This document shows, piece after piece, positions 1 through 64,000 of a DNA stretch of 64,000 bases (its first letter is position 1; each line of letters opens with the position of its first letter). The notes below the pieces were generated by a model that saw nothing but the letters and a program-made list of their open reading frames with translations, made no database searches and had not been told where the DNA came from. Source of the stretch: Filosporella fistucella (taxonomy: Eukaryota; Ascomycota; Leotiomycetes; Helotiales); the NCBI GenBank assembly GCA_030077755.1, contig JAQJZZ010000002.1, positions 186,001 to 250,000 of the forward strand, in the 5' to 3' direction. Both the position numbers and the translations under genes were made by a program.

Positions 1-20
1 CATATTTCTCCACTCTCATC

Positions 21-1418
21 ATGTTGCTTCCTACTTCTATTGTCCCATTCGCATTTTTTTCAGCTGTTAGGGCGAGCGGATTAGATATCCGATCTTCTCA
101 AAATGCGAATACATTAAATCAGTTATCGCTCAGCTCAACATGTCTGAGAAAAGATGTATTCCCACAAGAATTAGAAGTCAGACATGCTTCTAATGTATGC
201 ACATACAACCATGGCCATGATCACCATGATCATCACCATGCCAAACAAGGACAAAATGGAACATCTTCATATGAACCTCATCCCAATGATCCATGGGAAA
301 TCTACCCCACCTGCTCCACAAACTCAAGTCTCCAATTCTGCGTTTTCACATCTACAAGTTTCTACTCTGGCCGGGGTATATCCATCATCACTAAACCATC
401 TACCGCCCGCCTAATCTCCACTCTTCCAGCTTTCAACGCTGAGAATAACATCCCCGCCTCTTCTCTGAGCGAGAATGATTTCAGGGAGCCCCCGTTTTAC
501 GTTGCGTCTATCCCAGGACGAGGAATGGGATTGATTGCAAATCGTACAATCCACCGAGGGGAACTTATAAAAGCACACCCAGCAATAGCTCTGTTTCACA
601 ATACCGCAGTCGATAAATCGCTCTCTTCATACTCTTGTTTGGAGCCTCTAATGCGTCTCTCTGTCGATCAACTCCCCTCTCACACCCGTGCTTCATTTTT
701 CAGTATGGCAGCACATAACGAGAGCGAGGAACCGTATATAGAGCGCATCTACACCAATACCTTCGGTGAAGACCTTTTTGGTCATGAACACAGTATCGTG
801 GTACCGGAAACGGCACGGATGAACCATGATTGTCGGCCCAACGCCATGTACTATTTCGATACACAGCTTTTGGTTCATTATACACATGCATCGCGTACAA
901 TATACGCAGGAGAAGAAATCACGATAACGTATATTGATCCGCTGCAGACGAGATTGAGAAGAAAAGATGCGATCAAGAGGAGTTGGGGGTTTGATTGTAG
1001 TTGTTCGCTTTGTTCGATGGGGAAGGAGGGGGTGAGGGAGAGTAATAGGAGGATCGGGTTGATTTTGGAGTTAAATAAGGAGTTTGAGAAGACGGATGAT
1101 AGGAGGAGAGTAGTGGGTGGGACACCGCAGATTGCTGAGGTGCTGATTAGTTTGTATGAGCAAGAGAGGCTATGGGCGAGTATTTCGGATGCGTACAGAT
1201 CGGCTGCGCTGAGTTATGCGGCTGTGGGGAAAGAGTGGGAGGCTCTGAAGTGGGGAATGAAAGCGGTGGAGGCGGGATTGATACATGATGGGCCTAGAGA
1301 TGATGGATTGAAGGATATGAAAGCATTGGTCGAGGGAGTTGAGGAACATTGGAGTTGGGGAGTAAATTTGGAGGGTTTAAAGAAGGAAGTGGAAAAAGAC
1401 GAAGGAAGCGGAGAATGA
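21..1418 (+). CDS. SET-domain protein (putative lysine methyltransferase) with secretory-type N-terminus
   Basis: A single-exon 465-residue protein. Residues 157-305 form a SET domain: a GRGMGL turn near 166-171, the RMNHDCRPN catalytic/AdoMet motif at 266-274, and the GEEITITY segment at 297-304. A post-SET cysteine cluster (CSCSLC) lies at 326-331. The layout is that of the SMYD/SET5-like group without a MYND finger, whose members transfer methyl groups from AdoMet to lysines. The N-terminus (about residues 1-18) is hydrophobic and reads like a signal peptide, and a His-rich run (HGHDHHDHHH) sits at 64-73; both are unusual for a nuclear methyltransferase. The start lies only 20 bases inside the window, so an upstream exon cannot be excluded. 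The gene converges on the Zn2Cys6 gene that follows, 123 bp away. The substrate cannot be told from sequence. Confidence 0.85.
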   Translation: MLLPTSIVPFAFFSAVRASGLDIRSSQNANTLNQLSLSSTCLRKDVFPQELEVRHASNVCTYNHGHDHHDHHHAKQGQNGTSSYEPHPNDPWEIYPTCSTNSSLQFCVFTSTSFYSGRGISIITKPSTARLISTLPAFNAENNIPASSLSENDFREPPFYVASIPGRGMGLIANRTIHRGELIKAHPAIALFHNTAVDKSLSSYSCLEPLMRLSVDQLPSHTRASFFSMAAHNESEEPYIERIYTNTFGEDLFGHEHSIVVPETARMNHDCRPNAMYYFDTQLLVHYTHASRTIYAGEEITITYIDPLQTRLRRKDAIKRSWGFDCSCSLCSMGKEGVRESNRRIGLILELNKEFEKTDDRRRVVGGTPQIAEVLISLYEQERLWASISDAYRSAALSYAAVGKEWEALKWGMKAVEAGLIHDGPRDDGLKDMKALVEGVEEHWSWGVNLEGLKKEVEKDEGSGE

Positions 1419-1541
1419 TAAACAATGAATTGGGTATATAATCATGTGCTATGAAGTTTTAAATGAATCAGATCTAAGAATTATTAGTCATGCTTTAGGA
1501 CGCAAGACGTCCTGACGTACCTGACTTTGGACCCAGCAAAG

Positions 1542-2578
1542 TTACCGAAAGTCCAAGTATGGGTCTAAAGCCCCGTTGGGCCCATCTTGGAAAGACTGGT
1601 TCATTGCCAGTTCGAAGTCATCATGTAGCACATTCGAAAATGTAGTCCCAATCATTGGCGAAGGAAAGCCCGATACATCTCCAGTTCTGCAACAGTTGAT
1701 AGAGTCTTCAAATCCTCTCGAGTCTCCTGAGCTTGTCGAGTATCTTCTGTCACTTCCTTCGCTCACTATATTGTCCCACGAATGCCGACTTGTATATATA
1801 GTTGGCGACATATTGCCTCCCAGATATGGCTCGGGTGTCTTCGTAGTGGTTTGCATGCTTTCAAAAACATATATCAGCTGCGAAGCCGCGCTGAGTATTC
1901 GAGCTGATTCTGCTGTTGTTGAAGAAGCAACTTCACGAATGACTTGAATTGCCTCTCCATACTGTTGAAAAGCGTCTTGGAGACGTATTGCCGACTCTCC
2001 ACCATTACCTCCTGATTTAGCTTTGTGTAGAGCCGAAATCGAAGACATGAGGCCTTGAATAGCTGGATGATTGTTGCAATCTTGATACATGATTGTATTC
2101 ATTAGATGATCATCGATAGTGCTTGTGAATGGATAGCTATTGTACTGAACAGGTCTTGAATAGACAGAACGTTCTTGCACGATAGATGGTGATGAGGATG
2201 GCTGTGGAGATCTGGAGCTTGATGGAGCGAACTGAGGGCGAAGATCACAATCTTTTGGGAGCAAAACTCGCTCAACCTTTGTGGGCACAACTTTTCTTGG
2301 AGTTCTTTCTGCTTCATCTTTCTTGCTGATATATCCATCGCACTCAACTCCGAATTTGTGACATCTGGCGCATCCTGGCTTTCTCTCGTCGCACTTGACT
2401 TTTCTCTTTCTTTGAGTATGGTTAGTACACGACACAATACACATTCACCTGCTCTATGTTCTCGCCATTTGTCTACGAATCACTCTTTTCAGGAGAAAGC
2501 TACTCACTTGCAAGTCCAACATCCTGTCTTCACCTTTGGTTTCCCGACTCGACCCCTTTTCACCTCCGGTTCCAGCAT
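1542..2578 (-). CDS. Short Zn(II)2Cys6 transcription factor
   Basis: Two exons, 2578-2508 and 2409-1542, with a 98-bp intron (2410-2507) containing a TACTAAC branch point; 312 residues. The intron splits the zinc cluster. Spliced, it reads CWTCKKRKVKCDERKPGC followed by two more cysteines, the six-Cys binuclear zinc DNA-binding motif. Without the first exon only four of the six cysteines remain, so the first exon is required. Residues about 130-210 resemble the start of the fungal-specific regulatory domain and can be aligned with the larger regulator at 5684-7600, but the protein stops soon afterwards, so most of that domain is missing. It is expected to be a nuclear DNA-binding regulator. 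Targets are unknown. No biosynthetic genes adjoin it. Confidence 0.85.
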
Positions 2579-5500
2579 CTCTTCCGTGTTACAGAGGATC
2601 CAATGACAAGGCAAACAGCCACACACTACGTAAATCGAATATTGTAAAGCTGGGAAAAGAACAAAACAACGTGTCTCGGGACGTTTGAAATCTAAGTTGG
2701 TTCAATGGCGTTGGTGGAAAAGTAGGGCTGAATAGCGTCGTTATCTCAGTCTTTGTATCCTAATACAGTGTGGGGGCGGAAGCAAAGGCGGAAAGACTTA
2801 TACTGAATTGGGATTGAATGATGCTTTGGTGTGCTCCGGGGGCACAGGCTCGTACACGGCAGCCAATAGGAGAGGGTCTGTCGTGTTTGCCATGCCAAGA
2901 TTACAAGGGCTTTAAAAGCCACTCCCTTCCCCTCCAAAAAGCCAGGCGTCAAAATCGCTTACCATGCCTGCAGAAGGCGCAGATAAGCCCAAAATCAAAG
3001 TCTGGGAGGACTGGCTGGCCCAGGGCTGCGGGTTGGCGGTGGGTTTGCGGTGGGTTCCTGGATCTTTAAGCGTTGTACCGGCCAATAAAGTGGATTGGCG
3101 AACCCGAGCGTGCAACAGCAGACGCGGCAGCGGTCAAAGTCGTTGATTCTACTTCCGCCGGCCAACCGGTCAATGGGAGTGTCGCCCAAGAGAGTATCTG
3201 CGGCCAACGTGAGCAGCTGCCTGAGGATCCAAATAGGAGATGATCTTCCTCATAGAGTATACAATCTCAGATTGGTGCATCTTTTGGCCTTGTTGGTGAG
3301 ACGGGATTGCCGTTCTTAGCAAGGCAGAATAACATAGGGTAATATGCAGTGTCGAGGCTGAAGTCAAGCCGGATGAGGAATGTATGCTTTTCGAGACTGG
3401 TGGTCCTCATGCCTTGATGACCAATCTTACTCAGTATTTCATGGAGGGTCTGGAAATAGCAACTCGGCCCCGAAGTTGACGAAGCATCGGGCTCGGAGAC
3501 TAGTAATTGTCCGTGGACATAGTGGCAAACTTTAAACATGGGACCACTGAGACCATATGAACTGAAAGGATCCAGGCCAGGTACAACAAAAAAATTGACT
3601 AGCCATTCGAAGAACGAGGAACATTTGATTGACGCTTCTCATGAGCTGGAGCCTTAAAAGGCCAATATGACTGTAAGATCGGCTAGCCCCGAGTTTTGGT
3701 GGATTAATCGTCTTCTTCATATAGACCGAGTCGAAAACATAGGACATGATGTATACATTTCCCGCACCGCACAGAGTCCCCTTCACGCTGGGGTCTTGTC
3801 AGCTGCAGCACTGCACAGCTAGACCGTGACGTCCACCATCACGTTGCACGATTCGACGTCCTTGGATAGTTGACGCAAAGTCGATTTCTACGACCTGGCT
3901 TCGTTGGTCGTTGGAGAGAGCTGCTGGCCATAGAGGTACCCAGAGTCAGGGATGATTTCTGCAGATTTTTCCTTACCCTGCGTTCATGTCATCCTTGATT
4001 TTGGATGTTCTTTGTCTTTTCAGAGTCCTCATGTCGTGTCTGATTTCGATTTTTCATGTTCTTTTCAAAGTTCTCGTTGTTCTGTTCCCCTTCCATGGAG
4101 AAGTCCAGCAAGGGAGCAATTTGTTTAGTGAGGATTATAGTCGTAGTCCAGGAGTCACCGTCTTGGCAGCGAGACGAATGCACCTTAACACGCAGCGATA
4201 CTGAAGTGTTGCGTCAAAGTGAGCATAAAGAGCAGTGATAGGCCTCTCAAACAAAAGCCACTGACTGGTTTCTCGGACTGTGCCTCAACTCTTCGCCATG
4301 AGTCTGTCCTTAATGGACTGCGAAACAGGAATCATGGGCGTGTATCTCTGATGTAGAATTGTTGGGACCAAGCCAGTAGATAATCTCGAGCATTCCCTGT
4401 GGACTCACCTTGAGATGAGAGCCACGAAGCTCTTGATCAATATGGTTGGCCTTCTAGACTTGACCTGTCTTATGGGAATTCGCAGGATCCAGGACTCTTT
4501 GCGTGGTACTCTCAGACCTTGGAGTCAGGCTGAAAGAAGGTTCATTTGTATGACAATACATATCAGATATGAAACAACGGTAAGACGTACGGAAGCAAGG
4601 TCACAAGTCGCAATCTTGTGTTTGCCGCCTCTAAAAGCCACACCCCTTGAGCGTAGATTATTCCATGCCATTTATAACGAAAGGTAGAAAGCATCACATA
4701 AGCAGATCCGAGTTCTTGTTCTGGACGCCTTAGCTGCCGTAAAGAAGATCGGTTCATTTCGAAGTCATCTGGATAAATGCTGATGTGACCGTAGCGGACA
4801 AGTTTGCGCTGTTCAATCGAAAATGCGCTCAAACTTTGCTTCGATGAGAGCGGGGCAAGCACAATTATTACACTTGAATTCGTTTGGACAATATCCTTTC
4901 GTGAAAGTAGAAGATATGGTGTATATGGAGTCTATGGTACAATGTTTCGGTTGTTGGGTGGAGATATTTGAACTCTCGAAAGTACAGAGAAGTTAAATGT
5001 GCACCAAGAGCTAGAAAATCATACGCGTCCCAATAAGGCAGGTGGGGCATTCACAACCACACATTCTTTCCCACGCGACGACGCGACGACGCGACCTCAT
5101 ATTTTCACTAAAATCATATCATCGCAACATCATGTTCGCATTTTATTCTTCTACGAATCACTACTAAACCAGCAGCACCACCGACACAGCCTTGAAAATC
5201 GACGCATGCATGATGCAATGGATACCAGGATAGCGATCCTCTCAGGATGAATCGCATTGACTTGGCCCCCAAACAAACCGAATAAGTGTTCCCATCCTCA
5301 TCCCGCGACCCTCTACCGTCCTTCCGATCGATCTTCCCGCTTCCCGCGATGAGATTCAAGATATAAATATAGTAAAAGCTGCAGGGTGGCGTGGAAGCCT
5401 ATGTTGATGTCACTGAATCTTGGGTACATCATTACAGTCGAGGCTGGAATTACACCAGACACAGTGCTGGCCGGAATCGTACACAGAAAATTTGAAAGTT

Positions 5501-5683
5501 CAATGATCTTGCCTGGTTGGAAGTATCAATGTTTTCATTGTCTAGCTAGTATATCTCGTATCTCATAACTCCTGGGCTGAGTCAATCAGCTGATGCAACT
5601 CCTTCCCATACGTCTGATGCAGGTGCTACCAACAGCCAGCTGTTTTCTCAACCTTCTCACTCACTCATAACAACTTTGCCCGA
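2579..5683. other. Gene-free stretch, about 3.1 kb
   Basis: I see no open frame with recognisable protein features on either strand and no convincing splice chains. A short CGCGACGA tandem run lies near 5078-5096. This is the spacer between two related Zn2Cys6 genes. It may hold promoter sequence for the shorter one (start at 2578), but I recognise no defined site. Confidence 0.5.
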
Positions 5684-7600
5684 TCATATTGCTCTCATGT
5701 CCTCAATTGCGAGACACCTTTCTCCAGCTTCTACGCAAATCCTACTATCCCACATTCCTTCCCGCCGCGGCGCCATGGACTTGAGGACATTGATTGCGTC
5801 AATTTTCAAAGCACGCTCAGGTGCCATCATCATTATCATAGTCAAGGACGGAATTATGCCCATTTCAAACACGAAGCCCCTGAAAAAACGATGGTGCGCT
5901 ACCAATCGTCGCGAGAAGTCGAGAATGGCATATATGGTTGGGAACGATGCCAAACTGTCGCTTGCCTGCCCTATGATTGAATGTTGAGAAGGAGACCGAG
6001 GCCGAGTGAATCCTGCTTCCGGAACAACGAGAGATGGGTTTCCCGACCCACTTGGAACTGAGAATGATGATGATGGAATATCTGAAAATGATGACGAACG
6101 AGCACTGGAGAATGATGAAGACCGAGCCGACGAAGCCGATGCAGAGAACCCTGTCAAAACCAGATCTCCAACTAGTGCTTGTATGTGCATTGTAGCAGCT
6201 GCCACAAATAACGACTCCCCAGCTTGAGTCATGGAATAATCCAGCAGCGGCGCAACCGCATCGTGCCATCGTGCAAGTCGATCACTCAAATGCGCTGCGC
6301 CGGTATACGTTGACGTCTCAATCCAGACCTTGGATCTGGAAAGGACCATCGCAAAATCGGGGAATTCTGTCTCCGTCTCTGCATCTTGCCATGTCTCCGT
6401 TCCCGAGCTTGGTGGTTGGCTGTCTGGCAGAATTCGATAAAGTATATCCTCCAGATATGTTCTCGCCTCGTTGATTGTTCCAAAATGTGATGGTATCTCG
6501 AGGTATTCATTGAGAAACAGCATAGGAAATATTCGACTTGCTGAACGGGTCGAACTTTTCCTGTTTGTGTTGATAAGTGCTAACCATGGCCTGTCCATGC
6601 GCATGAACGCCAGAATCAGTTCGTCGTCAATTGCTGCAGTTCGTTGGGCGGGAAGTGAGCCAACTCGAGAAAAATAGTGCGGCTGTGACGAGTTCGATAA
6701 CTCTTTTACTATCATGTCAATGGCACTTTGAATGTGCATCATTGCACGACTTAGATCGCCGTGCAAATTTTCGAAGCAGAAGATGAGAAGGGCGCTGATT
6801 AGTGCTATTCTGGTCGAGTCTTGTCCAACGGAAACCGTCTCCCGAATACCCTTCAGAGCTTGTCCATACTTTTGTAGCGCATATTGATGATGGTGGTCAT
6901 TCGTTGGATCCCAAAGCCTCAATTGGGGCGTTCTGATTGCAATGCTCAACGCTGCGGTCGCGACGGTAAGTTGAAGGATAGAGACATTTGTACATGCTTG
7001 AAGTATCAACGAGGTCCAAGCTGTAGCGTCAAAGCCGCTGGAGAACTCTATTGAAGTTACGTCACGAAAATGATTGAAGTACTGGTACTCCTTTTCATCC
7101 TCAAATGTAACCCCAGTGGGAATTTGCGGAGAAAATGTTGTAACAATTGGAGGTGGAACGAATGGACTTGCGTAGGCTGGCTCAGGCGATGGAGATGGTT
7201 CAGGAACCATCTGCATGGCCTTTGAAAGAAGCCTTCGCTTTGTGGGAGGAGCTAGATCTTTGAGAGGCGGGGCATCATCTGGAGATGGATAGCCCCCGCA
7301 AACTCTGCCAAAGTTGGTGCAACGATTGCATGATGGTTTCGTCTCGTCACACTTCACCCTTCTCTGTCTGTAAATAGTCAGTCTAACAATACTTCAATCC
7401 CATAACACTATATTTCTTCTAACAATTGCGCCAGCGAGACTTCGCAGCCTCATGTATTCACGTAACTGCACAAGTCCAAGGTGTACTTCCGGCCTCAGAT
7501 CTATAACTTACTTGCAAGTTCTGCAACCTGACTTGACCTTTGGCTTAGAAGCTCTAGGTTTCTTGCCTGCACCCGAAGGTATCGATGCTGAAGTATTCAT
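5684..7600 (-). CDS. Zn(II)2Cys6 transcription factor with fungal regulatory domain
   Basis: Two exons, 7600-7512 and 7367-5684, joined across a 144-bp intron (7368-7511); 590 residues. The splice completes the zinc cluster CRTCKQRRVKCDETKPSC plus the final two cysteines, and the intron falls after the same Cys-Lys position as in the shorter regulator at 1542-2578. A proline-rich linker follows (about residues 50-110), then the all-helical fungal-specific transcription factor domain (about 120-560), with a serine-rich low-complexity insert (SSSFSSARSSSFS) near residue 440. The 590-residue length is typical for the class. It is a presumed nuclear regulator with unknown target genes. Start chosen as the first ATG upstream of the zinc cluster in the spliced frame. 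Confidence 0.88.
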
Positions 7601-9458
7601 CCTGGCAAAGTTCAGTAAGTACCTACACGGCAACAAATGATGTACAAAAAAGCAGCATGAAGAAATTGGAAAGGGAAGTAAGTACCATCAGGATATGTTC
7701 TCATCAGATTAAACCACTCCGACGACGAATACTTTTAATATACAAGAACGACTTATAGGAATCATCGCGAATTTTGAAGCGCATGCAAGGCTATACCGTG
7801 GCCCTACAAATCGATCGTAAAGATCGACCAATCAAAATGCAGCAACTTTAGACGTCAACCTTACATCTAGGCTCGGCCATCACCGCTAAACTGCTGATGT
7901 AAGATACCAAAATAAGTGGATGATCAATTGAAAACTCAGGCAACACAACAATTCAGAAGTTTTTGAGATCAGGTATCTACAACTACACTCGTACTAGGCT
8001 TGGATCTGAACTCATTACATCGAACTTGCAGTCTGACACACGATAACATCTTGCACTCCAGCATTGGTAAGCGGATTCCGATACTGCAATTCTATTTGGC
8101 TGTTCGTACCAGCCCGGCTTGGCAAAGTCAGACGGCAAGGCTTCCAGCTTCCAAGTCAGCCTTGCAGACCATGATCTAGAGGCTGATAGCATTCCTGAAT
8201 CCGCAATCGAATTCGAGGCTGGATCCCAAGTACAACATGCTATTCCTGCCATAAGGCAACGCCACTCCTCTCCCACACAGGGACGGCGTCCGACGCGCAG
8301 CAAAATTCTCCATGCCGAACCCACCGACAGACCAACGGATGCTAAGGGGGCTTGTATAAGCTTCTGGTCGCGTCTCACAAGATGTTTAAACATTCAACAT
8401 CCACACTTTCACGTACGAGGTACCTTTGATGATCTGGTAGCCTTTCGATGAATCATCAATCCGCCACAACGAATCAGGAACCCTGCCTCGTTCAAGCCAT
8501 GTTGAGATGGCCTCGGTTATGAACGACGGGCAGGGTCAGGAACAACTCCCCGCATTGAAAGTCGCATTCGCCTGTCACTTCTTCGTGATTGATATCCCCG
8601 GACTGTGGGACGAACGTCTAAAAGGGTATTGCTGCAGCCAAAGCCACCTCGTTGGAGGATTGCGATCTCCCACCGGCTTTGGTATACCACGCTTGGCTTC
8701 ACCGGAGACATTACAAAGCAACCTCAATTGAGTCGGAGACATAGCATTCAGAACATTCGGAGACATCGCAGTCAGATTTTGTCGGGTCCAATTGAAAAAT
8801 CAGGTCGCAAAGTTTCTTGGTTGGCGTAGGCATGTCTTGGACTAATTGTTCAGCTTTGATATACTAGTGTGCATACAAAATATTGTGCTGAGTTCGGGTC
8901 GTTATCCCCGATGTTTGTCTCCGAGTTCCATCGATTCTTGTCAAATATCATTCGTCATTCAACAAGTCTCCGCGAGTAGTCCGAAGTCGTATGACTTGCT
9001 TTGAGCCATATCGACACAAGTGCCAAGGTGCCAATCTCCAGCCCTGCAGATTTTCCACAGGACCACAAACACGGCTCGCAGCCTGCCTTCTACACATTTT
9101 CTTTTGAGCACCCATGCCAGAGTATTCTGAATTCGTCATCCGCCTTCTACTCGAATTGTTCCTGTTTTCTCTTGGTCTTATATTAGAGATATATATTGCT
9201 TCGGAGGCGTTCTGATACTTGCATGATTGATCATGTGTTTGACTCAAAGCCAATGATATGCTGGAATCCTGCTTTCCCGCCATATTATCAGCTTCAGACC
9301 ATTTTAAGCCATATTAAATGTGGATGAACGCCACTTAGAACGGAGCTTACCTACTACAAGGCTATATCAGGACGCTATTCTACCCCCTGGTCCTATCTCT
9401 TCCCGTTTCATCTTTTTTGCGGTCCTCTCTCGTGCCACTTGTTATTTCCGGGAATACT

Positions 9459-9490
<32 letters not shown>

Positions 9491-9980
9491 TTAGTACATA
9501 CAAGTTTCGGATTTATGGTCTTATCGCGGTTCCTTCTCCTTGATATAGATTACGTATATCAAGCTGGGCACTCCAGAGCATCAATGAGGGTTCAGCCACT
9601 TCTAAAGCAGGCACTGCGTAGGATTCTTTTGTGCTGCTTTGAGATCTGGGTATCAAGCTTTAAGTTTTCTCTTCTCTCCATGCAGGCGTCTATTCAGCTC
9701 TCTCACATATAGATATATCGGGAACTTGATATAATTTAATTTTCCCTGCTTGTGTGTTGTAAGGGCTGTAATGTAGTACTTTAAATTTTGATAGTAACGC
9801 ACGTGATATTGGTATTGTTGATTACATAGGACTCTGCTTGAATGTGCTGTGCTGCTTGCATAGCTGCCTGGATACGGAGGTGAAACATATTTCCTGTTCT
9901 CCAAGTCTGACAGGCAACCCACTATTTCTGCCATATAGTCTATTCATTAAATAGAGCGTAGTTCGATTTAACCCCACATT
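7601..9980. other. Gene-free stretch, about 2.4 kb
   Basis: No coding region can be supported here. Open frames of 60-136 codons occur on both strands, but they overlap one another and have no recognisable domains. The only structured element seen is a short heptamer tandem repeat at 9461-9490. The stretch ends at the relic of a NACHT-ankyrin gene. Confidence 0.5.
9461..9490. repeat. Heptamer microsatellite, ATACCGG x 4
   Basis: Four perfect copies of ATACCGG occupy 9461-9488, followed by a partial AT. It is a simple tandem repeat outside any gene. Confidence 0.95.
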
Positions 9981-12900
9981 ATGGAATTAAGAAGTCATGT
10001 CGATGTCGATGATAAGCACCCTGAGTCGGCGGATGATATCGTCTTTGATCAGACCGGATGATCTTGTTGACTTCAACGAGAATGATACCCCACCTCAACC
10101 ACCAGAAGTATTGACAGAAATTAGAGAGTGGTTGCATCCCACGAATTACGACGACGATGGCAGCGAATACAAGAAGCATCTAGCATCCCTTCTGACCCGC
10201 ACGGGAGATTGGCTTCTTGCGACTGAAGCTTAGCAAAATTGGCAGTCAAATGATAATTGTGGAATGTTGTAGATTAAAGGCATCGCTTCTCTATCCATTG
10301 GCATCCGTTGAAAACTTTCGCTCACTGCTATAAGGTGTGCCCGGATCAGGCAAATCAGTGTTCGCAGCTACCCTTACAGAAAAGCTATCGCAAGAGGGAT
10401 ATCCTGTCCTTGAAGCCCTTTCAAATTTCAGCCAATGGCAACCTTCTCGACTAAAAATTCTCATCACCAGTCGGCCGGTTGTCAATGTCGAGATGCCATT
10501 GCGAAACGCAAATGCAGTACGTGTTAGATTAGAAGAGCAAATGGTCGACAAGGATATTGCTACCTATGTTAGATACCGCCTCTCTAATTCTTCCATTTCT
10601 AGCGAAGAACGACTCTCAGTCATCCACGCTATTTCTGGGCAAGCTAACGGGTTATCCCTTTATGCCAAGTTGGCCGTGGATGCTTTCTTGCGACCCCAAG
10701 CAAGCGTGCGAGATGTTCTAGAGCATCTTCCGACTAATCTGAATGTAATGTATACTGTCTTGTTGCAAGAGCATGCAAGAAGATCACGTGTGCCAGCTGA
10801 TATCCAAATCCTGATACTTGAACTCGTCACTCACGCTTCTCGACCACTACGGCCTTTCGAGATCGCAGCCACTATCAACACGACTCAACTACCCTCAGAT
10901 CAGCAAGATCTGAAATCGACTAAGGTTCTTATTCGTCTTTCATGTGGACCACTTCTTGAGGTCCTCCCAGATGAGACGGTCTGTGTCATACATCATTCAT
11001 TCACCGAATTTCTTAACTGTTCGACACGATATCCTGGAGATTATGACTTTCCAATTTTTGAACCTGCATCAACGCACAGTCGACTCTCCTTTTTGTGTCT
11101 CAACTACATCCAATCCAACTGGTTCAAAGAGTTCGAAGTTCCTGCTGAGACCCACAGGTATAATGGCAGAGACACTATCTATGACGAAGCAGTTTCAGCG
11201 CTGCCACCCTTTGCTAAATATGCGACTTCTAACTGGTACATACATGCCAGGAAATCGTCTTCTTAAAGCAGGCGCCGATCCTTTGGCCTTATTTTGAAGG
11301 AGCCCGGTTTTGGTGATTCCGACGGGGAGAGATACACTACCCCTCTGCAAGAATCACTTTTGATTGGCCAAAGGAATATTATTTCCGCATTTATACCTCA
11401 CCTGGAGATTTCGGCTCTCGATCAGAAATTGGGCTTATCGGTACAACACCATCACCACCAGGTTGTCGATTTGATCTTCAAAGCTGGCGGGCCCGATGGC
11501 AGAAAACGTATGATCCGCACCCAAGACCGTCGAAAGCTTACCAGAATAGAGATATAGAGATAATTAGGCTTTTGATAGAAGCTGGCGCTAGCCCTACCAT
11601 TCCGTTGGACGAGCCATTTGATTTTATTGTGAGGGCTACCCCTGACAGAGGCTGCATCGCACTCCACTCTTTGATTGCCTCTGAACCTAAACACCGTTAT
11701 TGGCTGGGGAAGGATCATGGTCTTCATCTTGGAGACCTAGCTGGGTGCTTTGGTCTTCTTCTTGCAAGCAGGAGCAAATGTACATCAGACGGATGCAAAG
11801 GGAAATACGCCTCTACACTACGCTCATGATCCTGTAGCACTTCGTTGTCTATTGGCAGCTGGTGCAGATCTTAATGCAGTCAATGACGAGGGTGAAATTG
11901 TCTTGCACCTCTGTCGAGACAAGGACTCTCGAGAAGTCTTATTTGAGCATGGTAAGATGAACATCGATCTCAAGACAACAAAGAAGGGACAATCGCCTCT
12001 CTTACGGTCAGTGTATCAGTTCGGGACTTGGATCGAGAATGTCCTGCAGCTCTCGGATCACGGGGCAGATTTTACCACATCAGATATAAGCGGACAAGGG
12101 GTCTTTCATTATCTCGCTATTATCAGTGATAGAGATTCCAATGAAAAGGAGGGCATAACAAATCTGATCAGGAGATTGGTGGCACTTGGGGCAGACTTCA
12201 ATGCACGAAAAAGTGAAGGCAGAACCCCTTTGAATTTGTGGGCCAGTTCAAGAGACTGCGATAAGATGATGTTCCAGCTTTTAATTGAAGCGGGGGCAGA
12301 TGTAGAACCGAAAGACCACGAGAGCAGGACCCCTCTATTCCTTGGATTCGAGAAAGGTCATGGTAGTTCGCTTTGCGATGTGTTGATATCAGCAGGCGCC
12401 AGGCTTGAAACGACGGATTCCAGAGGTCGAAATCTCTTCCATGCTGATGTTCGCAATCTTCAAACCTGCTTCGGTGATCTTCTGAAGAGGGGGTTAGATC
12501 CAAAAGTGCCAGGCAACAATTGGAACACATTGTGGCACGTCGCTATCCCATATCATGCTAATGTATGCGTTGGGCCGCGTTGTGCTCTGCCAAAGCTGTT
12601 TTCAGACTTGCTTGAGGCTGGTGTCAGTCTTGAGCAAGGAGATCACTACGGATTTACTCCTTTACATATGCTCAGTACCCTCCATCCTATTTATTTTCGT
12701 GAGGAAAAGTTTGGATATGATAAGGTGGGGGAGGGAACAGCATTCGATTATGTCCTTGAGCGGGTAGAAAATGTTGACTGTGCTGACAAGAATGGTGTCA
12801 CGCCACTTCATCATACCTCTACCTTTTCTTGCTACCAGACTAGAAGGCTGCTAGAGAGAGGTGCCGACCCCTCGAAAACAACCAAGGAAGGCTTGAATGC

Positions 12901-14520
12901 ATTTCACCTGGCAGCACGAAGCCGGCAAGTCAACATTGTAGGGATGATGATCGAAGAACTGAGATCGAGGAACGACAATGAGCTGTCAGGTGCTGTCAAT
13001 TGGAAAGACGCTCGAAGTCGAACACCCCTCTTCTTTGCTTGTGCCTCTGGCACTTTTCAAGGCGTCCGATTACTCATCGACGCTGGGGCGAATCCTGATT
13101 CAGACAAGTACTTTGGATCAACTGGGCAAGGTTGTGCAAAGTTTGAAGACGAGATAAAAAGAAAAACTGGCCCACCTATAAGAATTAGAAGCCTAAACCT
13201 ATAGATTTCGAGTCATGGAAGAAGTATCATGACTATGGACTCTACCACTATCGAGAGCCAGACTCCGGAGCTGTCTTGGGATCAGACAAGCACAAGGCCA
13301 AAGAAAAAGATGTTATGGCAAAGCCAACGGAGAGGTTGGATGATATTGTGGAGCTTTTGGTAGCGTCTCATCAGAATACAGGAGGAATTAGTAACATGAT
13401 AGATGAAGGCATCGCTTCTGCTGCAGCTGCAGGGTACGACTATACAGTCCAGTGTTTGGAGAAAGCACGATCTAAGATGGGATTCTAAAATTCTCTCGAC
13501 TCCAACTCTGAGGTCACGGCATGTATCGCTAGGAGACGGCAGTTCCGAGCACTCTTTGAGCATAAATTCCTGGGCAAAGATGAATCTAGAAGCGAGAATG
13601 CAGGAGACGAGAACACACAAGATATGGAGCTGCCCAGGAAATCGCTGTACCGATACGCATCTATGAATCGAGATTTCGATATTCTTCGTGTAGGATCCCC
13701 CAACTTGGATAAAGCTGGAGTCCAGCTCAATACTGCTCTCCTTCTATACAAACTCGTGTCGGAGAGGTACGCCTCTGAGATTGCAAGCAACGATGTATTC
13801 ACTCCAGCGATGGCAAAGAATTTTGAGAGTCTGGATTGGTGCAAGGAAGCCGAAAATTTTGAAAAGGAGTACAGTGGCTACCCTCAATTGTTTAGACATG
13901 GATGGGCTATCCAATCTCTTATACTCGTTGCTTGTCAACATGAACTTCCGAGCATGGATTTGCTGCAAGTACTTGTGAATAAGCTTGGGGTCCGGGATGG
14001 GAAGGGAGATACTGCGCTCCATGAGCTGATGGTAGGATCATGGAATATCAACTTAGATGGATAATTATATGGGAGACGCCGAGAAGTCTTTGAAAAACTT
14101 GTTCAAATGGGTGAAGATGTCAACTCTCGGAACCATGCTGGCGATACACCAATATTCTCTTATTTCCGCGGCTCAGCTGTGGATGTACAGCGACCAGTTC
14201 AAACACAGAATCAATGTTACGTAGAGATCACACCAGAACAATACCAAGCTGGTGAAAAAACCATATCATCTCTCTTTAGTCAAGCACGTATCGACTTCAG
14301 TGCTGTGAACAATGCCAGAGAAACTCTGTTGCATGTTGTAGTGGGAAAGAAAACTCCAAGAACGAGTGCAGAGAATGTACGAAGATATGCGGAAGCTTTC
14401 AAATTGTCGATGGAGATGGGACTTGTCGTTTTAGCAGAAGATGAGGGGCACAGAACATGTTTGGATATTGCCGCTTCAGTGGAGCAGAAAGAGATTTTGG
14501 CGTTGTTTGAGAGGAAGTAG
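9981..14520 (+). pseudogene. NACHT-ankyrin (fungal NLR/STAND-like) pseudogene
   Basis: Translated pieces in several frames line up in order as one large STAND protein. First comes a pre-NACHT linker (about 9981-10230, ending with SEYKKHLAS). Next is a Walker A motif VPGSGKSVF from about 10337, then a sensor-like region containing ILITSRP (10457 on) and a winged-helix-like part to about 11260. A long ankyrin-repeat array follows from about 11570 to 14510 (motifs such as LLIEAGADV and TPLHML). Lesions are many: a stop directly before Walker A, a deletion after it that removes Walker B, frame changes near 10060, 11250, 11560, 11750 and 13200, and in-frame TAA stops at 13486-13488 and 14062-14064. 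No N-terminal effector domain is visible. Intact relatives act in fungal non-self recognition and cell death. This copy is non-functional as it stands; the longest open part (11750-13204) encodes ankyrin repeats only. Confidence 0.85.
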
Positions 14521-14976
14521 AGGGTTGTTGAGCTCGAGGGCCAGAGTATACTGGTGGGTTGGGTATAGTGCAGGTTTTTTCGAATCGGGCTTCTCGGAAT
14601 GGGACGAGAGATATCCGACGAAGGATGGATAAAAAATGTGAGCGAATCAGGAAAATGAGGAACTGACGGTAGTAGGTGCTAGGTTAACTTGTGAAGCTGT
14701 CATTTGGCCCCGGTTATACCACTGGTATGGAGAGAAAGACTTCTCGATCTGTCCTGTTGTTCGCTTTCCCTTTCCTCACAAGTGTTGCTTGCGTTCCCTA
14801 GAATGGTAGAACGGCTAGTCTCAGAACCAGATAAGGTTCACGTGAACAATAAGAATCGTTCAACCTGAGCCGCGTGGTATTCATAAAATATGTAAGCGAC
14901 AAGCCGCAAACAACCCGCACACAAGCCGCATCTTCCTTCTGTATTGCAAATACAAACCGCCGCCGAGTTCCCAACA
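14521..14976. other. Intergenic, about 0.45 kb
   Basis: Spacer between the NACHT-ankyrin relic and a small two-exon gene. It presumably contains the promoter of the latter; I recognise no defined element. Confidence 0.5.
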
Positions 14977-15425
14977 ATGTCTAGCACCAAGCCAGAGAAA
15001 CCCTTCAATCCTCCTAAAGGACCTCGTGGCATGATCGCAAAGAGACCAGAACCACTTTCACCTTTCCAAGACAAAGTAAATAAGAAGCTTCAAGGTCTTG
15101 GACTACAATTGCCATGGGAGGTTGAGTACATATTGTACAAGCACAGATATCATGCGCACCTGAATACCTGGCACGCGAAATCCTGGCTGGTCATTCCTGA
15201 GTTGGATTTCAAGAAGAGTTTCATCTCCAAGGACTATAGGACGCAGTTTGCGGCAAGGGATCAGACAATGAGGATTATTTGGGAGTATATGCAGGTGAGT
15301 GAGAGTTTTGTTCGCTGGAAAGAAAGGGAGCTGATATAGGATGTACTCAGGGCGAAGAGTTCAAGGAGTTACTCAAGTGTCTGGCCATGGACAAGTGGTT
15401 GAAGGATACAATTGAGAAGCTGTGA
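14977..15425 (+). CDS. Small hypothetical protein, paralogue of the next gene
   Basis: Exons 14977-15294 and 15351-15425 with a 56-bp intron; 130 residues. I do not recognise the family by name. Residues about 30-130 align with the C-terminal 95 residues of the gene at 15814-16832. Shared positions include an LG pair early on, a (I/V)IxxLDxKxxF block, an Asp a few residues later, a lone Trp before the intron, and FxxxxxxxALDWxxxxI-like spacing after it. The intron lies at the equivalent place, in phase 0, just before the (G/Q)xxF segment of both proteins, supporting common descent. The N-terminus is Pro/Lys-rich, with no signal peptide or membrane segment. The start is the first ATG in frame. 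The two genes look like an unequal tandem duplication in which this copy lacks the long basic N-terminal region. Confidence 0.7.
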
Positions 15426-15813
15426 GACAAGGGAAGATATATGAAGATCAATGGGTACATGAGTGGAATGGTGCTTTGAAAGGCTAATATCGCGGCTTCT
15501 TGGGCCATACATGAGTTCCATTGAACCCATTCATGCATAGGACAGAGTTTGAGACAGCTTTCTTGTCTGAGGCCAGTTTTCATTGGGGCACCTAGTAATA
15601 ATTCGAAAGAATTTCACATATTCCAATTTGTTTTCTCAAATTCCTGTACCGTGTGATACGCTATCCGGCTGTAATTTTGTCATGGCCTGAGGGTTCGGCT
15701 GTCTCGCTTAATTTGAAAGGGGGGCATTACTCTGCCACAACGCGCCGAGCCTTCTTCTTCAACACAGCCACAACTTCCACATCCTATTTCCAAGGCAACA
15801 TAAGTTCTCAATC
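15426..15813. other. Intergenic, about 0.4 kb
   Basis: Short spacer between the two tandem paralogues. No other feature seen. Confidence 0.5.
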
Positions 15814-16832
15814 ATGGAATTTGCCATGGATTCGAGTGAGATCGCTCATTCTTCCGAAATTCCCGCTCAAAATGAAGGTGTCGACGGCATCAACAATTGC
15901 AAGCAGCAAGCCTATCCAGCAGTAGCTGCCAGTGCTAGACAAAGCAAAATCGAACTCTTCCCACTCTCATCACCCCGCAAAACCTCAGAAAGTCCCCTAC
16001 AAGCTCGAGTGACCCAAGAGAAACATGAGAAGGCAGAGGGAAGGGCACAAGAAAAGGCAGCTGAAGATAAAAGTGCTATGGATGTCGAAGGGATCAGTGG
16101 AAAGAAGATTTCAAGGAAAGCTTTGGCTCGTCAAACACGTAAAGAGCGTGAAGAGAAGGCACATTCAAAGAGGAAAGTGAAGCGTGCTGTGAAGCGCAAA
16201 GATCGCAGAGGAGATCATTGGTCCCCCGGCGTTGAAACTAGTGCCGTACAACAGAGCGACACAGATTCTACCCCAAACAACGAGGCTTCAAAGGATCAGA
16301 AAACCCTCCGCTTGACTGCCAATCAACTCAGACTCAAAAGTCGTCGCAAGGCTCGCCAGGATAGGTCTCAGCAAGGCAAGAAGAGCTTGAAGCCTCTGCT
16401 TGGTTCGAACAACGGCAATGCTCGTGCTTCTGCCGACAGTGCTAGGACAAAGACACAAACTAGGCTCAAAGACTTGATTCGTATTCGACTTTCTCAGCTC
16501 GGTGAAGAATACATGCCTTCATACAGAAACAAGTTGATTCGAGAGGATGAAGACAAGAATATTTCAAAGAAGTGGACCGCTGAGATGGTGGTTGTCATTA
16601 AGAAGTTAGATGTGAAGGAAACTTTCTCAGCGGAAGACACGAAAAGAACCACATTGTCACAGAAGCTTTATGCACAAGTCTGGGCCTTTCTTAATGTATG
16701 TTCCATTTTCTTATCTCAATTCAAATGAGCACCTTTTGACTTACCCTTGTACAGCAAAGACGATTTCAAGATGTTATCGATGCGAATGCGCTGGACTGGG
16801 CGATGGATAGAATCGGGGAGATGAAGTTTTGA
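15814..16832 (+). CDS. Basic hypothetical protein, paralogue of the preceding gene
   Basis: Exons 15814-16695 and 16755-16832 with a 59-bp intron; 319 residues. Residues 1-210 are low-complexity and strongly charged, with Lys/Arg-rich runs (for example KRKVKRAVKRKDRR near residue 126) that would serve as nuclear-localisation or nucleic-acid-binding segments. Residues about 222-319 form a compact domain shared with the 130-residue protein upstream, including the same phase-0 intron position. No known catalytic motif is visible. The basic tail plus small domain suggests a nuclear, perhaps nucleic-acid-associated protein, but that is inference. Family unrecognised. Confidence 0.72.
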
Positions 16833-17960
16833 GGGAAGTACAGGCGTCTAAGGGACTCTTGCATGGGATTGCGTTGCTCTTTTGTATATCATGTCACGTT
16901 GATACCATTATTCGGAGGGAGAAATTGCATTGCGGCGTTCTAGGGGAGAGTATGTGGCCAAGAATCCGAGATCAAGGCACTGCACGAGTGCGAGATAGAT
17001 ATCGGTTACAGAAATAATCCATAGAGCTGCTTTCTAGTTATAGATGAAAGTCTCTTCGCACTCTATCCCACTACAGTAAAAATCATGTTGATGTTGTCAG
17101 ATAGCACAGGAAAATTGTGATGGTATGCACATATAGGAGAAATTCATTTTTGAGTTATGGGACTTCTCTGTTGGCAATGCAAATGAGGTTATGTTTCATT
17201 GTTCAGCAGTACTAAATTTCCTGATTACTCCTGGTGAGGCTGAAAATAGATTCAAGGCTATTCAAAGAAAAGATGAATAAGGGAAAATAAGAAGGTTCAA
17301 AGAGCCTATTGGACGCAATAGAGCCGTAGAAGACCGTATAAATTTCTGATTGGCTTAATTCGTACTTAAATCAAGTTTCATACGCACCAAAGGTTGTCAG
17401 CTACTATAATCTTCTAAGGTACACAGCGGAAGTACACACATTAAAACATTCTAGTGCCATCTAAATCACTTCCTCGCTTCCTTGCTTTTGAGCATCGTTG
17501 GGCTGTAGTTGGAAGGCCTTATACTTCCTTTCGTCGAAATTGTATCACAAGTAATCGTGAAGCAAATTATGTGCAATCCCCGATGGACCATCTCTGTACT
17601 TTAGGCTCTTCTGGGAACATAAAGTGCCATTGGAGTATTGTGCCTAAAGTTTGATTTTACTATGTATCTTCAAAGAGAGTGCAATTGATGGATTTAGTTC
17701 TGACATCGAGCTTTGAATTCCTGCTCCTTGTCCCTGGGAGTATTATAGTGGTAAGTGTACGCTTTGAGTACCTTGGATCATTGTAAAATCAAGGCTTCCC
17801 CGATGATTGTCCGGCAATTCAAATTCAAACCAGAAGCGTGGAGCTCGCTTAGCAAAACTAGGGAGACTCTTTTAATGGGTACCATTATTATGTCAAACAC
17901 CTTTGGCCATTCACAAACAAGACTGACTAGCACCACACCGTACTGATTGACGTATGCAAG
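16833..17960. other. Gene-free stretch, about 1.1 kb
   Basis: Contains only short unconvincing open frames. It includes the promoter region of the gene starting at 17961; no specific site recognised. Confidence 0.5.
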
Positions 17961-19355
17961 ATGAGTCTCAAACGAAAAGCTGGCAGTGACCTTGTCGAAA
18001 AGAACATAAAGCGCAACTCCTTCTTCCATGCCCCATTTCCGCGTCGAGCTCAAGAGCCAGCCCCAGCGTCCGAGGCTCCCAATGCCAACACCGAGCGAAT
18101 GCCTTCACAAAATTATGGCGTATTGGGTGTCAATTGTACAGAGCTTAATACGATAATAGACTTGGTCATGACAGACGAAGGCCGAGACGAGACTGTGGCC
18201 GATGAAACCACAACAGCACGAGCAGCAGGTAGTCAAGAGATAGACCCACTTGAGCAACTTGATCGACTTTGTCTTCAGGAGAATATCATCTGTACCTGGA
18301 AAGTTCACAATGCATCTTTCAATACAACCCATTGGATGGCATGGGTTGAGCTAAAGAGAAGAGCCCAGAATGGCAGTATTGAAACACGAGCATTTTCAAC
18401 TCAACTCGACCAATGGGGGTATAGCAAGATCACTGCCAAGAGGGAATTGGCCAGAGCAGTATGCAAATTCCTAGATGTATGTATGTGCGGCATCATGTAG
18501 CTGCATGCTTTACTGATATGTGGCTGAATTGTAGGGGAAAATTGCTGAACGTTCTGCTCATGACGATGTTTTAGGTCTCAGGGATATGCAAGAATGGGCT
18601 CAGACTAGAGTACGTTATAAATAATGAATTAAATAACGTTTCGCTAATCATACAGGATCGATTTCAGTATCCAGTCATACCAATGGCAACTCGCAGCAAC
18701 GATGAGGAGAAAACTTTTGTGATTTTCCCACTTGCAACACTTGAGCCCAACAATCCGAATTCAAAAGGGAATACAGAATGTATCCAGAACCTTTCCCAGT
18801 TGTGCGAGAAGCATGATATCCGTCAATACTGGAGTGATACACGTTCAGGATCAACACCATATGTCTGGGTGATCGGACTGGTTTTGAAGAAAACCTGTAA
18901 AGATGGTGCAGTTGTGAGATTTCCAACTTTTAGTCTTCGGGATTCGAGAGCGAAGTCATGCAAGAAGGAAGCCAAAAAGGAACTTGCTGAATTTGTTTTG
19001 TCTTGGTTGCAGGTAAGACGACTCCTGCTCGCAGATCCCCGTATGGTGCAAAATGTTGATGCATTCTCAGCCAAGAACAGTGCAACCAGATTTCAGTTTC
19101 CAGGACACCGCAGTCAGCCAAAAGTTTGATCAAGCCGCCGATTCCCTTGTATCAGCAATGACTTCAGTAACCTCGGGGACAGAGCTTCTGGAGATGTCAA
19201 AATCGCTTATGTCACAGTTCTATGCCAAGGTACTCGCATCGTATCCGAGTGAGGAGCTTGCCTTGGAGAGGGCTAAATGCTTCCGCAAAGTCATCACCAA
19301 TGCCGCCACCGAAGAATTTCCAAGTGACGCCCCCGAAGAACAGCGAGGATGGTGA
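17961..19355 (+). CDS. Protein with two dsRNA-binding-like domains
   Basis: Four exons: 17961-18476, 18535-18609, 18656-19012 and 19071-19355; all frames join and give 410 residues. The basic N-terminus begins MSLKRKAGSD, nuclear in style. Two segments, about 94-174 and 220-316, repeat the same plan: a helix containing LxxLCxxxxI, three predicted strands centred on a Trp, a turn with (N/D)G, and a C-terminal Lys/Ala-rich helix (ITAKRELARAVCKFL in the first, KKEAKKELAEFVLSWL in the second). This alpha-beta-beta-beta-alpha order and the basic final helix match the double-stranded-RNA-binding fold, although similarity to named families is weak. The gene converges on the minus-strand gene at 19700-20893, which has a single related domain. 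Function is not established; RNA binding is an inference from fold pattern. Confidence 0.7.
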
Positions 19356-19699
19356 AGGTATCGAAATGAGTGATTAAGATAGACTTTGCTACTTTGTCGA
19401 TTAATGGAAGAATAAAAAGTACGAAAGCATTGCGGTTGGAGTTGATTGAAGTTCACATAGTCTGGCGTTATTCGGAGAGTTCAGGGCAGAATAGCATTGG
19501 TTTACAGTCAACGTGAAGGCTGGAAAACCGAATAAAAGAAGTTTTGCATTATTCTGTGGAATTGTGTAATATCACAGACTTGAATATTTGAGGTTGTTCC
19601 TCAAGCAGTTAAACTAATTTTTCAAGGCGACTTCCATGATCTCAATAATATGAAGATTCCAAACATAGAAAAGAAGCTTTGCCATCTACCCCCCAGCCT
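19356..19699. other. Convergent intergenic region, 344 bp
   Basis: Shared 3' space between two converging dsRBD-like genes. It is AT-rich as expected for terminator and poly(A) sequence; no distinct element recognised. Confidence 0.5.
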
Positions 19700-20893
19700 C
19701 TAACCATATCGATCAAATCCTGGACGTCTTCGTGAAACACGACCCTTGAATAGCTGGATCAACTCATGCCAATTATGTCCATCTGGAAAATCACCAAGTA
19801 CATCCGCGAACAAATTTGCTGCTTGCATTATTTTGTCGTATTGAACTGGGGTAACGCCCTGATTCGAAGTTAGTAATGATACTTAGGTTGTATATAGAAG
19901 AAGACTTGCATTTGCGTCTCGCACTGATGCTAGTGGACTTGCATATTCAAGTGGGAACACTGGGATTGGGTGAAGCCGGGCACTCGTACGAGATGAATTC
20001 ACAGGATGGTGTTGTTGGAATGTAGGCTTGGTAGGTTGAGGAGTCATTGGATGATTGCTTCGTTGTCTTCCAATAAGGCTCTGATTTCTTGTATCACTTA
20101 GTTCAAAGTATTCCTTCGATATATCCTATAATTGAAGTAGAACGTATCAGTAAGCTGTTTCTGAGCCATATACAGTATAACGAACCTGCATCCATGCAAT
20201 CGCCAGTCTTGCGACATCTCTGTGAGCATCATTGACTTTCCGCCTGGGAATCTCCGGATACAATTTGAACACCCGCGGCTCCATTCCCGCCTTGTGAGGA
20301 CCTTTTTGGCCCGGTATCAACATAAGTTCCGCGGTCCATGAAAATATCTCGGGATGTCGAATGTCTCTGAATGATTCTGTCATGCCAAGTCCACGGCACC
20401 AGAACTCGAGAATGTGTAAGAAGCCGCCGTCATCCGAGATGCGCTGAATGATTGGGTGTAATGAGGAGATACTGGCTCGAGGAACTTCTTCCGTTTCGAC
20501 GTTACTTGATCTGGAAGAGCCTTCGATGTGTTGCTGGTTTTGGAAATTGGTAGGTTGTGTTCTGGAAAATGATCCAAAGCCAGTCTCATCCTTCTCCCTC
20601 TTGATCCTTTTATTCTCAAGAGCCCCCGAAGCTCCCTCTTTCGGCATTGTGCGTTGGTGTTTCGAAGTATAGGCGGATGATTGTATCACTTCCAAGGCAG
20701 TCGATTCTCCTTCGATCTTCAACATAGACTCGTCGATCTCAAGTTTGGGCGCAAGTTTGAAAGGTGAGTCGCCGAAAATGTCTTGATCTCTCGCTCTAGG
20801 ACGTATAGGCAAGCCTCCCGAAAAGAGTTGTGGTGGCTCAGACAGCAGCTCTTGATTCATCGAATCATTTTCTGCTTTTCGTTTGCGAGCCAT
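19700..20893 (-). CDS. Protein with a single dsRNA-binding-like domain
   Basis: Exons 20893-20186, 20125-19910 and 19858-19700; 360 residues. The second intron (19859-19909) starts with GCAAGT, a canonical GC-AG donor, and has a TACTAAC branch point; reading through it gives an early stop, while splicing continues into a sensible C-terminus. The N-terminus MARKRKAEND is nuclear in style, followed by a charged disordered region to about residue 145. Residues about 147-236 carry the same helix / strands with Trp / Ala-rich terminal helix plan (DAHRDVARLAIAWMQ) as the two domains in the neighbouring plus-strand gene. The C-terminal 120 residues have no recognised motif. An in-frame ATG exists at 21061 but would add an unlikely leader, so 20893 is preferred. 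Confidence 0.68.
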
Positions 20894-21671
20894 ATTGGAA
20901 GAACAGTCCGATTGCTGCTGAATCGAGTATAGAATACAGCAGAAGAGATGTTGAGGTCGATTCGTCGTCAGACGCCTTGTGGGAGGTGGACGGAGGCTTG
21001 AAAAGGTCGAGATATGGGTTAGATATTGAAGAACGACAACCGTGGCTTTGTCTTCGTGCATAAAACCAAAATTTCAAATAGTAAGGACTAGGATTCAAGT
21101 CTTTGCTCAAGAATCATACTCCTGGAAGATGAGCTGAGCGATAATGCCAATTGAAGGAATGAAAAAAAATCCACACGTGAATAGCCTTTACCGAGACCGC
21201 CCTTCACTCGGTTGTGTTCGAACTCTGGCTAGACTGGCTACACTACATACCATGATCTGAGAAATTGTCGAAGGTAAGAGTGGGGAAAATGCAAATGCAA
21301 GTCATCATGTACGTTGAATCTTCAAGGTTACTACGTCTTAAGTCACGAGCTATAAATTGCTGACTTACTAGCAGCAAATCAACTCGGTGGTATGCACGAA
21401 GAAATGGAAAAGAAATGACAATCCTGTAGTTGTGAGAGTTGCTCCGAGTAGGATCCATGCTGTAAATCACATAATAGTCATTTTCGAGTCATTACTGACT
21501 CCTATAAGCCACCGGATGCAGATACAGAGTCAACGCAAAACAGTAGCCTGATGCAAAACAAAAGGGCAGAGCAACTCAACACGCATAATTCATAAGTGCT
21601 TGAGAAGTTGAGATAATGAAGACTTCGCCGAAATGCTGGAACTTTACCAGAGGGGGAATGCAACGTTTCTA
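20894..21671. other. Intergenic, about 0.8 kb
   Basis: Space between the start of the dsRBD-like gene and the 3' end of the hydroxyacid dehydrogenase gene. No coding region or defined site seen. Confidence 0.5.
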
Positions 21672-22865
21672 CTATGATAGGATATGCAATAACTCCTCTC
21701 CCTTCACCCATCTCTGCAAATTGTCCACTTGGCCTTCATACCACTGTTATTTTTGTTAGCTTTGCTCGTTTCGTCCCAAATTGCCTTTAAGGAATGGAAT
21801 TCAAGAAGTGAGAAAAGGAAGAAGAAAATTGGCACATACCCCTCCCAGTGTCTCCTCCTCGACATAACCCATATGAGGCGTGACAACCACTCTTCCTTTT
21901 CCCTCCTTTCCCCACTTGTCACTTCTCCAGGGGCTCTCACCCAACGGCTCAATTTCAAATACATCCAATGCAGCACCGGCAATCTTTCCCTCTTCCAAAA
22001 CTTGCACCAAAGAGGCCTCATCTACTAGCGGCCCGCGACTCGTATTCACCAAAAATGCGCTTTTCTTCATCAACGCCAAATCCTCCTTTCCCACGATCCC
22101 TCTACTCCTGTCACTAAGCACATAATGGACACTTAATAGATCCGCCTCTTTGAACAGCTCTTCCTTACTCACAACTTTGAATACCTTACCATCCTCATCT
22201 TCAATAGGTAAGCCTAACTCTTTTGCCCGCTCGTCGGCTTTATCTTGTGTGAGACTGCTACTCCAGCATAGAACTCTCATCCCGAAACTCAAATACAGGA
22301 TACGGCCCACAGCACCGCCTAGTCTTCCCAGGCCGAGGGTAGAGAATTTTTTCCCTGCTAATCCGGTAGCAAGGGATGATTGCCATGCAGGAGAGGAGCT
22401 TTTGATAGATGCATCCGAGGAAGGAATATCTCTCGCCAGTGCGAGGATGAGAGCAACTGTATGTTGAGTGGTTGAGTCCGGCCCTTTGATTTTCTTCGCA
22501 TTGAAGGATGGTTTGCCAACGGCCCCAGCAACGGGGATGTGTAGCTCTTTGGCAGTGACAAGATCGATAGCTGCGTTTCTATGCCCGGTAGTGAGGAGAA
22601 GTTTGAGATTTGGGAGAGATTTGAGGAGGGCAGCTGGAAAAGGAGTGCGTTCTCGCATGGAGGAGATGACGGTGAAAGGTTTGAGACGGGTAATCAGAGC
22701 GTCCTTTGATGACTGAGGGGTAGAGGGGTGGTTGAACGGGAGAAGGGTGTCATTGAAAACTGTGATATCAAAGGTAGGTTTTAAGGATTCGAAATATGGG
22801 AGAGCAATGTTTTGGTAATCGTCCAAGATGGCCAATTTGATTGGAGTTTTGGAAATTGGGGGCAT
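21672..22865 (-). CDS. D-2-hydroxyacid dehydrogenase (NAD-dependent)
   Basis: Exons 22865-21840 and 21743-21672, intron 21744-21839 (96 bp); 365 residues from the ATG giving MPPISKTPIK. The protein has the D-isomer-specific 2-hydroxyacid dehydrogenase fold. A Rossmann motif GLGRLGGAVG lies near residue 180. The substrate-binding Arg is in NTSRGPLVDE, the catalytic Glu in FEIEPL and the catalytic His in TPHMGYV. The second exon supplies the usual C-terminal helix (WYEGQVDNLQRWV). These enzymes interconvert 2-keto acids and D-2-hydroxy acids with NAD(P)H in the cytosol; the exact substrate is not evident. An in-frame ATG at 22937 would add 24 hydrophobic residues and could be an alternative, possibly organelle-targeted start. 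Confidence 0.9.
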
Positions 22866-23630
22866 GGTTGTGGTATTGTAGATAGAAAGTAGCAATGTTG
22901 GAGTCTTTAGGAGAAGCTGTCGGAGAACGATGCACACAGCTGGAATTGCAATCTAAAGGATGGACATCTACCAGTTGGTCGTGATGGAAATGCTTTTGGA
23001 ATCGAGTGTATTGATTAAAGGAAACAAAAAAGAAACAAACGCCCCTCTTTGCAGTCTTGATGTGGGAAGCCGAATATCGGGAGAGCCTCAATGACGCGAG
23101 AGTTTGTTTGTCAGCATTCAATTGTCTGTCCTCGTTTCAGTCACATGAAGGGATCTTGAACACTAGCCACCTCAGCAGAGAGAGGCTCATATCACGTGTA
23201 TCCAAATTGTTATCCGCGGGCCTTGTTGAATCCGGTGGGGGATAACGGTAACTGAATCGTAATTCGCAATTAACTTTGATAGGTGCGCATCAAATTACCC
23301 CCAAGTGGATCAGTATACCCTCGTCGGCCATGTCTTCCCCGACTTACCCAGCCCCACCAACAGTTTGAAAGCCGGAAGACTGTATACGCCGCGAAACTAA
23401 ACCGGCTTCGAAGCCTTCTAATTCGTGGGATGCCTAATGCGGAGAGTATCCCATCTTTGCTTTTGACTTTGCTTCTGGATTTGAATCTTTTTCGTGGAGG
23501 GTCCGGATAATTTAATACGCTGTTATTCCCCAGGTTTAAAGGTCAACTGACTGCTTTGCTGGTCCAGTAACACACTCTTTAATAAAACATCCCCAGAAGA
23601 TCCCTTTATATATCGAGAAGACAGGACAAA
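22866..23630. other. Divergent promoter region, about 0.77 kb
   Basis: Lies between the 5' ends of the hydroxyacid dehydrogenase and L-arabinitol dehydrogenase genes, so it should contain both promoters. A TATA-like TTTATATATC occurs near 23605, about 25 bp before the dehydrogenase start codon at 23631. No gene seen. Confidence 0.5.
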
Positions 23631-24795
23631 ATGGCTCCATCTGCGACAGAAATCATTCCCACAATGGCAAAGCTTTCGAAAGCCAATATCGGGGTGTATA
23701 CGAACCCTCAGCATGAGTTGTGGGTGGCGGAAGCTACTCCCTCTGTTGAGAGTGTTGAAAAGGGTGATACATTGAAACCTGGAGAAGTGACTGTTGGAAT
23801 CAAAAGTACTGGCATCTGCGGGTGAGTTGAGCCGTCAGTTGTGAAGATTGTGCTGACATATTAGTTCTGATGTACACTTCTGGCACGCTGGTTGCATTGG
23901 GCCCATGATTGTTGAAGATACACACATTCTGGGCCACGAATCTGCAGGTGTGATATTGGCAGTTCACCCTTCAGTCGAGCATTTGAAAGTTGGAGACAGA
24001 GTCGCAATAGAGCCAAACATCATCTGCAATGAATGCGAACCTTGCCTCACTGGAAGATACAATGGTTGCGAGAAAGTACTCTTCCTCTCCACACCTCCAG
24101 TTCCTGGTCTCCTCCGCAGATATGTAAATCATCCTGCCATTTGGTGTCATAAGATAGGAGATATGTCTTTCGAGGATGGTGCGTGTTTGGAACCATTGAG
24201 TGTATCCTTGGCTGCTATGCAGAGATCCGGCGTGAAGCTCGGTGATCCCGTCCTGATCTGCGGTGCTGGTCCAATCGGTCTGATTACTTTATTGTGCTGT
24301 CAAGCTGCTGGAGCATGCCCAATTGTCATCACTGATATCGACGAAGGAAGATTGGAATTTGCAAAGAAGCTTGTGCCGTCAGTCACCACATTCAAGGTCG
24401 AGAGGGTATCTGCCGAGGACTCTGCGAAGTCGATTATTGAGGCATTTGGAGGAATTGAGCCAGCTGTCGCACTCGAATGTACTGGAGTTGAAAGCAGTGT
24501 GTCTGCGGCCATCTGGGCTGTCAAATTTGGTGGAAAGGTGTTCGTTATTGGAGTTGGGAAGAATGAGATGAACATCCCATTCATGAGATTGAGTGTGCGA
24601 GAAATCGACCTACAATTTCAGTATAGATACTGCAATACCTGGCCTCGAGCAATCCGGCTTGTGCAGAGCGGTATCATCGATATGAAGAAGCTGGTAACCC
24701 ATCGATTCCAACTGGAGGATGCAGTGAAGGCATTTGAGACGGCTGCTAACCCAAGAACGGGCGCTATCAAGGTGCAAATAAAGAGTGAAGACTAG
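23631..24795 (+). CDS. lad1: L-arabinitol 4-dehydrogenase
   Basis: Exons 23631-23821 and 23865-24795 with a 43-bp intron; 373 residues. It is a medium-chain zinc dehydrogenase. Catalytic zinc ligands are the Cys of TGICGSDVH and the His/Glu of ILGHESAG. Structural zinc is held by the four cysteines of CNECEPC plus the Cys of YNGCEKV. The nucleotide-binding motif is GAGPIGL, followed by an acidic TDIDEGR turn that selects NAD over NADP. The [15 protein letters not shown] segment is characteristic of fungal L-arabinitol 4-dehydrogenases, which oxidise L-arabinitol to L-xylulose in L-arabinose catabolism. Xylitol or sorbitol dehydrogenase is the alternative, judged less likely because of that segment. 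Cytosolic. Confidence 0.9.
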
Positions 24796-25127
24796 GGCGA
24801 AGGGCAGTAGATTTGTAGCATTTAGATTTGTTTCTTCATTGCGCTTTCTGTCGATAGTTCTGAATATCAATCGCGTTGAATATGTGAATTGTACTTTGCG
24901 ACTTCCGTGACAGTTGTAAATTTGGTGAAGCTTTGCGCTGCTTTGTTCAGCTGGCGGTCCTCCGGAACAAACCTCGCTGACTAATCTTAGCTCTTTCCTG
25001 ATTCCGCCGACGAAAAGTTCACATTTCTCGCGCGATTCCATCCATCACCCATTGAACGCCCACCTCATCATCTCTCCCCTCGAGATCCATTTCCTTCGTA
25101 TCTACGGTCGCGAAATCTCCCCTCACT
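24796..25127. other. Intergenic, 332 bp
   Basis: 3' end of the arabinitol dehydrogenase gene and promoter of the ATP synthase subunit gene. No further feature recognised. Confidence 0.5.
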
Positions 25128-25842
25128 ATGTCTCTCGCCGTCTCTCGCGCCGTGTTGAGGCGCTGTCCGAAGCTCCCTGCCGGCCGACGATTCCAGTCAA
25201 CCACCAGCAAAGCTACAGAAGCTGCGAAGGATACCGCATCGAAAGCTACAGAAGCTGCACAGGATTACAAGAGCAAGGCTTCAGAAGGTCTGTCGAGGGT
25301 CAGCTCTGCGGCCGGTCCTGCGATCAGTGGTGCAGCAAACAGGGTGGGCAGTGCGTTGAGCAAGATTGGTGGCCGGACCGGTAGATTGATTGCGTTTGTT
25401 GAACGTAAGCCATTGGCAGTATGGGTTGATTCTGGATCGATTGCTAATTTAATAGGCCAAATTCCTCCTACCATCTACTACGCCAGAGTTGGAATGGAGC
25501 TGTCAAAGATTGTTTTCAGAGGACAAAAGATGACACCACCGTGAGCCGTTACTTATGCCCAATTGATTTCAGCAGACTGACATTAAATACAGACCCGTCT
25601 CCACATTTCAATCCTATTTCCAACGCGTGGTAAAGTCCTTCCGAAACCCTGGAGAGCTATTCAAATCTGCCCCAGGTGTAGAGTCCCAAGGCATCAGAGA
25701 GACCATCCGCAACATCGATCGCGCACAAGTTGTATCTGGAGCCGTAATCACAGCCGAGCTTTTGGGATTTTTCACTGTTGGAGAGATGATTGGACGAATG
25801 AAGTTGATTGGGTATAGAGGTGATACTGGTGCTCACCACTGA
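25128..25842 (+). CDS. ATP20: Mitochondrial F1Fo-ATP synthase subunit g
   Basis: Exons 25128-25404, 25456-25540 and 25593-25842; 203 residues. The N-terminus (MSLAVSRAVLRRC...GRRFQST) is a typical mitochondrial presequence. An Ala/Lys-rich helical stretch follows (ATEAAKDTASKATEAA). The conserved core runs from about residue 88: PPTIYYARVGMELSKIV and then RVVKSFRNPGELF. A C-terminal membrane helix carries the GxxxG-like dimerisation segment (AELLGFFTVGEMIGR). Subunit g is a small membrane protein that promotes dimerisation of the ATP synthase in cristae. The three-exon structure resolves completely. Length is a little above yeast subunit g because of the presequence and helical insert. Confidence 0.92.
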
Positions 25843-28377
25843 GCGACTTTTGATACTGAGGGCGGAGTAGTGGGGAGGTGAAAAGGGGAGAGTTAGAAGC
25901 AGGGCATGACTGGTCTATATTCATGGTAGAGATCCATGGTTACAGGGGGTCATGCATGTATTTGCACATATCCTGCGGCACTTTTTCTTTGTATGTCTGT
26001 ACATCACAATAAAGCAGTATAATGGGTTACCTTACCTTGCATTCTTTGACATGGACATTCGTGTCTACAACATATCTTCAAACCGGACCAGAACAATTTC
26101 CCAGACAAGTGTCTAAATATTCAATGTTACAATGTCAAGTTGTTGTCCTTTTCACATGCTGAACTAACATAGAGATTTGACATGAATTAAATGTCCTCCG
26201 TAAATCTTTACAGACCATGTCTCGATAAAGCTCCAATATGTTTCAAGGGTTTATTCGTATACGAAGAGTCCACTACTATATAGTAGATTTTTGCATCTAC
26301 TATACCTTAAACAATTTGAAACCGTTTCTGTGTGTCTAAGGTTCTATACTATAGTGTAAACTGCATATTTCTATGACGACCCTAAGTTACTTAGAGATTC
26401 ATTAATATTATTAAAATTCCCTGCTTTGTAATATAACTTATTTGTAGGAAAGTTCCTAACCTTATTAAAGATTTATTTGCTATCAAATTCCCACTTTGTT
26501 ATCAAACTATTATATATAGATTAAAATGCTTGCTTCACAAACACTTTTCCAGGGGTTAAAAGATCCTCCCCATTCTCGTATGATTTCTTTCCTAATGATT
26601 TTCCAAATCTATTCTAGTCTCTTATTATATGCTGAATATCCTTTGATTTACTATATAATTCATATGTCAAATTAGTATATTTACTTGAAGGCGCTTTCTC
26701 CAAATTCCAAGTACCCCCCTGGTGAATTTATTATTATTATAGCAAAGTTTTACACCATACTATCATAATTAAAGCACAATATTGCATTATCTAGTTTTAG
26801 ACTTCTATTTGCTTGAGAAAGCAAACTTGACACAATTTCACTAGTCCTCTCAACTAGTTCCAGCGAATGCGAATTTCACAAAGCTCACAGGCCGTAAAAG
26901 CAGCGTCGATATTTCCTTAAAGCAGCGACGTATTTCCGTCTATATAGCGAGGAAGATATATCAAGCAAAGAAGGATAACAATAATGGCATGATATCAATA
27001 CAAGTTGCATTGGGACTACGATTTCGCTCTGTCTGCTTGACAGCGGTTTGAAACGTCTGCCTGAGATCTTATCACAGGCTGTTGTGCTAGCCATCCTTCC
27101 TAGGATATTCGTGAACTGTCGTCACCTTTCTGCCGTCACCGTCAACCATCTTCTCCGTCGCCGGTTCGTTTAGTCTTTATTGCCCTCTTCTTTGCAATGT
27201 CCCAAGTTTTTCAAGAACTTTATACCTCAGCCGTGTTTTTCAGACCTCGGAGAAAATATTCTAGAACGGTGATCTAAAGCTTTTTGGAAATTATAACCCC
27301 CCAAAACGCTCAATATCCCCGGTAGAATCCTGCTTCCGAGCGATTGCTATCAAGTTACCCCCTAATTTTAACGCTATGAAAATTCTAGACTTCTTGGGAC
27401 ACGCACGTGACCGGATTCGGCACAATACATTTGGGCATTACCAAAGATTCACAATTGACCCACTCTGCTCGTCACCAAAATAGATCCCTCCTTAATCAAG
27501 GGATCTGAGGAGAATGGATGAACGGAAACTGACATACCTTCTCTTCTTCGGGGATGCAATGAGTGGCGCAATTGTTGTTGCGACGCAAGAGTTCGAAGCG
27601 ATGCGAGGTGCATATGTTGTGGTTTGACACGAGCCGAGTGTCTGACAAGCCGTGGTGGCCGCAATTGCGCCCGCACCCGTTCACCATTCGTCCATTCCGG
27701 TACTTCTGAATTTCTTCACTCAGTGCGGGTGCAGGTCGATGCACAGATATGAACCTTTTCTTTCACAGGCTGAAATCTCCGGACAACTCGGTGCTGGCAA
27801 AATTGCCAGATTGGTATTGCGAACCTCGGTATACTTCAGCGGGTGCTCAAAGGATTTGCCCACAAAGACTATTTTATCACTAGAGTATATCAAAAGCTCT
27901 TCTATTTGTTGGAGGTTCCTTAGTTTGACCCCTTTTCCTCACCCCAAATATACACGTAGTTGACGTGATGTTGAAATTACTTGAACTGCTATTTTCTTTC
28001 TGGACCGATGTGAAGGCCGATCTGAGAGGTTAGAACGATCTCTGATCCTGATTCTAACTTCTTGCAAGACTCCTGGGTCTGGAAATGTCAGATCGTCCGA
28101 TGAGCACGCTTCGGAAAGTCAAACGGTCTCGAAATCTACCCTTTTTGCCATCCCCTCGTATCTGTCAGGAGTTGAGACCTCGCTTCCCATGGTTGTGGAT
28201 TTCAGACATCGCAACAACAGCCCATCCGAAGCTAAGTCCATGATCGTGCGTCTACTGTATAGATCATATATAATGATCTCTGTCATGTCATTCCCTTCTT
28301 GCAGACGAACTAATCCCACATCATTCTTTTATCCAATAATAATATTTTTGCTCCAGGCGAGCCGGGGGTTTAGAATC
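25843..28377. other. Gene-free stretch, about 2.5 kb, partly very AT-rich
   Basis: No coding region supported. From about 26100 to 26860 the DNA is conspicuously AT-rich (runs of TATA, ATTATTATTA), while flanking sequence is of ordinary composition. This may be a mutated repeat remnant or an AT-rich spacer. Short open frames near 26885-27094 and 27449-27963 look like chance. Confidence 0.5.
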
Positions 28378-29613
28378 ATGAGATCCACGATTTCTTACTG
28401 TCTATTATTATTTGCTCTTTGTGTATCGACATGCTATGCGGCTCCAGCCGATCGACGGTGGCCCAAAGACAAGGACCCGAAGGGCGCTGCTGCTCCTGGC
28501 GTCACAATGACTGTGACTGAAATCGTTCAAGCTTCTTCTCCACCACCAGCTCCTGTGCAGCCATCGCCAGTAGTATCAATGTCAGCTCTAGCATCATCGG
28601 TAGTATCGATGCCACCGCCAGCAGCTTCTGCATCGCCACCACAGCCACCAGCAACAATGCCCATGCCTGCCGCTGGAATGGGTCCACCGGCTCTCCTATC
28701 CCAAGCAACAGCAGAGGAGGCGGGGGGAGGAGTGCCATTCGGTCCACCACCAGCAATGACATTCAGCCCGGGTGCTATACCTCTTTTTCGAGTCGCAAAC
28801 TTCATCGAGAACATTGAATCCTCCTTCTTCTCCGGTGTGCTAAATAGCCTGGGCAATGACCCGGCATTCATTGCAAAGTCTCCCTTGGACGGACGATCAA
28901 TGGCAAACGTCACAAGCCAAATCGCTGCTCAAGAACTGGTTCATATAGCTACTGTAGGAGGTCTCTTGGGTCTAGTCGGACAAGCCAATGTACCTGCGTG
29001 CGCAAAAGTCTTTCCCGTTCAGAATACAACAGACTACCTGGCTAAAGCAAACGTCATTACTGGGGTTGCTATCGGGGTTATCATCAACATCCTTTCAGCT
29101 CTCTCTACTACCGATCCGAATCTTGTCACTCCCCTAGCAAGTATTCTCAGCACGGAGTCACAGCAAGATACTTTCTTCCGTATGACCGGCGCCAACACGC
29201 CCAGCGCGGCACCCTTCAATACAGCCATTTCCACCACTTTCGCCGTCAATATTGCACTCACTTATGCCGATCCGCGATCTTGTCCCGAACTCCCACCAAA
29301 CCCTCTTCTTCCTTCCCTCAATATGACATCTCCCATGATGACCGCCACTGCTCCAGCTACTCCACCTACGAGCATCACATTCACTGCTTCAGGTAATCTA
29401 CCTCAAGGACAGTTATATATGGGTTGGATCAACCAAGCGAATCCGGTCAATTATACAATGGTCACCATCAATAATGGGATTGGAACAGCTGATATACCGA
29501 AGGGAATGTCAGGATTGGCATTTGGAGCTTTGACGGCTCAAAATACAGCTGTGAATGTTGATGCTTTGTCAAATGCTACAATAGCTGGACCAGGGGTGGT
29601 TCTGTTGTCTTGA
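28378..29613 (+). CDS. Secreted ferritin-like domain protein (Rds1-type)
   Basis: A single exon, 411 residues from the ATG that gives a clean signal peptide (hydrophobic core YCLLLFALCVSTCYA). Residues about 40-120 are a Pro/Ala/Ser-rich linker. Residues about 135-300 read as a ferritin-like four-helix domain: NFIENIESSFF, AAQELVHIATVGGLLG and LSTESQQDTFF place Glu/His side chains at the expected metal-ligand helices. The C-terminal 110 residues look beta-rich with NxT glycosylation sites. Fungal proteins of this kind (stress-response Rds1 group) are cell-wall or secreted proteins of unclear role. An upstream in-frame ATG exists but would bury the signal peptide, so it was not used. Confidence 0.78.
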   Translation: MRSTISYCLLLFALCVSTCYAAPADRRWPKDKDPKGAAAPGVTMTVTEIVQASSPPPAPVQPSPVVSMSALASSVVSMPPPAASASPPQPPATMPMPAAGMGPPALLSQATAEEAGGGVPFGPPPAMTFSPGAIPLFRVANFIENIESSFFSGVLNSLGNDPAFIAKSPLDGRSMANVTSQIAAQELVHIATVGGLLGLVGQANVPACAKVFPVQNTTDYLAKANVITGVAIGVIINILSALSTTDPNLVTPLASILSTESQQDTFFRMTGANTPSAAPFNTAISTTFAVNIALTYADPRSCPELPPNPLLPSLNMTSPMMTATAPATPPTSITFTASGNLPQGQLYMGWINQANPVNYTMVTINNGIGTADIPKGMSGLAFGALTAQNTAVNVDALSNATIAGPGVVLLS

Positions 29614-30352
29614 ACGGATAGTTCGACTCTGGTAGCGGACTTTATGAGATTTATTGTCGTGCTCAATTAGCGTGTTCAGATTTGTATATCCAATTATTTT
29701 CATCTAAGGTAGATATTTGGATAGTGGGGCTATTCATGTTGGGCATTTTGAGCGAGGATTTTTTACTCTTATTGGGCATTCATAAAATACTGTATATTTT
29801 TCTATTTTAAAAAATATGAAAATGACTCTTACAATTGTTTTAACCGCCCCTGATTTGCATTATATACGTATTCAAGACATGATTGGCTATCCTAGGCAGG
29901 AAATTGAAAGCAGGATCTGAAAGGAAGTTTGAATATGAATGTCGTCGAGACCACTGCAGCCTCCAGCTCAACTACAAGGATAAATAACGAGCTGCTTTCC
30001 TCTTTTCAAGCGAATGTAACTCAGATGACTTTTGCATGCGAGGTGGTAGAGTTTGCCAGCCCCTGAGTCCCCACACCGAGACGGTTGAAACTGTGCAAGA
30101 CTTCTCCACACCTCTCTCATTACAGCCTTGATGCGAAGATCCAATCACGATCATCTCTCATCGTATACAGAAACACAGTTGCTGAGTTTAAACGGCACCG
30201 TCGGCCGTCTGTTGTGCCATATGCCTTACTTTATCTGCAACATTCACATCTACGATGCATTCTCATCGTGTCTCGACCCCGAGAAACTTTTTCCTTTCTT
30301 TGCATAAGCCTCTGAACTCTCTCCCAGGCAAACGTGGATAATATATTCTCCA
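29614..30352. other. Intergenic, about 0.74 kb
   Basis: Shared 3' region of the ferritin-like gene and the decayed membrane-protein gene. AT-rich near 29740-29830; no gene recognised. Confidence 0.5.
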
Positions 30353-31118
30353 TCAAGGAGGAAGTGGATTCCCTGCTCCACCATCCACAAATTGCCCCAA
30401 GCTTCCCTTCGGCCTCCTTCTCAAACTCGGCTCTAGGTACCCCACTCCCAAAGCGCACTTCTCATAGTGAAAGCCTATGAAAAGTTTCTCGTTTCTATCG
30501 CCCGGTCTGATTACTTCTTTCAGACAATGGAGAGAATAAGTTCTGTTCCTCATCAAACTTGTTGCTAACCCATCGACTATAGAGGTTGATTGGCGTTGAA
30601 GTAGATACTTGCAATGTGTGGTGTGCAGGAGACGAGTAGAAAATACATATTCGTGTTCGGCTGCCAAGATCGAGGTAATGGGAATGGAAGTAGTGAGGGA
30701 GCAATTGGAATAGAATATGATATTTTGAGAGATAAGACGAGTCAAGTGGGCGGATGAGAGGGTGCTGTTGAAGCAAGGAGCTGGTGTTCAGCTGTAATCT
30801 AGAACGTCGAATTTACAGCCCCAGAGATTTTGCTTGTTGAGGCGATTGACCACAACGAAGGAAGTTTGAAGGTGAGATTGAAGGTGTTGAGTTGCAGGTT
30901 TCGGATTGGCGCAATTGTAAAATCGTGTTCGCAATTGTGAAGAGGACGAGCGAGAGGATTATCAATGCCATGCAAAAACACAATGGCTTTCGATAACGAG
31001 AGGGCTGCTCCTTATCGCGCCTTGTGAAGTCTTGGTCGGTCTCTGGCATGAGAAAATCATTGCTTGACTCGTCCTCGAAGCCTTTGGCCAAAGTTGAGTC
31101 GAAGTCGAGACTCGACAT
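30353..31118 (-). pseudogene. Decayed single-pass membrane protein with HxxHC motif
   Basis: The N-terminal part (from ATG at 31118) has a cytoplasmic tail and one transmembrane segment (CMALIILSLVLFTIANTIL). A luminal region begins with CGQSPQQAKSLG. In another frame the sequence continues CKFDVLDYS-stop-TPAPCFN, which fits a common fungal family with a CGxSxxEAxxxGCxFDxxxxxWxPxxC signature. Keeping frame needs one G fewer in the GGGG run at 30819-30822, and a TGA at 30788-30790 stands where Trp is expected. Downstream the frame is open to 30353 and contains LLHTTHCKYLLQRQ (an HxxHC motif) and YSLHCLKEV. Alternatively a 52-nt GT-AG intron (30765-30816) would skip the damaged block and restore an open frame, but would delete conserved residues. 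Pseudogene is my preferred reading. Confidence 0.6.
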
Positions 31119-31394
31119 TGTAAGTATATGTCGAGACACTTGGCAGTGGTGTCTTATTGAACGAGGAAGACGCCCAGAAGCTGGGCACCAAGGCTTAGAT
31201 ATCATATCAAGCTTCAGGGGTAGGGTTGCGGAGTGTAGTGAGTCGGTTGGGATGGGGACTTTGGAGTTGTAGGAATTTGATTGAAGGTTGAGATATGTGA
31301 CAAATGACTTGTGTAGAGGATCAAGAGATAGAGCTTGTTGTGATAAGAGCTCATTTATCAGAGACTAGCATTGTAATTGTACTGCCACCATAAC

Positions 31395-34300
31395 TCAATT
31401 CTGTGCTTGCCATAATCTCTTCCACCACCCATCACCCTCTTTCATCAACTCATCAGGACCCCCCACCTCGACAATCTTTCCCTGATCCATGACCACCACT
31501 CTTTCGCAACCACCCAAGCTGCTGAGTCTATGCGCAACGCTTATTACGGTATGATCTTTGAATTCCTCTTGGATAACTGCTCTCATCACAGCATCTGTAT
31601 CCTTATCGACACTGCTGGTCGCCTCATCAAGGACAAGGATACGACTAGAATGTTTGCGTAGAAGAGCTCGCGCAAGACAGAAGAGTTGTTTCTGCCCGTG
31701 CGAAAGACCCACTTTGTCAATTGGTGTATTCAGCCCACCAGCCTGCTCAATGATGGGCCACAATGCGACTTTGGTTAAAGCATCTATAATAGCTTGGTCT
31801 GAGACCGTCTCGACTGGAGGGTTATCACTCGTAGTAAAAGATTCTGTTGCTTCGAAAGATTTTGCATCCTCTGCAGACATGATATTAGCAGTGTGAGGCA
31901 AAGCGTTGAAGCGAACGTCTCCTGGTAAAAGAACAGGTTCTTGAGGAATAACAATGATCGCGCGCCGAACATCTTCCCTTTTGATCGAAGATAAGTCCTG
32001 ATCATCGATATTAATGATCCCCTTGTGCTCAGGAAGGAGTCGAAAGAGTAGTCCAATGAGTGTTGATTTGCCACTACCAGTTCTGCCACATATGCCGATT
32101 TTCTCTCCAGCTTTGATCTCGAGGTTGATGTCATGAAGAATGTTTGCAGAATTTTCCTTGTAGGAAGCAGAGACGTTGTGGAATGTTACTGTTCCAGCAC
32201 CAGGCCAATTTGGGGGCAGTGCAGACGGATTTGCGGGAACCGTCTCAGGCTTGATATCTGCTTCTAGCTGTTTGAGTCTTGCCACTGCTCCGATGGAGGT
32301 TTCGAGAGTTGTCCCTATTGTTCAAAAATGAGTGATATTCTTCTGTGGCAATGATAACAAGTGATAGATATAGAAAGAAGAAAATTTGCCCCCACAGTGT
32401 TGAATGAGAGCAGCCACATTCTCCCCAAAGGTAAGCGCATTCAGCATCGCAATACCAATCGCTACACCAGATGTGGTATTCTTGAATTGAGTCGCAAAGC
32501 TAATCAACAGCACCGCCATACAAGCAACCAAGAGATCCATCACAAAGTTAAGCCAGCGTTGAATGCAATACAGTAGATAGTATGGTCGCTGTGAGGCATC
32601 CAGTCTTTTGAAGAAAGCCGCCAGTGATCTCTGTTGCCACCCAAACGCTCTTATCGTCGCAAGACCCTCTATCGTTTCTGTGAACTGAGTGAAAAGAGGT
32701 GACTGTAATTCCAGATCCAGAATTCGTAATTGTCGACTCGTTCGGAGGTAGAACATTTGGATTCCGTATATGATAGCTCCAAGGAGGGGCAATGTGGCCA
32801 GTAAATAATATGATCCGTAGCACATGAGTATCAGGCTCCAAAGAACTTCGAAGGTTCCATGTACGGTTTGTAAGACCGCGATAGGTAGCTGAATGTCGAT
32901 GATAGTCATGTCTTGACTGAAACGATTGAGGATTACCCCGCTATCGATATCTGTGAAGAAAGCTAAAGGTGCCGCGAAGACAACTCGCGTGAGAATCCAA
33001 TGCAGTCTTCTGCTTGCTAGAGGTCCCATGTTGACTAGAATGATACTGAAAAAAGTCAGAAAGCGAAGATTGAGCTTGGAGAGTGAGTATCTCACTATAA
33101 ATATCCCATCTGAGAAGCTAATGCCAAAAAAGGCAATAAGAAGGCGATACCAATAAACACGTTCGTGTGTCGACCATTTGCAGCACTCCACCACCCCACC
33201 AAAAGTTCTGTATTACAGTTAGTCGCAGTATATTATCACGATAGAGGTACTGACGTATGAAGCGATAGCAGGTGACCGAGAAAATTTCTCCAACAAGGAA
33301 CAAGAACAATCTCTTCAGAGTCAGCGCTTTTCGGTAATAATTGTAGACAGTAAAGTCTCCGAGTCGTCGTGCGTCATTGCCCAGATATTTGGCTTGAGGT
33401 TTGGCTGGAACAAGTCTTGCGGTGTCGTTATCCTGTTCTACTTCCTTTTCTGGCTCCTCTCTCTTGTGCCTGGCTTCTGCGATGGCAAGCGATCTGATGT
33501 ATCCGTTGGAAGAGTCGAGCTCAAGGAAAGTTCCCTGCTCCACGATTTTACCTCCTGCTCCAAGGGCAACTATATAATCTGCTGAACGCATGTGATGAAC
33601 TATGTATATCAGTTACGTGTATCTGGTTCACTGAGCTCTGTATGAGACTTGCCTGCATGAGTCGCCAAAATGACAGTCGTCCCCAGCTGTCGCAGTACCC
33701 CGCCATCTGAAAACAGCCGATTAAAAACCAGAGCCTCAGTCTTTGCATCAAGTGCACTGAAGATGTCATCCAGTAAAAGAATGCTTTTCCTCTGATATAC
33801 CGCTCTTGCTAAAGCGAGACGTTGTCTTTGCCCTCCACTGAGAGTGAGACCACGACTTCCAATCACTGTATCTTCTGCATCTGGAAATAGCTGGATATCG
33901 ACATCCATTGTGCATACGTGTAGCACAGTTTCAAGCCAAGCCCTATCAACCTCCTCTGTAGAATCTGAAGAACCGATAATGATCTCTTTCACAGTACCAT
34001 TCGGGAGCCAAGCGCTCTGGCTACAATATCCGATACTCCTATCTCCTAAATAAATGTTACCCTGACCAGATCTCAGTTCTCCGAGAAGTCCAAGCAGCAG
34101 AGTCGACTTTCCCGTTCCTACAGGACCGATGATCATCGTCAGAGCACCACGCTTAAAGCTCGATGTTAAGCCTTGGACTGCATTCGCATCAGCTGAGTAG
34201 CTCAGGGACAGATCTTGCAACAAGATGGCCTCGTCACGCTGTACGGCATTTTCGTTGGAAGGCAAAACTTCGACATCCATTTCCAACGTCTTCTCTGATG

Positions 34301-36175
34301 ATTGACTTGGTGCAGATTTCTTCATCTGTCTCTCATCGGCTCGCTCATCTCGGAGCAGATACTCCTGGATTCTGTCAAAGCAAGCGATGGATGACATTGT
34401 GGAGGGAATCCTGGTGAGAACAATAGAGAGAGGGCCAATGGTAAGATTGAGTATGGAAAGTACTGCATAAGCTTGCGCAGCATTCAGAGGTGGCCCTCCA
34501 ATATTCCTCGCACTAACAGTATACACCATGAAGATGAAAGCAGGCGAAAATAATCTTGCAATACCACCCATAACATTCATCCAGATAATCATATACCGCA
34601 GGCCTTTCATACGGTACAGCTCGCGGATGCGTTGGCTTTGCAACAATCCTTGAAGTCGGGGTCCTAATCCCATCATTCTCAAGCTCTTCATTTCTCGGAG
34701 CGAGGAAGATGCCAATGCAATCCTGGATTGAACAGCTTCGTTCCATACCTTGCGATAACCGACCATCTTCTTCCCAACTATGAAATAATTGACACCAACA
34801 GATATGAATGCAAGTATAAGTGGGACAATGAAACCAATTCCAGCATAATGCCATAGAAGCCACATTCCAATCGCGACTTGGACAGTGCTTGCCCAAATAT
34901 CGTGGAGACCATCAAGCGTGGTCGTGATTCCACTTACGTCTTGGGACATTAACGTCACTGCTGGAGCTTCTTGCGATCCTACAAACTTTAACTTGAGAGT
35001 CTTCGAGTAAATCATTGATACCATAGCGCCACGTATGACCGTGATGCTGCGATAAGTTGAATGTTGATATCGACCAGTGGACACTGCTCGGCCGATATAG
35101 ATGATTCCAGTGGCGGCGATCAATCCATATCCCACATTCTTCGTGTTGGATGAAGATTCTTGGCCAACATAATTGACGGTTCTGTGAATGAGAAATGGCT
35201 GTGCGAAGTCGAAGCCGATTAGACACAGGCGAGGAAAGGCTGGTTCAAGCAATTGCCATTTGAGGGCCGTAATGGTACTTCGTATCAGAGCATGCTTGCC
35301 ACTTTTATCCACTATATCTGTCAATATTTGCTTGGAAGCTGACATGAAATATTGAATTGGTACCTTTGTTCCAGGCCGAATGTGCTGCTATGCTCAATTG
35401 TTCGGATACCAGACCGGAATCCAAGCTGTAAAGATCTTGAAACGCCAGAGCCTTCTTGAATCCCGATCTGAAAAGCTGATTGAGCCAGTAAAACACGCTC
35501 AGGTTGTAAATACTTGCCAGTCCTTCCGGTGTAGTCCATCGATACGGCGGTTTCAGGAAATGACCCTTCTCAATTGCTTCAAGGACGAGTAGCGTGAATT
35601 TTGCTGAGAAAGACGCTGAAAATACGGTGGAGATGCTCTTCAAATCACGAATCATCCAAAGTGTTCTGAGTTGGACTGGGTCAAATAGCACAGAGAAAAA
35701 TAGATAGCTGTTGATGACCAGCGAAGGCTTGACCGTTTTTGCATGCTCGAAATGGGATAGAATGCAGATGAAAACTCCTGCAACGAATGAAATGGTTGCA
35801 GCTGGAATCGAAATCGGAGTTTTCTCGTTCGAAGATATACACCAAAGCACGAGCAGAGGAATCTGCAATGTAGCATATATTATCGATGTTACCTGATCGT
35901 GTAAGCGTCTTAATAGACTAGGGTGGAAGACTTACAATTTTTGCGGCATGGAGCGGGGTAAACTCAGTTTTGATATCCTGGCGGTGAACAATGGCAAGAC
36001 GAATGGGTGCGAAGAGAATGAAGAGTAACGAAGGAACAAGTGATAGGAAAATCTGTTCGAAGTATAGGGTGAAATCAAAAGACCGGCAACTGGGGGAGAT
36101 TGAAGGGCCAAAATTGCTATCGCTGCCGGTCAGACATGTTTGCCTTGATATCAATAACTGACTTGTTGAATTCAT
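31395..36175 (-). CDS. ABC transporter, subfamily C (MRP-type multidrug resistance)
   Basis: Seven exons: 36175-35936, 35892-35364, 35317-33653, 33599-33255, 33207-33096, 33045-32396 and 32314-31395; 1486 residues with every junction in frame. The intron at 33600-33652 is GC-AG (donor GCAAGT). The order is an N-terminal TMD0 of several membrane spans, TMD1, NBD1, TMD2 and NBD2. NBD1 has Walker A GPVGTGKST, signature LSGGQRQR and Walker B LLLDDIFSALD, with Asp instead of the catalytic Glu, as is usual for ABCC. NBD2 has Walker A GRTGSGKST, an altered signature LSHGQKQ, and Walker B LVLDEATSSVD. Such pumps export drugs, conjugates or secondary metabolites across the plasma or vacuolar membrane. 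It sits 8 kb from the RiPP-like pair with a mannosidase gene between, so a link is speculative. Confidence 0.92.
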
Positions 36176-37808
36176 CGCACGCAATCTCAAGAGTAAGAAA
36201 GCGTCTGGAGGCTCAAAATGAACTTGGCAGGTAATATCATGGGAGAAAATGGGTGCTTAATGATCTCGACGATCTTATCGCACAGACGCGATGAATGGTT
36301 TCGACTTCGAACCATGCATATATGTAAGCGCTTGCCCGGATAAACCTAAACCTTGGTAGAGACAATCCTTCGTCGCATTCCACGAGCAAAGTGCCATAGC
36401 TTTAGCTGCTTTTTCTTACGTTGATAGTGACATCAAACAATACCTAGCACGCGAAGTTGTTTTATGGAGAATTAGATTCCTAGCTGGAGCGAGATTCTCA
36501 ACCACTGCTAAGAAATGGGTCACGTGCACGCGCCCAATTCCTAATTCATTCCAGGTAAACCTGCAGCAAAGAACGATGAACGTTCTGAGAACATAATCCT
36601 CGGAAACCACTGACTGACAAGTCTGTCGAGATCAAGGTCGTAAAAGCATTGTGCCTAAAATTTGACTAATATTGTGCCGACTTCCTATGACTTCCATTCA
36701 AAGCTCGAGAGCATCTTGGTCGCCTCAAACTTGCGGTATATCACTTTTGCAACGTCCAGTACTAGTACCAGAGACCTCTGACACACTTTACAGAGTATAC
36801 AAGTGGACTGTGTTAGAGGGTCTTATGTTGCGATAAGGGAGGAAGAAAATTCAGTCGGGAAAGCTTCGACTTTATTATGTTCGGTAGAATACTTGGTCTA
36901 AGCCCAAAGCGGATTTGCAAGCGCGGCAGAAAACGCGTGACGACTATGGTTAGGATTGCCTTAGTGAGGACAAGATTTCCTCCTTCTTGTGCACAGGTTG
37001 CTGGATGTCTTGGATTCAATGAAGAAATGGAAAAGAAAACGCGTCTAGAAACAATTCATTACAGTGGGAGATTTTCAGAAACTTCAGAAGGAAGGCAGTG
37101 GGATCAGAGTGTTCCAACATGTGAAAATGCTCAGTTCTCAAGATTCTAGGTACATGTTGTTTTACAGTTTATAAAGTTTTGATGCAATGATTTATCCAAA
37201 TAACATTTCCAATGTTTTGATACTGTAATACAGTGATGTAAACTTATGCCGTTGAAAGTCGAAGTCGCGCGACAATATCACGTGACCTAGCTTCTTTCGC
37301 AATATCCGAGGTTTGCCCTCCACATCGCTTCGCCTTGTCTTCTGTGTTGCTTCATCCACTATCAACTACTACGGTCAAAGCCTATCCAAGCTTTGTTAAT
37401 GACGATGACATATCCATATCTATGCTTCGAAGACTTTCAAATACTTCACAGAGCCGATGCAGACCTGGACAATCGCAGATCTTGCGATCTAAAAATCCGA
37501 TCGACTGACCTCCACCTTTAGAGCCCCTCCCGACCTTAACCCCACAAGATCAAAAGCTTAGCACCAGCTAAACTTAGACGTAACGTATCACCGCTCCCAC
37601 TTACCACGCCTGGCAATATTCGTTCATAATGCGGCCATTACTACCTCATGTACCTGCAGCCCTGACATCACTTCCACGACACTCGACGATCAGTAGGTGG
37701 GAAAAGGTCATCCGTATTGATTGACATCAATTAGAGGATAAACAACTTATATTGACGATGTTCCCTTCGCATTTGCAGCTTCCGCTGCTGAATGCTACGG
37801 AACTCATC
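36176..37808. other. Gene-free stretch, about 1.6 kb
   Basis: Divergent promoter region between the ABC transporter and the beta-mannosidase. Only short open frames; nothing recognisable. Confidence 0.5.
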
Positions 37809-40807
37809 ATGAAAGCTTCAAGTCTATTAAAAGGCGCATCAGCTTTGAGCCTCGTCAAGGCAGCAACATCACAAACGATCATTGATCTTTCGACGGCAGC
37901 ATGGACACTCACATCGCCGCAATATCCCAATATCTCGGTTCCAGGAAGCGTGCCCAGTCAAGTGCATCTAGACCTGTACAGGGAGGGTGTAATTCCTGAT
38001 CCATATTTCGGCTTAGGGGATTTTGAGTTGAGATGGGTAACATATGCCAATTGGACTTACAGTGCAGAAATACATGGATTGTAAGTAGAACTTCTTGCCC
38101 ATTCAAAGAGTTTCATGCTATTGAATATGGTGCGCGAACCATCATCTCCATGAAATACACACATTTACGATCTTGTATTGATTGGGCTCCCACTGCGAGT
38201 ACAGTTGGTTCTGTACTCCAGTATCAGTCTATCATGAACCTCAAATTATTTACGTCGCTTCAATTTAGGATATGAACCATCAGCTAACAGGATCACAGAG
38301 ATATAACCCCTGGGATTTCCACTTGGCTGCTCTTCAATGGCCTAGATACTTTCACTTCAATAACATTCTGTGATCAGCATATTGCATCAACGAACAACCA
38401 GTTCAGACAATATTACTTCAATATGTCAGATGTCCTAAATTCGTGCTCTGGCACCCCTACCCTCAGCATTAATTTCGGCTCAGCAATCAATATCACTGCT
38501 GAAATTGCGAACATGCCTGGCCAGGAGACCTGGCCCTGGGGAGTCGAAGGGCTGTTCGAATTTCCAAATCGACAGTTTATGCGAAAAGAACAAAGCGATT
38601 TTGGCTGGGACTGGGGGCCGGCTTTCGCTCCAGCTGGGATCTGGCAGCCTGCTTTCGTCGTTCAAATTCCCAACCAGGGTATTCACGTCAGAAATTCTCT
38701 CTTGGACATTTATCGCAAGGGCCAGCTCAACAATCTTCCACCGGATCAAAGTGCGCCTTGGGTCGTGAATGCGAGCCTGGATGTTCTTGGAAATGTGCCG
38801 AGCGAGGCTGCCATGTATATTGAGATCCTGGACATCAACAATGCAACTGTAGCCAATGCCTCCCTAGAAAACATCATCATTGGCGAATCCACTATCTCAG
38901 GAAGTATCACAGTCGCTGGAGAGACATGTCAACTCTGGTGGCCGACTGGCATGGGATCTCAAAACCTGTATTATTTCAAAATTGGTATTGTCAATGGAGG
39001 ACAAACTCTGGCATCTGTTACGAAGAGAAGTGGATTTAGAACAATCGTGCTGAATATGGAACCGATTTCAGAGCAACAGCGCGGCCAAGGAATTGCTCCG
39101 GGAAACAACTGGCATTTCGAGATTAATGGTCACGAATTTTACGCCAAAGGCTCAAATTTTATCCCGCCAGACGCTTTTTGGCCGAGAGTAACTCAGACGA
39201 AGATGGAACAACTTTTCCAGTCTGTTGTTGATGGTAATCAAAACATGCTTCGAGTCTGGGCGAGCGGAGCGTATACACCTGATTTCATTCATGATATTGC
39301 TGATGAAATGGGCGTTTTGCTCTGGACAGAATTCGAATTTGGAGATGCCTTGTACCCGGTGAACCCAGACTTCCTCGCCAATGTTAGAGAAGAAGCAAAT
39401 TATAATGTTCGAAGGGTCAATCATCATCCGTCTCTTGCTCTGTGGGCTGGTGGAAATGAACTTGAGAATCTTGAGTTGCCAACGGCAATATCTGCAGACC
39501 CTGGGAATGATAAATGGAGGCAGGAATATGAGCAGCTGTTTTTGGACGCCCTTCTCCCGGCTGTGTATAGCAACACAAGGTCGATCTCATACATCCCTTC
39601 CAGCACAACGAATGGATACCTGGTCTTGAATTTCTCCCTTCCGATCCCAATGATACAGCGATACAGCAATAAAACTAAAGGCTCCATTTATGGTGATACC
39701 GATCACTACAATTACGACTCTTCCGTCGCTTTCAATCTATCGTCTTATCCGGTCGGCAGATTTGCGAACGAATTTGGGTTTCATTCTATGCCCTCACTCC
39801 AGACGTGGCAACAAGCTGTGTCTCCCGAAGATCTTCATTTCAACAGCTCTACCATTCAATTAAGAAATCATCATTACCCAGCTGGAGGTCCCTTCACCGA
39901 TAATTTTGCGAACACTTCAAAGGGGATGGGTGAAATGACAATTGCTGCCGAGATTTATTACCCCACTCCTAACCTTACCGATCCAATTGCCAATTTTTCA
40001 GCTTGGTGTCAAACGACGCAAATATTTCAAGCTGATTTCTATCGATCTCAAATCACATACTATCGGCGAGGGTCTGGTCTGCCTGAGCGACAATTGGGAA
40101 GTTTGTATTGGCAACTAGAAGATATTTGGCAGGCGCCAACATGGGCTGGTATCGAATATGACGGCAGATGGAAATATCTCCATTACGTCGCAAAAGACAT
40201 TTACCAACCGATCATTGTTGCAAGCTACTGGGACTACACCACTGGTAATCTCACTGCATATGTGACCTCCGATCTCTGGACTCCTGCTGAAGGAACCGCG
40301 ACACTTGCCTGGTACAATTACAGCGGGACTTTGCTTGGCGCTCCAGCTACTGTCCCGTTTACTGTGGGTGGTTTGAACACAACGCAAATTCTACAAACAA
40401 ACACCAGCGAAATTGCATACTCGCTCAAATCCGCGTTCCTGAAAATGAACATTACAGCCACTGGTACACTCCCAAATAGCAACGCCTCACAAACCTTCCA
40501 ACACTCGTACATATTTCACGACGTACTTCTCGGGGATGTAGAGCTACAAGACCCAGGTCTGGAGCTCACATACAATAGAGAAACGGAGAAGTTCACAGTG
40601 AGTGCTACGAAAGCTGTTGCGGCCTGGGTGTGGCTTGACCTGCCAGCCGGGGTATTGGGCAACTTTGACGAAAATGCGTTTTGGTTGTTGCCTGGAGATG
40701 GAGAACGAACCATTGGTGTGAATGTCAAGAGTAATGACTATGAAGGAGATGAGAAATGGACAGATGCTGTAACGGTGAGGAGTTTGTGGAATAATACGCT
40801 GACATAA
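37809..40807 (+). CDS. Secreted beta-mannosidase (glycoside hydrolase family 2)
   Basis: Exons 37809-38080 and 38299-40807 with a 218-bp intron; 926 residues. The join gives the expected TWLLFNGLDTFTSI segment. The start at 37809 gives a signal-peptide-like N-terminus (MKASSLLKGASALSLVKAA); an in-frame ATG at 37758 would place 17 residues in front. The N-terminal GH2 sugar-binding domain includes FGWDWGPAFAP. The catalytic TIM barrel has the acid/base Glu in LWAGGNELE (about 39440-39466) and the nucleophile Glu in FANEFGFHS (about 39761-39787). The C-terminal beta domains complete the usual ~930-residue length. Many NxS/T sites agree with secretion. The enzyme removes terminal beta-mannose from mannan and N-glycan oligosaccharides during plant cell wall use. 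Confidence 0.93.
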
Positions 40808-41590
40808 GGCATGAGGCGTGCAGAATAAGACTGTATCTGATCATCTTCGATCATGAAATGGACATCGCTCTTCTTTTGAGCAGTGAAACTGTCTACTGTC
40901 TTTCCCCTTCCGAGTGAGCTGAAAGCGGAAGCTGTCTATACTGTCCCATCACGTGATGCTCACCGTAGAGCCCCTAGTTCCATTTCCCCAAATGGCCGAA
41001 GAAAGTGCCTTCTTCAACTTGTCCGGAGCTGTTCGCACTTTTTAATACAAAATGTAATATTCTCTGATATCATTATCTATCCGCGAGCTCAATCAGATAT
41101 TTTCCGTCGAGAAGCTCACACCAACTCTACCCCTCCCAAGTAAGAAATTCTTCACCACCTTCTACTCTCCCAATATATTTAAATGCTTTATCATTTCATT
41201 TCTAAATCAAATACAGATTCGCTTCCTTTCTATCAAACTATCTACCCACACCATCCCTACCACTCTTCCCATCCATCTCTGATCCCAAACCTACCCCAAC
41301 CCCATTCCACTCATCCACCTTCCTAATTATCTTCCTCACCACTCAGAAGATTGACTACGTCCTTGATCCACGAGTAATCCCGGAGGACTAGTTCATCTAC
41401 GCCTTCTAGATGAAAATGCGGCTGGTGGGGCTCGATTATTAGCGGTAGGGGGTTTGGGTGGTTCTTCTGGATGTTGCTTGTGCGGAGGCTCGAAGTTGGG
41501 TTTGAGCCTGTGTTTGTCTTCTGCTTGTTGTTGGTGCGGGGGCTCGGGGCTGAATCTGGGTGGTTCTTCTGCTCGGAGATGGCGCGGCTG
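40808..41590. other. Intergenic, about 0.8 kb
   Basis: Pyrimidine-rich sequence near 41140-41340; no gene or defined site recognised. Confidence 0.5.
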
Positions 41591-43575
41591 CTAGCGCAGG
41601 TTGAGTGGGCTTCTAGTTGAAGACGTCGCTGGTGCTCGACTAGAGGCTGGAGCTCGAGTATTCTTTTTGGCTAAAGGTGCTGCAGGTGTCTCGAATCTAG
41701 CTGATCTACGAGATTCTGTAAAGGTACGGTACAGATCTTGTACCGAAATTTCCTCTTCTTCCGTGTCTACGTCATCCTCATCGCCATACAATCATGGTTA
41801 CCCCCGAAGTCGAGGCCACCCCAAAAAACCGCCGTATCCCCCTCCAGAACCATCATCCCCGAATTCATCACCCCCGCCACCCCCATCCCCATCCCCAAAG
41901 TCATCACCCCTACGACCACTGCCTCCACTAACGAAGCCACCTCAGAAGCCGTCATCATCGTCTTCTGCCCCAAAACACACTTCTTCATCCAATCCGAATA
42001 TGTCGCCTTTATCATCCTCCTCATCATCTTCCCAGGGTGGAAAACCACTTCTGACATTGGGATCACGAAGTAAATCGCCTAGCCTTGTGCCGTCCGCGGC
42101 AGGCTTGGCTCATGGTGGATTAGGTTCGCCTCTAGGAATTCAATTGCTTCGCCAATAGTCTGAAGTAGTTCTCTTGGAGATGGTCTATCTCTCCAGTCTA
42201 CAGCGAGGCAATGTAGAATTGTCTTCCTCAACGTAGCACTATATGGAGCATCTAAAGCCTCGGACCCATTTGTTCGTAATTTCTTCCCTGTCTCAAGCTC
42301 AAATTCAAATGGTCTGTCGCCCTAATCTAAAGATCTGTTCCTGTTGGCCAGCTCATACGCAATCTTTGCCATTGAATAAACATTAGTGTGTGTTCCAAAT
42401 CGTACGTCATCGTTGAAGTCGAATCTTCCATTGTCAGTATCTCGCCCCTGGGCACGATCGCGAGCGTTTTTTCGATATCCTACTTCCTCCGACCAGAAAT
42501 ATCCTTCATATTGTTTCCGAAGAAATTTTGTGCCGCGTCTCTTGTACGCAGCGTGTTGTCCCTAATACCTGTCAGATTTCATGTGCCTTGACAAGAGATG
42601 TGCATGAGAAGACTCACAGGTGCACCCCACATATCAACACCTTCATCTTCCTTCCACATCTGTGTTTGTTGTTCTGGCACAGTTCTGGAAACACCGAAGT
42701 TGGCAACCTAGCTCAATTAGATCAATTCCGCAAAGCATATGTTGTCTATTGGGAGTGTCTTATTTTGAAACAGGGCAACTCGGGATGCTCTTTAGCATTA
42801 TCCCCAAGAAGGATTAGATAATGAGATTAGTAAACATCACAGACTGCCAAGCTCGAGCAACATATTATTGTCAGGCTTGATATCTCCATGAAGTAACTCT
42901 CTATATTTTTCCATCTTTCACCACTCAGAACTTGGGGGAAATCACTCACTTGACCAAATTTTTCATGAAAGATCTCATATCCCCTTTTCTCACAATATTC
43001 CAAGATAATCCTCCGTACTTGTCCTGGATCAGGGCGAATATTACCATCACGGTCTTTCGCCTTTCCGTTAATAACCGCCTTGTACATTTTAACAACATGA
43101 TTACTTCCAGCTTTTGACAGGAGCTACAGGAGTTTAGCTTCGTTATTCATCATCGCCTTATCAAACTCCCCACCTTTTGCACTGTTGACCACGATTCTAT
43201 TAGGTAGACCTTCGTTCTTACTAGAACCTCTCATCCTAGCCCACAACTCCGTCATCCCATGAGCTCCTTGTCCTAGAAAACCCTAGTCTTTCCATTCCGT
43301 AGCTACCATTTTCTGCCCCTCAAACATTGTCATTTTATCTGTTACATTCATGAAGAATTTTTTCGTTGCTTCTAGATCCTCTTTCTTTGCTTCTGTGAAC
43401 GTTTTGATATCTAGTTTAGTGCTTCGCTTCCTACTCCAAGAACACTTGCATTGCTATTCAAGAAAGTTCGAGCCAGAACTGCTGTTAGATCTGATGTTGA
43501 AGAGTTGGGTGGGGGCGAAGGGATAAGAGCTAAACGATGCAGGAGATTGAGGGGTGATGAAGGTGTATGGTTCAT
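41591..43575 (-). pseudogene. Protein-kinase pseudogene
   Basis: Reading the minus strand gives an ordered but broken protein kinase. The glycine loop is FLGQGAHGMTELWA (from about 43280). The VAVK position reads IVVNSAKGG, with Asn for the catalytic Lys. The catalytic loop is LLHGDIKPDN (about 42865-42894), and an altered DFG appears as NFG (VANFGVSRTVPEQQ). The C-lobe has FGTHTNVYSMAKIAYELAN and AVDWRDRPSPRELLQ (about 42420-42160). Breaks include a one-base frameshift near 43410, in-frame TAG codons at 43283-43285, 43124-43126 and 42322-42324, and further shifts near 42720 and 42120. An acidic/Gly-rich tail follows, ending at 41591. Introns could explain some interruptions but not the stops inside conserved blocks. 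The intact gene would have been a Ser/Thr-type kinase with a long disordered C-terminus. Confidence 0.8.
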
Positions 43576-43665
43576 ATTTGCAGATAATGTTTCTTGGCTC
43601 TTCTCGATCAAAATGAGGAAATAAAATCTGACTGAAATTTGGCATTGTAAGTTGAGTTGCGACAA

Positions 43666-44119
43666 TATATGCTATCGATTATAGCAGAACGCGAAAGGTT
43701 GTTGATTTACGTAGCGTTGAGATTTGCATCGAGACAACCGCTTGTCCGGAACATATGTATCTACCTATAAAAGGGACATATTCCCAACTGTGCAATAAGA
43801 TGTGGACTTGAGTTTATAGGATTGACAATTTATTCAAACCATGTTTTAGCCTATTTCAGGATGGGAGCACTTCTAAAGGAAGTGCTCGAAAAAAAAATGG
43901 TACAGTCACGTAAGTCGTATACAACTCTAGGCTTTTCCCGAGTGGGATTGCTTGAAAAAGGGGAATCACGTAGAAGACTGATCATACCGGGTAGTTTGAG
44001 TGATTGATCAGCATAGATTCAAGGACGCAGATGTTTCTTCGATAACTTGACGAAATTTTGCAGAGATCGAGAGGTTAATCAGCCAAATCGAGATATCGAA
44101 TATTGAGAAAACTTCAAGC
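43666..44119. other. Intergenic, about 0.45 kb
   Basis: Separates the kinase relic from the 3' end of the UstYa-family gene. No other feature seen. Confidence 0.5.
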
Positions 44120-45154
44120 TTATATGTCCTTCTCAGATTCTCCCCAGCCATCCACCATTCTCCCTTTCGCCCAATCTCTCACGGCGTCAAAGTTCCTACA
44201 GGTATGAGTATGACCCAGATTAGGAAAGATGTCATAGTCCCCTTCGTGATTGTGGACAAAGGTTATGGGTGTGACGTCTACATTGCACATGACAGTTTGC
44301 CGTAGGGCATCTATACAATGATCTGCATCTCTCGTCAGTCTTATCTTCTTCCAGTACGAGAACAGTAGCAAAGCGCAAGAGCGTGGAGGAATGAGAGAGC
44401 AAATGGGAAAGAAGGTTTGGTAAATTACGTACCCCAATGCATGCCCATAATTGTATTGTGATTCACAGTCCCATTCTCGAACCTTGTCCACCCATCTGGA
44501 TACTCATCGGGATAAATAGCTTTGCGCAATAGATTCACGCAATGCAATAAATGGAATACTTCGAGTTGGACAATATAGGTGTCGGGATCATTTGGAGCTG
44601 GGAGAGTTTCGTTGATGAGGTTCGCTGCTTCTGACTTAGATAGACCGGAAATTCCAACTTGGAATAATTAGCTATCTGTCCAAGTAGGTTCAATTGAGAA
44701 AGGAGCGGAAACAGGAAAGAAATGAAAAGAAAACACACAATCGTATAAGCTTTCCCATAATGCATCTTTTTCTGGCGTTGGAGGACCCAGATAGGCACTT
44801 CGAAACGCAAAGTGTTTTTCAAAAGTCACTGTCTCATACTTGACAGCTGAATTCGCTGGAGCTGGAGCGACACGTTAACTTTCATGTCCCAGAGTGGTTA
44901 TTGGATAAATACGTACACCAGAGAGCGAGAGTTGGATCCCTAACATAGTTACGACATGCGACGTAGACCAACAAGCAAACAGTTGCTAGTAGAAATGAAA
45001 TAGTGGCATAGAGAGTTTTGATATGAAGTGATTGTCGACGAAAATGATTTCTCGGCTGTCCCTGTTCGTTGTCACCGAGGAAGGGTTCGGTCTCATCCGA
45101 TGATGGTAATCGGGAGAATTCGCAAGGTTCCCGGACGCTCGATTTTTCTGCCAT
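44120..45154 (-). CDS. UstYa-family (DUF3328) oxidase, RiPP-type tailoring protein
   Basis: Four exons: 45154-44917, 44861-44739, 44657-44433 and 44322-44120; introns of 55, 81 and 110 bp; 262 residues, all junctions in frame. There is a cytoplasmic N-terminus of about 46 residues and one transmembrane helix (about 47-67, YATISFLLATVCLLVYVA). The luminal domain carries the family hallmarks: YLGPPTPEKDALW, first HxxHC motif HLLHC (156-160) in LEVFHLLHCVNLLRK, second motif HWDHC (194-198) followed by IDALRQTVMCNVDVTP, and HTCRNFDAVRDW near the end. UstYa-type proteins catalyse oxidative cyclisation of precursor peptides in ustiloxin-type (dikaritin) pathways and also occur in other metabolite clusters. 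Divergent orientation to the repeat precursor at 46025-46567, about 870 bp apart, suggests joint regulation and that the precursor is the substrate. Both metal-binding motifs are intact. Confidence 0.92.
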
Positions 45155-46024
45155 GATTGGATTTATTGAAACAAAGATGTCGGATATTGCGAATATGGCT
45201 TTTAGAGGATGAAGATTCAAATATGAAGCTCTGGTACCTCAAGACCCGATCTCGCTAAGAGTATATATCGTTTTACAAGCTGACGTGAATGCTGACAGGC
45301 GATTCCGCGGAGAAACAACATCTCATGTTACCCGAATCTTATTTGTAGACGACACAAGAAATACAAGCTGACAAGCGGTGAAAAAGACAGCTGTGTACCT
45401 CTCTTTTTCCGTTCCGGCTAAATACAAAATACAACGTACCAGAGGCGAAAACTAGGGGCAAATCATCAAGTGGATATATGGCGCAGCCACCTGAAAGCTG
45501 AATGCTTCATATTTTTCTACTGCCAGCGCTTAGAACGACGAAGATTGGACTTATCTTCATATCAACACGGAAAGTCACTAGAAACTCGGCATAACTCTAC
45601 CTTACTAAGTATTTAAGTACCTTCCAAACTTGGATCAGACGGCAAATACACCTTGTCGGGAAAGCCATTTTCTCGCATTGACGACTTGTAACTTCTTCCA
45701 GATGAAATATTTTTGTCTAGAGGCTTGCCATGGTGACCAAACAGGAATGTAAAGTAAGCAATAGAGATTTGTACGGTACACAGGTGTTTCTATTCTAGGT
45801 GTCATGAGAGGGAAGACACAAGCTAGAAAGGTCGGGTAGTCCGAGCCTGGACCGAGGTTCATGATGTGTTCCAAGAGCGAGTGAGTATTCAACATTAGGT
45901 CAACCAATGTGGCTGATTCCATCCAAAAGTGTATATAAAGGGGACATCATAGTCGCCTTGAAAGACAATTCCATACACCTCATCGAAACAAGAAGAACAA
46001 CGAATACCACTCCATATCTCAAAA
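45155..46024. promoter_or_regulatory. Bidirectional promoter between UstYa-type gene and RiPP precursor
   Basis: An 870-bp divergent interval. On the precursor side CCAAT (45904-45908) and TATATAAA (45932-45939) stand about 117 and 86 bp before the ATG at 46025. On the UstYa side TATATA (45262-45267) lies about 107 bp upstream of the ATG at 45154, read on the minus strand. Between them an unconvincing 95-codon minus-strand open frame (45635-45922) shows no recognised motif and may be chance. Confidence 0.6.
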
Positions 46025-46567
46025 ATGAAGCTCTCCATTTTCACCACCACCTTGCTTCTCGTAGCGGGAGCAGCGGCACTTCCGCACTCTGGTTCGTGAA
46101 ATTCACTCCATGAGCGCTATAATCTTTACTCACCGTTGATTTCAACAGGAGACAAACGAGCGGTCGATACGAATAAGATCAAAGCCGCCATTGATGCAAT
46201 CTCGTCTTTGGATTACGCAGCTGGGCAAAATGAGTACGAGTTCAAATCCAAAAGAGACGTCGATACGAATAAGATCAAAGCTGCCATTGACGCAATTTCT
46301 TCTTTGGATTATGCAGCTGGGCAAAATGAATATGAGTTCAAATCCAAAAGAGACGTCGATACGAATAAGATCAAAGCTGCCATCGACGCAATTTCTTCGT
46401 TGGATTATGCAGCTGGGCAAAATGAATACGAGTTCAAGTCCAAGAGAGAAGGAGATGGCAATATCACTACAGACGGCCTAGGCATTTCGAAGGTAAGAGC
46501 GTTCATTTAGACTGTCGTATCCTTCAAGTTTATCCGGGCAAGCTGACCTTGAGCTCTCTAGAACTGA
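46025..46567 (+). CDS. Dikaritin-like RiPP precursor with three Kex2-bounded repeats
   Basis: Exons 46025-46091, 46149-46492 and 46562-46567; 138 residues (without the last splice it would end nine codons later at the stop ending 46510, little changed). The signal peptide is MKLSIFTTTLLLVAGAAALP. After a first Lys-Arg come three 32-residue repeats (DNA 46160-46255, 46256-46351, 46352-46447), each ending in SKR, so Kex2-type cleavage would release three near-identical peptides. Each unit has an amphipathic helix-like first half, then LDYAAGQNEYEF just before the cleavage site. The Tyr-Ala-Ala-Gly resembles the Tyr-Ala-Ile-Gly core of ustiloxin; the Tyr-Glu-Phe nearer the cut is an alternative core. 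This plan (secretion signal, tandem repeats, KR sites, Tyr-containing core, adjacent UstYa gene) defines dikaritin-type precursors. The final product and its activity are unknown. Confidence 0.88.
46160..46447 (+). repeat. Three 96-bp in-frame tandem repeats of the RiPP precursor
   Basis: Units 46160-46255, 46256-46351 and 46352-46447. Units 2 and 3 differ at five bases, all synonymous. Units 1 and 2 differ at seven synonymous positions plus one codon (Ala versus Asp) at the first residue. Confidence 0.97.
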
Positions 46568-49281
46568 ATGTTATAAAGCCTTGAAGGACGATGGTGGGCA
46601 AACTACAGATTGGGCTACTTCGAGATTGCTAGCAAAAACGTTCTGAGTACTTTGGACAAGAATACTGTACTCATACAAGATCTTTAGTTGGTGTTTCATT
46701 GTCAGCGGAGAGGTGTTTTGATTCAAGGAACTTGGAAAACAAACTACTTTCGATATTTACCCACTTCTGCATGTGATCTCATACACCAAGATTCCGCAGT
46801 GCATGTGACTTGAGAATAACACACTCTATCTAAGTAGCTCCAGTACTCCAAAAGTCAATCATCGGAAAACGGGCTTTGGAGTTCCGTCTTATCTCTTGAG
46901 GGTTATGTCTTTAAGTTATTCATACATTCTCATCCAAGTCCAAAGTGGTATCAAGTAAGGGTCTAAGCAAAATAAAAGTCACTATTACTGGCCATAAGAT
47001 GATGGTTTGTGTGAAGGAAGAATTGTTGATTGTTATTAGTAACAGCAATAAGAATCGAAAATCCTAAGTTGCAAGCAACAAATCGTGTGACGTCTATCGC
47101 ATCTCGATTAAGCACCAATTTCAGGCGATGCAAGTACGGAAGATCAGAAGTTCATGTCCTCAAAGGCCTAGTAACGGTTAGACACCTGATCGCATTCGAA
47201 GTGGTATCAAATCCGAGAGAGAATCAGCCATAGAAACATCGGACATCTGAGATTGGGGATTTGCGACTGCTGGATTTGCACCCTCGAGATTGGTTGCAAT
47301 TACCTTTGTAGTAATGTATGGGGTGATCTTGCGCTTTCTTGTAATACTCTTCAAGTCTGTATTGGCGGAAGAATCGGGGCTCAATGCATCATTGTGTTCA
47401 ATGCCTGGAGATACGGCCATCTGATATAATTTAGTCCTGAAATCATCAGATCTTGCTACATACTTACAGGGAGTTTCAAAATATGGCGGGATGCTACACA
47501 AGATAGTTGGAGCTATTACATTTTAGTTCTTTAATATCTTTGGTAAACATCCCCAAAGATTATGTGAGACCAGATGCGTATCGAATATAGGATATTGGTG
47601 TTTATATTTATCGCACTCCCGACGAAGCCGCCCGCGGTAGCTGTACCTCGTGCCATATTTACTCAGCTTGCACTTTGGTCAAGCAGTCTTTTGCATGCGG
47701 GAAAAATTCGTAATCTGGGTTTAGAAGCTCGAGGGGGTACATCAGCGCTCGATTGCTCCATCTAAGGGGCACGTAATTCCGATCGGTCGATTTCAACAAT
47801 ACCGCAATGCTCAGGGCAATATCGCTTTCAAGGACCAGGAATGAAGTTGAAGGTGTCGTAGTAAGGTCGGAGAGACATTCTGGTAGTTGTCGGATTCGTG
47901 TTCACCTATGGCATGTTGCGAGTTTTGGGGCTGATTTATTCTAAGGCGGTGTGTTGAGTCCTCCTAAAGGTAGTTGAGATTGCCCCTGTGATTAGACTAG
48001 CGTTACCATTATTTTAATCTAATTTCGTAGTTAGGATTCCCTCGCATTATTGTTGACTTCGTGACTCTACAGACACGTAAATTTGGGAGAAGGGGCACGA
48101 GATGAAAGTGCCCTGAGATCAGCATTTTCCTAAGGAAAAAGTTCAGGATATCAAAATACTGGACTTTCAAGATCTGAATTAAACCTCCAGGCGAGATAGA
48201 AGCTCTTTTGTCAATCATGTTCATGGACAGCCAAAGAAAGTCTTCAATCATTTTGCTAACGCTGTTGTGGCCAAGAGGATATTCGCTTAAAAAGGGGGCG
48301 GGATATGGAGGTTCAAACTTCAATTCACTATCCATGTTGCTACTCCCCTCCCCGATCGGAGGGAGGAGCATGATCACAAAGTAACAGATCCATAAAAATC
48401 CGTCGGCGGTGTCAAACATCCGGCCCCAACTTCGATATCTTCATCCTGCCCTAGATTAGCTCAAGGTCCAGAAGACATACAACCTAGCTGGAGGCAACTT
48501 CCGGTGTGCGCTAGTGTATGCATGAAGACGATTTTAATCCTGTGAGAATATCTATAGAGATGCGTCTCCAGGTGCCCTGCTGATTTCTCAAATCACGGAG
48601 CAGCTGATCCGAACGATAACAATCAGCCTTACTTGCCACCCGGCATCTCATTAACACACCCAACGAAATCATGAAAAGTATCTTCATTAACCTCAAAGAT
48701 ACTGAGCTATGGTACATCCATGTGTCTTTTGCTTCCATTCCATCGCATCGCATATCATCGCATCCATCCTTCGCATATCGCATCTTGCGCGCATGAGATC
48801 ATTTTGTGCTCCTCCCTCAAGAGCTATACCATGTCTATGAAAATCAAGTTCTGGCACAGTTCCTTTGGTCTGAATTATCTGTGCCGAGATAAACTCTGCC
48901 GAGCTTAAGTTCGCGTTCAATTTGATGCACCCTAGAAACCGCCGACCATGTATGATGTGTATGCGAGAGAATCGACTGGGTTCGAGACTGGAAAGTGCTG
49001 AGACGCAAAAAGAAATCGCGTTTCGAGAGAGAAAATCAGTGGAATCTATTTGTGGGATGAAGTTATCGGTTGGACAGCGTCTTCGACGTGGAAACAGACG
49101 CCTTTGTTGTGTTCGTAAGTAGGTATTGTGTCGCTTTCACGGGCCGTATATAATGATTTTGATGTCAAGATTCGGAGGCGCAATATGAGGGCGAGCCGTA
49201 TTGAGGCGAAAAGACGAAGCAAGAGTCGAGATGAGGGATTATACGAGAGGACAAGTTCGATTGGTATGGAGGTAAGAGCGC
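46568..49281. other. Gene-poor stretch, about 2.7 kb
   Basis: No gene can be supported. Two minus-strand open frames (ATG at 47420 to 47178, 80 codons; 48419 to 48009, 136 codons) lack domains, signal peptides or convincing neighbouring exons. No tyrosinase, methyltransferase, transporter or second UstY gene of the kinds found in known dikaritin clusters is visible here. Confidence 0.5.
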
Positions 49282-50953
49282 TTACCACTCATACTCTCCA
49301 GTTGCCTTGTGGAAGACATACTCCTTGCCATTGACGGTGAGGACACCATCCTTCATCACGCACTTCCTATTGAAAGTCAGCATCTACAATATATAAAGTG
49401 AAGGTTACGGAGGGACGGAAGTGGACCCCTAAATGGAAATATACGTACCACTTGTTCTTGACCCTCTGTACCTTGTCATACATGCAAAGCATAATATGTC
49501 CCATACCCTCATCCTCATCTTCTTCATCATTCTGTCCATCATCAGGATCATCGAGATCAGAATTGATGGCATCCTCATCAAGATCCTCACCCTTGACATC
49601 GTCATCATCACCACCATCATTTTGTGCCACACCACTTCCAGTACGCTTAGCCTTGTGTTGGCGCTTTGATGGAGTAGAAGCTTGGCGCAAGGGCATCATG
49701 AGTCCACCACCTTCCATACTAGTACCCATTGCCTCAATCTTGGCCCGGATCAATCCATCAATCTCAATCCGACCCATGATCTCTTCACCATTAGGTCCAT
49801 ATTGCTTGATGACTCCATATGACTCGCCGTCATCACCAGCACCATCAGTCTGAGCTCCACCAAGACCATTTTGCTGGCCTGAATTCTGTTGCTGCTGCTG
49901 CTGTTGCTGTGCTTGTTGCTGTTGCAGATTTCTGGAAGCATTGGCAGCCATGTATGCACGATACTGTTGCTCACTCATTGGTGGACGTTGGGGCTGACCT
50001 TGTTGCATGCCTGGTTGAGCTTGTCTCATTTGGGCTTGATGATATGCCTGAGCCTGTGCTTGAGCTTGAGTCATCTGCTGACCATTCTGTCCAGCTCCGG
50101 TTATGGCGCTAATAGAGGCAGCAGCACGAGGCCCAAAGTTATTTTGCAGATGTTGAGCAGCTCGTTGTGCAGCAGTCGGTTGTTGCATCTGGGCCTGATA
50201 TTGTTGTTGTGGCACAGTCATACCTTGAGACATATCGAGACCAGGCTCAGTCTTGATACGAGGTCCACCATTTTGTGGCATAGTCAAGCCACCTTGAGGT
50301 TGAGGAATAGGAGGTGTACCCATAGATTGATAGTTGCCTGCATTGGACGGAACTGTTGGAGGGTTTGAGGGGGGTTGTGGTTCGACCTTAGGATCCCACG
50401 GGAACTGAGCAACCTGGAGTTGAGATAGTTTCTGTTGCCATCCCTTGTATACACGTCAGCAGTCATTCTAATAGTCATGACACACACCGGAATCATGCAA
50501 TAAAGCAACACAGAAATTGGAAGATGGTGGCTGCCTCCTGAGACCACGTGATTATACAAAACCCAAACCGGCAAGCGGCTTGGCGCAAATTTCCCAAGCG
50601 AGCAGCTGAGGTATAAAGCCAAATACTCAGGGTCGCCCACCCGAGAAATGGCAGCGTCCGATCCGCGCACAGGCAGCAGCAGAGCAGAGCAAAGGAATAA
50701 GATTCCCAACCAAACCACGCTCCGACAAACATATTGCAGGGTATAAAAAGAGGAAAAGAGGATGATTCTGACAAGAAGAAAAGGGTTTTCGATGAAATGA
50801 CGATGAAATGGTAGGTGAAAGAAGGAAGCTTACCAATTTCAACTCTTCCAGGACATTTTCATCGACTCCGCCTTCTTCGAAATCGACTCTCGAACTATCG
50901 ATAACATCGGATATGATCTGCTGGTAGACGTTTCCTACCTGAGTGTTCGACAT
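49282..50953 (-). CDS. TOA1: Transcription factor IIA large subunit (alpha/beta)
   Basis: Exons 50953-50834, 50443-49449 and 49366-49282, with a long 390-bp first intron and an 82-bp second; 399 residues. The N-terminal four-helix part (VGNVYQQIISDVIDSSRVDF ... VLEELKLGWQQKLSQL) and the C-terminal beta-barrel strands (GHIMLCMYDKVQRVKNKWK, then MKDGVLTVNGKEYVFHKATG) are the two conserved ends of Toa1/TFIIA-alpha-beta. Between them lies a Gln-rich linker with a polyQ tract (CTG-type codon run at about 49889-49925 on the plus strand) and an acidic stretch (DLDDPDDGQNDEEDEDEG), both usual for the family. TFIIA stabilises TBP on the TATA box in RNA polymerase II initiation. The last exon is needed for the barrel and was chosen by frame and acceptor. 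Confidence 0.95.
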
Positions 50954-52000
50954 TGTGAAGGAGAGTATTGTTTTGGGTTGATCTGATTGAGGATGAAGCT
51001 GTCGTGAGCTCGATTGCGACCGTTGATTGAAGACTGTTCCGGGCTGCACACCGAGGATTTGGACACGTCCCTTTCACGGAGCGGCAGATACTCTAATCAC
51101 TTCTTGTCCGACTGCGCAAGTCTGCTAAGATGGTTTTGATAAGGAACGAACGAAGTTGTGGTATTGAAAGAGCGCGGTGTTGATGTGTGGATGTTCCGTT
51201 TAAGGGTCTCGATCTCGATCGCGAACTCGCCCCCAACTCCCAACTCCAAGTATGTGTAGCCTTTTGTGATTGTCTATGTGTATTCTTGACTATCTTCTGT
51301 GACTTCGTAGACGTTTTTATTTGACCTTGAACGGATATCAGACTGTGGCAGTCAAGGGCGTGCGGAGTTGTATGAGGGAGATGACTTTGGCAGGGTAATA
51401 GGCAGCGGATGAGCTAGGCTCGCTTAGTAATGCGGTTGAGCCTCAATTGATTCATTCACCAAAGCAGGGCGAAGTTCAAGTTCATTCCGAAATGGAGATT
51501 CTTTTAATAATTTCGCTATGAAAAGACGACGACAATATGACGTGCCACCAAAACTTGAGCTAGATGAAGCACCAATTATCATGTGCACAATCAATTCTTC
51601 GCACAGGACAAAACAGACAAAATGTTACACGGTTCAGGTAGGCTGTGGCATTGTACATTACGAAGCAGGACCGGTCTGTTTGCAGTTCTATTCGGATTGA
51701 TTTCAAGTACTGGCCATTGAATTCGAGAGTATAAAGACCATGTTATTTCAATTCATTCATAGTCAATATTTACAAAGTTCCCTATGTTCTTCCACCATGA
51801 ATGAGTACCACATCCCACCAGTCATCCATCGTTAAGCATCGCACCAGGTGAAGCACTTTCGGCCATGGGCATTGAGACATCAACAACAGACTCCCAACTC
51901 CACGCTGTAAATCCAACCGCTAAAGCCAGTATGGAAATTTTTATACTTTACCACGCTCTAGAAGCCCGGACACTTCAGAGCTCGATGACATCCCTTCAAT
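50954..52000. other. Intergenic, about 1 kb
   Basis: Upstream region of the TFIIA gene and 3' flank of the Cdc20 gene. One 60-codon open frame (51518-51700, plus) has no features. No other element recognised. Confidence 0.5.
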
Positions 52001-53836
52001 CTAACGGATGGTCATTTGCTTAACCATATCAGCCTTGGCAGATGAGCCAGAGGCACTTGCAGATGATGAAGCACCAGCCTTCTTCTCGAAAACCTTCCAG
52101 AACTTCAAACTTTCATCGGCGGCTAGACAATGTTAGTGAACATGTTTGATTTTTTATAAATAATAAAACTTACCAGCTGTGGCCAACATTTGTCCATCTG
52201 GGCTGAGACAGCTGTGAAGAACGCGGGTCTCATGAGCTGGGATCTCAACGTTACGAACCAAAGTTGGGTAGCTCCAGATGCTGATGGAGTTATCGGGGAA
52301 GCCGCTGGTGCTGACAATTTCACGGTAATGAGGGCTCCAACGAAGAGAAGTGACCTGAGAACCAGTATCGATGCTGTTGACACGAGCACCAGTAGTGGTG
52401 TTCCAGAAGTGGATGTGGCGATCATATGATCCACCTCCAGTTGCGAGGACATTGGGAGCCCATGGGCACCAGCTCAGAGCCTTGACAGCAGCCTTGTGGT
52501 TTGTCTTGGTGAATTTGGGGACAGCAAGAGAACGAGCATCCCAGATAGAAACAAGGTTGTCATTACCACCGGTAGCCAGTTGAGCACCATCGGCTCTCCA
52601 CTCAAGACCACAAACTTCAGATGTGTGGGAAACGAGCTCTGCGATCTTGTGCTCGGCAATTCGTACATCGTGATTGAATACGAGACCTGATCGGGATCCG
52701 GTGGAGAGGGTGTGGTTGTTCCATCCCATGACTCCAACGCGGGTGTCGTGACCGTGCATGCTACGGAGCTTGCTGCCTTCTTCAACATCCCAGATTTGGA
52801 CTTCTCCCGTGCCTAGACCGACACTGACATAGGCTCCGTCTCCAGACCACTTAACGCTACTGACGTAGGTATCTGGGCTGGTTTCGAGAAGAGAGCTGAC
52901 GGTTCCAGACTCGGCTGACCAGACATAGACGTTTCGCTCAAGACCAATAGCAACTTGGTTACCAGAAGACCAGTCGAGAAGGTTAAGGTAGTAGTCATCG
53001 ACAAGTCCTGGTGCATCAAGGACACGCTCTGGGGCGGTTGCTACACGGCGTCTGAATTGAGCAGAGGCAGTGTTGGCGTTCTTGAGAGGACGGTTGTATT
53101 GGGAACGAAGGTCAACTGGCTTGGAGGACTCTGGAGGTGCGGGCTTGAATTGGAGGATGCGTTGGTTTAGGGAGACACCACATGCTGAGGCGAGGGAGTC
53201 TTGGTATGCAACGGTGTTTGGGGAAGGACGGGTGTAGGTGGATGGCTCCTCATCGTCATTCAATGACAAAGATCCGAGAGCAGCCAACGCATCATCAGCA
53301 CCAGATGCGAGTACTGCAGAGCTTTCTCCTCCGCTTGTCTTTGGTCGTTTCTCACCCGCATCGAGCTTACCTGAGCCGATGGTTGCAATAGCTGAGCTGG
53401 CAGCACGATTTGGGATGAATCGATCACCGTATGAGAGGGTAGTTTTGGTAGACTTCTGACGAAGAGGACCTTTTCGGGTGCGGCTGCTACTAGGTGTCTT
53501 GCCACCAGTACCAGTAAGTGTAAAGTCGGAGACACCAAGTTCCAAGGCACGACGAGGAGTTTGGACGCCCTTGGCAATGTTAGACTTTGGCGAGTCGCGG
53601 TGTGATGTTCTTGAAGCCGACTTTGCGAAGTGTGAAGAAAGGTTACCACCGTATGTGGATTTGGATGCTCTGATGCTCTCGTTGTCCAACTTTCTCTCGG
53701 GTGTAAATGGAGACGAGTTATTGTTCGTTGCTTGACGAGTACGGGGAGAAGGAGTCAAAGGCATCCGACCGCCAGCGGTACGGGTCGAAAACATGCCCAT
53801 ATGGGACTTAATTGGGGTGGATACTGCGGTTGCCAT
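52001..53836 (-). CDS. CDC20: Cdc20/Fizzy-type APC/C activator, WD40 protein
   Basis: Exons 53836-52174 and 52122-52001, intron of 51 bp; 594 residues. The N-terminus is disordered with many S/T-P sites (TPSPRTRQ, SPFTPERK). A C-box DRFIPNR lies at 138-144. Seven WD40 repeats occupy about residues 280-560 (for example NLLDWSSGNQVAIGLERNVY, EVCGLEWRADGAQLATGG). The second exon gives the last strand (ADESLKFWKVFEKK) and the terminal Ile-Arg (KQMTIR). C-box and IR tail are the two APC/C docking elements of Cdc20/Cdh1 coactivators. The protein selects substrates for ubiquitination at the metaphase-anaphase transition. Cdc20 is preferred over Cdh1 from the DRFIPNR context and the NQRILQFKP linker; Cdh1 is the only serious alternative. 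Confidence 0.92.
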
Positions 53837-54549
53837 TGTGCAATATCGTGGTGATGATCTCGGTCGAAAGACAATTGAATGTATCGATCGATGATTAGAG
53901 GTTCGGTATATCGAACGAGCTCCAAGAGACTCAACCTAATGGTTCCTGGTAGTTGTTTGGTTAGTAATTTCGTTTTGTGTGCTCGATATGCGAAGGCCTT
54001 CGTGAGATGGCTTAAGTCGGAGACGATCGATGGCTGACTGTAAACAGTTCTAGCAGAAAGATCTAGTGGACTTCAAGTAATCTTTTTGAAGGTGAAGTAT
54101 GTTTGCTAAAAGCAAGAGATAGAGGTAGAGGTAGAGTGTGAAGATGTGAGGGGAGCGGAATGTAGAGTGCAGAGTGCATGTCAAGAGGAAGAAATGGTGG
54201 GTTAGAATCGAGCATTTGTACCATTGTTGACATTGGGCACGGACCACCAGGTCGTTGCGGCAACGGACTTTGTGCCTTGTGGCTGAGGCTGACAGCCGTC
54301 ACACTAAATCAAGCAAGCGCCACGGAACGGGATTTTCCCCCGATCACGAAATTCGTTTGACGACACGCCCAAAACCATTTCAATTGTTCCTGGCTCAGTC
54401 CGACGTGAAATTGCACTTGCTGCAGTTCAACCTTCAACCCCGAGTTCTGTCCTTCGTTTCACCAACTCGCACGGCAACTTGGGAAGTCGTGATAACCTCA
54501 TTTTCCATGCTTCCATCCCTCTGAGCATGACCAAATAAGGATCGCGAGA
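53837..54549. other. Divergent promoter region, about 0.7 kb
   Basis: Lies between the 5' ends of the Cdc20 and kelch-BTB genes. A TCTACCTCTACC-type short repeat is present near 54115-54135. No defined factor sites claimed. Confidence 0.5.
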
Positions 54550-56933
54550 ATGGCCCAGCCTTCGACCCCAGCTTCTGCACCTACACCCCACTCCATCTTT
54601 GGATCCGCCACTGCCTCTAGCAGTAACCAACTGACAATTGGAAATGTTTTGACTCCTAGCTCAGCCACCTCGTCGAACAACACATTTCTTATGCCCAATT
54701 CGCCGGTGAAAGGTCGATTGAGCATGGATGGTTATCGGCCAAAGGTTACAAGAACTCTGGGGCAGCGACCGGCATGTCTGGTAAACGCTTCGGTGACATA
54801 CTGTGGAAACAGTCAGATATATGCCTTTGGTGGATTCGACCAGTATACTGATGAAGTTTACAACCATGTCCTGAAGCTGGATATGGTCAGTCACCAATGG
54901 AGTCTGGTCGACAATTATGGAGATATCCCAGGGGTTCGAATGGGTACGAAGCTTTGTCTCCAAGCAGACCATATGCTAACTAGAATTAGGTCATACTGCG
55001 ACCCTCTACCAGGGAGACAAACTTCTGATCTTCGGCGGTGAAAATGAACATCGAACTTACCTCTCCGACCTCATAATCTTCGACCTCAAAACCGCACACT
55101 GGACTCAGCCAGCAGTCAGTGGTCCGATCCCCAAAGGTCGAGCAAGGCATGCTGCTGTTTTGCACGAAGATAAGCTGTTCATCATTGGAGGAATCACTGG
55201 TCACAACAATTACGTTCTCGATGACATCTGCTACTTAGACCTGAAGACCTTTACATGGTCTCGAGCGTGGAGGTTTGTTAGCAGATTCGATCATTCGGCA
55301 TATTTATGGGGAGACCGAGTCTGGGTATTTGGAGGCCTGAGTGAGGATATGGACAAGATTGGTGACATTTGGTGGTTGGATTTGAAGGGTAGTCCAGCTT
55401 TTGATTCCCCACCACCGTTTGGTTCTCTTGATAGGCATTCAGCACTTGCAAGAATGTCTGGGTCCCCACGACCATCTTATGCGATGGCTCCACCGCCCGC
55501 TGTTGGAAGCTCTGGTTATGCGGCGAATTCCAGCAGTGCACAAGTCAATCCTCCGTCTTTCCAACTCACAACATCAACTCCGATTGCTCCAGGCACCATC
55601 TCTTCGTTGAAATTCGTTTCAGGTCCGAATATACCTATTCAGGGATCTGGGATGCATTTCCACGTCTATACATCCGGTACTCTTCTTGATTTTGTCACAC
55701 CAGCCGCCACCATCACTCCACAAGAGTGTTCACTCTCATCTTTGGAGCTTGATACTTTGCGCTGGCAGAAGTTAGCAGAGGGCCGTGATATTTTCAGACC
55801 AGGATACAGATGGCATTATTGCACAATGAATCAGGACGGCACAAAGGCTTGGTTACTTGGTTGTCCCACTGATCCAACGGCAACTGATCTTGGCCCCGGC
55901 GGTTTCGAGGAGTACCTTAGGTAATTAGAACCCCCTCTTGAATTAATTCAAGCTAATGTTATCAGCGACATCATGGAAATTGATTTGCGGCGATATGGAA
56001 TTATCGGCAATAATCTCACTCCTGAGCCCCGCGCCGAGACTTCTCGGTTGCTTCCTTCCACTGAGCGTATGATTGTGCAACCATCAAAGGGACTGGGTGC
56101 TGATCTTGCGAAACTCTTTAATCAACCCCCAGAGAGTGGCAGTGGTACGGACTTTCAAATTACAGCTTTGAAAGATGGCGAATGGGATGATGAAGAATTG
56201 TTGTCTTCGAGTATGATGCGCACGGAACAGACTCAGCAATCTTGGCTTGATCCAAATGTTACAACATCGCCACCAATTCATGTTCACAAGCTTATACTCC
56301 AAGCTCGCTGGCCACACTTTGCACGCCTTTACAATGCTCAAATGGCAGAATTCCATACGAAGAAGATGCACATTCCGGAGCCATATACCGTTGTCAAGGC
56401 ATTCCTATATTATCTCTACACTGACAGCATTCAGCCAGAGGATTGTGGCGAATTGAGCGATGTTGCGGGTCTACTCGTGATGTCCAATATCTACAACATC
56501 CCCCATCTCCGGCTACTCTGCATCAATCGTCTATCAAAAGAGCTCGATGTCGACCATGCCTGCATCATTTGGCATTGTGCTGGAATCGCAAACGAAGAGT
56601 GGCTTCGGAAGCGTGCTGCAAGCTTTTGTCTCATGCATTGGGGCCGTGTTGTTCGCACACAAGGCTTCTTAAAGCTTCCGCGCCAAGCTCTCGTTGAGCT
56701 TAGCCAGGAAATCGACATGGAAGGTCGCGTTGTTGGAGGTGAGGATTATATTGATTCTAGCTATTTAAGCATATGTTAACATTTATCTAGGCGAAGAGTT
56801 GGAGTACGTCGGTGGCCTTGGTGGGTCTAGGTTCGGCTATGGTGGTGTCACACGAAAAACCAGTATTAGTAGTAATCAGACACATCAAATGGGGTCAGAG
56901 ACAGATGACAATGAGGAGATGGAGATGAATTAA
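54550..56933 (+). CDS. Kelch-repeat and BTB-domain protein
   Basis: Exons 54550-54943, 54990-55920, 55966-56738 and 56791-56933; introns 46, 45 and 52 bp; 746 residues with all frames joining. The N-terminus (about 1-65) is Ser/Thr/Pro-rich. Kelch repeats occupy about 70-290 (NSQIYAFGGFDQYTDEVYN, KLLIFGGENEHRTYLSDLIIF, KLFIIGGITG, RVWVFGGLSED), forming a propeller. A low-complexity linker follows. A BTB/POZ domain then lies in about 540-690 (IHVHKLILQARWPHFARLYN, AFLYYLYTDSI, DVAGLLVMSNIYNIPHL). Such proteins commonly act as cullin-3 substrate adaptors or scaffolds (LZTR1-like layout, kelch before BTB). The fungal role is not defined. It is conserved in type with its housekeeping neighbours. 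Confidence 0.9.
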
Positions 56934-59900
56934 GATATTGGCAGCTGTGATGAGAGACGAGACACGCGTTACGAGAGACGTGTTACATCTGGGGGGCCTG
57001 GGCGTTCATTTAATTTCGGACACGGATCGGTGAAAGTATTGGCAGCGAGCATTGCTGTGGCGTTTCCATTTTCAGACAGACTTTGACTTTGCACCGGTGA
57101 AAGGTCGGAAGGATAGTTATTATATGGGCGGGTACTTGTTAATTGCAATAGATACCTATGTTTATTGGCATCATCATTTCGAGAATCTCCTTTTCGTGTT
57201 GTAACTCTATGATCGGGTTTATATTTTGTGGCTGGCGTACCTGGTGTGGGAATCGCGCATGAAATTCAGCCATTCATTGAATCTCCCATCAAAATTTGAT
57301 CCAGGAACTCTAGATTTCTTCTTTTCATACCCCGCTGATCATATACCCAGGCGTTCCTTCGTTCTGAACCTCTGTGGGACTTCTCCGCCGAGTTTCACCA
57401 CATAACCCCAATTCTGGAATCCACGAAGAGCTAAGTCGTCATCCTCATCTTCGTCACTAGTCATCTTCCACTACCCATTTGTAAAGGTAAGAAATTTATG
57501 CTAATTGCAATCAACATTGCAGATGTTGATCTGAATTCAAACTTGAACAAATGCTTCTTACTCACAATGGTGTACACACGTGATCTGTTCGTGTTCGTCA
57601 CGATCACTGTTCTCAATTTTGCTTTAACGGGGAGGGTTCTAGACCGGGAAGACTGGAATAGATGTATCTCAAACTTCTTCTACTTGTTACATGATCAATA
57701 CTTCATTATGTAAGGCTGACAAAAGACCCCAGTACCAATGAAAAATCGATTGCCATTCCTGACACCAAACGAGGTCCCAACTCTGAAAGCCGTAGCCACT
57801 GCGTGGGCTCCTTTGGCAAGTATCACATTTAAGGACACGCTGGAAGCTGATTGTGAGTCCGACCCACTGGGTCTCGTCCACAAATATCGACAGTTAGTAA
57901 TTGCTTGACGGTGGAGGAAGTTGACGATGGTCGTTCGTGCAGAAGTTGACGAAAGTTCCAAGAACCTCCACATGTTATTTCTGCCACCCTATCAGATTCA
58001 GCTCCTTCTCCAAGAGTTTTACAGGTCAAGCGTAAGCTAACATTATTGCCGCCAAAATTTTGCCACATAGCTGCACGGGACATATTGACGCTCACGCTCG
58101 TACCCCCACGTTGTTTGAATCCAGGGACAAACCCATTCCCCAACCATTTTCTAAGTTGGCACTGCGCCTGGTGAACTCTTGATGGGCCATTCTCTCTTGA
58201 ACCCCAGCAACATATTTGTTGGGCTTTTACCTGTGACTTGATGTAGAAAGACTCTGGTTGCAACCGCATTTATACTAATCGGAAAGGACTAGAGAGGTTA
58301 GACGAAATTTCGTGAGTGAAAGCTGAAAGTGAAAGATGAATTGGACTTGAGTAAATAGAATGAGTGAGAATAGTGGTTGAGTTTTCGTTAAGAGTTTGGA
58401 TTCCGCATTAGAACTGATTTGGTTTCCACTTCTGGAAGGAGTTGGTGGGCTTTTGGGGTATGTAAGGTCTTCTTATTTTACGTATGACAATAGGTACTGC
58501 ACTGGGCCTCTGACCTCATGAACCAGATTTTGTGGGCCCTCCACGCAGTTCTGTTGAAGACTGAGATGATAGAATTTTCGACGGCAGGACTTTCGGTCGA
58601 GTTTGACGACAATAATTTTGTCCAAAATGTTTCTGACCATCGTCAACCCCCTTTTTTTCAAAAGACTATGCGGTGATTAAGCTACGCATTGCTCAGCTTC
58701 TCGGATTCTTATCTTAAACTCAAGGCTTATTAGCACACATACTACAAGAATAACTCTTCTCAGATCGGTTACCTCGCCCACTGAGGCTGAGAACGGATTG
58801 TGGAGGGCAATGCCCATAAGATTACACACAGAGGTCTAGGAGAACAGAGCACGTTATGTACTCCGCTAATGCATGAAAATTAGTGAAAAGCACACCCACA
58901 CGTTCGCTGGTTCCAAATAACAATCAAGCAGCCCTATCATATACAGGAGTTAAAGCCGAAGTCATCGAGAAGTAAACTGTCGTGTTGAATTTTTCACTTC
59001 ACTTATCGAAGCTAACTATCACTGAGGGTGACGGGCATGAAACCGATCGCAGCTACCTGGGATAACATATTATACCTATATAAGCATGTTACTTTAATAC
59101 TTACTCTAGCCAGGGAAATTTTATTCACATCCAAAAGGATCCAAGGGCATATTTGCTTGTTTTACAACACAAGCCGTTGCAGTTGCCTGCAAATTATAGA
59201 TAGCTAGTAGTACAGACTATGATTTTGTATTTTAATGGGGCTCTGAGGATGAAAGGATCCAACAAGATAAAAGTTTGTAAATAACAGAAGTGCTTTCGAC
59301 GGAGCTGTTGGGAGGAAACAACTGACGATGACAGTTCGATCTGAGACTTTCTGCTATCTTAATTATGAATTCAAAATCAAAGTCCTGTTGTCTACTTTGA
59401 TACCTTCCTAGTGACTATCAGTCGAAAATGCGGTATCTGGTACCTCCCTGCTTCCTGTTTTCCTTTTTTCAAGAACACAGTGTTCAAGTACCTGGCAGCG
59501 ATAGCTAGCTTGCCTTCGCGGTCAGATCCAAGTTTTCAAGAAGAATCTGAGTATACATACTGTACGAGATGAAGTAGGCTGGGGCAAGGTCATGTCTTTT
59601 CGTCTGTAGTAGAGGCTTTCGAACTCATCAAATCATGTTTTTCATTGACAATAAATACGCCTGATCTCCACAGATTTCTATTTTTCAGAGGGCTCTTGTG
59701 AATGTTTATATTTATTACATTAGACAGTTCTCCATAGTCCCCCTCTTCACCACGGAGAGGTATGAAAATAAGTTGCGTATCTTTGACGTAGCCAATCAAA
59801 TTTTATACTCATCTTACCTTTGATTAAGAAACTACAACACTTCAAAAGCGCCTCGGATCATTTTTTGTCAATTTTGGACCTCGTTTAGAGCATGAAACTC

Positions 59901-60251
59901 TCTAACATTGGAGTCTCTGATGATTCTGAACTCAATACAATGAAATTCGAGATACGATGGTCAAATGCAAGAACGATTGTTTACTGTTTTTACTTGCAGT
60001 CACGTATTTCAAGACGAAAATTTTCAAAGTCTTATAACATTTCCATTTACTAAATACAGCTTGACCTAAACAACCTCGACCACGATCGCAAGGAAGACGT
60101 AACCTCAAACTATATCCCCATCTTCAAAGAAGACTGGGTGTTAGCGAGGGGAGGAAGTTAGAAACTAACACAAAACTATGTACATGGAAAAAGCTTAGCC
60201 TCATCTCATATTCATATCATCAAATATGAGACATATTGTCCCCACTAAACT
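56934..60251. other. Gene-poor stretch, about 3.3 kb
   Basis: No gene can be supported with confidence. The minus strand at about 58269-57680 has two overlapping open frames (147 and 92 codons) with a possible TACTAAC branch point between them, which could be a small two-exon or decayed gene. Neither frame has a recognisable motif or clean signal peptide. The remainder is AT-rich spacer. Confidence 0.45.
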
Positions 60252-61649
60252 TTAGTTAAAAAGCACATGCTCCCTCGGGTAAAGCCTCTCAACACCAGTC
60301 TGGGGATCTAGGAGGTTAATAAATCCCGGCTCTGGCAGACAGTAAAGCTCGTAGACCATTCTACGAGTTTGCTCTTCGAAGATGCTATTGATCCAAAAGT
60401 CCCTAGCATCATCCCATCCACCACGCTTGGATCTTTTGCAGGCAGCGTCGTGAGTCTTTTTGGCTGCCGCGTGCTTCATAGTTGGAGGACGGGAAGCAAT
60501 ATTCACCTCATGTGGAATAGGTGCGGGAGGGTCCTGAGAAGGTTGGCACATTGGGAAAATGTTACCAGGCCCTTCTGGCCCACGACCAATCGGGAACACA
60601 AGACAGTCCATCAAAGCCGTAACCAGGATATCTTCACCCCTTGGGCCAATACTTGTGCCAATGATCTTTTGTACTGCATGGCGGGCGCCGAGCGAGTTTT
60701 GGTACTCAAACGGCCTTCCAAAAAATTCTTTGACGAGATTGTCCTGGAGAATTCGGGCCTTCCAAAGGTGTTCGGGATGGTAAACAAAAGGTGCGTGAAG
60801 GTCTCGTAGGCCTTTCTCGTACAATGGCCAGTGCAGTCCAGGAAGAATCAAGCTCCCATATTTTGCAACGAAGATCTGGGTCCTGCTCCTGTTATTTGCC
60901 CACATGGGCACTTGTTCAGGGGCAAGTTGACTGCCCATTCTCCAGGCCTCATAGGGCGATGAGAAATGTTCAATTTGGCTGCGAGTGAAGGGACCGGCGA
61001 GGTCCAGGGCATTTTCTGCAGGCTGGACTTGTTCGATTGGTTGGAATGGTTGAGTTGAATTGTAAGCGGCTCGTATCATTTGGTCATTGAGTCGACGCTT
61101 ACCTTCCATCTGCATTCGAACATTGGGCTCAGACTGAGGCTCCAGTTGCATTTCATCATCAACCTCAGGCTGATGTCCAATCATCTCAGGGTCATGAACT
61201 TCATTCTGATCATCTCCAAACAGTCTTAGGCCATCGAGTGCATTCTGATCTTCCAACAGCATAGGGTCAATATCCCAATTCGGAAATCCGTAGGAATCTT
61301 CATGAGCCGCGACAAAGATATCATCCTCCGAAGCGGGGAGAGCACCTTGAATAGCTGGCTGGGCACCAATTGGCCTGTCAAAGACCGAAGCAGGCCTTGT
61401 CGATTCGTCGCCAGAAGAAGCATAATTTTCAAGCGAAGAACTGGAATGCAAAGAATTGACAGGCGAAATGTTCTTGGGTGAAGAACCGACAGGTGGGTGA
61501 TTGACAGGAGGTTGATTTGCAGCCGGATCATGGGCAGGTTCAAGACCAAAGCTGTGTCTGGGTCCAGCCATGAATGCCACCCTATCGGCGTCGTTGTAAT
61601 CATCAGTCCCAGCTGGGCCGGGATTGGTAGAATTTGGAAAGTTATTCAT
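60252..61649 (-). CDS. Hypothetical 465-residue protein
   Basis: A single uninterrupted frame of 465 residues from the ATG at 61649. I do not recognise the family. Residues 1-230 are acidic, Ser/Pro/Asp-rich and probably disordered. Residues about 230-465 look folded, with aromatic-rich helices (HFSSPYEAWRMGSQLAPEQ, LRDLHAPFVYHPEHLWKARIL, WDDARDFWINSIFEEQTRRM) and a basic segment (KHAAAKKTHDAACKRSKRGG) that could be a nuclear-localisation signal. No signal peptide or membrane span. Codon usage is ordinary and the frame is long for chance in this AT-rich setting. It stands alone in a gene-poor region, suggesting a lineage-restricted gene. Confidence 0.7.
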   Translation of the reverse strand: MNNFPNSTNPGPAGTDDYNDADRVAFMAGPRHSFGLEPAHDPAANQPPVNHPPVGSSPKNISPVNSLHSSSSLENYASSGDESTRPASVFDRPIGAQPAIQGALPASEDDIFVAAHEDSYGFPNWDIDPMLLEDQNALDGLRLFGDDQNEVHDPEMIGHQPEVDDEMQLEPQSEPNVRMQMEGKRRLNDQMIRAAYNSTQPFQPIEQVQPAENALDLAGPFTRSQIEHFSSPYEAWRMGSQLAPEQVPMWANNRSRTQIFVAKYGSLILPGLHWPLYEKGLRDLHAPFVYHPEHLWKARILQDNLVKEFFGRPFEYQNSLGARHAVQKIIGTSIGPRGEDILVTALMDCLVFPIGRGPEGPGNIFPMCQPSQDPPAPIPHEVNIASRPPTMKHAAAKKTHDAACKRSKRGGWDDARDFWINSIFEEQTRRMVYELYCLPEPGFINLLDPQTGVERLYPREHVLFN

Positions 61650-63414
61650 CTTGTCCTCTAGAAGTACTTTGAAGGTAGTACTTATTGTTCGAAGGAATGA
61701 AGGACAAAAAATGGGTGGACGGTGCAGGAAGTTGAAGGTGCAGCTGAATAATTGATGTTGAAAGTGTTGGTATGAAGGGGAAAGTGACCCTGGGGAGGAT
61801 GGAGACTTATATTCTGGACATTTGAGAAACAGACTGACTAGAAGTTGAAGGTATTCTGCCGACGATAGTTAGAATACAGACTGGTTGGATTAAAGCCAGC
61901 TAACCCAATAGGATTGCTTTAGTATGGGTATTAGAATCTTGACTGACTGAGTGCAAGCCCGTTGACAGGCTAAGCTATATTGGTAGGTCAATTGGAATAC
62001 AGACTGACTGCATGGACACCAAGGCATGCCGTGACGCACCATATTAAAATATTTTCTAAGAAGTCCCTACACGATTTTGCGGCTAAGTTGCAATTTTCAC
62101 GAGCCAGAAGTTGATGCGTAGCATTCTAGAATTCTTCTATGCTGGGAGTTTATCTATAGATTTCTCATTGAATTACAGAATAAAACTGTATTCTTTTCAT
62201 TTTACTATGCGTAAAGTGAGGGGCATTGGCTATACGACTGAAAAATCGCAAGATGAAACCTTTTTAAATATTTTTATAGTTGACTTCTTAAACAAGAAAA
62301 ATGATACCAAAGAATTACAGTATCGATTCCTGACTCAAAATCTATTCCCGAGTAGCAGAACGTTTTCTCCCCTATTTTCCCTGTTTTCTATCACTTATTA
62401 CCACCACTGTGCTAGAGAAACAAACATCCCGAGTGCCAAAGTGACGTCTGGGGGAGCTAGGAAGGCTCGTCTCGAGTGTGGGGTCTAGAGTTTTTTTTTT
62501 TCCGATGCAGCAACTAACTCACTCACGTGGGAGTGAAATGACAAGATGCGACAATTGCAAGATAAATACCTGTATCATCAAAATTAATCATAGAAAGTTT
62601 TGCATTCTTTGTTCCAGAGACATCCAATATATCTTGAATCGAAGTTCTTGGGCTGTGGGGGAAATTTCCATTTCATCACGGCATGTCTTGACGTCCACTT
62701 CCACCAAGTGGTTTAGATGTGTAAGTGGTTTAGAGGTGACCTCATCTACGTGTAGAACTCTATGGAAAATCTTACTCGGCAGCTTTGCAGCTTGTTCTGT
62801 ACCACTGGGAGTTATATAAGTCACGCGTCTCTCTTCACATGGCTATTCTGCAAATAATCACCGTGTTTGTACTAACTCTTGGGCCAAAAATAATTGACTT
62901 ACTCCAGTAAACACTGACCCCTTGGACCACAAGCATTTATCTAAGATTTCTTCGTATCATCCTCAAGTATGCTCTGTAGAGTATCTCAAAGTATCACATA
63001 TCCATCATCACTGTTCTGCACAGATTCACTTTCGAACATGGTTGCTTCGCAGTTCATAATTCAAACGGGACTTGTGCGCTTAGAATCAGCTATATCGTCC
63101 ACCAATTCTGGTTGAGAAGTACAAATCACAAACGGGAAATAAAATATGCATTAGATACACAGTGAGCTTTACGATCCGTCAAAAATTCTTATATTTCTGT
63201 AACTGAAGCATAAACTTAATCCCAAGATGTTACGACCAAAGCACAAATGAGAATCCCCCCTGTTCTCTTCCCATCCAAAGAATGCTTGGCAACACCGATA
63301 ATACCAAAAATAACAACCCAAAGAGAATGATCTATCATCTAATCAACATAGTTTCCTTGGTGCGAGAATGAGGAACATACCCAAGATCCGACTTCCAAAC
63401 CACAGAATGGCTCT
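61650..63414. other. Gene-poor stretch, about 1.8 kb
   Basis: AT-rich DNA with no supported gene. A degenerate tandem repeat with a period of roughly 60 bp is visible at 61871-62030. A 125-codon plus-strand frame (62111-62488) is Phe/Lys-rich AT-biased sequence and looks spurious. Confidence 0.5.
61871..62030. repeat. Degenerate ~61-bp tandem repeat, about 2.5 copies
   Basis: The phrase (A/G)GAATnnnGACTGnnTG recurs at about 61871, 61933 and 61994, with loosely similar sequence between. Copies are clearly diverged. Confidence 0.4.
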
Positions 63415-63645
63415 CTACTGCTTGCAGCAACATCTCGCCTTGCCCCAGCTACAAGACTGCATGATATCAAATCCTCCAACATTTTGGCAATACCATTCAC
63501 ATTTCTTGGCCCAGCCCCATGCACAGTTGCTGGCATGCTTACATGTTGCACGGACTTGAAGTGCTTCGGGAAGCTCAGCGGGGGAAGGAGCGGCTAGGAC
63601 ACTGGTGGCGAGAGTGAGGACGATGATGGAGAGGACGTTCTTCAT
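63415..63645 (-). CDS. Small secreted cysteine-rich protein
   Basis: A single exon, 76 residues. The signal peptide is MKNVLSIIVLTLATSVLA. A short acidic propeptide follows (SPAELPEALQVR), then a mature domain of about 43 residues with eight cysteines at 35, 41, 49, 53, 65 and 72-74. Spacing is C-x5-C-x7-C-x3-C-x11-C-x6-CCC, rich in Trp and Lys (CAWGWAKKCEWYC). The even cysteine number and tiny size fit a disulfide-stabilised extracellular peptide such as a candidate effector or antimicrobial-like protein; I do not recognise a named family. A TATAAAG motif lies about 125 bp upstream on the minus strand (near 63770). There is no neighbouring gene on either side that hints at a role. Confidence 0.82.
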   Translation of the reverse strand: MKNVLSIIVLTLATSVLAAPSPAELPEALQVRATCKHASNCAWGWAKKCEWYCQNVGGFDIMQSCSWGKARCCCKQ

Positions 63646-64000
63646 TGTGGCGGTAGATTTGATAGCTTGCAGGTTTTGGGAATGATCGGTATGTCAAGGA
63701 AAATTGGTGGATGTTGTCGTAGTGAAGCTGACTTGATACTGTCGAACATTGCGAGGGAAAATTGTGCACTTTATACTTTTCAAGGGCAAGTGAGCACCAC
63801 GCTGCAGATGGCTTGATGCTTCCTCAACTCAGAAAATAGATGCAATTGACAGACACTCAAAGCTGCAAGTCTTCAGGATCCACAATCCTTTCTCCAAGAC
63901 TCCATCTACCTGTCCAGCTGAAGCAAATCAACTCTACTGTTCCCCCGAGCTGACTTGGGTTTAGAATTTTTAAATCAAATCTATTGGCCTTTCGCTATTC
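63646..64000. other. Upstream region of the cysteine-rich gene to window end
   Basis: Contains the presumed promoter with TATAAAG near 63770 (minus strand). Nothing else recognised before the window ends. Confidence 0.5.

Follow-up and report, generated by a model that had tools for sequence, protein, structure and literature searches.

The window analysed here (the whole stretch of 64,000 nucleotides, C2:186001-250000 in a genome of 45.8 Mb and 19 contigs) contains a repeat precursor gene and a UstYa-type gene which are considered, with a probability of roughly 0.8, to form a minimal, two-gene RiPP cassette of the UstYa type. Its product would most likely be a small cyclic peptide, unfamiliar in sequence but belonging to a known type. 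Both genes are immediate neighbors, transcribed divergently from start codons lying 870 bp apart, and a related pair was encountered on contig C15 (Table 1). Spliceosomal introns, together with the UstYa complement, suggest that the genome belongs to a filamentous ascomycete.

The three exons of the precursor gene fuse in frame into 138 residues. The N-terminus is basic and then hydrophobic, with a maximal 11-residue Kyte-Doolittle mean of 2.32, a hydropathy resembling that of signal peptides, and the protein is probably secreted. This signal-peptide-like start is followed by Asp-Lys-Arg, three repeats of the form VDTNKIKAAIDAISSLDYAAGQNEYEFKSKR-D/E and a short tail. Lys-Arg precedes the final residue of each repeat and occurs once more (DKR) ahead of repeat 1, so that the precursor displays the repeat arrangement by which Kex2-processed repeat proteins (KEPs) are recognized, namely three or more repeats with KR, RR or KK between them. 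The array scored 497 with Tandem Repeats Finder, while the runner-up among the six rows obtained for the window scored 68. A sequence-only reading of this DNA had announced intact splice sites and three 32-residue repeats closed by Lys-Arg, and both were recovered here: the two introns are GT-AG, the exons keep the frame and units of 96 nt (32 aa) are read at 46163-46450. Pfam matches of the precursor itself (the best being WIYLD at 3.2e-6 and 27.3 bits, where the cut-off is 27 and no single stretch passed on its own) were rejected as a repeat artefact.

Table 1. Features of the window cassette, of its upstream region and of the related pair on contig C15.
Feature	Position	Strand	Remarks
Precursor exon 1	46025..46091	+	signal-peptide-like MKLSIFTTTLLLVAGAAALPHS; exon end PHS kept in C15 paralogue
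Precursor intron 1	46092..46148	+	57 nt, GT-AG
Precursor exon 2	46149..46492	+	DKR cleavage site, then the repeats 1-3 and the C-terminal tail
Repeat 1	46163..46258	+	VDTNKIKAAIDAISSLDYAAGQNEYEFKSKRD; Lys-Arg at 46250-46255
Repeat 2	46259..46354	+	Lys-Arg at 46346-46351
Repeat 3	46355..46450	+	last residue Glu; Lys-Arg at 46442-46447
Precursor intron 2	46493..46561	+	69 nt, GT-AG
Precursor exon 3	46562..46567	+	Asn codon, then stop
UstYa-type exon 1	44917..45154	-	hydrophobic, membrane-anchor-like stretch (by eye)
UstYa-type exon 2	44739..44861	-	intron 1 acceptor picked from three in frame; gives SPAN, as in the family consensus
UstYa-type exon 3	44433..44657	-	HLLHC; intron 2 is one of the two best-scoring among five in-frame choices
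UstYa-type exon 4	44120..44322	-	HWDHC across the exon 3/4 junction; intron 3 is the best-scoring of four in-frame choices
Upstream block common to paralogue promoter	45828..45855	+	22/28 identical
Core TAGTCCGA-N6-ACCGA	45837-45855	+	two genome matches, one ahead of each precursor gene
TATA-like site	45932..45937	+	93 bp before precursor ATG; motif only
C15 paralogous precursor	C15:2010043-2011219 (L030 6544-7720)	-	ten units, varied tails, degraded cleavage sites
C15 UstYa gene	C15:2012494-2013498	+	divergent from paralogous precursor

Pairwise, the repeats differ by 7, 11 and 6 nucleotides, exclusively at third codon positions. Residues 1-31 are the same in all three and the last residue alone varies (Asp, Asp, Glu). 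The first 93 nt contain 11 variable sites, each of them synonymous, for which random substitution would give a probability of 1.7e-7 if sites are treated as independent (0.24 per substitution). Recent copying alone does not account for the repeats: the peptide was kept while the DNA drifted, and this synonymous-only divergence shows selection on the peptide. Used as a DNA query, the precursor matched nothing but itself in the genome. Since the identity spans all 31 residues, beyond a short core, it would also suit a linear peptide of about 32 residues, released by Kex2 and left unmodified as a pheromone-, hormone- or surface-peptide-like molecule, the UstYa gene being there by coincidence or acting elsewhere. 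The stretch IKAAIDAIS could form an amphipathic helix, and a DUF3328 gene lies near only 1758 of the 7878 such precursors counted in the survey of PMC7329392, both of which would be in keeping with a linear peptide.

The neighboring gene belongs to family UstYa (PF11807, formerly DUF3328), which Pfam detected in three of its exon ORFs (E = 5.4e-20, 9.5e-13 and 5e-6), and it was also recovered by a genome-wide search for the family. Its model was assembled from high-scoring splice choices agreeing with the family consensus (3, 5 and 4 in-frame options for the three introns). The spliced product counts 262 residues and contains HLLHC (residue 156) as well as HWDHC (residue 194), the latter hinging on the acceptor chosen for intron 3. 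When the window protein was aligned with 24 of its 76 homologues, each HxxHC motif was found in 24 of the 25 rows and the remaining row had gaps at both. The top eleven public homologues displayed 43-63 % identity over 51-96 % of the query; those named came from Aspergillus avenaceus, Rhizodiscina lignyota, Talaromyces islandicus, Letrouitia, Neoarthrinium moseri and Ophiobolus disseminans. Two of the features that define UstYa-type RiPP cassettes in the broad sense, a DUF3328/UstYa gene clustered with the precursor and both HxxHC motifs in the (spliced) enzyme, were found in the window. A structure predicted for P0001, one of the UstYa homologues, with 35 of the 76 aligned, reached a mean pLDDT of 73.8 and a pTM of 0.60, and displayed a long N-terminal helix, with helices starting at or just before both motifs. 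This predicted model adds no mechanism; it matched no PDB fold at E<=0.001, and a family profile search found no solved relative by sequence. UstYa proteins are described as also acting in non-RiPP pathways (PMC12048977), which counts against the RiPP cassette reading.

A search of the genome with the precursor uncovered the locus on C15 in four pieces, the best of which reached E = 1.9e-14 at 49 % identity. The other matches were the precursor's own locus, in two pieces, and a chance-level one at C11:1121113-1121397 (E = 0.56), a 119-residue frame without repeats beside which the frames were transporter-like by eye; this candidate was dropped. The C15 precursor is composed of three exons, 338 residues and ten units, and its first intron lies at the matching place after Pro-His-Ser. 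Its start codon is 1,274 bp away from that of the C15 UstYa gene, in the same divergent layout as in the window. Exons 1-4 of the two UstYa genes share 52, 66, 85 and 66 % identity. In the comparison with public homologues, which covered exons 3 and 4, the C15 gene scored 140 and 98.6 bits against the window gene, and the best of the 76 public homologues 113 and 82.4 bits. The two loci look like an old duplicated cassette and, as duplicates, their shared linkage does not amount to two independent observations.

The C15 precursor was split into units at Arg-Ser/Ala junctions and aligned on Asp-Tyr, which occurs once in each of the ten units. A common block of 17 residues emerged, D-T-x-A-I-K/Q-A-A-V-D-A-I-S-x-A-D-Y, of which Ala-Ala is invariant in all ten units and in the window, other pattern positions being shared by six to nine of the ten; the third unit deviates most. 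Nonsynonymous differences per codon per pair of units amounted to 0.28 in the block (17 codons; 0.32 once the two codons that served for the alignment are removed) versus 0.76 in the next four codons, and synonymous differences to 0.39 and 0.11, respectively. Tails start with AASDW, ASAKW, EIGSQ, ENNKQ, KWKTE, KWSTN, KWITQ, GWHTN, KWGTQ and MWSTD; with Tyr as position 1, Trp is found at position 3 in six of the ten units and Ile in one. A conserved block with a variable tail behind it is what would be expected if a recognition segment preceded a core. Such variability concentrated after Asp-Tyr speaks against the unmodified linear peptide, as does the UstYa gene adjoining the precursor at both paralogous loci, and that reading is judged unlikely. 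UstYa matches were found 27 times in the genome, at about 18 loci according to our own grouping, so that chance adjacency to a precursor is improbable; a UstYa gene beside the precursor at both loci is what would be expected for the precursor of a UstYa-processed cyclic peptide.

Cleavage sites of the C15 precursor are dibasic in four of ten cases and Glu-Arg or Gln-Arg, poor for Kex2, in the other six. The C15 UstYa gene offered no frame-keeping GT-AG pair at its second intron, while the window gene displayed one in the same test; the C15 pair may therefore be decaying. A broken gene, unusual splicing or an assembly error could each underlie this second-intron problem. The degraded sites and the seeming inability of the C15 UstYa gene to splice normally would also fit a cassette that is silent or decaying and yields no product. 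For the window this is very improbable: in its pair the frames are intact, all introns are GT-AG and the two HxxHC motifs are present, and the synonymous-only divergence of its repeats reflects selection on the peptide.

According to the preferred reading, that of a cyclic peptide cassette, the precursor would enter the secretory pathway by means of the signal peptide suggested by its N-terminal sequence. The Golgi protease Kex2 would then cut after the four Lys-Arg pairs present, and a Kex2-type P domain protease gene was found in the genome. Three 32-residue peptides would result, differing in their first residue only (Ala, Asp, Asp). Judging from its conservation, the repeated DTxxIKAAxDAISxxDY may serve as recognition segment for the modifying enzyme, while the contrast between conserved and variable halves in the paralogue suggests that the core starts from the Asp-Tyr of this block. 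The neighboring UstYa oxidase would, as its family membership implies, link a core Tyr to a nearby side chain, and after trimming by unlinked peptidases a small cyclic peptide lying inside YAAGQNEYEFKS would be left.

As a best guess, we place the ring at Tyr-x-Phe (EYEF), because the paralogue displays Tyr-x-Trp in six of ten units and Tyr-x-Ile in one. Alternatively, the ring might be a ustiloxin-like tetrapeptide core at DYAAG, in which the Tyr after Asp would be linked two residues on, as in EDYxI cores. Every unit of the two precursors contains Asp-Tyr and one paralogue unit, DYEIGSQKR, comes near the EDYxI pattern (as given in PMC6339444), but the window residue two past Tyr is Ala, which on chemical grounds is presumably less suitable as a partner than Ile, Trp or Phe. 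Moreover, the repeat continues with Glu-Phe after its second Tyr, resembling the Tyr-x-Trp of six paralogue units, and contig C2 is devoid of a tyrosinase match. The DYAAG ring is considered less likely than Tyr-x-Phe, though a serious alternative.

Whether the cassette can be called dikaritin-type, as proposed in the sequence-only reading, depends on how the term is used. In the broad sense of a repeat precursor with an adjoining DUF3328 gene the name is supported. In the strict sense it is not: the units read LDYAAG and NEYEF rather than the EDYxI pattern of PMC6339444, and all 32 PF00264 (tyrosinase) matches of the genome lie outside C2; for lack of a match on this contig the cassette was not filed under strict dikaritins. 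The same reading had described the core as unfamiliar; LDYAAG and NEYEF fit neither EDYxI, displayed by ustiloxin and phomopsin precursors, nor YVW[G/A][G/S], the core of another conserved class in PMC6339444. The C15 units touch both classes, in that one reads DYEIG and six carry Tyr-x-Trp. The survey of PMC7329392, in which the count of DUF3328 genes peaks at the gene next to the precursor, reports Tyr in 65.6 % of repeats with a DUF3328 gene nearby versus 38.2 % of those without. Repeat precursors near DUF3328 genes are common (the 1758 of 7878 given above), which makes the window cassette one of a known kind. By their description, the DUF3328-accompanied KEP types G-5, G-6 and G-10 of this survey are also similar, as they contain Tyr, often with a nearby Asp.

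UstYa homologues and a tyrosinase act in ustiloxin ring closure, and a single enzyme, AprY, is reported as essential for the two-ring asperipin-2a (PMC6514808, PMC9233826). In gene content the window cassette is nearest to asperipin. The asperipin-2a cluster (aprA, aprY, aprT and aprR) likewise combines a Kex2-type repeat precursor and one UstYa-type enzyme with an aromatic core, and the four genes described in PMC6514808 comprise no tyrosinase, just as none was matched on C2. Its core, FYYTGY, differs by its three tyrosines and two rings, and its cluster includes a transporter and a reductase, whereas the only transporter seen in the window, of ABC type, is encoded about 8 kb away from the UstYa gene. 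Ustiloxin and phomopsin share with the window a Lys-Arg repeat precursor, an acidic residue and Tyr at the core start and a UstYa-type enzyme, but have an EDYxI core (PMC6339444) in place of DYAAG...EYEF. They also have tyrosinase, methyltransferase and S41 peptidase genes according to PMC6514808, none of which was found among the window genes searched. YVW[G/A][G/S]-core precursors (PMC6339444) share Tyr-x-Trp with six of the ten C15 units, whereas the window unit displays Tyr-Glu-Phe and Tyr-Ala-Ala.

S41 peptidases and methyltransferases were absent from the 27 window ORFs submitted to Pfam (27985-61868), a set outside which fell many short ORFs and exons and everything below 27.9 kb. Besides UstYa, the domains named were ordinary ones, namely ABC transporter, beta-mannosidase, TFIIA, Cdc20/Fizzy, kelch, BTB and ferritin-like; above 27.9 kb, these neighbors offer no grounds for widening the cassette past two genes. 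The ABC transporter gene consists of several exons (31395-35931, - strand), is separated from the UstYa gene by the beta-mannosidase gene and is probably unrelated to the cassette. The pair suggests that a bare precursor and UstYa gene may persist without adjacent tyrosinase, methyltransferase or peptidase genes, and such pairs may be overlooked by cluster-mining rules.

Relatives of both precursors were sought in about 5.8 billion proteins. None reached E<=10, either among 1382 word-sharing candidates for the window precursor or among the 7998 candidates sharing most words that were scored for the C15 paralogue; as this search needs shared 5-residue words and similar length, distant relatives could be missed. 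Strings from the conserved block had no match in the paper texts searched (the supplementary tables of two large surveys lay outside their scope), and text matches to YVWGG, YVWGS and YVWAG did not concern fungal peptides, judging by titles and abstract starts. The precursor had been announced as previously unseen, which holds within these proteins and texts only.

The upstream regions of the two precursor genes were also compared. None of 200 shuffles reached the 28-base match, a length picked after seeing it, in a comparison that is post hoc; the 19-base ungapped match was reached by 33 of 200 shuffles and the gapped alignment by 10 of 300. Both genome matches of TAGTCCGA-N6-ACCGA lie in coding direction, and the reversed control gave one match. 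Their count is near chance, and their position before both precursor genes is notable, if only suggestive. The shorter TCCGA-N6-ACCGA was also found once in L016, near another UstYa locus, when 18 other stretches were scanned. A 13-mer shared by both loci, TGGACCGAGGTTC, was rejected, as it occurred in three genome copies versus two for its reversed control (one match on each strand) and lay at non-equivalent places.

Tentatively, the two precursors might represent a lineage-restricted family of RiPPs whose cores are each preceded by a common 17-residue recognition block, a single UstYa enzyme handling the varied Tyr-x-(Trp/Phe/Ile) cores. The block ending in Asp-Tyr would dock while tails evolve freely, and a shared regulator might act via TAGTCCGA-N6-ACCGA; as a whole, this proposal is possible rather than probable. 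Ten different tails are found on C15 and one, in triplicate, in the window. A fixed block with ten natural tails, together with a paralogue bearing three identical ones, constitutes a natural mutational series for enzyme recognition, and the paralogue makes the core prediction testable.

The flanks of 13 of the about 18 UstYa loci were scanned for repeat precursors: besides the window locus, ten were covered over about 9-10 kb on either side and two over about 3 kb. Such precursors were found at three of the 13, a scan that needs repeated 5-residue words and would miss loosely repeated ones: in the window, on C15 and, unrelated to these, on C9. The latter is a di-histidine repeat protein (EPHHTEAQIAAKKAKAAKN; C9:6109738-6110271, L014 6239-6772, - strand) encoded about 2.4 kb from another UstYa gene, and it is reminiscent of the DUF3328-accompanied di-His precursor types described in PMC7329392. 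Beside a further UstYa locus, a long frame resembling subtilisin-type proteases and containing repeated units was noticed by eye (L026 1479-3962, - strand).
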